From Sphingobium boeckii (GTDB lineage: Bacteria > Pseudomonadota > Alphaproteobacteria > Sphingomonadales > Sphingomonadaceae), in the NCBI RefSeq assembly GCF_014199215.1, contig NZ_JACIJC010000009.1:1-58409 (forward strand): a stretch of DNA of 58,409 nucleotides, in the 5' to 3' direction. This document shows positions 1 to 58,409 of this stretch, in pieces (positions within the stretch are counted from its first letter, which is position 1; every line of letters begins with the position of its first letter). The notes below the pieces were generated by a model. That model searched no databases. It saw only the letters and a list, made by a program, of their open reading frames with translations, and had not been told where the DNA came from. Made by a program: the position numbers and the translations under genes.

Positions 1-94
1 GCCATCTTGACCCACCAATGAAACTCGAAACATAACCTACAGACGGGTCACTTCTCGATGAAAACCCCGGGTCACTTCTCAGCAGCAATCAACA
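1..94 (+). mobile_element. Right end of an IS21-family insertion sequence
   Basis: Bases 1-94 are identical to 38850-38943, where they directly follow an istB reading frame. The first ten bases encode the last codons and stop of IstB. The stretch carries two direct copies of GGGTCACTTCTC (about 45-56 and 69-80) and ends in CAATCAACA, the multiple terminal repeat arrangement of IS21-family ends. The rest of the element lies outside the window. Confidence 0.8.
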
Positions 95-104
95 GCTGAG
101 AAGC

Positions 105-488
105 ATGGCGATGTCCCGTCACGACTCCCGCCGGGTAAACAACCGGTTCGGGGAGGGGACGAGCCCGAGGCTGCGGCAAATCCGGGAAGGTCTCGACGCG
201 TTGGGGCTGAAGAGCGACGCTATTCTGCACCACGCGACGCCCCGGATATTCTACGGGTGTGAGCTGAGCCCTGGTTCGAGGTCTGCGTTGCTGAACCTGA
301 CGCCGGCGACTGACACCTACGCGACCTGTCCTGACATCGGCGCCGCTTGGCGACGTCGGTGGGTCATGAACCGGGCCCGCCGCGAGGAAACGCTGCAGGC
401 GCTCGAAAGGCTGGGACCAACCAGTGTCCGTGCGAGCCTGCATGCCGACGCGGATGGTCAGTTTCTGCTGCCCATAGATGGCGGATAA
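105..488 (+). CDS. Hypothetical protein, possibly 5'-truncated by the IS
   Basis: A 127-residue arginine-rich reading frame of unknown function. The frame stays open upstream through the IS end, so the original start may have been lost when the element inserted, and the ATG at 105 may be fortuitous. The sequence reads like real protein, for instance ATPRIFYGCELSPGSR and the C-terminal ADADGQFLLPIDG, with even composition and no low-complexity runs. It lies 82 bases before the abortive-infection gene pair, so it may belong to the same defence islet. An overlapping minus-strand ORF (72-509) is proline- and arginine-rich and looks like a shadow. I do not recognise the family. Confidence 0.45.
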   Translation: MAMSRHDSRRVNNRFGEGTSPRLRQIREGLDALGLKSDAILHHATPRIFYGCELSPGSRSALLNLTPATDTYATCPDIGAAWRRRWVMNRARREETLQALERLGPTSVRASLHADADGQFLLPIDGG

Positions 489-523
489 GGCCGGCACGCG
501 CTCACGCATCGCTTAGATGACTT

Positions 524-570
524 GTGACAAAACCTCTGATAAGAACGCGATCGAACAGAGGATTTGTCAC
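524..570 (+). promoter_or_regulatory. Inverted repeat over the AbiE leader and ribosome binding site
   Basis: GTGACAAAACCTCT at 524-537 and AGAGGATTTGTCAC at 557-570 are complementary at 13 of 14 positions around a 19-base spacer. The right arm contains AGAGG, a good ribosome binding site for the ATG at 571. AbiEi antitoxins of other bacteria repress their own promoter through inverted repeats, so this is a plausible operator. As RNA it could also hide the ribosome binding site. Confidence 0.6.
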
Positions 571-1191
571 ATGTCGCCCGCTCCGGATTCGCAGAGGATC
601 CAACTCAGCAATCTGCTCGATGGCCGGAGCATGATGCGCGCGCAGGAACTGCGTGAAGCTGGCATCAGCGCGCAAACGATCGCGCGCGCCGTCGAGACCG
701 GGGAAATCGAACGGATTTCGCGCGGGGTTTACCAGAAGCGTGGATCTGAGATCGAGGAGAACCAGATCCTCGCCGAGGCCGCCATACGCGTCCCCAAGGG
801 CGTGATCGCTATGGTGTCCGCGCTCGCCTTTCACGGCCTGACTGATCAAATGCCGCGCCGAATCTGGATGGCCATCGGCGCCAGCGACTGGGCGCCCGTG
901 CAGTCCTATCCCCCGATGCGCATGGTGCGGTTCACCGAACGATATCTGCGGCAGGGCGTCGAAAACCATATGATCGCTGGCCTTGAGGTCCCGATCTACT
1001 CCGTCCCCAAGACCCTCGCCGACCTCTTCCGCAACTCGAAGCTGGTTGATCGGTCGGTGGCCGTGGAAGGCCTGCGCGCCACCATCGAACAACGCAAGGC
1101 GACCCCGAGCGTGATCGCTCAGGGCGCGAAGGCCGGCGGCGCGTGGAAGATCATGCAACCCTATCTCGAGGCGCTGACGTCCAATGGCTAA
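571..1191 (+). CDS. abiEi: Type IV toxin-antitoxin antitoxin, AbiEi family
   Basis: A 206-residue protein of the AbiEi type. An N-terminal winged helix-turn-helix (roughly residues 15-60, with AQELREAGIS and ISRGVYQKRG) precedes the AbiEi C-terminal domain. In this family the antitoxin neutralises its nucleotidyltransferase partner and represses its own operon. The frame is open from 517, but ATG 571 is chosen because AGAGG lies nine bases upstream and because the inverted repeat 524-570 ends exactly at this codon. The gene overlaps the next one by eight bases, the usual AbiEi/AbiEii coupling. Antiphage activity is known for some relatives and is inference here. Confidence 0.85.
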   Translation: MSPAPDSQRIQLSNLLDGRSMMRAQELREAGISAQTIARAVETGEIERISRGVYQKRGSEIEENQILAEAAIRVPKGVIAMVSALAFHGLTDQMPRRIWMAIGASDWAPVQSYPPMRMVRFTERYLRQGVENHMIAGLEVPIYSVPKTLADLFRNSKLVDRSVAVEGLRATIEQRKATPSVIAQGAKAGGAWKIMQPYLEALTSNG

Positions 1192-2056
1192 AACACCGAC
1201 CAACATGGCCAAGTCCGTCAAGGATCGGCTGCTCAACATCGCCCGCCAGGAAGGCCGGGTGTTCGACGTTCTGTTGGTGCGGTTCGCACTGGAACGCCTG
1301 CTCTACCGGCTGTCGGTCTCGGAGCATCGCGAGCGTTTTGTCCTGAAGGGCGGCATGTTGGTCACGGTCTGGGTCGAGGACGACAACCGGGTGACCCGGG
1401 ATGCAGACTTCCTGGGTCACGGCGATCCCGACCCCGAACGCCTGGCCGCGGACTTCCGGGCGATCATGGCCATCGAGAGCGATGATGGCCTCGTCTTTGA
1501 TCTCGACGCCCTGGCTGCGACAGCCATCCGCGAAGAGATGGAATATGGCGGCACCCGCCTCAAGACGTCAGCCTATCTCGAGAAGACACGCATCCCTGTG
1601 ACAATCGATATCGGCTTTGGCGACGCCATGGCCGATGCGACCCAGCAACTCGACTATCCGACCTTGCTGGATTTGCCCGCGCCCAACGTGCGTGCCTATC
1701 CGCCCGCCACGGTGATCGCCGAGAAATTCCAGGCGATGGTCGCGCTGGGTGTCCTGAACGGACGGATGAAGGACTATTACGATCTTTGGGCGATCCCGCG
1801 CGCGCTCGACATTGCCGCTGACGATCTGGACGCGGCCATCACCGCGACATTCGAGCGACGTCAGACGGCGATCCCGACGGAAAGGCCACCGGGGCTTTCG
1901 GCCGAGATGGTCGATGATGAGGTCAAGCAGCGCCAATGGCGCGCCTACGCAGCATCGGTCGAGCTCGAGAATGTCTCACTGGAATCGATTATCGACAAAG
2001 TCTGGGGGCTGGTTGGTCCGTCGTGCGCGCGGATAGTGGCGCCGGGGCACGCATGA
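1184..2056 (+). CDS. abiEii: Type IV toxin, nucleotidyltransferase AbiEii/AbiGii family
   Basis: A 290-residue toxin of the DNA polymerase beta-like nucleotidyltransferase superfamily. The family motifs are clear: KGG at residues 55-57, TRDADF at 71-76 with the catalytic Asp pair, an acidic strand IDIGFGD at 141-147, and KDYYDLW near 196-202. Studied relatives add nucleotides to tRNA or otherwise block growth when not opposed by the antitoxin. The gene overlaps abiEi by eight bases, so the two are translated together. Nothing looks broken. The C-terminal ten or so residues read as unrelated tail sequence and may reflect a shifted stop. Confidence 0.88.
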   Translation: MAKTPTNMAKSVKDRLLNIARQEGRVFDVLLVRFALERLLYRLSVSEHRERFVLKGGMLVTVWVEDDNRVTRDADFLGHGDPDPERLAADFRAIMAIESDDGLVFDLDALAATAIREEMEYGGTRLKTSAYLEKTRIPVTIDIGFGDAMADATQQLDYPTLLDLPAPNVRAYPPATVIAEKFQAMVALGVLNGRMKDYYDLWAIPRALDIAADDLDAAITATFERRQTAIPTERPPGLSAEMVDDEVKQRQWRAYAASVELENVSLESIIDKVWGLVGPSCARIVAPGHA

Positions 2057-2097
2057 TTTCCGCTAAGGGTGCGGTGCAGCCGGCCGGAAGCCTGAAG

Positions 2098-2727
2098 TCA
2101 GCGGCCCGGCAGGTCGGCGACGAGGGTTGTTAGCATACCATCGATGTCGCCGGCCCGACCCGACAAGCGGCCGTCGATGAGGTGCGAGTGACTTTCCCGG
2201 GTTTCGAATTGGTACGAGGCCTCGAAAGTCTCTATTGAAGCAGGATCCGCCTCCACGCCGACTGCGATGAGTTGCTCGTAGGCGTGAACCATGAAGTTGA
2301 AGAGGCAGGGATTGATGTTCACCGCCTCGCCATACCAGTGAAAGCGGCGTTCGCAGGCTGCGCGTGTTTCGGCGCGCCACTTCTGGCCCACGGTATCGAT
2401 CGCCCGCTCGACCTGATCGCGTCGGACGAGGCAGAGGAAGGCCAAGTCGCTGACGGCGGGTGAGGGGATTACACGCACGTTGGCTTCGATTTCGTCCTGA
2501 TGGTGCGCGAAATTCCGAAGCGCCTTAAGGGCGGCGAATTCGTCCAGATGCTCGAAGTCCTGGACCTCGGCCTTCCTCAACTTGTCATTGAGGCTGTGCA
2601 TAGCCGTTAACGTGTGGAACAGGGTGTCCGCTCCTGGAGACACGGCGTGCGCCTCATAGGCGCGGAACAAGCGGGCGGCGGCGTTGCCGGCCGATTGCAA
2701 GCTGGGACCTTTATCGTCGATGTTCAT
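2098..2727 (-). CDS. Hypothetical protein with a HEPN-like RNxxxH motif
   Basis: A 209-residue soluble protein of unknown function, with its start placed at the ATG at 2727. The longer frame to 3054 is rejected because its N-terminal part is poor in protein-like sequence. Residues 66-80 read AALKALRNFAHHQDE, with Arg71, Asn72 and His76 matching the R-x4-6-H signature of HEPN-domain RNases. The flanking sequence is helical, as in HEPN folds. HEPN proteins are common toxins in defence islands, which would fit the AbiE neighbour. I see no obvious nucleotidyltransferase partner beside it. The motif is short, so the family call is tentative. Confidence 0.5.
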   Translation of the reverse strand: MNIDDKGPSLQSAGNAAARLFRAYEAHAVSPGADTLFHTLTAMHSLNDKLRKAEVQDFEHLDEFAALKALRNFAHHQDEIEANVRVIPSPAVSDLAFLCLVRRDQVERAIDTVGQKWRAETRAACERRFHWYGEAVNINPCLFNFMVHAYEQLIAVGVEADPASIETFEASYQFETRESHSHLIDGRLSGRAGDIDGMLTTLVADLPGR

Positions 2728-3238
2728 TGTCGCAGCTAGACCCGAGGGGCATGCTGCCTCAAGCGCTATGACCGTCCGGTTCCTGAAGAGCGGACGGCGG
2801 CTTCTGGCAAACGGACGCTCATGACCGGATCTACAAATGGCCTGGACTGGTCGATAATAGCCGGCTGCGATCCAAAGTGACCGTGGCTCGCCCGCCCCAG
2901 CCTGAACGCAATGCTCGATTGCCACTACGATTTCCACTAGGGTGCTGACGGTAAATTCCGATTGCCAAATGAATCGGCAACTCCGGTTTCTGGGAGGGCC
3001 GATGGTACGGGCGATCTCGATAGATGGCGAAATGACGAAAAAAAATGCGGGCAAATTTTCCCTTAAAAATCAACAGCGTAACTTTTTGACGGTAAGTGTG
3101 GCGGCATTTCTACCGAAACGGGGAAAATTTATGTGGAATATCAGCATCTTACCCTATGTCGGAACAATCGAATGGGAATGACGCGCTTGGCATAATGCTC
3201 GCCGGATTGCTGCAGGCTGCGATGGTCGCAGTACGCCG
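2728..3238. other. No convincing gene
   Basis: Open frames here are short and disagree with one another. 3030-3080 is AT-rich (AAAAAAAATGCGGG and AAATTTTCCC) and could hold a promoter, but no -35/-10 pair stands out. Confidence 0.4.
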
Positions 3239-3541
3239 GTGCCGGCAGCCCGCGACGCCGGTCGTGGCGCTATCGTGGGACTATGGATCGCCATCCATAT
3301 CTCGCGCTTTCCGGCCTATCCGCCGGCCGCGCGGTACGAAGAGCTTGAGGGGACGGTCTCGGTGCCATTCCGGGTCAACCGGGAGGGCAAGGTGCTCTCC
3401 GCCGAACTCCACCGCTCGTTAGGCTATTCGGCGCTGGACGAGGAAGCCCTGCAATCCGTCCTCCGTGCCCAGCCAATGCCTGTGATGCCGGTGGACCGCC
3501 CGGATGAGGTAGCACCAGTGGCATTCCGTATCGAGGCGTAA
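3239..3541 (+). pseudogene. TonB C-terminal domain fragment
   Basis: The frame encodes a TonB-type energy-transducer C-terminal domain: FPAYPPAARYEELEGTVSV, a strand FRVNREGKVLSAEL, and GYSALDEEALQSVLRAQ. That is the end of a TonB family protein. The part that should precede it, a membrane anchor and proline-rich spacer, is absent in this frame. The only available start is a GTG with no ribosome binding site. A +1 frame upstream contains a short hydrophobic stretch (LAGLLQAAMVAV) that may be the displaced anchor, which would mean a frameshift. I therefore treat it as a remnant, although a short functional gene cannot be excluded. Confidence 0.55.
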
Positions 3542-3548
3542 ACAGGGG

Positions 3549-3905
3549 TTAGCTGGAAGCCGCTGGTGGCCGCCGTTGAACGCTTGCCTTGATCAGATTT
3601 TCCATATCGAAAATGATCTGTCGCCCCGCCAATCCATCATCGGTCTTATCATCCGGATCCGCAGCAAAATGCTCGCGCATTCTTCCAGACATGACGACGA
3701 GACTGTCGTAATTTTCCTTCCCGACCTTGGGCTCGATGTTTTTCAGACCCTCCAGCAAGGCGAAAAATGTCGTATCAATATTCTGGCCAACAAAATAGCC
3801 GGATTTGTCCTCAAATTTGGGCGATTTGAGCATCATCCAACCAAGAAGATCCATGATGTCGCTAACGTCTTCAGGAATATATGGTGAATAGGGGCGTTGC
3901 ATCAT
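3549..3905 (-). CDS. Putative immunity protein for the upstream toxin
   Basis: A 118-residue acidic protein without recognised domain or signal peptide, mostly helical by appearance. It begins inside the stop of the 3902-5020 gene (four-base ATGA overlap) and shares that gene's low GC. A large gene directly coupled to a small acidic partner, both compositionally foreign, is the usual form of a toxin and its immunity protein. The function is inferred from arrangement only. The 3' end runs towards the TonB fragment with seven bases between. Confidence 0.5.
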   Translation of the reverse strand: MMQRPYSPYIPEDVSDIMDLLGWMMLKSPKFEDKSGYFVGQNIDTTFFALLEGLKNIEPKVGKENYDSLVVMSGRMREHFAADPDDKTDDGLAGRQIIFDMENLIKASVQRRPPAASS

Positions 3906-5020
3906 CTTTTTCCAGGACGTTTAATTAGGTATATACTTGGAACACCTCTTTGACTCGGCCTTATAATTGCAGTGGCATCCGGTTTGAAATCTCCGTTGAA
4001 AAAACCGATAATTTGCTTCGTTTTCCCTGTTTTTGGAGTTAGCGTCCAGTCTATCGCGAGTTTTCCGACGCGTGCATCTGGTGTTGTATAGGTTCGATCA
4101 TTCCCTGAAGTATCATATTCTCGACCAACGACGCGAACCTGACTATCATGTTTTGGCGAAATTCCGATCCTATTATAAAATTGTTTTAACTCATTGCGTA
4201 CTTGACGATCAACATAATTTCCGATGGCTTCATGTGGAGACAGAAATACACTTAATTTTCCAGATTTAAGATGCTGTATACCGTCTTGATATGCCTCATC
4301 GACTTTTTGTTGCAAAAATCGTATCGTTTCGATCTGTAGAGGTCCAACTTCTCCAAGAATACGATAGATTGCTTCGGCTCTATCTATTCTCAGACATTGT
4401 ATTTGATTCTTTTGTCCTTCCATTGTTTTAGGGAATCCCAAAGATTCAAAATGATAATTCGGATCAATATTTTGGATTTGATCTATCAAAACATTGGAAT
4501 ATTCCTTGGTCAAAGCAGATGTTAGTGCGTCGCCAGGCCCAGTAAAATCGAAGATATTAGCCGCAATTGCGATAATGGCTCCGCTAGGTGCATTCCTCAA
4601 ATTAGGGAAAATGTGTTGCAACGTCAGCGGATCTTGAAATGCGCCGCTATTGTGCCCTCTCCGTGCCCGAGGGTTGGGGCGATATTGCGCCGGCTTTAAC
4701 AGATTTTGATAGGTGGACTGTTGATTGGAACTAAGATGGGCATTTTGTCTTGTAAAGATTAATTCGGATCCCAGAAAGCGTGGATCCTTAAGAGTGGATG
4801 AGTCTCGTTGATTCGAGACAAGAATGTGACTGAGAGATCGCGGACCGCCAGGCGCGAATGTAAATCGACCATTCAGTGGATCATGATAAGGATTGAATTT
4901 TACTTCTAGATGCTTAGGCTTAAACATTGACTCCGGCACGCGCCGGCCCGTCCTCAGATAATATGTGAAAGCCTTTCGTGCCGCCGACTTGGCTTCAACT
5001 AAGTTGTTGCTTGGCCCCAT
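3902..5020 (-). CDS. Putative AT-rich toxin with nuclease-like C-terminus
   Basis: A 372-residue protein in clearly AT-rich DNA, unlike the flanking genes. Residues 42-60 contain NPYHDPLNGRFTFAPGG, a linker-like motif that I associate with phage head and polymorphic-toxin proteins. The last 60 residues hold TPDARVGKLAIDWTL (about 313-327) followed by Lys330. PD, then Asp about ten residues on, then Lys, resembles a PD-(D/E)xK nuclease core. It ends in a basic tail (IKRPGKR). No signal peptide or membrane segment is visible. The coupled downstream gene would be its immunity protein. Toxin and nuclease roles are inference; the composition and coupling are seen directly. Confidence 0.5.
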   Translation of the reverse strand: MGPSNNLVEAKSAARKAFTYYLRTGRRVPESMFKPKHLEVKFNPYHDPLNGRFTFAPGGPRSLSHILVSNQRDSSTLKDPRFLGSELIFTRQNAHLSSNQQSTYQNLLKPAQYRPNPRARRGHNSGAFQDPLTLQHIFPNLRNAPSGAIIAIAANIFDFTGPGDALTSALTKEYSNVLIDQIQNIDPNYHFESLGFPKTMEGQKNQIQCLRIDRAEAIYRILGEVGPLQIETIRFLQQKVDEAYQDGIQHLKSGKLSVFLSPHEAIGNYVDRQVRNELKQFYNRIGISPKHDSQVRVVGREYDTSGNDRTYTTPDARVGKLAIDWTLTPKTGKTKQIIGFFNGDFKPDATAIIRPSQRGVPSIYLIKRPGKR

Positions 5021-5139
5021 AGCGATTCTCCTTGCTCATTAAGAACAAAACAGGAACAATCCAACAAGTCAAGAGTTCATCACCGGCGATCGCCTGCCAA
5101 TCCATTTGCCCCCCCGCCCCCACACGCTATGATCCGCCG

Positions 5140-5376
5140 ATGAAACCCCGCTACCGTGTCGTCCATCAGCGCAAATCCTTTATCGAGGCGCTCTTCAAGG
5201 GGCGGACCTGGACAGACTGGTATATCGCGCAGAAGCGCCGCTGGTATGGCTGGCGGGAAATCGGCATTTTTCAGACCGTGACCGAAGCGGAAGAGGCGTG
5301 CGAGCTTCATGCGGGCGGGCGGCTGTTGAAGAATGGCACCCGGATCGTTTCTGAATTCAGCGAATTGGAGAAGTGA
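5140..5376 (+). CDS. Small conserved hypothetical protein
   Basis: A 78-residue basic, tryptophan-rich protein (RTWTDWYIAQKRRWYGW), ending three bases before the next gene. ATG 5140 is preferred to the open frame from 5032 because the upstream part looks non-coding and contains a run of ten cytosines interrupted by one G. No known domain is recognised. Tight spacing to the ArsC-like gene suggests one transcript. Confidence 0.6.
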   Translation: MKPRYRVVHQRKSFIEALFKGRTWTDWYIAQKRRWYGWREIGIFQTVTEAEEACELHAGGRLLKNGTRIVSEFSELEK

Positions 5377-5379
5377 CCC

Positions 5380-5727
5380 GTGACGACCATGTACGGCATC
5401 AAGAATTGCGACACGATCAAGAAGGCGCGGACCTGGCTTGAGGATCGTGGCGTGGCTTATGTCTTCCACTACTACAACGCCGTCGGCATCGACGAGCCGC
5501 GATTGCGCGGCTGGGTGGAGAAGCTCGGCTGGGAAACCGTGCTCAACCGCGCCGGGACCACATTCCGCAAGCTACCCGAGGCTGACCGTGCGGATTTGAA
5601 TGCCGACAAGGCGATTGCGCTGATGATCGCGCAGCCGTCGATGATCAAGCGTCCGATGCTGGAGCATGAGGGCGCGCTGCTGGCGGGGTTCAAGCCCGAT
5701 GCCTATGCCGCCGTCTTCAAGGCGTAA
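5380..5727 (+). CDS. ArsC/Spx-like thioredoxin-fold protein (YffB type)
   Basis: A 115-residue protein of the arsenate reductase/Spx family. It opens with MYGIKNCDTIKKARTWLE, a thioredoxin-fold strand followed by a single-cysteine loop (NCDT). It continues with the conserved FRKLPEADR and the late MIKRPMLEHEG. YffB-type members have this Cys without the full arsenate-reductase set and are thought to act as thiol reductases. GTG at 5380 or ATG at 5389 could each start it. It sits three bases after the preceding small gene and 24 bases before the phosphodiesterase gene, so the three probably form an operon. Confidence 0.85.
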   Translation: MTTMYGIKNCDTIKKARTWLEDRGVAYVFHYYNAVGIDEPRLRGWVEKLGWETVLNRAGTTFRKLPEADRADLNADKAIALMIAQPSMIKRPMLEHEGALLAGFKPDAYAAVFKA

Positions 5728-5751
5728 TATGTGCCGGGTAGCGCCGCGCCT

Positions 5752-6780
5752 ATGTTCAAAACGCTCCTCACTCTCGCGGCGCTGGCCGTGACCGCGCCGC
5801 TGGCGGCCAAACCGATCGTGATCGCGCATCGCGGGGCTTCGGGCGAGCGGCCCGAACACACGATCGCCTCCTATACGCTCGCGATCGCGCAGGGGGCCGA
5901 TTTCATCGAACCCGATCTGGTATCCACCAAAGATGGCATTCTGGTCGCCCGGCATGAAAATGAGATTTCGGGGACGACCGATGTCGCGGACCATCCCGCG
6001 TTCAAGGATCGCAAGGCGACGAAAACGATCGACGGCGAAAAGATCAGCGGCTGGTTCACCGAAGATTTCACGCTGGCGGAGCTGAAGACTCTTCGGGCGA
6101 AAGAGCGGTTGCCGATGCTGCGGCCGGACAATGCCAAATTCGATGGGCAGTTCCAGATCCCGACCTTTCAGGAAATCATCGATCTCGCCAAGGCGAAGGC
6201 GCAGGAGACCGGACGGCGGATCGGCCTCTATCCCGAGACCAAGCATCCCAGCTATTTCCAGTCGATCGGGCTGGCGCTGGAAGAGCCGCTTGCTGCGATC
6301 CTCAAGACCAATGGCTATGAGGACAAGGACGATCCGGTGTTTATCCAGTCGTTCGAACTCGCCAATCTGAAGCAGTTGCGCGAATTGACCGGGGTGCGGC
6401 TGATCTTCCTGATGTCCGGCGAGGGCGGGCCTCCGGGAGACAAAAGCTATGCCGCTTATGCCAGTCCGGCCGGACTGGCCGAGGTGGCGCATTATGTGGA
6501 TGGCATCGGGCCGGGCAAGGAAATGATCGTGCCGCGCGGGCCGCTGGGCGGATCGAAGCCCGCGACATCGCTGGTGGCCGATGCTCATGCAGCGGGGCTT
6601 CAGGTCCATGTTTGGACATTCCGGGCGGAGAATTACTTTCTGCCGCTGGAATTGCGCAAGGGCGTGAACCCGCGCGCGCGTGGTGATCTGGCGGCGGAGC
6701 TGAAGCAGTTCGCGGCGCTCGGCGTCGATGGCGTGTTCAGCGATTTCCCAGCGATCGCGGTTGCCACATTGGCAGAGTGA
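5752..6780 (+). CDS. glpQ: Glycerophosphodiester phosphodiesterase
   Basis: A 342-residue exported enzyme that hydrolyses glycerophosphodiesters to glycerol-3-phosphate and an alcohol. A signal peptide (MFKTLLTLAALAVTAPLAA) is followed by the active-site block IAHRGASGERPEHT, the metal ligands in EPDLVSTKDG, and HENEISGTTD. This is the periplasmic GlpQ type by length and signal. ATG 5752 is used rather than GTG 5731 because it places the signal peptide at the N-terminus. The 3' end overlaps the convergent PAP2 gene by 44 bases. Confidence 0.9.
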   Translation: MFKTLLTLAALAVTAPLAAKPIVIAHRGASGERPEHTIASYTLAIAQGADFIEPDLVSTKDGILVARHENEISGTTDVADHPAFKDRKATKTIDGEKISGWFTEDFTLAELKTLRAKERLPMLRPDNAKFDGQFQIPTFQEIIDLAKAKAQETGRRIGLYPETKHPSYFQSIGLALEEPLAAILKTNGYEDKDDPVFIQSFELANLKQLRELTGVRLIFLMSGEGGPPGDKSYAAYASPAGLAEVAHYVDGIGPGKEMIVPRGPLGGSKPATSLVADAHAAGLQVHVWTFRAENYFLPLELRKGVNPRARGDLAAELKQFAALGVDGVFSDFPAIAVATLAE

Positions 6781-7750
6781 TCAGCGCGGTCGATTTCCAC
6801 AGGCCGAACATCATCGCCGCGCCCACGATCCCGTCCGTGGCGTAATGCCAGCCGAAATGGATCGACCCCACCCAGATCAGGACGGTGTAGACGCACATCG
6901 TCCAGCCCAGCCAGCGGCGGATCTGGAAGCCGCCGATCGCAAACAGCGTGGCCATGGCGACGTGCATGGAAGGCATGGCCGAAATGCCGCCCACCGCCTC
7001 AAGCTCCGGATCAAGGAAGGTGGAAAGCAATTGTGGCTGATAGCCCAGCGTGCGGATGGTCACGCCCGCGTCCTGCGCCTGCGCGGCAAGCTGGACGAGT
7101 TGATGGTTGAGCAGCGCGAAGCTCTCATTGGGGCCGATCAATGCGTTGTAATAACAGGGGCCGGCCGAGCCGAAGAGCCACGCGGCCGCGCTGCCGATCA
7201 GCATCCATGACATCAGCCAGCAGGTGACGAGGCGCAGCCGAATCTCGTAATTCTTCGCCATGGTGATCGCGATGGCGGGAAAGCAATACATCAGCACGAA
7301 CCACATGTTGGTGTAGCAGATGTCCAGCAATTTGGCGGCTTGCCAGCCCGGCAGCAGCGCGTGCGTGATCGTCCAGGGATCATGACCCAGAAACAGCCAG
7401 CGATCGAGCGCCGCCAGCGCCGGATCGAACGGAAAGCCACGCGGCGGCATGATGAACTGCTTAAAGATCATGAAGGATGTGATCGTCATCCCGGTGATCA
7501 GCGCGGTCACGCCCAGCCAGGCCCCATAATCGAACGGCTCGATATCGGCATTGGGCCGTGCCAGCCGGATGCGATGCGTGGTGAAGCCGATGCTGAGCGA
7601 TGCGCAGCCGGCGAGCAGGAGATAGAGGCCGAGGAAGATCAGGAAATCCTCGTAATCGGCGTCGGTCAGATTGAGCAGGATGAACCCTGCCACGCCGATC
7701 AGCGCAAGCAGACGCACCATGCTTCGGCGCTGATGAACCGGCACATCCAT
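6737..7750 (-). CDS. PAP2-superfamily membrane phosphatase/transferase
   Basis: An integral membrane protein of about 337 residues with six or so hydrophobic segments. The PAP2 motifs are ISAMPSMHVAM (domain 2 His) and GSIHFGWHYATDG (domain 3 His and Asp). This layout resembles the Aur1/inositol-phosphorylceramide synthase-like branch more than simple phosphatidate phosphatases, so a role in sphingolipid or phosphoinositol lipid making is possible but unproven. The frame is open to 7879. ATG 7750 is preferred because the extra 43 residues are proline-rich and lie in the panB-side intergenic zone. It is convergent with glpQ and overlaps its end. Confidence 0.8.
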   Translation of the reverse strand: MDVPVHQRRSMVRLLALIGVAGFILLNLTDADYEDFLIFLGLYLLLAGCASLSIGFTTHRIRLARPNADIEPFDYGAWLGVTALITGMTITSFMIFKQFIMPPRGFPFDPALAALDRWLFLGHDPWTITHALLPGWQAAKLLDICYTNMWFVLMYCFPAIAITMAKNYEIRLRLVTCWLMSWMLIGSAAAWLFGSAGPCYYNALIGPNESFALLNHQLVQLAAQAQDAGVTIRTLGYQPQLLSTFLDPELEAVGGISAMPSMHVAMATLFAIGGFQIRRWLGWTMCVYTVLIWVGSIHFGWHYATDGIVGAAMMFGLWKSTALITLPMWQPRSLGNR

Positions 7751-7978
7751 GATCTTGCGGGGATTGAACAGTGTAGAACGCGACCCAATCTGCCCTGTCA
7801 CTTCGCTTGCCTTTGCCGGACCGGGGACAATCTCTCGCGGCTCCGGGGCGGGTTTTAGCAAAAATGCAACATTGGGCAAGCTTTGCGCGATGGATGGAGT
7901 GCAGGGCCGCGATCAGGATATCGCCGTCTCCGCGCAGATGGTCTGGCGGTGGTGCGGTGCTGCGGTTAAGGAGAGAGG

Positions 7979-8839
7979 ATGTCCACCACCTACACGCTCG
8001 ATACGTCGACCAGCCGGGCCAATCCCACGCCCGCCCCCATGAAGCGTCTCACGGTGCCCGCCATTCAGGCGCGCAAGGGCAAGGATCCGATCGTGATGCT
8101 CACCGCTTACACGGCGCGCATGGCGCAATTGCTGGATCCGCATTGCGATATGCTGCTGGTGGGCGATAGCCTGGGGCAGGTGATTTATGGATTGCCTTCC
8201 ACCTTGGCGGTGACGCTCGATATGATGTGTGCGCATGGTGCCGCGGTCGTACGGGGGAGCTATCATTCGGTGGTCGTCATCGACATGCCCTTCGGCAGCT
8301 ATGAGGCCAGCCCCGAACAAGCCTTCCATTCGGCATCGCGGATCATGGCGGAAACGGGGGCCGCCGCGGTCAAGCTGGAGGGCGGCGAGGCGATGGCGCC
8401 CACCGTCGCTTTCCTGTCGTCCCGCGGGATCCCCGTGGTCGGCCACATCGGGCTAACGCCACAGGCGGTCAATGCGCTGGGCGGCTATGGCGCGCGCGGA
8501 AAATCCAATGCCGAACATGCCAAGATCTTGGCCGACGCCCGCGCGATCGCGGGCGCGGGTGCCTTCTCGATGGTGATCGAGGGCGTGCTTGAGCCGCTCG
8601 CCCGCGCCGTCACCGAAGCGGTCGAATGCCCGGTGATCGGCATTGGTGCCTCGGCGCAATGCGACGGCCAGGTGCTGGTGGTGGATGATATGCTGGGCAT
8701 GTTCGAGCGGACGGCGCGCTTCGTGAAACGCTATGACAATCTGGCAGGGCGGATCGGCGACGCCGCCAAAGCCTATGCCGAAGAGGTGCGCAGCCGCGCA
8801 TTTCCGGGGGTGGAGCAGACCTATCTGCCCAAGGATTGA
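7979..8839 (+). CDS. panB: 3-methyl-2-oxobutanoate hydroxymethyltransferase
   Basis: A 286-residue cytoplasmic enzyme making ketopantoate from 2-oxoisovalerate and methylene-tetrahydrofolate, the first committed pantothenate step. Conserved blocks include [27 protein letters not shown] (metal-binding Asp), [16 protein letters not shown], and [16 protein letters not shown] near the end. Length is normal. GGAGAGAGG lies just upstream of the ATG. panC and panD are not in the window. Confidence 0.95.
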
Positions 8840-8905
8840 GACGCTTTCGTTTCCCTGGCTTTGCGGCTAGGGTCCGCCGAATTTCAAGCCTGTCCGGAGA
8901 ATGTC

Positions 8906-9604
8906 GTGGCGTCCCAGCCCCCAAGTAACGAAGCCTTTCTGCGCGAGGTCGATGACGAACTGCGCCGCGATCAACTGGCCGGTTTCTGGAAGCGCTGGGG
9001 CATTGCGGTGGCGATCGCCGTGCTTGTCGGCTTGGTCGCGTTCGGCGGCTGGCTCTGGTGGCAGCATGAGCAGACCAAGAAGAATGACGTGCTGGGCGAG
9101 CAGATGACCCAGATTCTCACTGATCTTGAGGCGGGCAAGGAACAGGGCGCGGAAGCGCGGCTCAAGCCTTTGCTGGAGTCCGGCAATCCGGGCTATCGAT
9201 CGACGGCGCGTTTCACGATCGCCGGGCTGAAATTGCGCAAGAATGATATCGCCGGGGCCGCTGCCGACTTCAAGGCCGTGGCGGACGATGCCGAGGCACC
9301 CAAGCCCTTCCGTGATCTCGCGCTGGTGCGCCAGACAGCGACTGAATATGACAGCCTGAAGCCGGAGGTGATCATCGCCCGGCTCCAGCCGCTCGCGCAG
9401 AAGGGCAATCCCTGGTTCGGCAGCGCCGGAGAGATGGTGGCCGTGGCGCATATGAAAATGAACAAACCCGATCTCGCCGGGCCGCTCTTTGCGGAGATTT
9501 CGAAGGACAAGGGCGTCCCCGAAACCATCCGTTCACGCGCGGTGCAGATGGCCGGGGTATTGGGGGTCGACGCTGTCGATCAATCGACCGGAGAAGGAAA
9601 ATAA
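8906..9604 (+). CDS. Membrane-anchored TPR-like protein (YfgM type)
   Basis: A 232-residue protein with a cytoplasmic N-terminus (NEAFLREVDDELRRDQ), one transmembrane helix at about 32-52, and a periplasmic tetratricopeptide-like domain. This matches the YfgM family, known as periplasmic ancillary chaperones linked to the Sec translocon and outer membrane protein assembly. GTG 8906 is chosen over TTG 8861 because GGAGA lies just upstream and the protein then starts at the family's usual N-terminus. Its stop shares a base with the bamB start (TAATG), which indicates translational coupling to an assembly factor gene. Confidence 0.85.
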   Translation: MASQPPSNEAFLREVDDELRRDQLAGFWKRWGIAVAIAVLVGLVAFGGWLWWQHEQTKKNDVLGEQMTQILTDLEAGKEQGAEARLKPLLESGNPGYRSTARFTIAGLKLRKNDIAGAAADFKAVADDAEAPKPFRDLALVRQTATEYDSLKPEVIIARLQPLAQKGNPWFGSAGEMVAVAHMKMNKPDLAGPLFAEISKDKGVPETIRSRAVQMAGVLGVDAVDQSTGEGK

Positions 9605-10977
9605 TGCGCGTATACGCGAAGGGCTTATTGATCGGCACGCTGGCGCTCGCGCTGGGCGGCTGCGGCATATTGGGCGGCGGCGGGGACAAGAAGCCCAAGA
9701 CCCCGACCTTTGGCGATCGGGTTCCGATCCTCACCTCCGAAACGGAAGTCGAGGTCGATTCCGGCATTGCCGATGTCGCGATCGTGCTCCCGCCGGCTGC
9801 GCCCAATACCGATTGGGCGCAATCGGGCGGCAATGGCGCCAAATCCATGGGGCATCCCACATTGCCCGATACGTTGAGCGTGGCCTGGACCGCGGATATC
9901 CGCGGCACCGACGCTTACGAGCGCTTGGGTGCCGCGCCGATCGTGGCAGATGGCAAGGTTTTCACGGTGGACACCCGCGCCAATCTGCGCGCGTATAATG
10001 CTTCCACCGGTGCGCTGGTGTGGGCCACCAAGATCGGCGATCCCAAGGAAATCGCGGGCGGGCGTTCGATCTGGACCGGCGAAATGACGGGCAATGCCGG
10101 CGTGCTCTTCGGCGGCGGGGCCAGTTTCGAGGACGGTCGCGTCTTTGCGGTTAACGGGCTTGGCGACGTCGGTGCCTATGACGCCAATACGGGCGCGCAG
10201 ATCTGGCTCAAGCGGCCGGGCGGTCCTTTGCGCGGTTCGCCGGGCGTCGGTCTCGGCAACGCTTATGTGGTGAGCCAGGACAATCAGATCTACGCCCTGA
10301 AAACAAGCGACGGCAGCCTTGAATGGCAGCGCTCGGGGACGCTGGAATCCGCTGGCGTGTTCGGCGTTGCGGCACCTGCCGTGGGCCAGGGCACGGTGAT
10401 CGCTGGCTATTCCTCAGGCGAGCTGAGCGGCTATCGCTACGAAAATGGCCAGGAAGTGTGGCAGGACGCCCTCTCGCGCACCAGCATCTCGACCGCCGTG
10501 GCCACGATTTCCGATATCGATGCCGATCCCGTGATCGATCAGGGCCGCGTCTTCGCGATTGGCCAGGGTGGCCGCATGATCTCCATCGACATCCTCACCG
10601 GCCAGCGCTTGTGGGAAATCAACGTGGCGGGCATCGCAACCCCCTGGGTGGCGGGCGAGTGGCTGTTCGTGGTGACTGACGAGGCCAAATTGCTTTGCAT
10701 TTCCCGCGTCAGCGGCAAGGTGCGCTGGGAAGCGCAGCTTGAGCGCTATGGCAATGAAAAGAAGAAGACCAAGCCGATCAACTGGACCGGCCCTGTGCTC
10801 GCGGGCAACAAATTGGTGGTCGCCAGCTCCGAAGGCAAGGTGGTGTTCGCATCGCCGATGGACGGTTCGGTGGTAAACACGATCAAGCTGAAGCACGGCG
10901 TCGATCTGCCGCCCGTGGTGGCAAACAACATGCTCTATATCCTGGACGATGGCGGCAAGCTGACGGCCTGGAAATAA
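9604..10977 (+). CDS. bamB: Outer membrane assembly factor BamB (lipoprotein)
   Basis: A 457-residue lipoprotein. The signal peptide ends in the lipobox LGGC with the acylated Cys at residue 20, then a glycine-rich tether, then an eight-bladed PQQ-type beta-propeller. Blade motifs such as GALVWATKIG, GAQIWLKR, GQRLWEIN and GKVRWEAQL recur every 45-50 residues. BamB scaffolds the BAM complex at the inner face of the outer membrane. It is coupled to the YfgM-like gene and followed by a hairpin. The bamB-der order is widespread in proteobacteria. Confidence 0.93.
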   Translation: MRVYAKGLLIGTLALALGGCGILGGGGDKKPKTPTFGDRVPILTSETEVEVDSGIADVAIVLPPAAPNTDWAQSGGNGAKSMGHPTLPDTLSVAWTADIRGTDAYERLGAAPIVADGKVFTVDTRANLRAYNASTGALVWATKIGDPKEIAGGRSIWTGEMTGNAGVLFGGGASFEDGRVFAVNGLGDVGAYDANTGAQIWLKRPGGPLRGSPGVGLGNAYVVSQDNQIYALKTSDGSLEWQRSGTLESAGVFGVAAPAVGQGTVIAGYSSGELSGYRYENGQEVWQDALSRTSISTAVATISDIDADPVIDQGRVFAIGQGGRMISIDILTGQRLWEINVAGIATPWVAGEWLFVVTDEAKLLCISRVSGKVRWEAQLERYGNEKKKTKPINWTGPVLAGNKLVVASSEGKVVFASPMDGSVVNTIKLKHGVDLPPVVANNMLYILDDGGKLTAWK

Positions 10978-10985
10978 GATCGCCA

Positions 10986-11015
10986 TCTCTCTTGCGGCAA
11001 CGGCCGCAGGAGAGA
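10986..11015 (+). terminator. Hairpin after bamB
   Basis: TCTCTCTTGCGGC and GCCGCAGGAGAGA form a 13-base stem with one G-T mismatch and a four-base loop. There is no clear U tract, so it could be a terminator or an attenuating hairpin before der. Confidence 0.55.
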
Positions 11016-11064
11016 CGCGCGCCGCGCTTGCGGATAGGGGTTATGCTGCGGCGCAATCGCGTCT

Positions 11065-12444
11065 ATGGCGTCGCTTATGCCAAAACACGTCCCTACCGTC
11101 GCGATCGTCGGCCGTCCCAATGTGGGCAAGTCCACATTGTTCAACCGCCTTGTCGGCAAGAAGGTCGCGCTGGTCGATGATCTTCCCGGCGTGACGCGCG
11201 ATCGGCGCGAGGGCGAGGCGCAGCTTCTCGGGCTCGATTTCACGATCATCGATACCGCCGGCTTCGAAGACGAGAATGCGCTGACGCTGCCAGGCCGTAT
11301 GCGCGCGCAGACCGAAGCCGCAGTGGCGAGCGCCGATGTCGCGCTGTTCCTCTTCGATTCGCGCGTCGGCATCCTGCCGCTGGACGAGGAAATCGCCCGC
11401 TGGCTGCGCGCCGGCAGCACGCCCGTCGTGCTCGTGGCCAACAAGGCGGAGGGCAAGGCGGGCAATGATGGCGTGCTTGAATCCCTCTCCCTCGGCTTTG
11501 GCGATCCCGTCGAGATGAGCGCCGAGCATGGCGAGGGCGTGGCCGATCTGTTCGAGGCGCTGCTGCCGTTGCTCGAACCCGAAGGCTATGATGACACGCC
11601 CGATGAGCCTGCGCCTTATTATGACGAGGAAACCGGCCCGCTGAAGCTCGCCATCGTGGGGCGGCCCAATGCGGGCAAATCCACGCTGGTGAACCGTATC
11701 CTGGGGGAGGAGCGGATGATCACCGGGCCAGAGGCCGGGATCACGCGCGATTCGATCGCGATCGATTTCATGTGGCAGGATCGGCCGATTCATCTGATCG
11801 ACACGGCCGGGATGCGCAAGCGCGCGAAGGTTCAGGACAAGCTGGAGAAACTCTCTGTCGCCGATGCACTCCACGCGATCGATTTCGCCGAAGTCGTGGT
11901 GTTGCTCCTCGATGCCACGCTCGGGCTGGAGGTTCAGGATCTCAAGATCGCGGATCGCGTTCTGGAAGAGGGCCGTGCGCTCGTGATTGCGCTCAATAAA
12001 TGGGATGTCGCCGAAGGACCGAGCAGCCTGTTTAACGGGGTGCGCGCCGCGCTCGACGAAGGTCTGGCCCAGGCGCGCGGCGTGCCGCTGGTCGCGGTGT
12101 CCGCCGCAACAGGCAAGGGCGTGGATCAGATGATCGCCGCCGCGTTCGAGGTGCGCGAAATGTGGTCGAAGCGTGTGGGCACGGGCGCGCTCAACCGCTG
12201 GTTCGAGCGCGCCGTGGAAGCCAATCCACCGCCAGCGCCCGGCGGCAAGCGCATCAAGTTGCGCTATATCACCCAGGCGAAGACCCGCCCACCGGGCTTT
12301 ATCCTGTTCGGCACGCGCGTGGATCAGCTCCCGGAAAGCTATCGCCGCTATCTGGTGAACGGCATTCGCAAGGAATTGGGATTCGGCGCGGTGCCCGTGC
12401 GATTGACGCTGAGAGCGCCGAAGAATCCCTTCGACGACAAGTGA
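11065..12444 (+). CDS. der: Ribosome assembly GTPase Der (EngA)
   Basis: A 459-residue double-GTPase needed for 50S subunit maturation. The two G domains have P-loops GRPNVGKS (16-23) and GRPNAGKS (199-206), switch regions DTAGFED and DTAGMRK, and specificity motifs NKAEG and NKWD. The KH-like C-terminal domain ends with RLTLRAPKNPFDDK. Start at 11065 or the internal ATG at 11077 are both possible. Its last codons overlap the start of tusA. Confidence 0.96.
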   Translation: MASLMPKHVPTVAIVGRPNVGKSTLFNRLVGKKVALVDDLPGVTRDRREGEAQLLGLDFTIIDTAGFEDENALTLPGRMRAQTEAAVASADVALFLFDSRVGILPLDEEIARWLRAGSTPVVLVANKAEGKAGNDGVLESLSLGFGDPVEMSAEHGEGVADLFEALLPLLEPEGYDDTPDEPAPYYDEETGPLKLAIVGRPNAGKSTLVNRILGEERMITGPEAGITRDSIAIDFMWQDRPIHLIDTAGMRKRAKVQDKLEKLSVADALHAIDFAEVVVLLLDATLGLEVQDLKIADRVLEEGRALVIALNKWDVAEGPSSLFNGVRAALDEGLAQARGVPLVAVSAATGKGVDQMIAAAFEVREMWSKRVGTGALNRWFERAVEANPPPAPGGKRIKLRYITQAKTRPPGFILFGTRVDQLPESYRRYLVNGIRKELGFGAVPVRLTLRAPKNPFDDK

Positions 12445-12656
12445 TCTCGTTGCTCGATGCGCGCGGTATGCGCTGTCCCTGGCCGGCCGTGCGACTGGCG
12501 CGCGCTGTGCGGGAGGCGGGTGCCGGCGCTGTGATCCGCATCGTGGCGGATGATCCGATCGCGCCGAAGGAGATCGCCGCGCTGGCGGCGGAGCGGGGGT
12601 GGAATGTGATCGAGGTGACCACCGATATTGGACCCGGCTTCGAAATTACCGCCTGA
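12441..12656 (+). CDS. tusA: TusA-family sulfurtransferase
   Basis: A 71-residue protein with the family signature LDARGMRCPWPAVRLARA, where the Cys-Pro pair carries persulfide sulfur. TusA-like proteins relay sulfur to tRNA thiolation or molybdenum cofactor and formate dehydrogenase maturation. GTG 12441 overlaps the der stop by four bases (GTGA), so the two are coupled. A longer upstream frame inside der is a shadow. The molybdoenzyme genes downstream make a role in cofactor sulfur supply conceivable but unproven. Confidence 0.85.
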   Translation: MISLLDARGMRCPWPAVRLARAVREAGAGAVIRIVADDPIAPKEIAALAAERGWNVIEVTTDIGPGFEITA

Positions 12657-12738
12657 TCGTCAACCACATATTTACCGGGTTTCTCTACGAAAGATTGCAG
12701 GGGGCATGTGCGCATGACCCGCGTAAGGAGCCGTTGAC

Positions 12739-13176
12739 GTGACGCCGACAGTGGAAAACAAGATCGATTGGCCCGCATTTCTGGAGGCCCGGCAGGAGCT
12801 GGGCGCCGATTTCATCCGCATTCTCGGCTATTTCCGGGAAGATGGCACCAAATCCGTGGCGGCGATCGAAACCGCGATGCGCGCGAAGGACGCCGCCGCG
12901 ATGGTCGTTCCGGCGCATACGCTCAAGGGCGAATCACTTCAATTCGGGGCCGAGACCTTGGCCGGTCTCGCGGAACAGATCGAAGCCGTGGCGCGGCATT
13001 GCGTCGAAGTGCACGAAGCGCCGGACGAACTGCTTGAGCAGGTCGTCCAGCTTCGTCCGGTATTCGAAGAGGCGCTCCTCCTGTTCGAACGCGAATGCAA
13101 TCCGTTGGTAGAGCGCCGCAATGGCGGCTTCGGACGCAAGGTAGACGCCAACAACCAGAGCTTCGGTCGGATCTGA
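12739..13176 (+). CDS. Hpt-domain phosphotransfer protein
   Basis: A 145-residue stand-alone histidine phosphotransfer protein. The phosphorylatable His60 sits in PAHTLKGESLQFGA, the usual Hpt core, within a four-helix bundle. The last 25 residues are polar and less ordered. No sensor kinase or response regulator gene is next to it, so its partners are encoded elsewhere. GTG start with GTAAGGAG upstream. Confidence 0.8.
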   Translation: MTPTVENKIDWPAFLEARQELGADFIRILGYFREDGTKSVAAIETAMRAKDAAAMVVPAHTLKGESLQFGAETLAGLAEQIEAVARHCVEVHEAPDELLEQVVQLRPVFEEALLLFERECNPLVERRNGGFGRKVDANNQSFGRI

Positions 13177-13180
13177 AACA

Positions 13181-13200
13181 GCCTCTCCCGTTGGAGAGGC
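13181..13200. terminator. Bidirectional hairpin between hpt and bfr
   Basis: GCCTCTCC, a four-base loop CGTT, and GGAGAGGC form a perfect eight-base stem between two convergent genes. The minus strand is followed by TGTTT, so it can serve bfr and the Hpt gene. Confidence 0.7.
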
Positions 13201-13210
13201 TCAATCGGCC

Positions 13211-13693
13211 TCAATCCTCTTCAGGCGCTTTCGACTGAAGCTGGATATAATTTTGAAGACCCATGCGTTCGATCATGTCGAACTGCTTCTCCAGGATATC
13301 GACATGATCCTCTTCATTGGAGAGGATATCCGCCATCAGATCGCGGCTCACATAATCGCGCACGCTTTCGGCATAGGCGATGCCATCCTTCAGCAGCGGG
13401 ATGGCTTCGTTCTCAAGCGCCAGATCGGATCGCAATATCTCTTCGACATTTTCGCCGATCTTGAGCCGGCCCAGAAGCTGGAAATTGGGCAAACCATCAA
13501 GGAACAGGATGCGCTCCGCCAGTTTGTCGGCATGTTTCATCTCGTCGATCGACTCATGGCGTTCGAAATGCGCGAGCTTGGCCATGCCCCAATTGTCGAG
13601 CAGACGGTAATGCAGCCAATATTGATTGACCGCGGTCAACTCGTTCTTGAGCGCCTCGTTCAGATATTCGATGACTTTGGTATCGCCCTTCAC
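13211..13693 (-). CDS. bfr: Bacterioferritin
   Basis: A 160-residue haem-containing ferritin subunit that stores iron in a 24-mer. Ferroxidase ligands Glu18, Glu51 and His54 and the haem ligand Met52 ([15 protein letters not shown]) are all present, and the later [10 protein letters not shown] supplies the Glu and His of the second half-site. Length is normal. The paired ferredoxin gene lies about 100 bases upstream on the same strand, so iron storage and release are encoded together. Confidence 0.95.
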
Positions 13694-13794
13694 GGCCGCG
13701 GCTCCTTGAATTTGAAGCGTTGATTATACGGGCGTGGCGGGGCTAAAGATACCCGAAAAATGGCGGAAAACAGGGATTTATGGTGGGGCTATCG

Positions 13795-13968
13795 TCAGGC
13801 AGTCGCAAGCTCGGCCTTGATAATGCTTTGCGCAAACGGGACGCATTGGCCGCACCGGGCCTTGCGGCCGAGCGCCGCATAGGCGCTGCAGGCGTTGCTC
13901 GCGCCACCGCTACGGACGGTTTCGCGCAGGTCTTTCTCACGAATGGCATTGCAGATGCAGACGACCAA
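13795..13968 (-). CDS. bfd: Bacterioferritin-associated ferredoxin
   Basis: A 57-residue [2Fe-2S] protein with the Bfd cysteine pattern: VVCICN at the start and ARCGQCVPFAQ near the end. Bfd reduces the ferric core of bacterioferritin to release iron. TTG 13968 is chosen as start because GGAGGG lies seven bases upstream and the protein then begins MVVCICN, as the family does. Longer frames add a hydrophobic leader (SIIIILISF) that the family lacks. Confidence 0.85.
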   Translation of the reverse strand: MVVCICNAIREKDLRETVRSGGASNACSAYAALGRKARCGQCVPFAQSIIKAELATA

Positions 13969-14028
13969 AGCGATTCCCTCCAGCTCTCCTGCGAAAGAGA
14001 TAAGGATAATGATAATAGATCGCAATAG

Positions 14029-15285
14029 TTAATTTGGTGCTGTGCGTCGCATGGACTGAATTTTTCCACGCGCCAGCGAACGCCAGAGCCATTCAAGCGG
14101 GCCATAAGCGAATCGCTCCAGCCACGGCTTCGACCACCAAAGCATCACCGCCCAGCCGATCAGCACGAAGCCATAGACGTGAAAGCGCGAGACATGTCCG
14201 AACAGCCCCAGGCCATAGCCATAAAAAAGCGCTGTCATCGCGATGCTGGTGCCGAGATAGTTGGTAAAGGCCACCCGGCCCGCGGCGGCGATCCGGCGGA
14301 GCAGGCGGCTCTGCGGTCGGGCCAGAATGATCGAAAGCGCCAGTGCGGCATGGGCGATCACCATGATGATCCGGAAAGGTGTGGACCAGACCAGAACCGC
14401 ATTGAACGTGGTCACCGGATCGAAACCGCTGGCCAAGCACCACAGGCACAAAGCGATCATCGGCGGGAGACCGCACAGATAGGCACGGATCGCCACGCTG
14501 CGATACTGGCTGCGGCTCCATTGCCCGGTCAGGAATCCGTTGCGGAGCAGCGCCATGCCGATGAGCATCAGGCCCAGCGTTTCGAGACCGGTCAACAACA
14601 GCGTGGTCAGCGGCGCGTCGATATTGTCGGGTGCCAAGCTGTTGGCGAGGATCTGCGTATAGCTGCCGCGATAGATTTCGATCTCGTGGTGGATGGGCGC
14701 TGTATCGGGCGCTCCGATGCTGGCGATCATGCCGCGATAGCTGGCGATCTGCCCCGCGGAGGCATCGGCGGCCATGGCCCCGTGCTGCATGAAGATCAGT
14801 GCCACCCCCATGATCGCCCAGAAGACGAAGCTGGTGAGGATCAGGCCGATGCCCAGGCGGAGCAGCGCCGGGGCATCCTTGTGGCTGAAACCATAGGCAA
14901 TCAGCCCGACGACCGCATAAAGGAAGAGAATATCGCCATACCAGATCAGATAAAGATGGATCAGGCCAAAGATCATCAGCCAGAGCATCCGGCGGGCATG
15001 GATGAATCCGCCGCTTAACCCCTTGGCCTCAGCGCCGTCGATCACGAGCAACATCGACGCGCCGAACAGAAGCGAGAAGAGCCCGCGCATCTTGCCATCC
15101 ACGAGGATGAAATTCACCGCCCACATGCCCAGATCCGCGGCGCTGGTCCCGCCCCAGGCGAGCGGATTGATATAGGCCGGCTGAGGCATGGAAAAGGCGA
15201 TGATGTTCATCGCCAGGATGCCCATCACTGCAATACCGCGCAGGGCGTCGAGCGTCAGATGGCGGACGGGTGGGCTGGGGGGCAT
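14029..15285 (-). CDS. DUF418-family integral membrane protein
   Basis: A membrane protein of about 418 residues with some ten hydrophobic segments. The N-terminal RHLTLDALRGIAVMGILAMN, the GKMRGLFSLLFGASM block and the C-terminal DUF418 region (FTNYLGTSIAMT to KPWLERFAYGPLEWLWR) identify the family. Members are often annotated as putative transporters, without firm function. ATG 15285 is preferred; the open frame to 15432 overlaps the divergent fdhD start. No operon partner. Confidence 0.85.
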   Translation of the reverse strand: MPPSPPVRHLTLDALRGIAVMGILAMNIIAFSMPQPAYINPLAWGGTSAADLGMWAVNFILVDGKMRGLFSLLFGASMLLVIDGAEAKGLSGGFIHARRMLWLMIFGLIHLYLIWYGDILFLYAVVGLIAYGFSHKDAPALLRLGIGLILTSFVFWAIMGVALIFMQHGAMAADASAGQIASYRGMIASIGAPDTAPIHHEIEIYRGSYTQILANSLAPDNIDAPLTTLLLTGLETLGLMLIGMALLRNGFLTGQWSRSQYRSVAIRAYLCGLPPMIALCLWCLASGFDPVTTFNAVLVWSTPFRIIMVIAHAALALSIILARPQSRLLRRIAAAGRVAFTNYLGTSIAMTALFYGYGLGLFGHVSRFHVYGFVLIGWAVMLWWSKPWLERFAYGPLEWLWRSLARGKIQSMRRTAPN

Positions 15286-15370
15286 GATTTCCACGATACC
15301 GGCCTGTGAACGGCGGGCGGGCTTGAGGCAAGAGCTTGCAGGCGACCCGGCTTTGGGCGAGAGCAGGACG

Positions 15371-16141
15371 ATGAGCGACACCCCCGGCACCTTCACCCAG
15401 ATCGCGCCCGATGGCCGCCGGGAGACGGTCACGCGACCCGTTGCGATCGAACAGCCGATCGCGATCGAGATGAACGGGCTTGGTTATGCCGTGATGATGG
15501 CGACGCCCGCCCATCTGGAGGATTTCGCCTTCGGCTTTGCGCTATCCGAGCGGTTGATCGAGAGCGCTGCCGATATCGTCGCGGTGGACGTTCATCCTGC
15601 CGAGACCGGGACGATCCTGCGCATCCATCTGATCGAGGCGCGGCGACCGCTGGTGATCGAACGCGTGCGCCACCGCATTTCCGAATCCTCGTGCGGCTTA
15701 TGCGGGATCGAGAATCTGGAACAGGCGCTGCGGCCTTTGCCCGTGGTGGAGGGCCGTGTGCCCGCGGCCCCGGCCGTGTTCGCCGCGCTCAAAGCCCTGC
15801 GCGCCGCACAGCCGCTCGGCAATGCGACCGGCGCGGTGCACGGCGCGGCGTTCTGCGGCGCAGACGGCGCGATCCGGCTGGTGCGCGAGGACGTCGGCCG
15901 TCACAATGCGTTCGATAAATTGATCGGTGCGATGGCGCGCGCGGGGATGGGCTGGGACGACGGCTTTGCGCTGCTGACGGCGCGCTGTTCCTATGAACTG
16001 GTGGAGAAAGCCGCGCTGGCAGGATGCCCCGCGCTTGTGACGATCTCCGCCGCCACCAGCCTGGCATTGCAGCGCGCGCAGGATTGCGGACTGGCGCTGA
16101 TCACGCTGGCGCGACCGGATTCCTTCCTGCAACTGACGTGA
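15371..16141 (+). CDS. fdhD: Formate dehydrogenase accessory sulfurtransferase FdhD
   Basis: A 256-residue protein that passes sulfur from a cysteine desulfurase to the molybdenum cofactor of formate dehydrogenase; it is called FdsC in fds operons. The catalytic cysteine loop SSCGLCG places Cys108 and Cys111. The conserved GAVHGAAFC and VREDVGRHNAFDKLIG blocks follow. ATG 15371 is preferred to the open frame from 15188, which overlaps DUF418. It is convergent with fdsD, so this accessory gene is not co-transcribed with the enzyme it serves. Confidence 0.93.
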   Translation: MSDTPGTFTQIAPDGRRETVTRPVAIEQPIAIEMNGLGYAVMMATPAHLEDFAFGFALSERLIESAADIVAVDVHPAETGTILRIHLIEARRPLVIERVRHRISESSCGLCGIENLEQALRPLPVVEGRVPAAPAVFAALKALRAAQPLGNATGAVHGAAFCGADGAIRLVREDVGRHNAFDKLIGAMARAGMGWDDGFALLTARCSYELVEKAALAGCPALVTISAATSLALQRAQDCGLALITLARPDSFLQLT

Positions 16142-16157
16142 GGGAAGCCTCACAGCC

Positions 16158-16442
16158 CTAACCCGCGTCGCTATGCCCCGCTTCGCCGACCGCGTTGAAT
16201 TCGGTGGCCTGGGTCTGGTGCGCGGGGGTGCCGCCCTGCTTGAGATAGGCGATCGCGTCCGCGGCGATCGGCGAGAGGCCCGCGCTGTCGGCGAAGATCA
16301 TCGATTTCATCCGCGGATCCCAGAACATCGCGACATGATCCGCCAGCGCGGCGACCGCCTTGTCATGCGGCATCATCGCCATGTTGCGCGCGATCTGATT
16401 GGCCATGTAGATCAGACGCTGCTGGGTGGTCATGCCGGTCAT
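16158..16442 (-). CDS. fdsD: NAD-dependent formate dehydrogenase delta subunit
   Basis: A 94-residue protein of the FdsD family. It opens with RLIYMANQIARNMAMM and contains VAALADHVAMFWDPRMK, typical of these small subunits. FdsD is needed for a stable active FdsGBA enzyme, possibly during cofactor insertion. It lies 124 bases after fdsA, separated from it by a dispersed palindromic repeat, so the transcript must pass through that structure. Confidence 0.88.
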   Translation of the reverse strand: MTGMTTQQRLIYMANQIARNMAMMPHDKAVAALADHVAMFWDPRMKSMIFADSAGLSPIAADAIAYLKQGGTPAHQTQATEFNAVGEAGHSDAG

Positions 16443-16457
16443 TGGACTACGCCCTGT

Positions 16458-16544
16458 CCGTCATCCCCGCGCAGGCGGGGATCCCGCTTCCTTTTTCCCT
16501 GGTTCGAAGAAGAAGCGGGATCCCCGCCTTCGCGGGGATGACGG
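16458..16544. repeat. Dispersed palindromic repeat (CGTCATCCCCGCG type)
   Basis: CCGTCATCCCCGCGCAGGCG at the left and CGCCTTCGCGGGGATGACGG at the right form long complementary arms around a short centre that is itself partly palindromic (GCGGGATCCC/GGGATCCCGC). A related copy lies at 26281-26356. REP-like intergenic element. Confidence 0.75.
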
Positions 16545-16566
16545 GGGAGGGGGCGCCTAGAAAAGA

Positions 16567-19413
16567 TCACTCCGCGGCTTCCACCACCACAATGCGGCGG
16601 CTCTGCGTCGCCTGTGCCTCATAATCCTCCTGCCAGTCGCTGGGGCCGTTCGAAGGCGTCACCTGCACCGCGGTCACCTTATATTCCGGGCAATTGGTGG
16701 CCCAGTCGGAGAAGTCGGTTGTGACCACATTGGCCTGTGTCGCGGGGTGATGGAAGGTGGTGTAGACCACGCCCGGTGCAACCCGATCGGTGACCAGCGC
16801 GCGCAGCGTGGTCTCGCCCGAGCGGCTGGCGAGGCGCGTCCAGTCGCCGTCTTTGATCCCGCGGTCCTCGGCATCCTGCGGATGCACCTCCAGCAAGTCT
16901 TCAGGATGCCAGGCGGTATTGGCGGTGCGCCTGGTCTGCGCGCCGACATTGTAATGGCTCAGGATCCGCCCGGTGGTGAGCAACAAGGGGAAGCGCGGGC
17001 CGGTCTTCTCGTCGGTGGGGACGTAATCGGTCACCACGAACTTGCCTTTGCCGCCGGTGAAGCCGCCGACGTGCATCACCGGCGTGCCCTCGGGCGCGGC
17101 TTCATTGGCGGGCCATTGCAGCGAACCGGCCTCGTCCAGCCGACGGAAGCTCACGCCCGCGAAGCTCGGCGTGAGGCGGGCGATCTCGTCCATGATCTCG
17201 CTGGGGTGGGTATAGTTCCAGTCGAGCCCCATGGCGCGCGCCAGTTCCTGCGTCACTTCCCAATCGGCATAGCCGTTCAGCGGGGACATCACCTTGCGGA
17301 CCGGCTGGATGCGTCGCTCGGCATTGGTGAAGGTGCCGTCCTTTTCGAGGAAGGTCGATCCGGGCAGGAAGATGTGTGCGTAGTTCGCGGTCTCGTTGAG
17401 GAACAGATCCTGCACGATCACGCATTCCATCGCGTCGAGGCCCGCGGCGACGTGCTTGGTGTTGGGATCGGACTGGAGGATATCCTCGCCCTGTACATAG
17501 AGCGCCTTGAACACGCCATCCACCGCGGCGTCGAGCATGTTGGGGATACGCAAGCCCGGCTCGGCGTCGAGCGTGACGCCCCAATCCTGTTCGAACAGCG
17601 TGCGCGTCGCCTTGTCCGAGATGTGGCGATAGCCGGGAAGCTCGTGCGGGAAGCTGCCCATGTCGCACGCGCCCTGCACATTGTTCTGCCCTCGCAGCGG
17701 GTTCACGCCCACGCCCGGGCGGCCGATATTGCCGGTAGCCATGGCGAGATTGGCGATGGCCATCACCGTGGACGAGCCCTGGCTGTGCTCGGTGACGCCG
17801 AGGCCATAATAGATGGCACCATTGCCGCCAGTGGCGAAGAGGCGCGCGGCGGCGCGCAGATCCTGCGGATCGACCAGGGTGACGGGTGCCAGCGTCTCGG
17901 GGCTGTTCTTGGCCTGGCCGACGAAATCGGACCAGTCCTGAAACTCGTCCCAATCGCAATGCTCGCGCACGAAGGCTTCGTCGGCCAGCCCCTCGGTGAC
18001 GATGACATGGGCGATCGCGGTGAGCACGGCGACATTGGTGCCGGGGCGCAGCGGGAGATGGTATTGCGCCTCGATATGGGGGGTGCGGACCATGTCGATC
18101 CGGCGCGGATCGACGACGATCAATTTAGCGCCCTCGCGGATGCGCTTCTTCATCCGGCTGGCAAACACAGGATGACCGTCCGTGGGGTTGGCACCGATGA
18201 TCAGGATCACGTCCGAATGCTCGACGCTGTCGAAATCCTGTGTGCCCGCGCTGGTGCCGAAGGTGGTCTTCAGCCCATAGCCCGTGGGCGAATGGCAGAC
18301 GCGCGCGCAGGTATCGACATTGTTGTTGCCGAAGCCGGCGCGGATCAGTTTCTGGACGAGAAAGGTCTCCTCATTGGTGCAGCGCGAGGAGGTGATCCCG
18401 CCGATCGAGCGCTGGCCATATTGCCCCTGGATGCGCTTCAGTTCGGACGCGGCATAAGCGAAGGCTTCCTCCCAGGAGACTTCCTGCCACGGCTGATCGG
18501 TGCTGGCGCGGACCATCGGCTTGGTGATGCGCTCCTGATGCGTGGCATAGCCCCAGGCGAAGCGACCCTTGACGCACGAATGGCCGCGATTGGCCTTGCC
18601 GTCCTTCCACGGCACCATGCGCACCAATTGCTCGCCGCGCATCTCCGCGCGGAAGGTGCAGCCGACGCCGCAATAGGCGCAGGTGGTGACGACCGAGCGT
18701 TCGGGCGTGCCGATCTCGACCAGCGCCTTTTCGGTGAGCGTCGCGGTGGGGCAGGCCTGGACGCATGCGCCGCAGGAGACGCATTCGGAGGACAGAAAAT
18801 CGTCGACCGGGGTGCCCGCCGAAACCTTGGAGCCGAAGCCGCGGCTCTCGATCGTCAGCGCGAACGTGCCCTGCACTTCGTCGCACGCGCGCACGCAGCG
18901 CGAGCAGACGATACATTTGGACGAATCGAAATCGAAATAGGGGTTGGAATGGTCCTTGGCCTGGCCGAGGTGGTTCGCGCCTTCATAGCCGTAGCGCACG
19001 TCGCGCAGCCCGACCGCGCCGGCCTGATCCTGCAGCTCGCAATCGCCATTGGCAGCACAGGTGAGGCAATCGAGCGGGTGATCGGAGATGTAGAGTTCCA
19101 TCACGCCCTTGCGCAATTTCTGCAGCTTCGGCGTCTGGGTATGGACCACCATGCCTTCGGAGACGGGGGTGGTGCAGGAGGCCGGGGTGCCGGGTGCGCC
19201 GTCGATCTCGACCAGGCACAGGCGGCAGGAGCCGAACTGCTTGAGGCTGTCGGTGGCGCAGAGCTTGGGGATGTTGGTCCCGATCTCGGAGGCGGCGCGC
19301 ATCACCGTCGATCCGGCGGGGACGGTGACCGCACGACCATTGATCGAGAGCGTGACGCTCTGCGTGGACTTGGATTCGGGGGTGCCGAAATCGGCCTGGC
19401 GGGTATAGGTCAT
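16567..19413 (-). CDS. fdsA: NAD-dependent formate dehydrogenase alpha subunit (Mo)
   Basis: A 948-residue catalytic subunit oxidising formate to CO2. An N-terminal [2Fe-2S] domain (Cys52, 63, 66, 80) is followed by a His/Cys cluster segment (HPLDCLTCAANGDC), two [4Fe-4S] ferredoxin motifs (CIVCSRCVRAC and CVSCGACVQAC), the FDH [4Fe-4S] motif CAYCGVGC, and the bis-MGD domain. The molybdenum ligand is Cys373 in CARVCHSPTGYG, so this is a cysteine and not a selenocysteine enzyme. The C-terminal dinucleotide-binding domain ends near residue 940. It overlaps mobA by four bases. An antisense frame of 891 residues is a GC-rich shadow. Confidence 0.96.
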   Translation of the reverse strand: MTYTRQADFGTPESKSTQSVTLSINGRAVTVPAGSTVMRAASEIGTNIPKLCATDSLKQFGSCRLCLVEIDGAPGTPASCTTPVSEGMVVHTQTPKLQKLRKGVMELYISDHPLDCLTCAANGDCELQDQAGAVGLRDVRYGYEGANHLGQAKDHSNPYFDFDSSKCIVCSRCVRACDEVQGTFALTIESRGFGSKVSAGTPVDDFLSSECVSCGACVQACPTATLTEKALVEIGTPERSVVTTCAYCGVGCTFRAEMRGEQLVRMVPWKDGKANRGHSCVKGRFAWGYATHQERITKPMVRASTDQPWQEVSWEEAFAYAASELKRIQGQYGQRSIGGITSSRCTNEETFLVQKLIRAGFGNNNVDTCARVCHSPTGYGLKTTFGTSAGTQDFDSVEHSDVILIIGANPTDGHPVFASRMKKRIREGAKLIVVDPRRIDMVRTPHIEAQYHLPLRPGTNVAVLTAIAHVIVTEGLADEAFVREHCDWDEFQDWSDFVGQAKNSPETLAPVTLVDPQDLRAAARLFATGGNGAIYYGLGVTEHSQGSSTVMAIANLAMATGNIGRPGVGVNPLRGQNNVQGACDMGSFPHELPGYRHISDKATRTLFEQDWGVTLDAEPGLRIPNMLDAAVDGVFKALYVQGEDILQSDPNTKHVAAGLDAMECVIVQDLFLNETANYAHIFLPGSTFLEKDGTFTNAERRIQPVRKVMSPLNGYADWEVTQELARAMGLDWNYTHPSEIMDEIARLTPSFAGVSFRRLDEAGSLQWPANEAAPEGTPVMHVGGFTGGKGKFVVTDYVPTDEKTGPRFPLLLTTGRILSHYNVGAQTRRTANTAWHPEDLLEVHPQDAEDRGIKDGDWTRLASRSGETTLRALVTDRVAPGVVYTTFHHPATQANVVTTDFSDWATNCPEYKVTAVQVTPSNGPSDWQEDYEAQATQSRRIVVVEAAE

Positions 19414-19940
19414 GCGGCCTGATCCTTGGTGAAGGCGGCCAGATCTTCCGGGGTATTGAGATTATGGAAGCTGGCATCCAGCGTCACGGTGCGCACAGCC
19501 GCGGTCGCCATCCATCCGCGGATGGCGCGATCGGGCTGGGATTCGAGATAATCCTCCAGCGCGCTGGCGAGATCGGCGCGCCACAGGCCGATAAGCTGCT
19601 GGCCTTTGACCACGGCGCTGCCGGGTGCGAGCAAAGCGGGAAGATGGGCGGGGAGGGGAAGAATGTCGCACCCCACGGTCAGCACGGTTTCAAAGCCATG
19701 GGCTTGCGCATGATGGAGCGCTGCGCAGAGACCGCCCAGCGGCCCCTGGTCGAGGGTCGGGCGGTCGGCAATGGATGTGATGCCGGGCCAGCTTCTTCCG
19801 ACGACGATGATGGCGTCGGTCTGAGCAGCGAGCGCTTCGGCGACGTGATCGAGCAGCGGCTTGCCATCCACACTCGCCAGCGCCTTATCGCTGCCGAAGC
19901 GGCGGGATTGGCCACCCGCGATGATTGCGCCGAGGATCAT
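19410..19940 (-). CDS. mobA: Molybdenum cofactor guanylyltransferase
   Basis: A 176-residue enzyme that links GMP to molybdopterin, giving the MGD cofactor used by FdsA. The N-terminal nucleotide loop GAIIAGGQSRRFGSDKAL, DQGPLGGL, and the metal-binding GCDILPLP are all present. It lies between fdsB and fdsA and overlaps fdsA by four bases (ATGA), so cofactor synthesis is coupled to apoenzyme synthesis. ATG 19940 starts the protein directly at MILGAIIAGG. Confidence 0.92.
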   Translation of the reverse strand: MILGAIIAGGQSRRFGSDKALASVDGKPLLDHVAEALAAQTDAIIVVGRSWPGITSIADRPTLDQGPLGGLCAALHHAQAHGFETVLTVGCDILPLPAHLPALLAPGSAVVKGQQLIGLWRADLASALEDYLESQPDRAIRGWMATAAVRTVTLDASFHNLNTPEDLAAFTKDQAA

Positions 19941-19958
19941 GAGGGACACCTGCACCAA

Positions 19959-20032
19959 CCGTTTGTCCCGAGCGAAGTCGAGGGACGTGGGGGCACGCCC
20001 AAACGTGTCTCGACTGCGCTTGACACAAACGG
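19959..20032. repeat. Dispersed sphingomonad-type palindromic repeat
   Basis: CCGTTTGTCCCGAGCGAAGT and TGCGCTTGACACAAACGGAG are near-complementary arms between fdsB and mobA. It resembles the repeat inserted in fdsB (20205-20291) in its CGTTTG ends. Confidence 0.65.
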
Positions 20033-20052
20033 AGTGGGGGGCAGAATCGCGC

Positions 20053-21633
20053 TCATTCCGCCGCCTCCTTCAGCCCGAAATCCTCGGGAAAATGATGGAG
20101 CGCGCTCAACACCGGATAGGGTGTGAAACCGCCCAGCGCGCAGAGCGATCCGAATTTCATGGTGTCGCACAGATCTTCGATGAGGATCACGGCATCTTCC
20201 AGTTCCGTTTGGGCTGAGCGTGTCGAAGCTCTTTCCTTCAAGGCCGGATCGCCGGAAGACGAAGACCCTTCGACAGGTTCAGGATGAACGGAGGAGGAAG
20301 CGGCCAGATCGCGTGCCGCAATGATCCTGTCGATCGTTTCCACGCCACGGGTCGATCCCAGCCGACAGGGGGTGCATTTTCCGCAGCTTTCCACCGCGCA
20401 GAACGTCATGGCAAAGCGCGCCTGCGCGGCCATGTCCACTTCGGTGTCGAACACGGTCACGCCGCCATGGCCGATCAGGCCATCGGCCGCGGCGAAGGCT
20501 TCATAGTCGAAAGGCGTATCGAACAGGGCAGGCGGGAAATAGGCACCGAGCGGTCCGCCCACCTGCACGGCGCGGACAGGGCGGCCGCTCTCGCATCCGC
20601 CGCCGATATCATCCACGAGTTCGCCCAGCGTCACGCCGAAAGCGGTCTCGTACAGCCCGCCATATTTGAGATTGCCCGCAAGCTGGATCGGCATGGTGCC
20701 ACGCGACCGGCCCATGCCATAGGCGGCGTAGGCCTCCGCGCCCTGGGCCAGCACATAGGGAATGGCCGCCAGCGTGAGGACGTTGTTGATGACGGTAGGA
20801 CAGCCGAACAGTCCTTCATGCGCGGGCAGCGGCGGCTTGGCACGCACCTCGCCGCGCTTGCCTTCAAGGCTGTTGAGCAAAGATGTTTCCTCGCCGCAGA
20901 CATAGGCACCCGCGCCTTCGCGCACCTCGATCTCGAACGGCGCGATGATCATCCGGCTGCGCGCGACCGCGGCTTCCAATTTGGCGATGGCATGGGGATA
21001 TTCTGAACGGACGTAGATGAAGCCCTTGCCAGCCCCCGTCGCGAGGCCGGCGATCGCCATGCCTTCGATCAGCATATAGGGATCGCCCTCCATCACCATG
21101 CGATCGGCGAAGGTGCCGCTATCGCCCTCATCGGCATTGCAGACGATATATTTGCGGCCGGCGGGGGCATCCAGCACGGTCTTCCACTTGATCCCCGCGG
21201 GGAAGCCCGCGCCGCCGCGGCCGCGCAGACCGGAGGCGGTGACCGTCTCGACGATCTGGAGCGCCGTCATCGCCTGTGCGGCGCGTAAACCCTTCCAGCC
21301 GCCGGTGGCGTCATAATCGTCGAGGCTCAGAGACCGCGTCTTGCCCGCGCGCGCAAAGGTCAGCCGGGTCTGGCTGGCGATGAAAGGATGATCCTCGATC
21401 CTACCAATGCGAAGCGCATCGGCGGTGCCGAAGAGGATCGCGTCCACATCCGCTGGCGTGACGGGGCCGTATCCAATGCCGTCGATTTCCACCAAGGGCT
21501 CAAGCCAGTGCATCCCCCAACTCGATACCCGTCGGATATCGGCATCGGGGGCCGCCTTCGCAAAGGCAGTCGTCACTCGATCCGCGCCGCACGCCAGCGC
21601 CAGAGCATCGTCGGATATGCGGATCTGCATCAC
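20053..21633 (-). CDS. fdsB: NAD-dependent formate dehydrogenase beta subunit (FMN, NAD)
   Basis: A 526-residue flavoprotein passing electrons from the iron-sulfur clusters to NAD+. A thioredoxin-like N-terminus precedes the NuoF-like domain, with GLRGRGGAGFPAGIKW (FMN/NAD site), YIVCNADEGDSGTFADR, and YVCGEETSLLNSLEG. The [4Fe-4S] domain has ESCGKCTPCRLG and the fourth Cys in GSLCALGG. An 87-base palindromic repeat is inserted in frame between the third and fourth ligands and adds 29 residues, including VHPEPVEG, that relatives lack. The frame remains open, so the protein may still work. It overlaps fdsG by four bases. Confidence 0.94.
   Translation of the reverse strand: MMQIRISDDALALACGADRVTTAFAKAAPDADIRRVSSWGMHWLEPLVEIDGIGYGPVTPADVDAILFGTADALRIGRIEDHPFIASQTRLTFARAGKTRSLSLDDYDATGGWKGLRAAQAMTALQIVETVTASGLRGRGGAGFPAGIKWKTVLDAPAGRKYIVCNADEGDSGTFADRMVMEGDPYMLIEGMAIAGLATGAGKGFIYVRSEYPHAIAKLEAAVARSRMIIAPFEIEVREGAGAYVCGEETSLLNSLEGKRGEVRAKPPLPAHEGLFGCPTVINNVLTLAAIPYVLAQGAEAYAAYGMGRSRGTMPIQLAGNLKYGGLYETAFGVTLGELVDDIGGGCESGRPVRAVQVGGPLGAYFPPALFDTPFDYEAFAAADGLIGHGGVTVFDTEVDMAAQARFAMTFCAVESCGKCTPCRLGSTRGVETIDRIIAARDLAASSSVHPEPVEGSSSSGDPALKERASTRSAQTELEDAVILIEDLCDTMKFGSLCALGGFTPYPVLSALHHFPEDFGLKEAAE
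20205..20291. repeat. Palindromic repeat inserted in frame in fdsB
   Basis: The element begins CCGTTTGGGCTGAGCGTGTC and ends CGACAGGTTCAGGATGAACG. Its 87 bases are a multiple of three, and the inner part is partly self-complementary. On the minus strand it reads VHPEPVEGSSSSGDPALKER and onward. This is the well-known mobile repeat of sphingomonads, usually intergenic. Confidence 0.8.
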
Positions 21634-22076
21634 AGCGCCTCGATCAGCGCGCCGAGCGACGCTTCGTCCAGGCGCGCGTAAACATCATGCCCGATCATTG
21701 CATTGGGGCCAACGCTGCACAGGCCGAGGCAATAGACGGGCTCGATCGCGATCCGGTTGGCCGCCTTTGCTGCGGCCCAGTTCGCCAGCGGTTCGGAGCC
21801 GCGCGCCTGACAGGCTTCCGCGCGGCAGAGCTTGATCACAGGGCGCGCTTCCGGGCGGGTACGGAAATCGTGATAGAAACTGATCACGCCATGCACTTCG
21901 GCACGACTGAGATTGAGTTCCAGCGCAACGGCGCGGATTGTGGTGTCGTCGATCCAGCCGAATTCGGCCTGAAGCGCATGGAGGATTGGTAGCAATGCGC
22001 CTTCGAGGTGCTTGTTCTGGCGGATGGTCGTGGTGACCCGCTCCGCATCGAACTCATTGTCACCTTGCCGTTCCAT
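21630..22076 (-). CDS. fdsG: NAD-dependent formate dehydrogenase gamma subunit
   Basis: A 148-residue NuoE-like subunit with a thioredoxin-fold [2Fe-2S] domain; the ligands are Cys84, Cys89, Cys116 and Cys120 (LCRAEACQARG and YCLGLCSVGP). It is the first gene of the fds operon. ATG 22076 has GGGAGGA thirteen bases upstream; the frame continues into the end of the LysR gene but that part is not FdsG-like. The promoter region holds the shared palindrome at 22124-22151. Confidence 0.92.
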   Translation of the reverse strand: MERQGDNEFDAERVTTTIRQNKHLEGALLPILHALQAEFGWIDDTTIRAVALELNLSRAEVHGVISFYHDFRTRPEARPVIKLCRAEACQARGSEPLANWAAAKAANRIAIEPVYCLGLCSVGPNAMIGHDVYARLDEASLGALIEAL

Positions 22077-22123
22077 GAGATTTTGCGTCCTCCCTTTCCT
22101 GGCATCCGTCAAATTGACTGCGC

Positions 22124-22151
22124 TTATCTTCGATAGAGGGTTTCTATCAAC
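22124..22151 (-). promoter_or_regulatory. Putative LysR operator upstream of fdsG
   Basis: On the plus strand it reads GATAGA (22132-22137), GGGTT, TCTATC (22143-22148), with another half-site TTATC at 22124-22128. ATAGA-N5-TCTAT is an ATAG-N7-CTAT palindrome of the LysR/OxyR kind. It overlaps the lysR stop codon and lies 55 bases before the fdsG start. The same ATAGA-N5-TCTATCAAC occurs at 25623-25641 before the hydroxymethylglutathione dehydrogenase gene. Confidence 0.7.
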
Positions 22152-23052
22152 AACTGCGCAGCGGCGATAATAACCGAAGCGTTTCAGCGATTGAAAATGC
22201 CGCTTTGGCCAAGGGAGACAGCGGTTCTCTGTCGAGCACCACCAAGCCGATGGTGTTGGGCGGCGCGGGATCGACAATGTCTATCACGCGAAGATCGGGA
22301 TCACCCGCCACGAACTCGCCATGGCTATCCGTCACGATGCTTGAGAGCCCGCCATGGGAAACCATCGAAAGCAATGCCACATAGGAATCCGCGGTGGCGA
22401 CGGGGTCAGCCTTCAGGCCAAGCGTCACGAGATGCGCATCGAGGATGCGGCGATTCTGCATTCCTTCATGAAGCAGGCACAAAGGCGCTTCGGCAGCGTC
22501 TTTCCATGCGATGCGTTCCAGTCCGCCGAGCGGCGCATCGGCGCGCGTGGCAAACATGTAACGCTCGGCATAAAGCGGCACAGAACGGACCTGCGCAGGG
22601 GGTTCATTGTCGAGATAGGTCAGCCCCGCGTCAATCTCATAGTCAAGCAGGCCGCGTTCGATCTCCCGCGACGTGAGCGAGCGGATGGTGACCGTCAGCC
22701 GGGGATGGCTGGCGTGCAGCGCCTTCATCAGAAATCCGATGGAGGGCATGGCTGCGGGGATGGAACCGATGCGGAGCTGTCCCCGCAGCGGCCCGGCGGG
22801 TGCGTCGATCGCGTGACGCAGGCCTTCATGGTCGGCCAGCAACTGGCGGGCGAAGGGCAGGATCGAATGCCCCTCCGGCGTCAGATCGATAAAGCGCCGA
22901 TCCCGGTTGACGAGCCGCTTGCCGAGCATCTCTTCCAGCGCGGCGATCCCTGCGGACAGCGTGGGCTGGGTGACGTGGCAGCTTTCCGCCGCACGCGCGA
23001 AATGCTTTTCACGGGCGAGAGCCACGAAATAATCGAGGAAGCGGAGCTGCAT
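22147..23052 (-). CDS. fdsR: LysR-family regulator of formate/formaldehyde genes
   Basis: A 301-residue LysR regulator. The winged helix-turn-helix spans about residues 5-62 ([23 protein letters not shown]), followed by a two-lobed effector domain starting near [12 protein letters not shown]. It is the gene directly upstream of fdsG and downstream of fghA. A related FdsR controls fds genes in other proteobacteria. The ATAG-N7-CTAT palindromes at both operon promoters are its likely targets (inference). The repeat at the fds promoter overlaps this gene's stop codon. Confidence 0.85.
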
Positions 23053-23148
23053 GGAGATGGTCTAGGCGAAGGGCAGGTGGAGGGGAAGAAGGGGCCACCC
23101 CCGGCCCCTCCAAGAAGACTTGGAAGGGCGTAAAGGAAGTGCCCAATG

Positions 23149-23182
23149 CACCTCCCCTCCCGGCCTTCCGGGAGGGGAGGTG
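23149..23182. terminator. Hairpin terminator after fghA
   Basis: CACCTCCCCTCCCGG and CCGGGAGGGGAGGTG form a perfect 15-base stem with a four-base loop, just beyond the fghA stop. No U tract is seen. It separates the formaldehyde operon from the LysR gene. Confidence 0.7.
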
Positions 23183-23193
23183 GGCCTTCTAGA

Positions 23194-24042
23194 TCAAATC
23201 AACCGCGCGCCATGCCAGCGCACATGATCATCCATGAAGCTGGAGATGAAATAATAGCTATGATCATAGCCCGGCTGCATTCGCAGCGTGAGCGCGATTC
23301 CGGCCTTTTCGCAGGCCGCTTGGAGCAATTCGGGCTTCAATTGTTCCACGAGAAAATTGTCCGCCGCGCCCTGATCCACCAGGATTTCAGGCAGGCGCGC
23401 GCCATCCTCGATCAGCGCAATGCTATCATAAGCGCGCCATCCAGCCTGATCCACGCCGAGATAGCCGCCCAGCGCCTTATGGCCCCACGGGCAGTTCAGT
23501 GGCGAGGCGATCGGCGCGAAGGCGGAAACGCTCCTGAACACGCCGGGATTTTTCAGCGCGATGGTGAGCGCCCCGTGCCCGCCCATCGAATGGCCTGTAA
23601 TGGATTGCCGCGCCATGTCCGCTGGGAAATTGTCCGCGATGATTCCGGGCAATTCCTCGGTGATATACGAATACATCTGGAAGTTTTGCGACCACGGGGC
23701 TTGCGTGGCATCGACATAGAAGCCGGCACCCTTACCGAAATCATAGCCCCCATCATCAGGCACATCATCACCACGCGGCGACGTATCCGGGCAGATGAAG
23801 ATGATGCCCAGTTCAGCGCAGGCGCGCCGATATTCGCCCTTTTCCATCACATTGGCGTGCGTGCAGGTCAGGCCGGAGAGATACCACAGGATCGGCAGCT
23901 TCGCGCCGGGCGCTTCGGCCTGGGGCGGGAGATAGACCGCGAAGGTCATCTCCGTTCCCGTTGCAGTGCTGGCGTGTTTGTAGACGCCCTGCGTGCCGCC
24001 GAAGCTCCGATTGATGGAAATCGTTTCCACGCTGTGTGTCAT
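23194..24042 (-). CDS. fghA: S-formylglutathione hydrolase
   Basis: A 282-residue alpha/beta hydrolase (esterase D type) that splits S-formylglutathione into formate and glutathione, the second step of glutathione-dependent formaldehyde oxidation. The nucleophile lies in GHSMGGHGA; LSGLTCTHANVMEKGEYRR and the final PGYDHSYYFISSF with the catalytic His are diagnostic. ATG 24042 is preferred; the first eight residues of the longer frame are inside the VOC gene. It overlaps that gene by four bases, so the two are translationally coupled. Confidence 0.95.
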   Translation of the reverse strand: MTHSVETISINRSFGGTQGVYKHASTATGTEMTFAVYLPPQAEAPGAKLPILWYLSGLTCTHANVMEKGEYRRACAELGIIFICPDTSPRGDDVPDDGGYDFGKGAGFYVDATQAPWSQNFQMYSYITEELPGIIADNFPADMARQSITGHSMGGHGALTIALKNPGVFRSVSAFAPIASPLNCPWGHKALGGYLGVDQAGWRAYDSIALIEDGARLPEILVDQGAADNFLVEQLKPELLQAACEKAGIALTLRMQPGYDHSYYFISSFMDDHVRWHGARLI

Positions 24043-24422
24043 GCAGCCGGGCGGTGCAGCGCACACAATTTATTGCCATCGGGATCGCGCAGATAGGCGA
24101 GGTAGAGTTTGCCGAAAGCACCTTCGCGAATGCCCGGCGGATCTTCGCACGCCGTGCCGCCATGGGCGAGGCCGGCCGCGTGCCACGCATCGGCCTGTTC
24201 GGGTGATGAAGCGGCGAAGCCGACGGTGCCGCCATTGGCATGGCAGGCGGGATCGCCGTCGATCGGGTTGCCCACCATGAAGAGGCCGCCGTTGTTCATA
24301 TAGATCAGCCGACCCTTGTCATCGACCATGGCCGGCTTGGCGCCGAACACGCCGAGCGTGGCGTCGTAGAATGTCTTCGATCGTGCGGTGTCGTTGGACC
24401 CGATCATTATGTGCGAAAACAT
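24039..24422 (-). CDS. VOC-family (glyoxalase-like) protein
   Basis: A 127-residue vicinal-oxygen-chelate protein: HIMIGSNDTARSKTFYDATLG opens the first beta-alpha-beta unit and YLRDPDGNKLCALH closes the second. It lies between the dehydrogenase and hydrolase genes of formaldehyde oxidation and overlaps fghA by ATGA. VOC proteins include glyoxalase I and other metal-dependent enzymes, several acting on glutathione adducts. A role with hydroxymethyl- or formylglutathione is inferred from position only. Confidence 0.85.
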   Translation of the reverse strand: MFSHIMIGSNDTARSKTFYDATLGVFGAKPAMVDDKGRLIYMNNGGLFMVGNPIDGDPACHANGGTVGFAASSPEQADAWHAAGLAHGGTACEDPPGIREGAFGKLYLAYLRDPDGNKLCALHRPAA

Positions 24423-24446
24423 GGCATCTCCCTCCTGTTGGATTGC

Positions 24447-25556
24447 TTAGAATACGACGACGCTGCGGATCGATTCGCCCGCGTGCATCAGATCGAAGCC
24501 CTTGTTGATCTCTTCGAGCGAGAGAACATGGGTGATCATGGGATCGATCTGGATTTTGCCGTTCATATACCAATCGACGATCTTTGGCACGTCTGTGCGT
24601 CCGCGTGCGCCGCCGAAGGCCGAGCCTTTCCAGACGCGCCCGGTGACGAGCTGAAACGGACGGGTGGAGATTTCCTTGCCCGCTTCCGCCACGCCGATCA
24701 CGACCGAGACGCCCCATCCGCGATGGCAGGCTTCCAGCGCCTGGCGCATGACGATCGTGTTGCCCGTGCAATCAAAGGTGTAATCCGCGCCGCCGCCGGT
24801 CAACTCGACCAGATGCTGGACGATATCGCCCTCGATCTCCTTGGGGTTCACGAAATGGGTCATGCCGAATTTGCGGCCCCAGGCCTCGCGATCTGGATTG
24901 ATATCGACGCCGATGATCTTGTCCGCGCCCACCATCTGCGCGCCCTGCAGCACGTTCAGGCCGATGCCGCCCAGGCCGAAGACGATCACATTGTCGCCCG
25001 CCTGCACTTTTGCGGTGTTCACCACGGCACCGACACCCGTCGTGACGCCGCAGCCAATGTAGCAACTCTTGTCGAACGGCGCGTCTTCGCGGATTTTCGC
25101 CACGGCGATCTCAGGCAGCACGGTAAAGTTCGAGAAAGTGGAGCAGCCCATATAATGGAAGATCTGCTGACCCTTGTAGCTGAAGCGGCTGGTGCCGTCC
25201 GGCATCACACCCTTGCCCTGTGTCGCGCGAATCGCGGTGCACAGGTTGGTCTTGCCGCTGAGGCAGGATTTACACTGGCGGCATTCCGGCGTGTAAAGCG
25301 GGATCACATGATCGCCGACCGCAACCGAGGTGACTCCAGCGCCGATCTCGCGGACGATGCCCGCACCTTCATGGCCCAGCACACTGGGGAAGATGCCTTC
25401 GCTGTCCAAGCCGTCGAGCGTGTAGGCGTCCGTGTGGCAGATGCCCGTCGCCATGATCTCGACAAGAACCTCACCGGCCTTCGGGCCTTCGAGATCGAGC
25501 TCGACGATCTCCAGCGGCTTCTTGGCTTCAAAAGCGACGGCGGCACGGGTCTTCAT
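24447..25556 (-). CDS. frmA: S-(hydroxymethyl)glutathione dehydrogenase (class III ADH)
   Basis: A 369-residue zinc dehydrogenase oxidising the spontaneous formaldehyde-glutathione adduct with NAD+. Catalytic zinc ligands lie in CHTDAYTL and GHEGAGIV; the structural zinc site is [15 protein letters not shown]. The Rossmann motif [13 protein letters not shown] follows. The product is passed to fghA. It heads a three-gene operon (frmA, VOC, fghA). A palindrome matching the one before fdsG lies 65 bases upstream. Confidence 0.95.
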
Positions 25557-25600
25557 GAATGTTCCTCCCTGAACGGAAATCTGATTCTGCCTGTAGCGCG

Positions 25601-25647
25601 CCTATCGAAACCGGCAACCTTCATAGAAAATGTCTATCAACGATAGA
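25601..25647 (-). promoter_or_regulatory. Putative LysR operator upstream of frmA
   Basis: CATAGA (25622-25627), AAATG, TCTATC (25633-25638), AAC, GATAGA (25642-25647) form two overlapping palindromes, with an extra CTATCG at 25602-25607. ATAGA-N5-TCTATCAAC is identical in pattern to 22133-22151 before fdsG. The site lies between the eda stop and the frmA start. Confidence 0.7.
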
Positions 25648-26259
25648 TCAGGCCAATGCCGATGCGGCTTTCGCGGTCGCCGTAATGGCCGCCACATCGG
25701 GCGCACCCTTGGGCACGACCCAGCTTCCACCGACGCACAGCACCTGTGGGATCGCGAGCCAGTCAGCGGCGGTGGATTCGGTGATACCGCCGGTGGGGCA
25801 GAACGCGCATTGGCCAAAGACCGCGGTGAGGCTTTTCAGAGCGGGCGTTCCCCCATTGGCCATGGCCGGGAAGAATTTGAAATGAGTAAGGCCCATATCG
25901 AGGCCGCGCATCACATCGCCCGCATTGGCGGTGCCGGGCAGGAACGGGATGCCGCTTTCGATCGCGGCCTTACCCAAGGGTTCGGTCAGGCCTGGCGAAA
26001 CGATGAATTTCGCGCCGGCGTCGATGCTGGCTTTCAAATCTCCGGGATTGAGCACGGTGCCCGCGCCCACGATCGCGCCCTCCACCTTGGCCATTTCCCG
26101 TATGGCATCCAGCGCGCAGGCGGTGCGCAACGTCACTTCGAGCACGGTCAGGCCGCCTGCAACAAGCGCCTCAGCGATCGGGCGCGCATGAGCGATGTCT
26201 TCAATCACCAACACGGGGATCACGGGCGCGGTGCGCATGATGGTTTCGATGGGCTGCAT
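25648..26259 (-). CDS. eda: 2-dehydro-3-deoxyphosphogluconate aldolase
   Basis: A 203-residue class I aldolase splitting KDPG into pyruvate and glyceraldehyde-3-phosphate, the last Entner-Doudoroff step. VIVIEDI-like start (PVLVIEDIAHARPIAEAL), LEVTLRT with the catalytic Glu, GAGTVLNP, and the Schiff-base Lys in LTHFKFFPA are present. It lies downstream of edd on the same strand, separated by 113 bases with a palindromic repeat. Confidence 0.94.
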   Translation of the reverse strand: MQPIETIMRTAPVIPVLVIEDIAHARPIAEALVAGGLTVLEVTLRTACALDAIREMAKVEGAIVGAGTVLNPGDLKASIDAGAKFIVSPGLTEPLGKAAIESGIPFLPGTANAGDVMRGLDMGLTHFKFFPAMANGGTPALKSLTAVFGQCAFCPTGGITESTAADWLAIPQVLCVGGSWVVPKGAPDVAAITATAKAASALA

Positions 26260-26280
26260 TGGTATATTCCTATTCTTCGT

Positions 26281-26356
26281 GTGATCCTCGCGAAGGCGGG
26301 GATCCAGCTTCTTCTTTTATCAGCACCGCCTGGATCCCCGCTTTCGCGGGGATGAC
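26281..26356. repeat. Dispersed palindromic repeat (CGTCATCCCCGCG type)
   Basis: CTCGCGAAGGCGGGGATCCA and GGATCCCCGCTTTCGCGGGG are arms of a palindrome between edd and eda. It is the same family as 16458-16544. Confidence 0.7.
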
Positions 26357-26372
26357 AGAAGAGGGCAGAATC

Positions 26373-28193
26373 TCAGAGCCCGGCCAGCGCCAGCATGGCC
26401 GAAGCGCCGCGCTCGGCTTCGTCAGCACCGCGACGCATCAATGCGAACAGCTCTCGCCCGGTGCCGAAGGATTGCAGCGCCATCTCAGCGTGCGACCGCG
26501 ATGCCCATTCGGCCTTGTCAACAAGCGCGGTGAGCTCGCCATTTTCCGCGCAGACGCGCACGATATCGCCATCGCGCAACAGCCCGAGGGGACCGTCGTT
26601 CAGCGCTTCGGGGCTGACATGAATCGCCGCGGGCACTTTGCCAGACGCGCCGGACATGCGGCCATCGGTGACCAAGGCCACGCGAAAGCCCTTGTCCTGC
26701 AGCACGCCCAGCGGCGGCGTCAGCTTGTGCAATTCGGGCATCCCATTGGCGTGCGGCCCCTGAAAGCGGACGACCACCACCACATCGCATTCCAGCTCAC
26801 CCGCCTTAAACGCGGTGATCACATCGTCCTGATCGGAAAACACGCGGCAGGGCGCCTCGATCGTCCAGCGTGACTTGTCCACCGCACTCGTCTTGATCAT
26901 CGCGCGACCGAGATTGCCCTTTAGCAGCCGCATTCCGCCATCGGTCAGGAACGGCGTGGCGGGCGGGCGGAGCATCGTATCGTCCAGCGTTTCGGCGGGC
27001 GATTCCACCCATTCCAGCGTCTCGCCGTCCATGACGGGCGTCCTGCCATAAGCCGTCAGATCGCCGTCCCACACGGTCATGATATCGCGATGCAGCAGAC
27101 CGGCATCCAGCAATTCGCGGATCACATAGCCCATGCCGCCCGCCGCCTGGAAATGGTTCACGTCGCCAGAGCCATTGGGGTAGATGCGCGTGATCAGCGG
27201 GATCGCGGCGGAAAGCCGGTCCATATCCTCCCAATCGATGATGATGCCGGCAGCGCGCGCGATGGCGGGCAGATGGATCGCGTGGTTGGTCGATCCGCCC
27301 GTGGCCAGCAGCCCGATCGCCGCGTTCACGATCGCTTTCTCATCGACACATAGCCCGAGCGGGCGATAATCACTCCCCTCCCAGCCGATCTGCGTGATCC
27401 GGTGCACCGCGGCGCGCGTCAATTCCTGCCGCAGCTTGGTGCCCGGATTGACGAAGGCGGAGCCTGGGACGTGGAGACCCATCACCTCCATCATCATCTG
27501 ATTGGAATTGGCGGTGCCGTAAAAGGTGCATGTGCCGGCATCATGATAGGATGCCGCCTCGGCTTCAAGCAGCTCGTCACGCGTCGCCTTGCCTTCGGCG
27601 TAAAGCTGACGAATGCGCTGCTTTTCCTTGTTCGCAAGGCCCGATGGCATCGGCCCTGCCGGGATCAGGATCGTGGGCAGATGCCCGAAGCGCAGCGCGC
27701 CCATCAGCAGGCCGGGCACGATCTTGTCGCAAATGCCGAGGAGGGCCGCGCCTTCGAACATGCCGTGGCTGAGGCCGATCGCCGTGCCCATCGCGATATT
27801 GTCGCGACTGAACAGCGACAGTTCCATGCCGAGCTGGCCTTGGGTCACGCCATCGCACATCGCCGGCACGCCACCCGCCACCTGCACGGTGGAGCCGACC
27901 TCGCGCGCATAGACCTTCATCTGCTCGGGATAGCGGGCATAGGGCTGATGCGCCGAAAGCATGTCGTTGTAAGCCGTGACCAAGCCGATGTTCATGGCCT
28001 TGCCGCCGCGGATCACCACCTTGTCATTGCCTGCGGCCGCAAAACCATGCGCCAGATTGCCGCAGGACAGGCGTGGCCGGTCCACGCCTTTGTCCCGCTC
28101 ACGCGCGATCAGTTCCAGATAGGCGCTGCGTCCCTGTTTCGACCGCGCGATGATGCGATCGGTGACGGCGGCGATGTCTGGATGGAGGGTCAT
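26373..28193 (-). CDS. edd: Phosphogluconate dehydratase
   Basis: A 606-residue IlvD/Edd-family [4Fe-4S] dehydratase converting 6-phosphogluconate to KDPG. Conserved parts include [32 protein letters not shown] (cluster Cys), [17 protein letters not shown], and [18 protein letters not shown]. Length matches the Edd branch and not dihydroxyacid dehydratase. It follows pgl by 15 bases, in the order zwf-pgl-edd-eda on the minus strand. A 507-residue frame on the other strand is a shadow. Confidence 0.95.
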
Positions 28194-28208
28194 GCTGCGC
28201 TCACCTCG

Positions 28209-28913
28209 TCATGCATCCAACCAGTGGATATCGATCGGCTGCTCATAATCCGCCAGCACACGGCCGATCGGCACGGTGGAACTGGGGCCGTCTTCGATTG
28301 CGCGTTCGAGCACCTTGCGCTTGTCCGCGCCGGTGATCGCGATCGTGATCGTGCGCGCCGTGACGATCGATTCCTTGGTCAGCGTCACGCGCGCGATCGG
28401 CGCTTCGGCGGGCAAGGGATCGGGCATCACACCTGTCGCGCGCCGCGTCTTGGGGCCGTTCAACGCTTCATCCAGATCGGGGCCGGGGAAGATCGAAGCG
28501 GTATGTCCATCCGCGCCGATCCCGAGCCACACCAGATCGATCGGCCAGTGCAGATCCTGCAAGCGGGCGTCAGCCGCATTGCCGGCCATCTTGTAATCCT
28601 TATTCTCGGTCGCGATCGGCAACACGCGCGCACCCAGCGGGATGAACACCTTGGCGATCGCCGCGATGTTGCTCAGCGGATCATTGACCGCCACCAGACG
28701 ATCGTCGGTGGGGATGATCGTGACATGCTTCCACTTGAGCTTGGTCGCCGCGAGCTTGGCGAACACGGGGGCGGGTGTCTTGCCGCCGGGAAACGCCACC
28801 AGCGCCTGGCCGCGTGCGTCAAGCGCCTGTTCGATGATGAACGCAATGTCGCCGGAGACGGCCTCGGCCCATTCGTCCTCATCCTCATAGTCCCAGAATT
28901 CGGCTTCAATCAT
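28209..28913 (-). CDS. pgl: 6-phosphogluconolactonase
   Basis: A 234-residue lactonase of the DevB/NagB fold that hydrolyses 6-phosphogluconolactone. AFPGGKTPAPVFAKLA is the phosphate-binding loop; IIPTDDRLV carries the family Asp-Glu/Arg site, and LVWLGIGADGHTASIFPG contains the catalytic His. It lies between zwf and edd and shares their transcript. Its start region overlaps a short tandem repeat. Confidence 0.93.
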   Translation of the reverse strand: MIEAEFWDYEDEDEWAEAVSGDIAFIIEQALDARGQALVAFPGGKTPAPVFAKLAATKLKWKHVTIIPTDDRLVAVNDPLSNIAAIAKVFIPLGARVLPIATENKDYKMAGNAADARLQDLHWPIDLVWLGIGADGHTASIFPGPDLDEALNGPKTRRATGVMPDPLPAEAPIARVTLTKESIVTARTITIAITGADKRKVLERAIEDGPSSTVPIGRVLADYEQPIDIHWLDA

Positions 28914-28948
28914 GCCCGTTCCTAATCATGCCCGTTCCTAATCATGCC
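28908..28948. repeat. Short tandem repeat at the zwf-pgl junction
   Basis: AATCATGCCCGTTCCT occurs twice head to tail (28908-28923 and 28924-28939), with a third partial copy AATCATGCC at 28940-28948. It spans the pgl start (ATG in the first unit) and the zwf stop, and so duplicates the junction. Confidence 0.85.
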
Positions 28949-30389
28949 ACGTCACTCCGTCTCTTTCCGTCAGCGCGATGGCGGCCGAAGGCCCCCAGCT
29001 TCCTGCGCCATATGTCTTGGGCGTCATGCCATTGGCGGCCCAGCCGGCGCGAATGGCATCAATCCAGTCCCATTGCGCCTCCACCTCGTCGCGTCGCACG
29101 AACAATGTGGGGTCGCCTTCGATCAAATCCAGCAGCAGCCGTTCATAGGCGATCCGCCGCCGCGCGCCGGCAAAGGCATGGGTGAGCGACAGATCAAGCG
29201 GCACTTCGCGCAGCACGATCCCGCCTCGGTCCAGCCCCGGCTCCTTCGCCATCACCTGCAGCCGGATATTCTCCTCGGGCTGGAGGCGGATGATCATCTT
29301 GTTTGCCTGGAGCTTGCCGCCCTTTTTGGCGAAGATGCTATGCGGTATGTTCTTGAACTGGATGAAGATTTCCGATTGCCGCGTCGGCAGCCGTTTGCCG
29401 GTGCGCAAATAGAAGGGCACGCCATGCCAGCGCCAATTATCCACATGCGCCTTGATCGCGACGAAGGTTTCGGTGTCTGATGGCTTGCCCAGCTCATCAG
29501 CATAGCCGGGCACGGCTTCACCCTTGCTGGCGCCCGCGCCATATTGGCCGGTCACGCTGTGGGTTGCGGCGGAATCGGCGTCGATCCGGCGGAGCGACCG
29601 CAGGACCTTCACCTTTTCGTCGCGCACGGCCGTCGCGTCGAAGCTCGCCGGCGGCTCCATCGCCACCAGGGCGAGCAATTGGAGCATATGGTTCTGCACC
29701 ATGTCGCGCAACGCGCCCGCGCCGTCGTAAAAGCCCACGCGACCCTCAAGACCCACGGTTTCGGAGACGGTGATCTGAACATGATCGATGCCGTTCGCAT
29801 TCCACAAAGGCTCGAACATCATATTGGCGAAGCGCAGGGCCAGCAGATTCTGGACGGTTTCCTTGCCGAGATAATGATCGATGCGGAACGTGCGCTCTTC
29901 CGGGAAAGCCGCGGCGACGGCGTCGTTGATTTCGCGCGAACTGGCGAGATCGGTGCCCAGCGGTTTTTCCAGACCGATGCGCACGTTGTCGCCAGCCAGG
30001 CCCGCGCTTTTCAGGCCCGCAATCGTCGGCTCGAACAGGAAGGGCGCGGTCGAAAGGAAGATCGCCATCCCCTTCGATGTGTCGCCCACCTTGTCCGCCA
30101 GCGCGGGGAATCCCTCAGGCGTTGAGGCGTCCAGCGGCTGATAGGACAGGCGCTCGAGGAAGCTCGCCAGCGCCCCTGCATCCTTGCGCTCTTCGGGCAG
30201 GAATTCCTCAAGCGCCGCCCGCGCGAAATCCCGATAAGCGCCGTCGTCCAGATCGCTGCGTGCGGTGCCGACGATTCGCAGATGGGCCGCCACCAGCCCG
30301 TCGGCGTGTAACGCATAAAGCGAGGGGAGCAGCATACGACGAGCAAGATCGCCGGTCGCGCCGAACAGCAGAAGCGTTTCAAAGGCCAT
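28938..30389 (-). CDS. zwf: Glucose-6-phosphate 1-dehydrogenase
   Basis: An enzyme of about 483 residues that oxidises glucose-6-phosphate, entering the Entner-Doudoroff and pentose phosphate routes. The N-terminal LLLFGATGDLARR is the dinucleotide site, RIDHYLGKETVQNLLALRF holds the catalytic His and Lys, and YLRTGKRLPTR is conserved. ATG 30389 gives the usual MAFETLLLFG start; the frame continues four residues further. It is the first gene of zwf-pgl-edd-eda. Its stop lies inside a tandem repeat shared with the pgl start. Confidence 0.95.
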   Translation of the reverse strand: MAFETLLLFGATGDLARRMLLPSLYALHADGLVAAHLRIVGTARSDLDDGAYRDFARAALEEFLPEERKDAGALASFLERLSYQPLDASTPEGFPALADKVGDTSKGMAIFLSTAPFLFEPTIAGLKSAGLAGDNVRIGLEKPLGTDLASSREINDAVAAAFPEERTFRIDHYLGKETVQNLLALRFANMMFEPLWNANGIDHVQITVSETVGLEGRVGFYDGAGALRDMVQNHMLQLLALVAMEPPASFDATAVRDEKVKVLRSLRRIDADSAATHSVTGQYGAGASKGEAVPGYADELGKPSDTETFVAIKAHVDNWRWHGVPFYLRTGKRLPTRQSEIFIQFKNIPHSIFAKKGGKLQANKMIIRLQPEENIRLQVMAKEPGLDRGGIVLREVPLDLSLTHAFAGARRRIAYERLLLDLIEGDPTLFVRRDEVEAQWDWIDAIRAGWAANGMTPKTYGAGSWGPSAAIALTERDGVTWHD

Positions 30390-30461
30390 ATACGGCCTCA
30401 TCCCTTAGCTGATCCCTAGGGTCAACTACCGTTACGCAGCCGCCGCGAAATTAGTGGCAAT

Positions 30462-30842
30462 TTAATGCCGGTGCTCACGCTTCAGCGTGTAGCGCCCCTC
30501 GCTATACCCGTCGAAAATGCCCGAAATCGCGGGATGGTCGATCGGCTCCTCGCTATCGTCGGTCACCAGATTCTGCTGGCTGACATAGGCCACATAGCTG
30601 CTCTCCGCATTCTCGGCGAGCAGATGGTAAAAGGGCTGATCGCGCCGCGGGCGGATGTCTTCGGGGATGGCGTCATACCACTCCTCGCTATTGGCGAAGA
30701 CGGGATCGATATCGAACACCACACCGCGGAATTCGAAGACCCGGTGGCGCACCACGTCGCCGATCGAAAAGCGCGCATGGGAAAGAATAGGCGTTGCCGG
30801 GGGGAGCGCATTGGGCGTGGCAGGAAAACTGGACTGGTTCAT
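30462..30842 (-). CDS. hspQ: Heat shock protein HspQ
   Basis: A 126-residue HspQ/YccV-family protein. The beta-barrel core reads FSIGDVVRHRVFEFRGVVFDIDPVF, then RRDQPFYHLLAENAESSYVAYVSQQNL. HspQ stimulates Lon protease in enterobacteria. An N-terminal extension of about 25 residues is proline-rich. It ends 60 bases from zwf and is divergent from the tRNA gene. Confidence 0.9.
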   Translation of the reverse strand: MNQSSFPATPNALPPATPILSHARFSIGDVVRHRVFEFRGVVFDIDPVFANSEEWYDAIPEDIRPRRDQPFYHLLAENAESSYVAYVSQQNLVTDDSEEPIDHPAISGIFDGYSEGRYTLKREHRH

Positions 30843-30965
30843 TCCCTCAATTTAGGTTCGATTTCGGCTGACGCAAGCGGATAGCTTGCAGCGCAGCAAA
30901 GGCTGCGCTAAGGCCCGCCCCTCAATCGACCGGCCGGAGCCCCTTGCGGGCGCCCGTCCTTCTGC

Positions 30966-31055
<90 letters not shown>

Positions 31056-31632
31056 AATCTGCTCGCAACTGCTTGTTTTGCTGCAATTAAATCACCGGTT
31101 CTCGAATTGGTCCCACTTTTGGTCCCATTATGATTGGAAACAGACCTTTGTGGGATTCCACAAATTTCGAAGCGACAATTCGGTTGGGGAATTAGCCCGG
31201 CGCGCCGATCCGCGTCTTCCGCACGCCCGGGATTGCTAGTTGCCAATTCTTCCCGTGAGACAAATCTTGTGGCTATCTGGAGGATCACGAATAGGACCCA
31301 TTCCACTAGAGCCGCGTAGAGGTTACCAAAAATATCGCCTAGTGCGTTGTTTTTGCTTGATGAATTGGCAATTCTCCGGAATCATCCCCACACTCTCACC
31401 TACACATTGTTTCGGCTTTGGTGCGTCCGAATGGCTGTTTTGGCATGGGCTACGGAAGATTATAGCGTTCTCGGATGCCGAAGGTCATTCCAACGTCTTG
31501 GGATGGTGGTTTCGCGACCGTCGGCTTTTGGAAAGACGACCGGCGATAGCTGACGCTGCGCGGTAAAAAAATCATTTGGCAGCAATCGCCCAAAAGCTGA
31601 CGTTAGACACGGAGCCGGGAGGGGCCATTATC
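31056..31632. other. No gene recognised
   Basis: This stretch next to the tRNA has lower GC than its surroundings and only short, inconsistent open frames. TTGGTCCCACTTTTGGTCCC near 31110 contains a repeated TTGGTCCCA. It may be the edge of a former integrated element. Confidence 0.4.
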
Positions 31633-31938
31633 TCAAGTAGGGAAGTTGGTGTCTACAAACTCTCGGGCGAATTGCTCGGGATCAACCGAATATCCCGCTG
31701 CGTCCGCCTTAGCCTTCCCATTTTCCCATATTTGCTTGATCTTCAGGGGCAGATTTGGGGGAAATTTCATCTGCGTCGCGACCATGTCAAACCATGAGCC
31801 GTTGATACCAAGCGCTGATGAAAGCTTAGGGGCCATCATATTTAAGGCGTATTCCTGCTGCTCATCCAGCTCACCTATCGAGCTGAGGACATAACAATCC
31901 ATCAGCTTGAGGAGAGGCTTCCCTTCGTACCTCGACAT
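31633..31938 (-). CDS. Small conserved hypothetical protein
   Basis: A 101-residue protein (start MSRYEGKPLLKLMDCYVLSSI) without recognised domain. The sequence has the regular feel of a small helical protein, with QFAREFVDTNF at the end; I recall similar proteins in alphaproteobacterial accessory DNA. It is the first gene-like object right of the tRNA. No clear operon partner. Confidence 0.65.
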   Translation of the reverse strand: MSRYEGKPLLKLMDCYVLSSIGELDEQQEYALNMMAPKLSSALGINGSWFDMVATQMKFPPNLPLKIKQIWENGKAKADAAGYSVDPEQFAREFVDTNFPT

Positions 31939-32146
31939 GCTCGATTACCCTCGATTTAGCGGCACGCCGTGTTGCGATCTGCATATAGCGTTTGTACCAA
32001 TGCCAACGCCCGCTTTCCACCATAATCGGTCGTGCAGCGTTCGTCTTGCCATCTGAATGAGCGACGGGTTTCAGGCGTAATGATGACATGACCGAGTGTC
32101 CCAAACTGGTCGACATGCGACGGTCCCCTTTCCCAAGGCTCTCAGC

Positions 32147-32857
32147 TTACCGGACTTCTATCTCCAGAGGACATGGCACAGGTTTGCGCGTACGCTTTGT
32201 CTCTTCCCGACATTTCGAAAGCGTCTTCTGATCTCTTTCCGGGATCGTTGCCCCACTGATGACGAGCGCTTCCCTCGTTGGATCGGCCACCTGCAAAAGT
32301 CGGAGCCCGGCATCCCATCCGTCTCGCCGCATTACCTTCACGGCCATACGTTCGGGGACAAGCCAGTTCTCGGGAAGCGCACGCGCAACGGCGCCAGGCA
32401 TGGTAGCCGCGATGAGGATCCCCATAACCAACGCCGCCGCTGCCGTTCCCATCAGCCAGTGCCTCTGTTTCCGCTCAGCGCGTGCCGAAGCCACCACTGT
32501 GGTGATGGAGTGCGCGGCCTGATCAGATCTGATCAGCGCCTGCCGCAGGGCGTCATGATCTTCTTTCCTCACCGTGCGCGCAGCCACTTCGATCTGATGC
32601 GCAATGGTTTCAGGCGTCAGCGCCACCCCTGGGCGTTCAACCAGACTCCGATACGCTGCGACCAGTTTCTGCTGATATTCGGCCAGTTTTGCAAAATCCG
32701 GCGCATAGTCGCGCCCATGCAATTCCTGCTGCCGCACCGCAAAGCCCTCAATCGCTGCGATCAGGATCGCAAGCTTCTGCGCCATGGCGTTGAACGCCAC
32801 CGCCGGGTCATTGGCATTGGTGGAAGTTTCAGGAGAAGCGGAGATCGTCATGTTCAT
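32147..32857 (-). CDS. DUF6118-family protein linked to TraA
   Basis: A 236-residue protein with a coiled N-terminal half, one transmembrane helix (HWLMGTAAAALVMGILIAAT), and a soluble C-terminal part with two cysteines. It resembles proteins found downstream of TraA on sphingomonad plasmids (DUF6118). It overlaps traA by four bases, so it is probably part of the transfer system. Its role is unknown. Confidence 0.75.
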   Translation of the reverse strand: MNMTISASPETSTNANDPAVAFNAMAQKLAILIAAIEGFAVRQQELHGRDYAPDFAKLAEYQQKLVAAYRSLVERPGVALTPETIAHQIEVAARTVRKEDHDALRQALIRSDQAAHSITTVVASARAERKQRHWLMGTAAAALVMGILIAATMPGAVARALPENWLVPERMAVKVMRRDGWDAGLRLLQVADPTREALVISGATIPERDQKTLSKCREETKRTRKPVPCPLEIEVR

Positions 32858-35800
32858 AAACCAAGTCCTCGAGAGCGGCCGCGGCCAAGAGAGTCGGTCA
32901 GTTCATGCTTCACCGCGCGTGACCGGACGTGCGCGGAGAGTTCGTGTCCGATGTCCCCTGACCGGGTGCCGGGGGTCCATTCCTTCGACCATTGTCTGCC
33001 GAGGCCAAGCTGCTGGCCGCGTTTGCTGAGCGCGGATCCCAGCGCCGGATCCTTCTCCAGGCCTTGCGCCATCGTTTTCATCTGATTGCGCACCGCGTCA
33101 CTGCCCTCTTTGTCATAGCGGGTATCCAGCTGCGCCCGACGGGCCTTGAGCTGCTGCCAGCCCTGCACGAACCGGTCGGCGCGCAGTTCGGGATTGGTAC
33201 GCATCTCGGTCTCGAGCTGAAGTGCGCGGAGCGCACTGGCGGCCCGGCCATTGGCCGCTTCGCTGATCAGGCCAGGATTATGCGCAAACGCCTCTTCGAG
33301 ATCGCGCGCGCCATGCGGCTGCAGGCGATCGAGCGCCACCGCCGCCGTCGCACGTGCGGTCTTGTGAACCTCCAGCGCAGGCAAGCCTTTGACCGTCATA
33401 CCCTGCATGTCTTCAACGCTGCGCGCATAGCGCGCGACCGCCGTCTCCAATGTCTTGGCCTGATCGGCTGCACGCGCGGGTAACGGACTGGCATTGAGCT
33501 GCAAGCCATCGAACATGCCGCGTGAGGGCGGTGCCTGATGGACTTGGGTGCCAAGCTGCAACCCGTCGAACATACCACGCTGGATTGAGGGTTGGGCAGG
33601 CTCCGGCGCAAGCAGCTCAAGCTGCGCCCATCCCGGCATTCTCTCGGCCGCAAACATCTGCGCCATGGCGACCCGGATGTCGCGGCGCTCGGCAAAGGCG
33701 CTGGTGTCATAATCGAGCGCGGCATCCTTGGCGCGCTCGCGCGACAAGGTTCGGACGAGCTTGCCACGATCGGCAAAGTCATCCTTGCCATAATAGAGAT
33801 GCACACCGTCCTTGTGCCGCGACAAAGCGACATAGGTGGCGTGCCGGTCGAGACCCGGTGTGGCGAGCACATGGACCCTGTCGACCGTGACACCCTGCGC
33901 CTTGTGGATGGTGGTCGCATAGCCATGATCCACGTCGGCATAGGATTTGGTGTCGAACGCGACGCTGCGGCCATCGTCGAGGCGGACCTGCATATGGTCT
34001 GTGCTGACCTGTTCGATGACACCTGCGGACCCATTCTTCACTCCGAGAGAGCGTTCGTTGCGAAGGAACATGATACGATCATTTTGCGAAAACAAGCGCT
34101 CGCCCTGTGCTGTTTTGACAGCAATATCAGTGACTAACGTCCCATCACGACGCAGGGCATCGCGTGCCAGCGCATTCAGTTCATCGCATTCATGTCGCGT
34201 GTGCGTCAGAATGATCCGGCTGGCCGCAGGTTCGGCTTGCCGGTCCCGATTCCAGCCCTCGATCAGCGCCTTTCTGGCCGAATCACGCTTCGCATGTTCA
34301 TGCATCATGTGGGCTCTCGCATAAGCTTTGAGCGCTTCACCCGTGCGGCCAGTCGCAAGCATTCTGGTCGCGTCACGCTGCCAGCCTTCCGACTGACGGC
34401 GAACCTCGGTGATCTCGATCGCGCCATGCCGTTCGGCGAGCGCGCGGAAGGGTGCTCCGGCCTCGATCGCCTGGAGCTGCTGGACATCGCCGATCAGCAC
34501 AAGCTTGGCCTCGGCCTTGTGCACAGCGGCGACGATCCGCTCCATCTGCCGCGCGCCGATCATCCCGGCTTCGTCGATGACCAGCACATCTTTCGATGTG
34601 AGCAGATCACGCCCCTGGCCCCATTGATGTTCGAGGCTGGCGATCGTGCGTGACCGAATGCCCGAACCGACCTCAAGGTTATCGGCCGAGATGCCGGACA
34701 AGGCTGCACCGCGCACGCTGTAGCCTTGTTGTTCCCAGGCCTCGCGCGCGAGCCCGAGCATGGTCGACTTGCCAGTGCCGGCATAGCCGACCACCAATGC
34801 AATATCTGTCTTTGTTCCTATATGATGGAGAGCGGCCTGCTGTTCCCCTCCCAGATGCAGGCCGCGGGTTTCGGCTGCCGCGATCCCACGCGCGAGCGCG
34901 GTGGCCGGAACCTCATGGCCGTGACGCTCTGCCAGGCCGTCGGTCATGCGCTGCAGGCGCAGTTCGCTCTCGATCATCGAGCGCGATGTGAACCGCGCCT
35001 CACCGCGCCCATCGGTGCCCAGTTCAACGAGGTCGGGACTAGCCTTCATGGCGCCGAGCACGCGCTCATATTGATCCTGATCTGCCGAATGCCGATGCGC
35101 GAACATCGCCATATCGCGTTTGGTGAACGTGGCTTGGCTGTGCGTCATCGCTTCGACGCCAACCGATGGCTGCAACACGATCTTCGCGCCGTTGCGCCGC
35201 GCGATCTCGAGATGATCGACCGCACGCTCGGCATCCTCGCCGCGCTCAAGCCGGCGCGATCCCGCAGGCCCGATCTTGTTCTGCGGTTCGAGGTCGATCC
35301 CCTGCGCTTCAAGCGTGCGCCGATTGATGCGCGCGTCGATGTCCAGCGCGGCCAGGCGCGCGTTGACATGGCTCTCCCAGCGCTCGCGCCATTGCTGCAG
35401 CAGATCGGTGCGGTTCCAATCGCGGACCTTTGGCCCGAACCCCTCTTCGCTGACTTCACGCATGCCGAGCATCACATGGGCATGCGGCTTGGCCTCACCG
35501 TCAGCCCCCACATCCCAATGCACATTGAGATCGGCCACCATGCCATGGGCGACAAACTCCCGCGCCACGAAGTCGCGCGCGAGCGCGATGCCCTGCTCCT
35601 GGGTCAGTTCTCTGGGGATGGCAAACTCAACCTCGCGTGCGAGCTGCGCGTCCTTGCGCACCTCTGCCGCTTCGACATCATTCCACAGCGTGGCGCGATC
35701 ATTCCAGCGCTCCGGCGCGCCGTCCGGCAGCGTGATCTCGCTATGGACGACACCCGCCTTGTTGGAGAAGTCATGCGCGCAGTCCAGCCGCTGGTCATGC

Positions 35801-35892
35801 AGCCGCGAGGCCGAGCGATAGGCGGCCGCTGCCACAGCGCTGCTGCCGGCAGCGCGTGAGATCACCTTCACCGAGAAATGATAGATCGCCAT
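32854..35892 (-). CDS. traA: Ti-type conjugative relaxase TraA
   Basis: A relaxase-helicase of about 1012 residues. The N-terminal MobA/MobL HUH domain opens with MAIYHFSVKVISRAAGSSAV, has Tyr25 as candidate nucleophile, and coordinates metal by His125 and PHAHVML (His137, His139). The TraI-like helicase has Walker A GYAGTGKST (near 370), Walker B LVIDEAGMIG, and TIHKAQGVTVDRVH. It would nick and unwind DNA for conjugation. The frame extends 20 residues upstream, but the MAIYH start is typical. It is intact, whereas coupling-protein and mating-pair genes are absent nearby. Confidence 0.92.
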   Translation of the reverse strand: MAIYHFSVKVISRAAGSSAVAAAAYRSASRLHDQRLDCAHDFSNKAGVVHSEITLPDGAPERWNDRATLWNDVEAAEVRKDAQLAREVEFAIPRELTQEQGIALARDFVAREFVAHGMVADLNVHWDVGADGEAKPHAHVMLGMREVSEEGFGPKVRDWNRTDLLQQWRERWESHVNARLAALDIDARINRRTLEAQGIDLEPQNKIGPAGSRRLERGEDAERAVDHLEIARRNGAKIVLQPSVGVEAMTHSQATFTKRDMAMFAHRHSADQDQYERVLGAMKASPDLVELGTDGRGEARFTSRSMIESELRLQRMTDGLAERHGHEVPATALARGIAAAETRGLHLGGEQQAALHHIGTKTDIALVVGYAGTGKSTMLGLAREAWEQQGYSVRGAALSGISADNLEVGSGIRSRTIASLEHQWGQGRDLLTSKDVLVIDEAGMIGARQMERIVAAVHKAEAKLVLIGDVQQLQAIEAGAPFRALAERHGAIEITEVRRQSEGWQRDATRMLATGRTGEALKAYARAHMMHEHAKRDSARKALIEGWNRDRQAEPAASRIILTHTRHECDELNALARDALRRDGTLVTDIAVKTAQGERLFSQNDRIMFLRNERSLGVKNGSAGVIEQVSTDHMQVRLDDGRSVAFDTKSYADVDHGYATTIHKAQGVTVDRVHVLATPGLDRHATYVALSRHKDGVHLYYGKDDFADRGKLVRTLSRERAKDAALDYDTSAFAERRDIRVAMAQMFAAERMPGWAQLELLAPEPAQPSIQRGMFDGLQLGTQVHQAPPSRGMFDGLQLNASPLPARAADQAKTLETAVARYARSVEDMQGMTVKGLPALEVHKTARATAAVALDRLQPHGARDLEEAFAHNPGLISEAANGRAASALRALQLETEMRTNPELRADRFVQGWQQLKARRAQLDTRYDKEGSDAVRNQMKTMAQGLEKDPALGSALSKRGQQLGLGRQWSKEWTPGTRSGDIGHELSAHVRSRAVKHELTDSLGRGRSRGLGL

Positions 35893-36063
35893 GTCGGCAA
35901 TCCAACTACACTTAAAAAAGCACGTCGGCACGACGTATAAGCGCGCTCTCAAAACATTTCATGATTTTCGAGAATGCGTTGTTCCACGGTGTAGCAGCCC
36001 GTTTGCATCATCGAAACAATCGATCACTCTCGCATCACCGGGGCCATAAGATGGAGACCGCAC

Positions 36064-36396
36064 ATGCGAAAATTGCGTGACTATGATGCTGAACTCAGAG
36101 CGCTCGAGAGCAAGACCCGCGACCTCAGGGCGAAGCGGATCCAGCAGCTGGGCGAGTTGGTGACCGCTTGCGGCGCGGGTGACATGGACGCCGAGACGCT
36201 CGCCGGGATATTGCTCGAAGGTGCTGGCAATAGCGACAAGGCCATCAGGGAGGGCTGGCGCCGGCGGGGGGCGGCTTTCTTTCAAGGCAGCGGCACCCAA
36301 GGCAACGCTCATCGTGGATCTGGGAAAGTCGCGCGCGGCAGCGCGGCGGCTGCGGGCGCAGCGCTACAGGATCCAGCTGAGCAAGGCGCGCCATGA
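36064..36396 (+). CDS. traC: Conjugal transfer protein TraC-like
   Basis: A 110-residue protein divergent from traA, in the place of TraC in Ti-type systems. RKLRDYDAELRALESKTRDL is coiled-coil; REGWRRRGAAFFQ is a motif of this small family. The C-terminal third is low-complexity Gly/Ala-rich and is overlapped by the next frame, so a frameshift near 36280 may have replaced the true end. TraC assists relaxosome assembly in related plasmids. Confidence 0.65.
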   Translation: MRKLRDYDAELRALESKTRDLRAKRIQQLGELVTACGAGDMDAETLAGILLEGAGNSDKAIREGWRRRGAAFFQGSGTQGNAHRGSGKVARGSAAAAGAALQDPAEQGAP

Positions 36397-36643
36397 CACA
36401 AGGGCCTGGGTCGTGAAGCGCCGCGAACGCACCCATCATCTGATCGAGCTCGGCGGCCTCGTTCTGAAGTCGGGTCTGATCGAGCTGATGGAGGATGACC
36501 GGTTCGCGCTTTATGGTGCACTGCTCGATATTGCGGCACAGGTTCAAGGGGAGAATGGTGCCGCGCAGATCGCGCTCTGGCAGCGCCGCGGCAAGCGCGC
36601 ATTTCGCATGGAAGCCGAAGCCATGGCGGAGCGCAAAGTGTGA
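36314..36643 (+). CDS. traD: Conjugal transfer protein TraD-like
   Basis: The C-terminal 75 residues match small TraD proteins of Ti-type systems: RRERTHHLIELGGLVLKSGL, DDRFALYGALLDIAA, and LWQRRGKRAF. The start is uncertain. GTG 36314 is given, but the frame is open from 36179, and GTG 36413 would avoid overlap with traC. The expected TraG coupling-protein gene does not follow; a hairpin and a DUF736 gene do. Confidence 0.65.
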   Translation: MDLGKSRAAARRLRAQRYRIQLSKARHDTRAWVVKRRERTHHLIELGGLVLKSGLIELMEDDRFALYGALLDIAAQVQGENGAAQIALWQRRGKRAFRMEAEAMAERKV

Positions 36644-36653
36644 AACGAACATG

Positions 36654-36687
36654 CGATGTCCCCGCTGCCGAGGCAGCGGGGACATCG
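36654..36687. terminator. Perfect hairpin between convergent traD and DUF736 genes
   Basis: CGATGTCCCCGCTGCC and GGCAGCGGGGACATCG form a perfect 16-base stem with a two-base spacer, between two stop codons. A strong bidirectional terminator is likely. Confidence 0.75.
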
Positions 36688-36690
36688 GGG

Positions 36691-37011
36691 TCAGTCGGCC
36701 GGGTTCCAGATAAGGGCGAACTCATCGTCCTTGCCACCGGCAGCACGGCCGAGATTGGCATAGAGCCGGCGTGGACCGAACTCGGGGGCGGCCAGGACCA
36801 GCGACACATAGTCCTTGCCCGAGGTCTCGCCGGTGCGGATCCAGGCGGCGCCAATCTCGGTCTCGCCCGACACGATCCGATAGTCGGGATGGCTGGGCGA
36901 TGTCTTGCTGGCAACGGGGGTGATGGCGATCTCGGCCCGGATGCTGAGCGTCCTGATCTGGCCTTTGAAGCTGCCGTCCCTGGTGAGGGTCACATGTCCG
37001 ATGGCTGGCAT
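36691..37011 (-). CDS. DUF736-family protein
   Basis: A 106-residue protein starting MPAIGHVTLTRDGSFKG, with RLYANLGRAAGGKDDEFALIWNP at its end after a small beta-rich domain. DUF736 genes are common on alphaproteobacterial plasmids and integrative elements beside conjugation genes; function unknown. ATG 37011 is used; the longer frame to 37299 is non-coding in character. Confidence 0.85.
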   Translation of the reverse strand: MPAIGHVTLTRDGSFKGQIRTLSIRAEIAITPVASKTSPSHPDYRIVSGETEIGAAWIRTGETSGKDYVSLVLAAPEFGPRRLYANLGRAAGGKDDEFALIWNPAD

Positions 37012-37373
37012 TGTCTTTACTCCTTCATATGGCCCAAGGGACCATCCCCTGGGCGACACGACGGTCAGAGAGGCGGGGCATGAGGCGGGTTCGAACCGCC
37101 AGGCCGCAGCGAAGCGCAGGACCGGAAGCGGCGGGTCATTTTGGCGCGCGAGGAGCAGGCGAATGCCTGCGGGGAAAATGATCCGCCAGCGATGGTTTTG
37201 AAACTGCGGACCCGCCTTAGACCAAGGCGTCAAAGGCCATGGGTTGCTTCCGGCATAAGATCGGAGTGTGGCAGGGCAGCAAGGATCTGTGGGCTGCACG
37301 AGCCTGGCGTCTGGCAGCGATCTTCACAGCCAGGCGTTGTCGTGTCGAGCATATCATATTCAAGGAGGCAGCT
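37012..37373. other. No gene; contains a T-arm-like palindrome
   Basis: GGCGGGTTCGAACCGCC near 37085-37101 looks like a tRNA T arm, but no acceptor or anticodon arm surrounds it. No supported gene. The last bases contain AAGGAGGCAGCT, the ribosome binding site of the broken gene at 37374. Confidence 0.45.
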
Positions 37374-37703
37374 ATGTTCGTCGCAGTTTATTCGTGGCGG
37401 GTCGTCCCCGGCAAGGAAGAGCGGTTCAGGCGCGCCTGAGCACGCGGCACTGACCTCATTCGCGAGCGCTATGGCAGCTATGGTTCAAGGCTGCACCGCG
37501 ATGCCGATGGACGGTTCGTTGGCTATGCCGAATGGCCCGACGAAGCCACCTGGCGGACGGCGTTCGACCAGAAGATGGTCTATGATGAGCCGGAAACCCG
37601 TGCTGCGTTTGAAGATGTCATTGCAGAAGTGCCCGCCGACGCAGATCCGATCTTCACCATGACCGTGACTGACGATCTGCTGGTGCGATCGCGCCCGTCC
37701 TGA
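37374..37703 (+). pseudogene. Antibiotic-biosynthesis-monooxygenase-like gene with in-frame stop
   Basis: ATG 37374 follows a good AAGGAGG. The frame reads MFVAVYSWRVVPGKEERFRRA, then TGA at 37437-37439, then continues in the same frame with RGTDLIRERYGSYGSRLHR and GYAEWPDEATWRTAF to a normal stop at 37701-37703. The whole is about 109 codons, the size of ABM-domain proteins. Relatives, as I recall them, have Trp at the stop position, and TGG to TGA is a single change. A recent nonsense mutation is the simplest reading. Confidence 0.75.
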
Positions 37704-37879
37704 TGAGGCCCGTTGGACGAGAAATTGCGGTGACAGTGTCCAAGGTTTGATCGGCATCCCTTGCTGCAACGAGCATTGCCGGGTGTCTGTTCTCAGCAGT
37801 TCATGCAAGCGCTTCGATCCGGCTGTGAGGATGACGGACACAGCGTGCAAAACAGCTTCCCCCACCCTATGTTGCGATC

Positions 37880-38335
37880 ATGCAGATTTTTACCATTGGC
37901 TATGAAGGCGCGACCCAGTCCGAAGTCATTGCGACCCTCAAGGACGCCGGTGTCACCTTGCTTGCCGACGTGCGCGCCGTGCCACTGTCGCGTCGGCCAG
38001 GGTTTTCAAAGAATATTCTTGCAGCGGGACTGAAGGAAGCCGGCATTGACTATGTTGGTCTGAAGGCGCTGGGAACGCCGCCCGAAGGTCGGGAAGCTGC
38101 GCGAAAAGGCAATCATGCCCGCCTGGCCGAGGTTTATGCAGGGCAGCTCGAGCTGCCCGAAGCGATGGTCCAGGGCGCACAGCTGGTTGAGATGGCGCAT
38201 GATCAACCCACGGCCTTGCTTTGTTTTGAACGCGACCCAATTGGTTGCCATCGGTCGCTGTTTATCGATGCCATTCTACCGGACGCCGAGCGTGTCGATC
38301 TTTTCGTAACGGCTGCGCCGCAGGCCGAGTCCTGA
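37880..38335 (+). CDS. DUF488-family protein
   Basis: A 151-residue protein with the family's opening FTIGYEGATQSEVIATL, the ADVRAVPLSRRPGFSK loop, and ALLCFERDPIGCHRSL near the end. DUF488 proteins are widespread and of unproven function. ATG 37880 is intact and the gene seems complete, unlike several neighbours. Confidence 0.88.
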   Translation: MQIFTIGYEGATQSEVIATLKDAGVTLLADVRAVPLSRRPGFSKNILAAGLKEAGIDYVGLKALGTPPEGREAARKGNHARLAEVYAGQLELPEAMVQGAQLVEMAHDQPTALLCFERDPIGCHRSLFIDAILPDAERVDLFVTAAPQAES

Positions 38336-38616
38336 TTCAATAAAGCTGAACATCTGAAGTCGACCAATTCCATTGTTCAGCCATCGAATTTCGAGCTCCA
38401 GGGATCGGACCGTCGTCTATTCGGAGGCTTCCAACCAAATTCTTTATCCCCTGTCGCGATCGCAGGCAGTCGACAAATTTGGTGGAAATGAAGCTTTTCC
38501 GAATTTGACTGCCTTAATGCCCAGATTCTGGACATGCGGGATGTCAGTCAATCCAAAGACCGTGCGCTCGATGCCAATCTTCAAGCGCATTTTCGGGGTA
38601 TCTGCCGTTCAGCGCA

Positions 38617-38943
38617 TCAGGCGGGGCTATGCTCTTCCACCTGCTCAGCAAGCTCTATGAGCGTACCAGCGTCATCATCACCACCAACCTGAGCTTCAGC
38701 GAATGGGCCAGCGTGTTCGGCGATGCCAAGATGACCACCGCACTCCTCGATCGGCTCACCCATCACTGCCATATCCTGGAGACTGGAAACGACAGCTTCC
38801 GCTTCAAAAACAGCTCGGCCCACCAGGTCAAAACCAAAAAGGAGAAGACGCCATCTTGACCCACCAATGAAACTCGAAACATAACCTACAGACGGGTCAC
38901 TTCTCGATGAAAACCCCGGGTCACTTCTCAGCAGCAATCAACA
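38617..38943 (+). mobile_element. IS21-family remnant: istB 3' part and right end
   Basis: From about 38617 the frame reads [17 protein letters not shown] and onward to [16 protein letters not shown] and a stop at 38857-38859, which is the C-terminal third of the IstB ATPase. Everything before (istA, the left end and most of istB) is missing. The 94 bases 38850-38943 are identical to window positions 1-94. The right end CAATCAACA joins a truncated integrase gene at 38944. Confidence 0.85.
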
Positions 38944-39392
38944 AGCCCGACCCCTGTTACCCATTCATCGACAAGTCGGGCATATTGGCGAGTACTGAGA
39001 TGCCCATTGTGGTCCACTCGGCTCGGAAAGACATAGTCGTCCACCGTGGCACCTCGACGTTCGAGCCATGCCAACAGGCTGGTCCGAGCATCGGGTAGCA
39101 ATTCAAACTGAACAGGCCGGCCAGTTTTCTGCTGCATCACGATCGCGCGCGTCCGGATTTGCCCGCCGCTAACCAGATCACCGATTTTCATCCGCACAAG
39201 ATCACAGCCGCGAAGTTTGCTATCGATGGCAAGGTCGAACAGCGCGCGATCCCGCAAGCGGCGTCGCTGATTGAGGTAGAATCGTATCTCCCAGATTTGC
39301 TTTGGCTTTAGGGCGCGCTTCGCGCCCACGGCTCTTCCGGCATTCCAGACCTGACGCTTGGTGGCGGTGGCTTCTGTTTCAAGCATCTCCAT
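38944..39392 (-). pseudogene. Site-specific tyrosine integrase, 3' end cut off by the IS
   Basis: The minus frame starts at about 39392 (MEMLETEATATKRQVWNAG) and covers the first catalytic Arg region (LAIDSKLRGCDLVRMKIGDL) and the Lys region (QQKTGRPVQFEL). It stops being integrase-like at LVDEWVTGVGL, where the IS21 right end begins. The later HxxR and Tyr motifs are lost, so it cannot recombine. The frame is open to 39488 upstream. Confidence 0.8.
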
Positions 39393-39544
39393 GATTGTTC
39401 TCCAGTGGCCAAAATTGGCCATCTGAAGAACGTCTGTCGGTCCAATCGCTAAATTCTTGGGAGGCTCGTGCCGACCACTTGTCGCCATTCATAAAAAGAT
39501 TCGCTCCCCCAGGAGCGGTCCTGCTGATTATCCTTACTGGGTGC

Positions 39545-39658
39545 CTAAAATGGTGCATTGCAGTCGCTAAGCCGGTCGGGCTCCCCGCAACGGCGACGAG
39601 CCAGTCGATTTCGTATTTCGGTGCCTTCAGCCAAGGTTAAAGCATCCTCCACATCGAC
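39545..39658 (-). pseudogene. C-terminal scrap of a second integrase
   Basis: The minus strand reads VDVEDALTLAEGTEI, the usual final residues of the same integrase family, then runs on through unrelated codons to a stop at 39545-39547. The catalytic part is missing, and a cupin fragment begins on its upstream side. Confidence 0.6.
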
Positions 39659-39679
39659 TCGCCGAGTTCATTATACGGA

Positions 39680-39815
39680 CCGGCTCGCCTTCCGCCTAGA
39701 CCCAGCCTTGCCCCGCGGTCAGGACCAGCAACTGGCCAAGCGGATGCGTGTGCCAGTTGGTATGCGAACCGGGCCTGCGGCATCACCACGACAGACGTCG
39801 AAGCGCGCCTGCCAT
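39680..39815 (-). pseudogene. Frameshifted cupin fragment
   Basis: The minus strand reads HTNWHTHPLGQLLVLTAGQG followed by WV, an in-frame TAG, then AEGEPVRIMN. This is the metal-binding core of a small cupin with its His-x-His pair. The preceding strand (VVVMPQAR) is in another frame. At least one frameshift and one stop are present, so it is dead. Confidence 0.65.
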
Positions 39816-39994
39816 GTGCCGCCAAACTACGATAACCAATCTGGGCATAAACGCGGCAGGCACTTTCGATGTCGCCCAGTTATACATGCGCATGACGGCA
39901 TGATGAATTCCGAGGCTGCCTTGTTGGTTTGCTCGCGCATGAACGGTCAAGAATAGAGATGTTCGTTGAGGTCGCCGCAGTTTTCTCGCGCCGT

Positions 39995-41473
39995 TCAGCG
40001 GCTAATTTTCTTACGCAATTTTGGCATCCCAATTGAAGCTCGCAGTTCCGGCTTAAGCGCGATTACCCAGAAGCCACTTTCAGTGCACGCGAACCAAATA
40101 TGGCCTGTCTTCGCAACATAGCGAACATGCGACATGCACGCATCGCCGGGTTTGAAATAAGCGATTTCGACCGGATCCGAGGGATTACGAAGGTCCGCGA
40201 TACGAAGCCCCGCATACATGAAGGGGAACAGGCCCAGATGGGTATCAGTCGGACTATCGACATCGTTAAAATGGGAGGTCGCCGTGCCGGGCCTGCCGAC
40301 CACGCCGCCGGTAGCGGATTCGATACCCTCACGCGGTGGGCAGTTTTCCTTGATGTTCATCTGCAACCGGAACTGACCGACGACGACCGGATTCTTTTCG
40401 TCAGCGATGTTGCTAATCCTGGGCCAGGATCCGGGACAAGCCACGAGTTCACCAGCGCCCACAAGATATGGCACGCCCTTGATATTGGCACGCACCGCCG
40501 AATGCCATCCGCCATGTTGCGAGGTACCGATCAGGCGCATCCCCGGATTGGCGCGGCCCTCAGCAAGATCGCTATTGTCGAGAATATAGATGCCGCCGGC
40601 TTCCGGCCCGAGGCCCACAGGATTGGGCGGTGAAATCTTGATGCCCTTGTTAAGATCATCGCCTTTGGATGCGATTACCCCGACATAGAGACGCCGTTCG
40701 TCGGGGCTTATCGACAGTTCGTGTGGCGCGAATTCATAGTTGGTGCCGTCCGGCCGAGTCACCGCGAACTTGCCGACGAAACGCGGTTTAGACATGTCGG
40801 AGATGTCCATCACCTGGATACCACCGGCACCAGTAAAAGGATTGAGGACCGTCCCGTAAACGCGGCGCCCATTGGGTGAAACTGTAATGGTATGCGTGGG
40901 TTCGGGCCATTTGACTTCCGACAACAACTTTGGATCGGCGCAATTGGAGATATCATATAGGTCTAGCCAACCCTCCTTGGGGCCATTGATCCCGGAAACC
41001 CCGCCATAGGTCGAGGCGGCGAGAACGGCTCGATCGGAAGCGACGACAGCATTCATTGTTTCGCCGGCGTCGAGTGCTCCCTTGTCTTGAAGGTATCGCA
41101 CAACCTTCGGAAAATGGGGATCGCGAACATCGATGACCGCTACGCCCGAAGTAGGACCTAAGGACTGTTTGGCCACCTGCCCTGTAGGCGACATCCCACC
41201 CGAGCCTGCGACGTAAGCGCAGTGTCCTGCCCAGGTGGTAATGACATTTCCGGTCCGGTTACCAATGGGGCTGTGGCCCACTATCCGGACACCCTTTGAA
41301 TATGGGTGGCGAAGAACAATAGCCTCTCCGGCCAGTGTCTCTCCCTGCTTGCCGGCCTCAAGACGGTCGTTATCCTTTGCTATTGCAGGAGAAAATGTTG
41401 CGACGTGGAGAAGCATTAATCCCGGCAACGCTGTCAGGCTGAATGTCCGGTGCCGTTTTGGGTGACGCAGCAT
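39995..41473 (-). CDS. Exported LVIVD-type beta-propeller protein
   Basis: A 492-residue protein with a signal peptide (LTALPGLMLLHVATFSPAIA) and propeller-like repeats: GVAVIDVRDPHFPKVVRYL, GWLDLYDISNCADPKLL, GIQVMDISDMSKPRFVGKF, GLRIADLRNPSDPVEIAYF. Each is the strand-turn 'x-DV/IS-DP-x-P' of LVIVD repeats. It has several cysteines and conserved His (THTITVSPNGRR, FAPHELSISPDERRLY). Function is unknown; it probably acts in the periplasm. It lies 110 bases from the P450 gene on the same strand and likely shares its transcript. Confidence 0.75.
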   Translation of the reverse strand: MLRHPKRHRTFSLTALPGLMLLHVATFSPAIAKDNDRLEAGKQGETLAGEAIVLRHPYSKGVRIVGHSPIGNRTGNVITTWAGHCAYVAGSGGMSPTGQVAKQSLGPTSGVAVIDVRDPHFPKVVRYLQDKGALDAGETMNAVVASDRAVLAASTYGGVSGINGPKEGWLDLYDISNCADPKLLSEVKWPEPTHTITVSPNGRRVYGTVLNPFTGAGGIQVMDISDMSKPRFVGKFAVTRPDGTNYEFAPHELSISPDERRLYVGVIASKGDDLNKGIKISPPNPVGLGPEAGGIYILDNSDLAEGRANPGMRLIGTSQHGGWHSAVRANIKGVPYLVGAGELVACPGSWPRISNIADEKNPVVVGQFRLQMNIKENCPPREGIESATGGVVGRPGTATSHFNDVDSPTDTHLGLFPFMYAGLRIADLRNPSDPVEIAYFKPGDACMSHVRYVAKTGHIWFACTESGFWVIALKPELRASIGMPKLRKKISR

Positions 41474-41583
41474 ATTTTACCCTCCTAAGATATGTTTTGT
41501 TGTTATTGACTTGGTGGGATCGCGTTAGTCGCGGGCTTAATTCGTACCTGGAGATTCGGCCAGTCTGCCATCGATCGCCCAAT

Positions 41584-42789
41584 TTAAGGTTGGAGGTTCA
41601 ATAGCAGCCGCTTGATGAGCATTGTCGATCCTCCGGTCATCGTCGGCCCCACATCGGGTGCAAGCGCGAACGGTCCAATATATCTGAACCAGGTCTCGTA
41701 CATAATCCTGAGTTCAAGGCGGGCCAGATGCATGCCGGCGCATAAATGATGGCCGCCGCCAAAAGTGAGGTGCTTTTGCCCTTCGCCATCGCCGCCGGGC
41801 TCGTTACTCGCAGGCCAGCACATCGACCAAACGAGGTCGCCGGCCTTCAGCGTTACGCCCTCGATTTCAACATCCTGCTTTACAATGCGCATCGGGTTCA
41901 CAAAGGCTGACTTGCGGAGTAGTTTCTCAACCAGGTCAGGCATAGCGACAAGACCGGCGCGCGCCTCATCCTGTAGCTCGGGCTGTTGTGCGAGATAGCG
42001 CATGCCATATGACATGGCATTTACCACCGTATCGAGCCCGCCCAGAAAAAGCACATAGCAGATCGACAGCAGGCCCTTGGCGCTGATCGCCTCGCCTTTG
42101 ACTTTCTCGTCTATCAGCGCGCTGACCAGATCGTCCTTCGGCTCCAGGCGTCGTGCCTCAATCAATTCCGAGAGTATCGCCAGAATGCGGGCGTTAGCGG
42201 CCGCTGTTGCCGGCGTGTTGCGGTCGTTGCCTTCCGGACTGATAATTTGCAGCGCTAACGAACGAAACTCGTCGAACCCTTCGGCTGGCAATCCCATCAA
42301 TGCCATGAAGATCGAGATCGGCATCGGCTCGGCGACGGCGCTGACGAAATCACACGATTTCTGTCCAACCAGCGGTGTGATGAGAGACTCCGCCTTTTGC
42401 CGGATGAAATCCTCCAACCGTCGCATCTTGGTCGGTGTGAGATGGCGGACGATCGTCATTCGCCACGGCAGATGTTCTGGCGGATCGAGGCACAGCGGTA
42501 TCATGTCCGGTGCGCCTTCCTGCGCACCTGCGTTGAACAGCGAGGTCGAGAAGTGATCGCCATCGCTAAACGCTTTCAGAATGTCCTTCTCGCGAAATAA
42601 GAGCCAATGCCCGCCGCCATGCGGCGAATATGCGATCGGCGGCGAGCTATTGCGCAATTCGTCCATGCGTTTGAAGATATCGAACGTGAGCGCGACGTCA
42701 CTGGCAGCGTCGAAGTCGATCACCAACTCTCGTGGCACGTGATCGGGCACTAACAATTCCGACAGGGCCTGGTTCACGAGCATCTCCAT
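41584..42789 (-). CDS. Cytochrome P450 (CYP101-like) with atypical core motifs
   Basis: A 401-residue soluble P450. The haem-binding motif is FGGGHHLCAGMHLARLE with Cys350 as axial ligand; the I-helix block is LFLGGLDTVVNAM. The K-helix reads VEKLLRKSAF, so the Glu of ExxR is Lys289 before Arg292. The segment between LVWSMCWPASNEP and the haem loop is about eight residues shorter than in P450cam-like proteins. ATG 42789 is preferred to the longer frame (to 43032), which runs into the divergent LuxR gene. A ferredoxin partner is not encoded nearby. Confidence 0.85.
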   Translation of the reverse strand: MEMLVNQALSELLVPDHVPRELVIDFDAASDVALTFDIFKRMDELRNSSPPIAYSPHGGGHWLLFREKDILKAFSDGDHFSTSLFNAGAQEGAPDMIPLCLDPPEHLPWRMTIVRHLTPTKMRRLEDFIRQKAESLITPLVGQKSCDFVSAVAEPMPISIFMALMGLPAEGFDEFRSLALQIISPEGNDRNTPATAAANARILAILSELIEARRLEPKDDLVSALIDEKVKGEAISAKGLLSICYVLFLGGLDTVVNAMSYGMRYLAQQPELQDEARAGLVAMPDLVEKLLRKSAFVNPMRIVKQDVEIEGVTLKAGDLVWSMCWPASNEPGGDGEGQKHLTFGGGHHLCAGMHLARLELRIMYETWFRYIGPFALAPDVGPTMTGGSTMLIKRLLLNLQP

Positions 42790-42869
42790 AGACGTCTTTT
42801 TCCGGAGACTAATGCCAAGGGGGAGATGGACCGTCATATCCCATATGGTACTGTGCCTATGAAAACCTC

Positions 42870-42888
42870 GCGGTGCTCGGCGCACCGC
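42870..42888. promoter_or_regulatory. Inverted repeat between P450 and luxR genes
   Basis: GCGGTGC and GCACCGC are perfect arms around TCGGC, in the divergent promoter region between 42789 and 42916. CCATATGG, a palindrome, lies nearby at 42841 and just before. Either could bind the adjacent regulator. Confidence 0.4.
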
Positions 42889-42915
42889 ACGTAATGATGG
42901 TCGATTGGGTGCATT

Positions 42916-44031
42916 ATGATTGAACGCGATATGGAGTTGAGCCTGATCTGCGCATTGATCGATGGCGGATTGGAGTCTCCGAAATGGACGACTTTTTTCG
43001 CGTTGCTTCAGCGTGCAACCGGTGCAGAGCATGTGATGTTGACGATCCGCATTCCCGGTCGGCCTTACGAAGAGGTGATAACCTTACCGTCCGGCGATCT
43101 CGAAGAAAAAGTCCAGGCCACATATCGACAATATTTCCACCCGCACGATGGTATGGTCGATACCGCGATGATCGAGGGCCGGCCTTATTCCCTTGATGAG
43201 ATGCTGGGCCAGCCGGTAACGCCCAACCAGCAAGCACATCGAAACGTCGTTGAGCTCAACGGCATAACTGCCGCGCGCATGGTGCGGATCGAGGAGACGA
43301 CCGGCGTTAATGCCTGGTTGATCCTTGTTGGCTATGGGGATGATTTCACATCCGATCTCGATGGGCTGCTCATTACGGTCGCGCGCGTGCTCAAAGGCGT
43401 GCTCCGCCAATATGTCGCACTGGAGCGCGAACGCTTTGAAGCCTCATTGACCGGAGAAGCAGCCCGACGCCTCCAGTTCGGATGGCTGACGCTGGATCGC
43501 GCCGGGACAGTGCTTGATTGTGACAGCCGTGCTGCCCAGGTGCTTGCTCAGTCCGGGGTGTTAAGCCGGTCCACAACGGGCAGATTGACGTGCAGTACAC
43601 CGGAATTGGAGCGCGAAATTCGCGAGGCGTTGAGCCATGTGGTTGCCAACGCCGCCAGTCGTCCGCGCGCGATCACGCTCAGCCGGAATCCCTGGCTAGA
43701 TATGCTGCTGGTGCCGGCGGATCGGAAATCGATTTCAACAAAGGCTAAGCCAGCGGCCATCGCCTATGTCCATGGCGATAGCTGGAGTTCGGTCCAGTGC
43801 CGTGATCAACTTGCCGAACTATTCAGGCTTTTGCCGCGCGAGGCCGAAATTGCGCTAGCCCTGTGCCGGGGCATGACGATTGCTGAGGTCGCATCCGATT
43901 TGGGGCTCACTGTTGGGACGACGCGGAATTATTCCAAGTCGATCTACGCCAAAACAGGCGCACGTGGGCTTCCGGACCTGGTACGCCTCGTTATGAGAAG
44001 CGTGCTCGCCATCGGCCCTTCCTCCATCTAA
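42916..44031 (+). CDS. LuxR-type transcription regulator
   Basis: A 371-residue regulator. The C-terminal helix-turn-helix (LPREAEIALALCRGMTIAEVA, then VGTTRNYSKSIYAKTGARG) is LuxR/GerE-like. The N-terminal 300 residues do not look like an autoinducer or receiver domain; ligand type is unknown. It is divergent from the P450 gene. It is a paralogue of the 46499-47638 protein, sharing the same overall plan and a nearly identical final 30 residues. Confidence 0.85.
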   Translation: MIERDMELSLICALIDGGLESPKWTTFFALLQRATGAEHVMLTIRIPGRPYEEVITLPSGDLEEKVQATYRQYFHPHDGMVDTAMIEGRPYSLDEMLGQPVTPNQQAHRNVVELNGITAARMVRIEETTGVNAWLILVGYGDDFTSDLDGLLITVARVLKGVLRQYVALERERFEASLTGEAARRLQFGWLTLDRAGTVLDCDSRAAQVLAQSGVLSRSTTGRLTCSTPELEREIREALSHVVANAASRPRAITLSRNPWLDMLLVPADRKSISTKAKPAAIAYVHGDSWSSVQCRDQLAELFRLLPREAEIALALCRGMTIAEVASDLGLTVGTTRNYSKSIYAKTGARGLPDLVRLVMRSVLAIGPSSI

Positions 44032-44451
44032 ATAATTGTTAATAAATAGTTTTTCGGTTTTACCAAAGCATTATGGTCAGTGGAATATTGTCGCCGTGTT
44101 ACGCTAAGATCACCGATCCGCCCGCTTTGTCGGTTTCGTCGCCGTGGCATCGGCCATCGATAATGCCGCTTGATGTTGAGCGGGGCTATCGCGCCCTGCA
44201 AGTGTGCGTCCTTTTGTGGTTGCCGCCCGTGGTGCGAAAAGATTTTGATCCGGGTTCCCGAGTAATCGAGTGCGGTCTTCTGTAAGGCCTTCGATTGCGG
44301 CATGATCCAGGCCGCTGGGATCGCACTCGGCGCGTGCGATCTTGCTTGTGCCGCTGCATGAACGGTTTGGCGACATGGCATGGCGGCACGCACCTTCCGG
44401 TGCGGGGGCGAAAACGGAAGGCGAAGGGCCACGCCCGTCGTCTCTTCAAAC
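44032..44451. other. No gene recognised
   Basis: An AT-rich start (TAATTGTTAATAAATAG) follows the luxR stop, then short inconsistent frames. It lies between two convergent genes. No hairpin of note was found. Confidence 0.4.
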
Positions 44452-46278
44452 CTAGCGGCAGACGAAGCTCGATGCTGTGTTCGGATCGCCGGACGTGTAC
44501 GTCACCTTTTGCGGATAGGCGCATGCGGGGTGACTTCTGCGAACGGGCTTGTCGCCGGGGGAATGCATCTCGATGGCGCTAGGAGCGATCCCCTTTTCAA
44601 CCCAGTTGATCAGCGCTTGGTAGAACTGTCCTTGAGGGATGACCGGTGGATTGGCGTCCGGGTTCGCCGTCCCGTTCGGCGACATGTGTCCATTGCCGGG
44701 GACGTAATACAGTCGATAAAACGATTGGACCGCGTTCACACCACCCATCTTCGCAATCACACTGTCGTAGTAGCGACCGATGCCTTGCGGCGGAATGACT
44801 TCGTCGTTGTAGCCCTGCCAGACGAGCATCTTACCGCCTTTTGCCCTGAATGCGGATAGGTCGGGGTCGTTGGTGCTCAGCCTCGAAAAGGTCGTTGCGT
44901 CGCGCTGTTCTGAGCGACTGATGATTTCAGAAAGCTGAGCATAAGACAGTGTGCGGAACTTGCTTTGGCCGACACCCTTGGCGTTTTTAAATCCTTCGTG
45001 CGCCATCGTCGGATCGCCCGTGACAAGGGCGATCACGTCCGACGAAATCGAGCTTCCGGCACCTGCGTTGGCTAAGCCCGCAGGGAAACCGAACGATCGC
45101 GTGAAGAAGGCATTCCACAGCGATGTGCCGCGTGCCGGCCCATACCAGATGTGCTTGCCTGCAATCGGCTCCCAGCCGTTGTCGATCGCGGGATCGGGAA
45201 CGGAACCATCGCGAGTTGGACCGTACCACATTTTGTTGACGGCCTGGGCCTGAAGTCTCGTGACGCAGTCGGATGTCTGGTTTGTTCCGCCATCACCCCT
45301 GCATAGCACGGCGTTGTCCTTGGTCGGATCGTAGCGGCATTGCGCAGGGTCCATCACGAAACCGAGATGAATCCCGCCGATCGCGTCGCAGGCGTTGATC
45401 GCCGCATTGGAGACGAGGTCGAGCTGCGCGTTGGTCAGGGCCTTGCCGCCAAGATCTCGCTCGATCACGATCTGGGGATAAACCATGCCCGCGGCAAAGG
45501 CGCTCCAATTCAGCGCAGGATAGTTTGCAATGATGCCATCGAAATCGGCTGGGTAGGCCTGAGCCAGTTTGTGACCCTGGCGTCCCCCGGTCGACCCACC
45601 TTCCCAATAGCTGCGCGCCGCCGGCCTGCCGTAAAAAGCGGCCGTCAGGGCTTTGGTCTTGAGCGCCTGTTCATGGATCGAGCGGACTGAGAAATCATGG
45701 AGTAGCGCCTTATTCAGCGAGCCATCAGGGTTCATCGCGAAGTCGCCGCGCGGATTGCCCGTGCCAAGAGCCGGGCCGCCGGCATGGCCAGTATCGGTGG
45801 TGGACGTGACCGAACCTTCTGAACTGGCTGCTATCGCAGCATAGATTCCGCCGATTTGATCCGGCTGTCCCGCCGCACCACCCTGCCAGCCGCCGCCGCC
45901 CATGGCGTGGATTCGTCCATCCCACTTGGCCGGCGAGGGCAGCCAGATCTCGATGCCGATCCCCTTGGAGGTGGACGGGGCATTGACAGGCCCGGGATTG
46001 CCGGGGCCGACGTTGAGCTTCACCAGGCACAGATCCTGCGCGGCCGGCGGCGACATCGCCGGGTTGTCCTTGGCCAAGCGGATGATCTCGCCCGCGCGAA
46101 ACTGCTTCACCAAAACGACGCTGGTCTGGGCGTCGGGCTGAAAGGCGGTTTTGAGGCTATCGTCGCACATAAGGCCGGTCGGCGCTGAAGCGTTGGCTGA
46201 TTGTCCATAAGCAGGTGAAAGGCTAACCGTTGCTGCGAGAGCGCAGCCGAGCAAGCTGTAAGTGGCGATCTTTCGCAC
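44452..46278 (-). CDS. Tannase/feruloyl esterase family hydrolase 1
   Basis: A 608-residue secreted alpha/beta hydrolase of the tannase/feruloyl esterase/MHETase family. A signal peptide (IATYSLLGCALAATVSLSPAYG) is followed by the domain. The triad is Ser229 (EGGSTGGRQ), Asp492 (GYNDEVIPPQG) and His531 (GNGHMSPNG). The residues before Ser and after His are Gly228 and Met532, where the characterised family has two disulfide-linked Cys. GTG 46278 is chosen because it starts the signal peptide. Substrate is unknown; aromatic esters are the family norm. Confidence 0.88.
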   Translation of the reverse strand: MRKIATYSLLGCALAATVSLSPAYGQSANASAPTGLMCDDSLKTAFQPDAQTSVVLVKQFRAGEIIRLAKDNPAMSPPAAQDLCLVKLNVGPGNPGPVNAPSTSKGIGIEIWLPSPAKWDGRIHAMGGGGWQGGAAGQPDQIGGIYAAIAASSEGSVTSTTDTGHAGGPALGTGNPRGDFAMNPDGSLNKALLHDFSVRSIHEQALKTKALTAAFYGRPAARSYWEGGSTGGRQGHKLAQAYPADFDGIIANYPALNWSAFAAGMVYPQIVIERDLGGKALTNAQLDLVSNAAINACDAIGGIHLGFVMDPAQCRYDPTKDNAVLCRGDGGTNQTSDCVTRLQAQAVNKMWYGPTRDGSVPDPAIDNGWEPIAGKHIWYGPARGTSLWNAFFTRSFGFPAGLANAGAGSSISSDVIALVTGDPTMAHEGFKNAKGVGQSKFRTLSYAQLSEIISRSEQRDATTFSRLSTNDPDLSAFRAKGGKMLVWQGYNDEVIPPQGIGRYYDSVIAKMGGVNAVQSFYRLYYVPGNGHMSPNGTANPDANPPVIPQGQFYQALINWVEKGIAPSAIEMHSPGDKPVRRSHPACAYPQKVTYTSGDPNTASSFVCR

Positions 46279-46498
46279 GCAATGTCCTCTTATTCCCAAT
46301 GCGGCTGTTTGGCATGTCCCTGACACCGCCGGCATCCCCGTTTGGAGATGCGCGCGAAAAATGTGGGAAAGGTATTTCGCGCAAATAGCTGCGATCGCTA
46401 TGCCTTCGATCCGCCGGTCATTTCACGATTATTCATAAGGAGGCCTCGGACTCATCGGGCAAGCCGCTGCATGAGGATTTGGAGCATTCACTGCAGAA

Positions 46499-47638
46499 CT
46501 ATGTATCGATATCGATGGCCAGAACACTACGCATGACAAGGCGTACCAAGTCGGGCAGTCCGCGCGCTCCGGTTTTCGCGTATATCGATTTGGAATAGGT
46601 TCGTGCCGTTGATGTGGTCCAACCAAAATGTTCAGCGGCTTCGGTCAATGTCATGCCTCGACTCAGGGCGAAAGCCAGCTTTGCTTCTCGCGGAAGCAAA
46701 CCGAATAGTTCACCAAGAAGTTGGCACCGATCACTCGAATGCCAGCTATCACCATGGATATAGGCGATTGCGGTCGCCGGTCGGTGCATGGCGATCGTGG
46801 TGCGCCATGCCGGGGTCAACAGCATATCTAGCCACGGCTCGCGCGACAGCGGCAATGCGCGGGGGCGGCTACTCGGATCCTCTGCGAATGCCTTGAGCGC
46901 ACGCGCGATTTGATCGGCAATGTCGCTGCTTTGCGCGGTGAGTCTGCCCGTGCTGCCCCGGCTTAACACTTTCGATGAGGATAGGACCCGGCCAGCTTGA
47001 TCGTCATTGTCGAGGATATGCCCGTCGGCATCGAGCGCGATCCAGCCGAAACGCAAACGCCGTGTGGCTTCTTCGGCAACAGATGCAGCAAAATTTGCTC
47101 TTTCGCTGGAAATATACAACCTCAATACTCCCCGGAGTATGGGCGCGAGAGATTCGAGCAAAAGCTCGTCCTGAGCGGTGAAATCGATTGCTTCGTGACG
47201 CGCGATGCTCAACGTCGCACCGATTCCACTCGGCTCACGGACAAGCATTTGCCGCCCCGCTTTCACGCCGTATTGATCGGCGAATTGGCGCCGACGGGCG
47301 GCATCCTCAAAGCTGTCCATGCTGAGCATCCGCTCTAAGGGTACGGCCTTGTTCTCCACCATTGACGAGCCGGCAATTGGCTCTGAGCTTGAGAAATGCC
47401 CGAGATAGCTTTGCTTGAAACTCGACACACTACCCACCCCGGCCAAGAGAATCACGACCTCTTGAATGGGACGATTAGGCGGCTGGAACATTAGAATAGC
47501 GTGGTCTGCACGCGTCACTGCGCGTAGCCGGTCCAGAAACGTCGACCAAAGCGGCGTCTCGTAGACGCCGACCAGCAGCGCGTCGGTCAACTCAGCGTAA
47601 GTGGACTGCAGGCCGCTCCTCCCTTTTTGCACCTTCAC
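46499..47638 (-). CDS. LuxR-type transcription regulator
   Basis: A 379-residue paralogue of the regulator at 42916-44031. It has LLPREAKLAFALSRGMTLTEA and TSTARTYSKSIYAKTGARG in a LuxR-type helix-turn-helix. The N-terminal region shares the same plan (LVGVYETPLWSTFLDRL, HAILMFQPPNRPIQEV). GTG 47638 is a likely start; the frame runs on to 47731 and would overlap the divergent hydrolase gene. It probably controls the two flanking hydrolase genes. Confidence 0.82.
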   Translation of the reverse strand: MKVQKGRSGLQSTYAELTDALLVGVYETPLWSTFLDRLRAVTRADHAILMFQPPNRPIQEVVILLAGVGSVSSFKQSYLGHFSSSEPIAGSSMVENKAVPLERMLSMDSFEDAARRRQFADQYGVKAGRQMLVREPSGIGATLSIARHEAIDFTAQDELLLESLAPILRGVLRLYISSERANFAASVAEEATRRLRFGWIALDADGHILDNDDQAGRVLSSSKVLSRGSTGRLTAQSSDIADQIARALKAFAEDPSSRPRALPLSREPWLDMLLTPAWRTTIAMHRPATAIAYIHGDSWHSSDRCQLLGELFGLLPREAKLAFALSRGMTLTEAAEHFGWTTSTARTYSKSIYAKTGARGLPDLVRLVMRSVLAIDIDT

Positions 47639-47724
47639 CAAATGGGAATTTCTTTCCTTTGCCGTCCGGTGTCTAAACCGATGAACGTGGTGCGCGAGAT
47701 ACCACAGACAAATGGGATGAGGGA

Positions 47725-49569
47725 ATGACAAACGCCGTCCGGCATTTACATCGAGTCCGCGATTTCAACTTGATAGTCGCCACGACTTGCACCCTAGTCG
47801 CCATGATGGGGCCGGCGGCCCATGCTGCAACCCTATCATGCAATGACTCTCTCAAGACGGCGTTCCAGCCCGATACGCAAACCACGGTGGTCCTGGTCAA
47901 GGCATTCAAGCAGGGCGAGGCGATCGTTCTATCGGAACCGGCGACACCTTTCACACCCAAAGCGCAAAGCGATCTTTGCCTCGTCAAGTTGAACGTCGGG
48001 CCGGGCAATCCGGGGCCAGCCGGGGCACCATCGACGTCGCCAGGCATCGGCATCGAGGTTTGGCTGCCCCCGGCGGAACGCTGGAACAATCGCGTGCACA
48101 TTCTGGGCGGGGGAGGGTTCGATGGCGGCCCCCATGGATCGCCGCGCGCGATTGGCGAGCCGAGAGCAGCGGTCGTCGCAGATCGGGAGGGCGCCGTTTC
48201 GGCGACGTCGGACGGCGGCCATCCTCGCCGGGGTGCGGTTCCAGGACAGGGCAAAGGCGGGGGCGATTTCGGGATGCTTCCCGACGGTAGCCTCAACAAA
48301 ACGCTGTGGTTCGATTTCGCGTCGCGAAGTACGCACCAAACTGCCATCAAAACCAAGGCGTTGGCCGCTCTTTATTATGGCCGGCGTGCCAAGTTCTCAT
48401 ATTTCGAGGGATCATCCAACGGCGGCCGCCAAGCGCTCAACCTGGCTCAGAACCATCCGGATGATTTCGACGGCATCATCGGCAACATGCCGGCCATCAA
48501 CTGGTCCAGCTTTATGGCGGGTGACCTTTATCCGCAGCTTGTTTTTCAGCACGATCTGGGGGGCGGTGTTCCCTCGGAAGCCAAGCAGGATCTCGTGTCA
48601 AACGCTGCAATAAGGGCGTGCGATGTCGTCGGCGGCACACATCTTGGCTATATCGTCGATATGCGGGCCTGCCGCTATGATCCGACGAAGGACACAAGCG
48701 TCCTTTGCCAGACGGATGGCGGCACAAACATCACACGGGATTGCGTGACGCGCGCCGAGGCGCGGGCGTTCAACAAGATTTGGTATGGAATGACAAGCGA
48801 CGGCTCTGTGCCGGACCCGGCGGTCGACAACGGCTGGAAGCGCGGGCTTGGCGGCGTCCGCCGCTGGTTTGGCCTGCCGCGCGGAACGTCGCTGTACAAT
48901 GCGACGTTCTCGCGAATGTTCAATACCAGTGCGGGCCTTACCAATCCTGGCGGCCCGTTCACCCACGCAACCGACATGGTTGCCTTGATCCTGCAAAATC
49001 CAAAGATAGCTTGGGACAATTTCGAGAATGCGACTGGGAACGGCCAGAACGGGTGGAAGATGTTGTCCTACGCTGAACTCGCCGCGGTGGTCGATCGAAG
49101 TGTGGCGCTTCAGAAGAATCTCGGAAACATCGATAGCAACAATCCTGATCTTTCGGCTTTCGCTGCTCGAGGGGGAAAGCTGCTAACATGGCACGGCGTG
49201 CATGACGAAGCGATCCCCGTTCAAGGCACGATGCAGTATTACGACAGAGTCACCCAGAGAATGGGAGGACTGGCGCAGGTCCAGAAGTTCTACCGTCTCT
49301 ACATCATCCCAGGAGTCGGGCACGCAACGCCCAACGGCACTTCGAATCCCGCTGCCAATCCGCCGGTCGTGAACCCTGATAATTTCTATGCAGCGCTGGT
49401 CGCCTGGGTCGAGCAGGGCTTGGCCCCGAGCCGCCTGGATATACAATCTCCGACCGACCGACCTGTTCGACGCAATCAGCCAATATGCCCTTACCCACAG
49501 ACCGCGGTCTACGTGAGCGGCGAACCGAACGTGGCTGCGAGTTTCCGCTGCGCGGTGCAAGGGCCGTGA
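47725..49569 (+). CDS. Tannase/feruloyl esterase family hydrolase 2
   Basis: A 614-residue paralogue. A hydrophobic N-terminal segment (VATTCTLVAMMGPAAHA) serves as signal peptide. The triad is Ser231 (EGSSNGGRQ), Asp494 (VHDEAIPVQG) and His533 (GVGHATPNG). The flanking positions are Ser230 and Ala534, so the family's Cys pair is absent here too. It is divergent from the second LuxR gene, with 86 bases between, and is followed by the TonB-dependent receptor gene after 106 bases. Confidence 0.88.
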   Translation: MTNAVRHLHRVRDFNLIVATTCTLVAMMGPAAHAATLSCNDSLKTAFQPDTQTTVVLVKAFKQGEAIVLSEPATPFTPKAQSDLCLVKLNVGPGNPGPAGAPSTSPGIGIEVWLPPAERWNNRVHILGGGGFDGGPHGSPRAIGEPRAAVVADREGAVSATSDGGHPRRGAVPGQGKGGGDFGMLPDGSLNKTLWFDFASRSTHQTAIKTKALAALYYGRRAKFSYFEGSSNGGRQALNLAQNHPDDFDGIIGNMPAINWSSFMAGDLYPQLVFQHDLGGGVPSEAKQDLVSNAAIRACDVVGGTHLGYIVDMRACRYDPTKDTSVLCQTDGGTNITRDCVTRAEARAFNKIWYGMTSDGSVPDPAVDNGWKRGLGGVRRWFGLPRGTSLYNATFSRMFNTSAGLTNPGGPFTHATDMVALILQNPKIAWDNFENATGNGQNGWKMLSYAELAAVVDRSVALQKNLGNIDSNNPDLSAFAARGGKLLTWHGVHDEAIPVQGTMQYYDRVTQRMGGLAQVQKFYRLYIIPGVGHATPNGTSNPAANPPVVNPDNFYAALVAWVEQGLAPSRLDIQSPTDRPVRRNQPICPYPQTAVYVSGEPNVAASFRCAVQGP

Positions 49570-49675
49570 CCGTTCGTAGCACCTTCGCCGCCAAAGGGCA
49601 GAACTTCAATATCGGCTCTAGTCGGCAAAAAATCGCATAGCAGAACAAAAACATCATTTAAGGGGGGACATATTT

Positions 49676-52483
49676 ATGAAATCGACCGCAAGATTTTTCG
49701 TTGGGGTGAGCCTGCTTGTGATTTCTACGCCGGCACTTGCTCAGCAGGAATCGTTGAATTCCGAACCGGCTGAGCAACAATCTTCCGGTGATGAGATCGT
49801 TGTAACCGGGACCCTCGTCCGCGGTATTGCTCCCCCAGGTACCAATGTTATCGGCGTGACCGACAAGGCGGTTCAGGAAAGCGGGGCTACGAGCACAGCT
49901 CAGCTTCTACAGACGATCCCGCAACTCGGTACGTTCAACGGCTTGCAGAGCCCGGTCGGCGGGTTCTCCACAACAACGACCAATCGCCCAAACCTGCGAA
50001 ACCTGCCGGGCTTCTCCACCTCGGGTTCCTCGCCGACGCTCGTACTCGTCGACGGCCACCGGGTTGTCGGTGCAGGCATTTCCGTAACGAGTCCGGATGC
50101 GGACATCGTGCCACCGGGTGCGATCGAACGCATTGAAATCGTACCCGACGGGGGCTCGGCGATTTATGGCTCGGACGCGGTCGCAGGCGTCATCAACTTC
50201 ATCACCAAAAAATCTTACGACGGCCTGGAGATCGGCGGGCACTTCGGCTTCGCCGATGATTATTTCACGTGGGATGTGAACGCAACGGCGGGCCATACCT
50301 GGAACGGCGGGTCGGTCTATGTCGCGTACAACTACGCAAAGAATGATGCGATCTTTGGCCGGGACCGCGATTACGTGTTCTTCCCGCTGACGACTGTCGA
50401 TGGGGTGGCCGCGACGAGCCTCACCTGCGTGCGCGGCAATGTGACAACGGGCACCGTCATTCCCGGCAGCCCCATGCAGACATCTCCGTTGAATCCTGAC
50501 GGGACGATCGGGACCGGCCCTGTCAACCAGTGCGATCCGTCTGACAACGTGACTTTCTATCCCAAGCAGCAGCGCCATTCTGTTCTGGCGGGCCTCACAC
50601 AAGACCTGACGGACAATCTTACTTTCGACGTGAAGGCTTTCTACACAAACCGCAGGTTGGAATCGTCCCAAGGTTTTTCTGGCAACACGACCAGATTCGG
50701 CCCGGCTTTCCTTGCTTCCTTCGGTTTTCTGCAAAGCCCATTCTTCTCTTCGCCAAACCCGCTGGCGACCAACACGGTCTATTACAGCCTTCCCAACGAA
50801 CAACGGCATACCAACACACTTTCGACATGGGGCGTGTCCCCAGGCATCAAGGCCCAACTGGGTGGCGGTTGGCAACTCCGCGTTCTTACCAGCTATGGGG
50901 AAAGCGAGGCCGATTTCAGTGGGCTCAAGTATGATACGGCCGGGCTAGATCGAGCTATTTCGCTGGGGCTTATCAATCCTTACAACCTTTCCGCGAGCAA
51001 CCCCGCGGTACTGGCCGCGGTCCAAGACTATGAGGAACGCTATATGACGCGCCAGCGGCAGTTCAACGCGCGCGCCGTTATTGATGGAGAACTGTTCGCG
51101 CTGCCTGGCGGAGGAGTGAAACTCGCGCTCGGGACCGAATATCTCTCGGATGCCTTCATCCGGCGCAGCTCTCCTTCCGGCGGGAGTTCACGGGTCGGAA
51201 CCTTCGGCAGCGGATACGCCGGTCTCGAAGACGTCAACGGAAACACGATTCTGAGCGCCTATGGTCCGGCGACCGATCTCGAGCTCACGCGCAATGTCAA
51301 ATCCGCCTTCGGTGAACTTGTCGTTCCAATCTTCGGCACAGACAATGCGACCACATTGTTCCGTGAGCTGACGATCTCGGCAGCTGGCCGCTATGACAAA
51401 TACAGCGACTTCGGCGATACCTTCAATCCCAAGTTCGGGGTTACCTGGAAACCTGCCGATTCCGTGCGCATTCGCGGCGCTTGGGGCAAATCGTTCGTTG
51501 CGCCCAGCCTGGCCGACGATGATCGCACGGCGGCCACGAGCGCCAATTTCGTCAACTACCCGTTCCTGCTGCCGTCAGGTGGGCTGATCGGAACGGTCGT
51601 CAACGGATCGCCAGTCCCCGCCCCGGGCGGACGGGGGCAACTCGTCGTGTTGGGAAGCAAGCCAGGGATCCAGTCGCAAAAGGCTACCACCTGGAGCCTT
51701 GGTGTCGATTTCGATCCCGTGTTCATTCCCGACCTGCATTTGAGCACCACCTGGTGGAACATCGATTATCAAGGCGTTATTTCCATCCCGAACTTCACAA
51801 ATCCGGATTTCTACTCTAACTTCATCGGGACCCCCGCAGTTATCTTCAATCCGACGCCTGATCAGCTTGCTGATATCCTCGCCCAGACAAACGTCCTAAG
51901 CGGCACCAGTTGCGGGGGAAATCCTGTCGGACAGCCTCTCAGTGGCTGCTACGTGATTATCGACGCGCGTAAGCAAAACCTTGCCCGGACCAAGGTGAGC
52001 GGTCTCGACTTTTCGGTCAACTACGTGAAGCCGACCGGGTTTGGCTCGATCGACCTCGCATTCAACGGCAATTACGAATTGAAGCGCGACTTGCAAGCGA
52101 CCTCGGCGAGCGCTTTCCGGGATCAGCTTGCGGCTAATTTTAGCCGTTTCAAGTTCAGGGCGAGCCTTGGTGCTCAGGTCCAGGGACTGCGCGCCCAGGT
52201 CACTTGGAACCACACGCAAGGCTACGATCTCGATCCCGCCGTCGGGGTCGGGGTGCCGCAGACGCACGTCTCATCGTTCAATGTCTTCGATGTGTTCTTA
52301 AAATACGATGTACCAAGCAAAGGTACCTTCGAGAACCTGTCGTTCACGCTCAACGTGAACAACGCGTTCGACCAGGATCCGCCAGAATATCGGCAACAAA
52401 TGATTGTTCCGCAATCGAACGGCTATATCAACGGCTCCACGCTCGGCCGGCTCATCCAATTCGGAATCAATAAGAAGTTCTAA
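49676..52483 (+). CDS. TonB-dependent outer membrane receptor
   Basis: A 935-residue receptor. The signal peptide ends in PALAQQ; the TonB box lies in DEIVVTGTLVRG. The plug domain contains LLQTIPQLGTFNGLQ, LVLVDGHRVVGAG and IYGSDAVAGVINFITKK. The barrel ends with the aromatic residue of GINKKF. It would import a large substrate with energy from TonB. The genes on either side encode secreted hydrolases, so its ligand is likely their substrate or product. There is no STN domain, so it is not a signalling type. Confidence 0.93.
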   Translation: MKSTARFFVGVSLLVISTPALAQQESLNSEPAEQQSSGDEIVVTGTLVRGIAPPGTNVIGVTDKAVQESGATSTAQLLQTIPQLGTFNGLQSPVGGFSTTTTNRPNLRNLPGFSTSGSSPTLVLVDGHRVVGAGISVTSPDADIVPPGAIERIEIVPDGGSAIYGSDAVAGVINFITKKSYDGLEIGGHFGFADDYFTWDVNATAGHTWNGGSVYVAYNYAKNDAIFGRDRDYVFFPLTTVDGVAATSLTCVRGNVTTGTVIPGSPMQTSPLNPDGTIGTGPVNQCDPSDNVTFYPKQQRHSVLAGLTQDLTDNLTFDVKAFYTNRRLESSQGFSGNTTRFGPAFLASFGFLQSPFFSSPNPLATNTVYYSLPNEQRHTNTLSTWGVSPGIKAQLGGGWQLRVLTSYGESEADFSGLKYDTAGLDRAISLGLINPYNLSASNPAVLAAVQDYEERYMTRQRQFNARAVIDGELFALPGGGVKLALGTEYLSDAFIRRSSPSGGSSRVGTFGSGYAGLEDVNGNTILSAYGPATDLELTRNVKSAFGELVVPIFGTDNATTLFRELTISAAGRYDKYSDFGDTFNPKFGVTWKPADSVRIRGAWGKSFVAPSLADDDRTAATSANFVNYPFLLPSGGLIGTVVNGSPVPAPGGRGQLVVLGSKPGIQSQKATTWSLGVDFDPVFIPDLHLSTTWWNIDYQGVISIPNFTNPDFYSNFIGTPAVIFNPTPDQLADILAQTNVLSGTSCGGNPVGQPLSGCYVIIDARKQNLARTKVSGLDFSVNYVKPTGFGSIDLAFNGNYELKRDLQATSASAFRDQLAANFSRFKFRASLGAQVQGLRAQVTWNHTQGYDLDPAVGVGVPQTHVSSFNVFDVFLKYDVPSKGTFENLSFTLNVNNAFDQDPPEYRQQMIVPQSNGYINGSTLGRLIQFGINKKF

Positions 52484-52651
52484 AGAAAACACAGAGGACT
52501 GGCTTTGTGTACGATGCGCGTGACTGACAGCGTCGCGTATCGGCCGCGAAATTCAGCACGGGCGATCGGGGAGTGGGATCGCCCGGCTGCGCGTTCGCTA
52601 AGAACGGCCCTGGCGCTCCGGCAGATATGCAAGTTTGAGAGGTGATAATCG

Positions 52652-54517
52652 ATGAAATGGAATGTGATAACGGCCATGGGACGGCTAAAGTTAGCGGTTT
52701 TTGCAGGGGCAATCTTGGCAATGCCGACTGCGGCAATTGCTGCGCCAGCAAAGGCGCTGCTGAGCTGCGACGAAAGTCTCAAGCGCGACTTCAAACCCGA
52801 TAATCTTACTACGGTCACTTTCGTGAAGCAGTTTCGCCGGGGAGATCTGTTGACCCTGTCCGATGGCCAAGTCGGCAACACCGGGATGGTGCTGCCAAGC
52901 GCACAACCGACGAACGCCAAAACCGATCTATGCCTGGTAAAGCTGTTGATCGGGCCAGGAAATCCGGGTCCTGCCGACGCGCCTTCCACCTCCAGAGGCA
53001 TCGGCATGGAGATCTGGCTGCCGAGCAAGCCTTTGTGGAACGAAATCATCCACAACCAAGGCGGAGGGGGCTGGGTCGGCGGTGACGGTTCGTCCCCGAC
53101 CACGATCAACTGGTCTTATGTGATCGACAAGGCGGACACCGGGCACGCGGTGACCTCGATGATGGATACCGGCCATGTCATCGGCACCGGATCGTTTGCC
53201 ATGCTGCCCGACGGCACCCCCAATCGGCGCTTGTGGGAAGACTTCGCGGTCCGTTCGCTGCATCAACAGGCCCTAAAAACCAAGGCGCTGGCGCTGGCAT
53301 TCTATGGGCGTCCGCAAAAATATGCCTATTTCGAAGGTGGTTCGCAGGGCGGACGTCAGGCCCACAAGCTCGCACAGGCTTATCCGCAGGATTACAACGG
53401 CATCGTTGGCCTCTACCCGGCCATAAACTGGTCCCCGTTTTTCACGGCAATGATCTACAAGCACATCGTTGCGTATAATGACCTGGGCGGCAAGCCACTG
53501 ACCGAAGCGCAGGAAGAGCTAGTATCCAACGCTGCGATACGATCCTGCGACACCGTAGGCGGAGCGCACCTGGGCTACGTCATCGACGATGCGGCCTGCC
53601 GCTATGATCCGACCAAGGATCGGGACGTGCTCTGCACGAGCGACGGCGGGCGTAACGCCACGCCCGCCTGCGTCACCACCGTCGAAGCGAATGCCTTCAA
53701 TAAGGTCTGGTACGGCCCCACGCGCGATGGATCGGTGCCTGATCCGGCGCTGGACAACGGCTTCGACGCTAAGCTCGGGCCCAAGCAAATCTGGTTCGGC
53801 GTGCCGCGCGGCACCCTGCTCACTGGTAGCTGGTATATCCGCAATTTGATGCGTGGGCGTTCCATTCCCGCTTCGTCGGGGCCTGGGAGCCTTTATCTGG
53901 ATCACGTGGCGCTGGAATTGCAAAACCCGGCAATCGCCAATCCACAGTTCACTAACGCGTCGGGCAATGGACAGGATTTGTGGAATGACCTCAGCTATAA
54001 GGAGTTCGCGAACGCCATGGCGCGCGGCAACGCCCTTGATCCTGTGTTTTCCTACATCAATACCGACGATCCCGATCTCAGCGCGTTCAAGGCGCTTGGC
54101 GGCAAGTTCCTGGGCTGGCACGGAACTGCCGATGAGGCGATTCCGGTTCAAGGAACGCTGAATTATTACGATCGAGTAGTTGAAAAGATGGGCGGCGTTG
54201 CCAATGTAAACAGCTTCTATCGCATGTATCTTGTCCCAGGCGGCGGTCACGGTGCGCCCCAAGGCACCGCCAATCCGGATGCCAATCCTCCTGCGGTCAC
54301 GAGCCAGATGTTCGATCTGCTACGCAACTGGGTTGAGAAAGGTCTCGCGCCTGGACGCGTCGAGATATCCTCCCCGACGCCGGGGCCATCAGCGGCGACG
54401 CATCCGATCTGCCCGCTCCCCCAGAGAATTACCTATGAGGGAGGTGACCCGCGCGTGGCAAACAGCTTCGCCTGCGAGGGGCCTGTCAAAGGGACAGACG
54501 GAACTGACACCGGCTGA
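52652..54517 (+). CDS. Tannase/feruloyl esterase family hydrolase 3
   Basis: A 621-residue paralogue. The signal peptide is LAVFAGAILAMPTAAIAA. The triad is Ser231 (EGGSQGGRQ), Asp494 (TADEAIPVQG) and His533 (GGGHGAPQG). The positions next to Ser and His are Gly230 and Gly534, again without the Cys pair. It lies 168 bases after the receptor gene on the same strand. Other conserved parts (LSCDESLK, LCLVKLLIGPGNPG, EGGSQGGRQAHKLAQAYP) are common to the three paralogues. Confidence 0.88.
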   Translation: MKWNVITAMGRLKLAVFAGAILAMPTAAIAAPAKALLSCDESLKRDFKPDNLTTVTFVKQFRRGDLLTLSDGQVGNTGMVLPSAQPTNAKTDLCLVKLLIGPGNPGPADAPSTSRGIGMEIWLPSKPLWNEIIHNQGGGGWVGGDGSSPTTINWSYVIDKADTGHAVTSMMDTGHVIGTGSFAMLPDGTPNRRLWEDFAVRSLHQQALKTKALALAFYGRPQKYAYFEGGSQGGRQAHKLAQAYPQDYNGIVGLYPAINWSPFFTAMIYKHIVAYNDLGGKPLTEAQEELVSNAAIRSCDTVGGAHLGYVIDDAACRYDPTKDRDVLCTSDGGRNATPACVTTVEANAFNKVWYGPTRDGSVPDPALDNGFDAKLGPKQIWFGVPRGTLLTGSWYIRNLMRGRSIPASSGPGSLYLDHVALELQNPAIANPQFTNASGNGQDLWNDLSYKEFANAMARGNALDPVFSYINTDDPDLSAFKALGGKFLGWHGTADEAIPVQGTLNYYDRVVEKMGGVANVNSFYRMYLVPGGGHGAPQGTANPDANPPAVTSQMFDLLRNWVEKGLAPGRVEISSPTPGPSAATHPICPLPQRITYEGGDPRVANSFACEGPVKGTDGTDTG

Positions 54518-54555
54518 TGGCCGGGGAGGATGAGCAAGACCCCATCGTCCTTCCG

Positions 54556-54662
54556 GACAGATGTCGATGCCGCGCGCGAAGAGCAGGTCCTCGACATGCC
54601 ACAACGACAGCGGAAGCAGTATTACATCATTGGACGCCCCGCAGAACGCAAGCGATTTGCGG
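54556..54662 (-). pseudogene. IS6-family transposase scrap
   Basis: The minus strand reads LPLSLWHVEDLLFARGIDIC, matching the conserved part of IS6-family transposases before the catalytic DDE core. The following and preceding parts do not continue as transposase. It is a decayed end of an insertion sequence between hydrolase 3 and the GH2 locus. Confidence 0.6.
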
Positions 54663-54954
54663 AGATAATAGAGCGCTTGATCAAGTGCTGCCATCTGTCC
54701 GACCTCGGGGTGCGGCATTGACGCCGCAGGCCTGCATGGGAGTTCGCGGATCGTCTTCAGAACATCATCGCGTGCTCGAAGCACGCCATACGTGAAAGGT
54801 TTTGCCGACCCCGACCAACCGACCGTTGCGCCATATTCTCCTTCGACGCTCGTCGACCTCGGGTCGGCTAAAACCGGGTGAAAGCATCGACCTCAAACTG
54901 TTTGCGCGTTAAACCAGGTCCATCGGCAGAGAATCTTGATCTGGAGAGGCGTGT

Positions 54955-55314
54955 ATGAAATTAGGAACTTTGCAAATGGTTGGCGTGGCCACCATCGCCC
55001 TCGCAAGCCCAGCCATGGCTCAGAAGCCCGCCCGCGTTGCGGCGATGAACGAATATCAGCCGCCACGGCCATTGGCTTTCCAACTGTCGGCAGAAACGGC
55101 TACGCTGAGCGAGCTGCAGTCGAATCCTGCTTCGAAGGCGGCGCTGGAAAGCATCAATCCAGCGTTGGGGAATGCCGTGCTGGCGTCGATCTTCGGCTTC
55201 TACATCGTCCCGCAGTTCCGTGATATGCTGCCGGGAGCGACGACGCCCGAGGCAATCGCCAAGCTCAATGCCGCGCTCGCCAAGATTCCTCGCGGCGACT
55301 GGCCGGTCCGATGA
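54955..55314 (+). CDS. Small exported protein coupled to GH2 gene
   Basis: A 119-residue protein with a signal peptide (VGVATIALASPAMA, cleavage after residue 22) and a mature part of about 97 residues without cysteines. It contains LSELQSNPASKAALESINPAL and IFGFYIVPQFRDMLPG. No domain is recognised. It ends inside the start of the GH2 gene (ATGA overlap), so the two are coupled and probably work together in the periplasm. GGAGAGG lies upstream of its ATG. Confidence 0.75.
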   Translation: MKLGTLQMVGVATIALASPAMAQKPARVAAMNEYQPPRPLAFQLSAETATLSELQSNPASKAALESINPALGNAVLASIFGFYIVPQFRDMLPGATTPEAIAKLNAALAKIPRGDWPVR

Positions 55315-57833
55315 GCAAGGTTGAAGAGCCCACAAGCGCATTCGACCTCGCGCGGCGCGACACTCTACGGCTGGCGGCCGGGCTTGTGGCGCTGTGGTCG
55401 GTGCCTGCTGGCGCTCAGACCGGCCATCCCAGCGCAAGCCCAAATGCTGTTCGTGATCGGCCGTTCGATGATGGCTGGCGGTTCCATCGCGGTGACGGAC
55501 AGGGTTTCGAGACGGCGAGCTTCGCCGACCAGTCCTGGCGCGAAGTCGATCTGCCCCACGACTGGTCGATCGAGGACCTGCCCTCTTCGTCGAGTACCGG
55601 AGATGGTGCCCTTTGGCGTGGCGCGTCGATCCCCGAGCGCGTTGGCCCGTTCGATCGGGCCGCCAGCGATGGCGGGCTCGCTACCGGTTTTACGGTTGGC
55701 GGCACCGGCTGGTATCGCAAGCGCTTCGCCTTGCCCGAGATGGCGGTCGACGGTCGCGTGGAAGTGCTGTTCGACGGCATCTACATGGACAGCGACGTTT
55801 GGATCAACGGACATCACCTGGGTAACCATCCCGATGGCTACAACGCATTTTCGTTCGACTTGACCCCGCACCTGAACGCGGGCGGTGAAAATGTGTTGGC
55901 GGTGCGCGTGCGCAATATAGGCCACAACAGCCGCTGGTATTCTGGCTCGGGAATCTACCGTCAAGTCAAGTTGGCGGTGACCGGCCCCGTTCGATTTCCG
56001 CGCTGGGGCATCGGCATCACCACGCCAAAGGTTGCAGCACGCGCTGCACAGGTCGACATCGCGACACGGGTCGAGGGGCTACGCCCCGATGTCATCCTCG
56101 GCCTGCGCATCATGGACTCCGCCGGTCGGGTCGTCGCCGAACGCCGAGTTGAGGCGGCTTCCGAAGGCCTCGTGTCGCTAGTGATCGCTAATCCCAGGCT
56201 TTGGTCTCCCGACACGCCGGCGCTCTACCGACTCGAGGTTGAGCTACGTTCGGGCGAGATGGTGTTCGACCGGGTGATGACTGACTTCGGCATCCGCAAT
56301 GTCGAGATCGACGCGCGCCGCGGACTGCGCATCAACGGTCGGCCTTACAAGCTGCGCGGCGCATGCGTGCATCATGACAACGGCCTGCTTGGCGCAGCGG
56401 CTTTCCCTGACGCGGAGGAGCGCCGCGTCAAGCTGCTGAAGGCGCGAGGCTTTAATGCAATTCGCACGGCCCATAATCCGCCTTCCGCTGCCTTCCTCGA
56501 TGCCTGCGACCGCGAGGGCATGCTTGTCATGGATGAAGCCTTCGATGTCTGGAATGTCGCCAAGACGCCCGACGACTATCATAAGCATTTCAAGGATAAC
56601 TGGCAGCGCGATCTCGGCGCGATGGTGCTGCGCGACCGCAATCACCCTAGCGTGATCATGTGGAGCATCGGCAACGAGATCAAGGAAAAGCTCACGCCGG
56701 AAGGGAACCGAACAGCTTGGATGCTCGCCCGTGAGGTCAATCGGCTCGATCCCACCCGGCCGATCACCGCCGCGGTCGATGGCTTCAGCGGTCGCCCAGT
56801 CGCAGGACTCGACGGCGAGCCCGACCAACCGGCGTTCATGTATCTCGATATCGCCGGCTATAATTACCGTTGGCCGGAGTTCGTTCCCGATCATGCGCGC
56901 TATCCTGGCCGCGTCATGATCGGCACCGAAAGCCGTCCGGGTGAGATGTACCCGGTCTGGACGCTAATCGACGACCTTCCCTATGTGATCGGAGATTTCG
57001 TCTGGACGGGCATGGACCATTTAGGTGAAGCGGGCTGGGGCTCGCCGAGCCTAGTCAAACCCGGGCAGTCCGGGGTCACCAATCGCCCGGACTGGCCTTG
57101 GATCGTCAATGCCGCCGGCGACATCGACCTGATCGGCGAACAAAGGCCGCAATCGCTGGCCCGCGACGTGATCTGGGGTCTGAGTCCTGTCGAGATCACT
57201 GTGCAGCGGCCCGTGCCCAAGGGCATGCAAGAATATGTCGGCTGGGCCGCATATTCGGACGAACTGCCCAGCTGGACGTGGCCAGGTAAGGAGGGCGAGC
57301 TGATGGCGGTCCGCGTCTACACGATGGGCGACCGTGTCCAATTGCTGCTCGACGGCAAGCCGGTCGGCACCAAGGCGCTTGGCCCTCACGACATGGGCAA
57401 GGCCGAGATATCCGTGCCGTATGCGCCGGGCGAGTTGGTGGCGGTTTCCTCGCGCGGCGGCAAGGAGATCGGCCGAAAGGCGTTGATGACGCGGGGAGCG
57501 CCGGCTGGACTGCGGATCCGACCCGACCGGACGTCGATTGCTTCGGGAAGGAGCGGCTTGGCCTTCCTAACTATCGAGATTGTCGATTCCGCAGGTCACG
57601 TGATTCCGGATGCGTTCCTTCCGCTCGAGATCGCAGCTGACGGCCCGGTGACGCTCGCCGCTTTCGGCAGCGCCAATCCACGCTGGCCGGCAAGCTTTCA
57701 GAGCCCGCGGTCGCACAGCTTCCAGGGTCGCGCGCTCGCGATCCTGAGAGGCCTTGGAACGGTCGGCCAAGCTCGAGTCACAGTAAGCGGGAGAGGGCTA
57801 TCCTCAACAAGTGTCGTTATCCAAGTTCGTTAG
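55311..57833 (+). CDS. Glycoside hydrolase family 2 (beta-galactosidase-like)
   Basis: An 840-residue enzyme. The N-terminus has a twin-arginine-like signal (RRDTLRLAAGLVALWSVPAGA). The GH2 sugar-binding domain (PFDDGWRFHRGDG, LPHDWSIED) is followed by an immunoglobulin-like domain and a TIM barrel with acid/base Glu456 (MWSIGNE) and nucleophile Glu540 (IGTESRPG). A DUF4982-like and further Ig-like C-terminal domains complete it. Substrates could be beta-galactosides or related glycosides. Tat export is inferred from the Arg pair. Confidence 0.9.
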   Translation: MSKVEEPTSAFDLARRDTLRLAAGLVALWSVPAGAQTGHPSASPNAVRDRPFDDGWRFHRGDGQGFETASFADQSWREVDLPHDWSIEDLPSSSSTGDGALWRGASIPERVGPFDRAASDGGLATGFTVGGTGWYRKRFALPEMAVDGRVEVLFDGIYMDSDVWINGHHLGNHPDGYNAFSFDLTPHLNAGGENVLAVRVRNIGHNSRWYSGSGIYRQVKLAVTGPVRFPRWGIGITTPKVAARAAQVDIATRVEGLRPDVILGLRIMDSAGRVVAERRVEAASEGLVSLVIANPRLWSPDTPALYRLEVELRSGEMVFDRVMTDFGIRNVEIDARRGLRINGRPYKLRGACVHHDNGLLGAAAFPDAEERRVKLLKARGFNAIRTAHNPPSAAFLDACDREGMLVMDEAFDVWNVAKTPDDYHKHFKDNWQRDLGAMVLRDRNHPSVIMWSIGNEIKEKLTPEGNRTAWMLAREVNRLDPTRPITAAVDGFSGRPVAGLDGEPDQPAFMYLDIAGYNYRWPEFVPDHARYPGRVMIGTESRPGEMYPVWTLIDDLPYVIGDFVWTGMDHLGEAGWGSPSLVKPGQSGVTNRPDWPWIVNAAGDIDLIGEQRPQSLARDVIWGLSPVEITVQRPVPKGMQEYVGWAAYSDELPSWTWPGKEGELMAVRVYTMGDRVQLLLDGKPVGTKALGPHDMGKAEISVPYAPGELVAVSSRGGKEIGRKALMTRGAPAGLRIRPDRTSIASGRSGLAFLTIEIVDSAGHVIPDAFLPLEIAADGPVTLAAFGSANPRWPASFQSPRSHSFQGRALAILRGLGTVGQARVTVSGRGLSSTSVVIQVR

Positions 57834-58001
57834 AGGATCCCGTGCCCATTCTGGAGCGGATCCAAATCTTGCCGAAAGATGGGCTGACTGTGCTCGTCTC
57901 CGCTCGTTACAGGGACGAGGTCGAGATACGCGTGAATGTTACTCTACCTCCGCCTCACAGCACGCGCCGCCCAGACAGAGAATCGCTGCGAATATGCGAG
58001 A
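57834..58001. other. Intergenic, no gene recognised
   Basis: Short open frames only. GATCC repeats and a frame beginning MPILERIQILPKDGLTVLV could be a scrap of coding sequence, but no family is recognised. Confidence 0.35.
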
Positions 58002-58145
58002 GTGACCGCCCAATGCAGCGGTGCGGCAGTTCTCGATCGCGGTCATCACCTTGAGCTGGGTGAGGCTCAGATGTCCCGCATAGGTGGTTCGATAGGCGGA
58101 CCCTGCAGAACGGAAGATATCGGCGACCTCAAATGAGGTGCGCAT
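58002..58145 (-). mobile_element. IS91-family transposase N-terminal remnant
   Basis: The minus frame starts at ATG 58145-58143 and reads FEVADIFRSAGSAYRTTYAG, HLSLTQLKVMTAIENCRTAA, LGGH. That is the start of an IS91-family (Y2) transposase before its zinc-binding region. Homology stops at about 58002; the rest of the element, including the catalytic tyrosines, is missing. Its start side abuts the truncated nitronate monooxygenase. Confidence 0.75.
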
Positions 58146-58198
58146 TGGCTCAGCCGTCTGGCGGCACCTGTGGGGGTGGGACAATCCCCAGTCTCTTT

Positions 58199-58409
58199 CA
58201 GCGCCCTTCGCGGTCAACCAGATCGTTCACCGGTCCAATGGTCGCATCGATCAGAATCTGGCCGTGTGCGAGAAATGGAAGGTGCCGATCATCATCACCT
58301 CGCTTGGCGCGCGGGAAGATCTGAACGCGGCGGTTCACGATTGGGGCGGGATCACGCTGCACGATATCATCGACGATCCGTTCGCCCGCAAAGCCGTGGA
58401 GAAGGGTGC
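58199..58409 (+). CDS. Nitronate monooxygenase, 5'-truncated and cut by the window
   Basis: From about 58199 the frame reads SAPFAVNQIVHRSNGRIDQN, then CEKWKVPIIITSLGAREDLN and HDWGGITLHDIIDDPFARKA, matching the FMN barrel of nitronate monooxygenases (former 2-nitropropane dioxygenases), which oxidise alkyl nitronates. The first 40 or so residues, including the start, are missing and replaced by IS91-type sequence. The 3' part lies beyond the window. It is probably a broken gene. Confidence 0.75.

What the first reader, a model, noticed from the sequence alone, without database searches (positions are those of the whole stretch)
22124..25647. One palindrome serves both formaldehyde and formate operons
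ATAGA-N5-TCTATCAAC occurs at 22133-22151 (55 bases before fdsG) and 25623-25641 (65 bases before frmA). Fourteen fixed positions agree and both sites have an extra half-site, TTATC or GATAGA. The ATAG-N7-CTAT form is typical of LysR/OxyR-class operators, and a LysR gene lies between the two operons. This points to one regulator joining glutathione-dependent formaldehyde oxidation to formate oxidation. It also overlaps the lysR stop codon at the fds site.
Basis: partly seen in the sequence, partly recalled or inferred. Interest (0 to 1): 0.75.

Follow-up and report, generated by a model that had tools for sequence, protein, structure and literature searches.

The report
Formate-regulator operator shared with formaldehyde operon
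A DNA switch that in many bacteria sits between a regulator gene and a formate-oxidising enzyme occurs here a second time, in front of the formaldehyde-oxidising genes, so one regulator that probably senses formate may run the whole route from formaldehyde to carbon dioxide in this lineage.

Summary
In detail: ATAG-N7-CTAT occurs exactly twice in the window, and ATAGA-N5-TCTAT four times in the 4.03-Mb genome.

ATAG-N7-CTAT stands between an orthologous LysR gene and fdsG in 58 of 58 lysR-fds loci, 48 exact and 10 with one mismatch, and exactly in 3 of 3 loci fetched later. In same-family fds loci lacking this regulator it is exact in 0 of 30 and within one mismatch in 2 of 30. It is best read as the operator of this LysR, an FdsR-type regulator. 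Relatives of the regulator stand beside two unrelated formate dehydrogenases, pointing to formate as signal. In 43 of 58 loci, as here, the lysR stop codon TGA is the start of the operator.

The frmA half holds only here and in Sphingomonas colocasiae (one mismatch). Of 60 frmA loci from regulator-bearing genomes, 0 are exact and 5 have one mismatch, four of them a different Aureimonas sequence. The frmA operator mirrors the fdsG one. I read it as a lineage-specific extension of a known regulator. No binding or expression was tested.

The parts
22132..22148 (-). operator dyad GATAG-N7-CTATC before fdsG; the TGA at 22149-22147 is the lysR stop codon
   Evidence: orthologous position in 58 of 58 lysR-fds loci
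22124..22128 (-). third half-site GATAA, three bases beyond the dyad on the fdsG side (TTATC on +)
   Evidence: the place is (G/C)AT in the relatives
22108..22117 (-). TCAATTTGAC block at fixed distance from the operator, likely -35 region of the fdsG promoter
   Evidence: aligned column block in 59 rows; role inferred; the promoter scan does not list it
25622..25638 (-). operator dyad CATAG-N7-CTATC (+ strand) before frmA
   Evidence: one mismatch in S. colocasiae
25642..25646 (-). third half-site (GATAG on +), on the side away from frmA, directly behind the eda stop codon (25650-25648)
   Evidence: conserved in S. colocasiae
25602..25606 (-). fourth half-site GATAG on the frmA side (CTATC on +)
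   Evidence: conserved in S. colocasiae
22147..23052 (-). lysR, FdsR-type LysR regulator, 301 aa (P0001)
   Evidence: orthologues
21630..22076 (-). fdsG, formate dehydrogenase gamma subunit
   Evidence: best NCBIfam model PRK05988, 175.8 bits, cut-off 198
20053..21633 (-). fdsB, formate dehydrogenase beta subunit (NuoF-like)
19410..19958 (-). mobA-like gene between fdsB and fdsA
16567..19413 (-). fdsA, formate dehydrogenase alpha subunit
   Evidence: TIGR01591 above cut-off
16158..16442 (-). fdsD, formate dehydrogenase delta subunit
   Evidence: PF11390
24447..25556 (-). frmA, S-(hydroxymethyl)glutathione dehydrogenase
   Evidence: TIGR02818 above cut-off
24039..24422 (-). glyoxalase/VOC-domain gene between frmA and fghA
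   Evidence: PF00903
23194..24066 (-). fghA, S-formylglutathione hydrolase (ORF bounds as listed; the real start may be 24036-24042)
   Evidence: TIGR02821 above cut-off
23053..23193 (-). fghA-lysR gap with two strong hairpins; possible partial transcription barrier
   Evidence: z-score -4.47; role inferred

Best explanation
The palindrome is the operator of the LysR-type regulator encoded between the two operons, an FdsR-type regulator. At fdsG it binds the dyad that begins in its own stop codon plus a third half-site next to the promoter and, most likely when formate is present, activates the formate dehydrogenase operon (fdsGB-mobA-fdsA-fdsD). In the lineage of this genome and S. colocasiae a second, mirror-image operator lies between eda and frmA, so that frmA-VOC-fghA answers to the same regulator. 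Formate, the end product of frmA and fghA, would then serve as signal both for its own removal and for the formaldehyde steps that make it. Shown: the sites, their conservation, their tie to the regulator gene. Inferred: binding, formate as effector, activation at fdsG, and any effect at frmA.
For: Site in 58 of 58 lysR-fds loci (48 exact, 10 one mismatch) against 1 exact and 0 one-mismatch in 229 control windows; the control windows were 270 bases, the tested stretches up to about 430. Exact site in 3 of 3 loci fetched after the motif was defined. Family sample: within one mismatch in 7 of 7 regulator-bearing relatives (two of them also among the 80 loci) and 2 of 30 regulator-less fds loci. 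In N. malaysiense, whose lysR has no fds beside it, the fdsG elsewhere carries a site. Site within one mismatch before lysR itself in 28 of 58 loci, which suggests autoregulation. Of the 80 relatives 58 have fds downstream and 18 have NAD-dependent formate dehydrogenase next to them, 16 downstream and 2 upstream. C. necator FdsR is formate-inducible (passages of PMC7057948). frmA: matrix score 29.2, first in the window; half-site block 38 of 55 identical to S. colocasiae, next 27 bases 6 of 27.
Against: No binding or expression data. The frmA site is exact only in the window; S. colocasiae has one mismatch and scores 6.4 bits, below every training site (lowest 14.3). frmA of 60 loci in other regulator-bearing genomes: 0 exact, 5 with one mismatch, of which one is S. 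colocasiae and four are one Aureimonas form without GATAG. L022 and L072 have frmA before lysR-fds without the frmA site. The frmA operator is turned round relative to fdsG, so activation with the same geometry is doubtful. ATAG-N7-CTAT also stands directly before other LysR genes, so a second regulator could bind at frmA. G031 has an FdsR-type fdsG promoter without a detected regulator.
Confidence: 0.66

Rival explanations
1. The regulator controls fds only; the frmA site is a weaker or decaying operator with no regulatory effect on frmA.
For: frmA site absent in nearly all other regulator-bearing genomes; mirror orientation; low score in S. colocasiae.
Against: Exact match with a matrix score at least as good as the fdsG site; the four half-site places are conserved with S. 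colocasiae while flanking bases are not.
Confidence: 0.2
2. OxyR or another LysR regulator with the same half-site binds one or both sites, tying them to peroxide or another signal.
For: OxyR is known to bind repeated ATAGnt elements (passages of PMC5002191). OxyR chains are the best solved relatives of this LysR. Three unlinked GATAG-N7-CTATC sites in other genomes stand directly before other LysR genes, and one in this genome.
Against: The fdsG site goes with the presence of this lysR gene (7 of 7 against 2 of 30). The best OxyR-like gene of this genome (L185, 231.7 bits, under the cut-off of 329) has no ATAG-N7-CTAT within one mismatch in the 3.9 kb looked at.
Confidence: 0.09
3. The frmA operator acts on lysR: it is the autoregulatory site of a frmA-VOC-fghA-lysR transcript, with control of frmA a by-product.
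For: 28 of 58 relatives have a site within one mismatch just before lysR; the window has none there and the genes run in one direction.
Against: About 2.5 kb and strong hairpins lie between the frmA site and lysR.
Confidence: 0.12

Closest known systems
FdsR of Cupriavidus necator (LysR-type, formate-inducible regulator of fds)
   Same: LysR-type regulator next to fds genes; formate is the inducer of the C. necator system (Table 1 passage of PMC7057948). The name fdsR is also used for a LysR gene directly before fdsGBA in Methylosinus trichosporium OB3b (passage of PMC3615186).
   Different: Here the formaldehyde operon also carries an operator. The C. necator protein sequence and its binding site were not available to me, so orthology and operator identity were not compared.
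OxyR, IlvY and CynR group of LysR regulators
   Same: Sequence relatives; OxyR half-site ATAGnt (passages of PMC5002191).
   Different: Scores far under the OxyR and CynR cut-offs; in the alignment a Gln, invariant in 34 relatives, stands where I recall the peroxide-sensing Cys of OxyR.
frmA-VOC-fghA-fdsGB overlapping operons of other Sphingomonadaceae
   Same: Same genes joined into one route; fghA and fdsG overlap in 14 FdsR-less loci, among them a congener, G107.
   Different: They have neither lysR nor the exact operator; here lysR stands between fghA and fdsG and there are two operators.

Membership tests
FdsR-type LysR regulator | LysR HTH and LysR substrate-binding domain | tested here: met
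   PF00126 and PF03466 above cut-off
FdsR-type LysR regulator | gene beside a formate dehydrogenase operon, conserved in relatives | tested here: met
   76 of 80 relatives have fds downstream (58) or NAD-dependent formate dehydrogenase downstream (16) or upstream (2); 4 neither in the DNA held
FdsR-type LysR regulator | conserved operator in the promoter of the formate dehydrogenase | tested here: met
   58 of 58 lysR-fds loci; 15 of 16 loci with NAD-FDH downstream have the relaxed GATnG-N7-CnATC form, which is not rare in control windows (101 exact of 4169)
FdsR-type LysR regulator | orthology to C. necator FdsR | not tested
   C. necator sequence not obtained; the betaproteobacterial fds plasmid looked at (Azoarcus, L221) has no LysR gene annotated in front
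FdsR-type LysR regulator | formate as effector | not testable with these tools
   needs binding or reporter assay
OxyR | score over the curated OxyR cut-off | tested here: not met
   106.1 bits against 329
OxyR | peroxidatic cysteine | tested here: not met
   Q199 aligns there and is invariant in 34 sequences; the place of the Cys in the (mutated) PDB chains is recalled
CynR | score over the curated CynR cut-off | tested here: not met
   148.9 bits against 277

The most novel reading that the evidence does not exclude
In this lineage formate serves as proxy signal for formaldehyde: a formate-sensing LysR has recruited the glutathione-dependent formaldehyde operon through a mirror-image operator, giving a product-driven loop in which formate raises both its own oxidation and the steps that make it (or, from the mirrored geometry, represses them until formate is cleared). 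Beyond that, this regulator type keeps its operator fused to its own stop codon across several families of Alphaproteobacteria while the formate dehydrogenase behind it has been exchanged for an unrelated one.
Probability: 0.4. Interest if true: 0.6.

Novelty: new variant of a known kind. Interest (0 to 1): 0.46.

Why it matters
It gives a specific operator sequence and promoter layout for FdsR-type regulators of Alphaproteobacteria, usable for predicting formate regulons and for building formate sensors. If the frmA site works, it is a clear case in which formaldehyde detoxification, whose own substrate is hard to sense, is run by its product formate. Two easily made promoter changes and one gene deletion would test it. 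The stop codon lying inside the operator ties the end of a regulator's reading frame to its own binding site, a constraint conserved across families.

Tried and rejected
A general sphingomonad link between frmA and the motif: rejected; 0 exact among 60 frmA loci of regulator-bearing genomes. In the first of the two searches 30 of 36 matches were given as loci; six further frmA copies were not looked at.

OxyR as the regulator: considered and held unlikely.

Insertion of lysR into an existing frmA-fghA-fds operon: first favoured because fghA and fdsG overlap in 14 FdsR-less loci. Not upheld by the FdsA tree (quick method, 47 chosen rows), which puts the window's FdsA with lysR-bearing operons (SH-aLRT 86 to 96), not with that of congener G107. 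Gain, loss or transfer is left open.

A wider regulon: of 61 GATAG-N7-CTATC places in 22 regulator-bearing genomes (reversed control 25) I fetched 20 outside the lysR cluster. Most lay inside ORFs; three stood before other LysR genes and one before an unlinked fdsG. No other C1 gene recurred.

Literature: 10 searches in an open-access library that lacks most subscription journals. None listed a paper describing this operator or a formaldehyde operon under FdsR. The original C. necator FdsR study (1999, recalled) was not seen.
Full report
What is there. The minus strand of the window carries edd, eda, frmA, a VOC-domain gene, fghA, lysR, fdsG, fdsB, mobA, fdsA and fdsD in one direction (edd and eda are my reading of the ORFs). 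The two palindromes lie between eda and frmA and between lysR and fdsG, exactly as reported. ATAG-N7-CTAT occurs nowhere else in the window. ATAGA-N5-TCTAT occurs at two more places in the 4.03-Mb genome, one at the start codon of another LysR gene and one inside a fliL-like gene.

The motif belongs to the LysR gene. An orthologous LysR gene (E up to 1e-60) was found in 8 of 119 sampled family genomes, the window's own included. A profile of seven of them brought 80 loci with up to 10 kb on each side, the best 80 of 540 confirmed relatives. In 58 of the 80, fdsG lies downstream on the same strand within 7 kb. In all 58 a site within one mismatch of ATAG-N7-CTAT stands before fdsG or at the end of lysR: 48 exact, 10 with one mismatch. 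Of 229 control windows further inside the same loci 1 had an exact site and 0 had one mismatch; these windows were shorter (270 bases against up to about 430), which does not explain the difference. Three further loci, found later in an order-wide sample of 396 genomes, carry exact sites directly behind lysR.

Negative control. fdsA was found in 40 of the 119 family genomes, the LysR in 8. For 30 of the 32 regulator-less genomes the fdsG upstream region could be read (G025 and G034 could not): 0 exact sites, 2 with one mismatch (that call's table also holds L208, which is regulator-bearing and is not counted here). One of the two, G031, has a complete promoter of this type without a detected LysR gene. 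Against this, 7 of 7 regulator-bearing relatives of the same sample have a site, 6 of them exact; two of the seven, G011 and G067, are also among the 80 loci.

Promoter layout. Aligned on the operator, 59 fdsG promoters (window included) share TGATAGA-N5-TCTATCA, then (G/C)AT three bases beyond the dyad, then TCGATTTGACC at fixed distance, probably the -35 region. In 43 of 58 fds loci the TGA of the operator is the stop codon of lysR, as in the window. The same holds for 8 of 16 loci with NAD-dependent formate dehydrogenase downstream, where the dyad is usually TGATCGA-N5-TCGATCA. The relaxed form used for that count is common in control windows (101 exact of 4169 windows of 340 bases), so its weight lies in the fixed place, not in its mere presence. 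A site within one mismatch also stands just before lysR in 28 of 58 fds loci, which fits autoregulation.

The signal. Of the 80 relatives 58 stand before fds. 18 stand beside a metal-independent NAD-dependent formate dehydrogenase: 16 before it, 2 behind it. 4 have neither in the DNA held. The NAD enzyme was identified by an NCBIfam equivalog far above cut-off in L084 and L071 and by similarity in the rest. Plasmid loci show both kinds too: fds in Sinorhizobium meliloti and Paracoccus ferrooxidans, NAD-dependent formate dehydrogenase in Shinella and Paraburkholderia. The regulator thus goes with formate, not with one enzyme. C. necator FdsR is induced by formate (passages of PMC7057948). A tree of 86 regulators needs two changes of partner (several long branches, so this is a rough count).

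The frmA site. The weight matrix built without the window gives the frmA site 29.2 bits, slightly more than the fdsG site. Only one of the four other genomes of the genus held carries the regulator, S. colocasiae. There the eda-frmA gap keeps the pattern: 38 of 55 bases over the half-sites are identical, 6 of 27 beyond them. The canonical dyad in it has one mismatch and scores only 6.4. The three congeners without the regulator, and the second frmA of this genome, have no site (2 to 4 mismatches). Of 60 frmA loci in 53 regulator-bearing genomes (29 and 24 genomes), 0 have an exact site and 5 have one mismatch: S. colocasiae and four Aureimonas sequences of one form that lacks GATAG. Two other clusters with frmA before lysR-fds, L022 and L072, have no site at frmA. 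So the frmA operator is specific to this lineage.

Geometry. At fdsG the half-sites run GATAG-N7-CTATC-N3-GATAA towards the promoter; at frmA they run CTATC-N3-GATAG-N7-CTATG, with a further GATAG 20 bases on. The first three are the mirror image of the fdsG operator. Whether the regulator activates or represses at frmA cannot be told from sequence.

Cluster history. In 14 regulator-less loci fghA and fdsG overlap by a few codons, so that formaldehyde and formate oxidation form one operon. In the window and S. colocasiae lysR stands between them. The FdsA tree groups the window with lysR-bearing operons, so lysR and fds seem to have travelled together; how frmA-VOC-fghA came to lie in front is open. 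The fghA-lysR gap holds strong hairpins, which may weaken read-through and make a second operator useful; this is inference.

Known or new. The regulator is best called FdsR-type: same kind of gene, place and probable signal. Orthology to C. necator FdsR was not tested. It is not OxyR or CynR by curated cut-off. The formaldehyde operon under such a regulator, and this operator, were not in the papers listed by ten searches of an open-access library. Of these papers I saw passages of PMC7057948, PMC3615186, PMC5002191 and PMC11879842, and otherwise only listings with the starts of abstracts.

Noticed in passing
window 20053-21633 (-), insert near 20190-20300: fdsB has an in-frame insert of about 35 residues (SSVHPEPVEGSSSS...) that S. 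colocasiae fdsB lacks; it resembles an in-frame copy of a dispersed repeat. S. formosensis has a different insert at the same place.
   Followed up: partly
G000:C4:6034-7137 (L129): A second frmA (88% identical protein) in the same genome, without an FdsR-type site and with a different promoter.
   Followed up: partly
L127 and L128, upstream of frmA: Two congeners without the regulator share a palindrome TTATACGACTGTATAA before frmA, perhaps the operator of another formaldehyde regulator.
   Followed up: no
window 23053-23193: Two strong hairpins between fghA and lysR; S. colocasiae has a different inverted repeat in the same gap.
   Followed up: partly
L135, L136, L137 near base 2000; L001 1501-1515: GATAG-N7-CTATC or ATAGA-N5-TCTAT stands directly before the start codon of other LysR genes, probably autoregulatory sites of OxyR-like regulators.
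   Followed up: partly
L213 (G031), upstream of fdsG: A complete FdsR-type promoter behind another gene, in a genome where no such LysR was found at E 1e-60.
   Followed up: no
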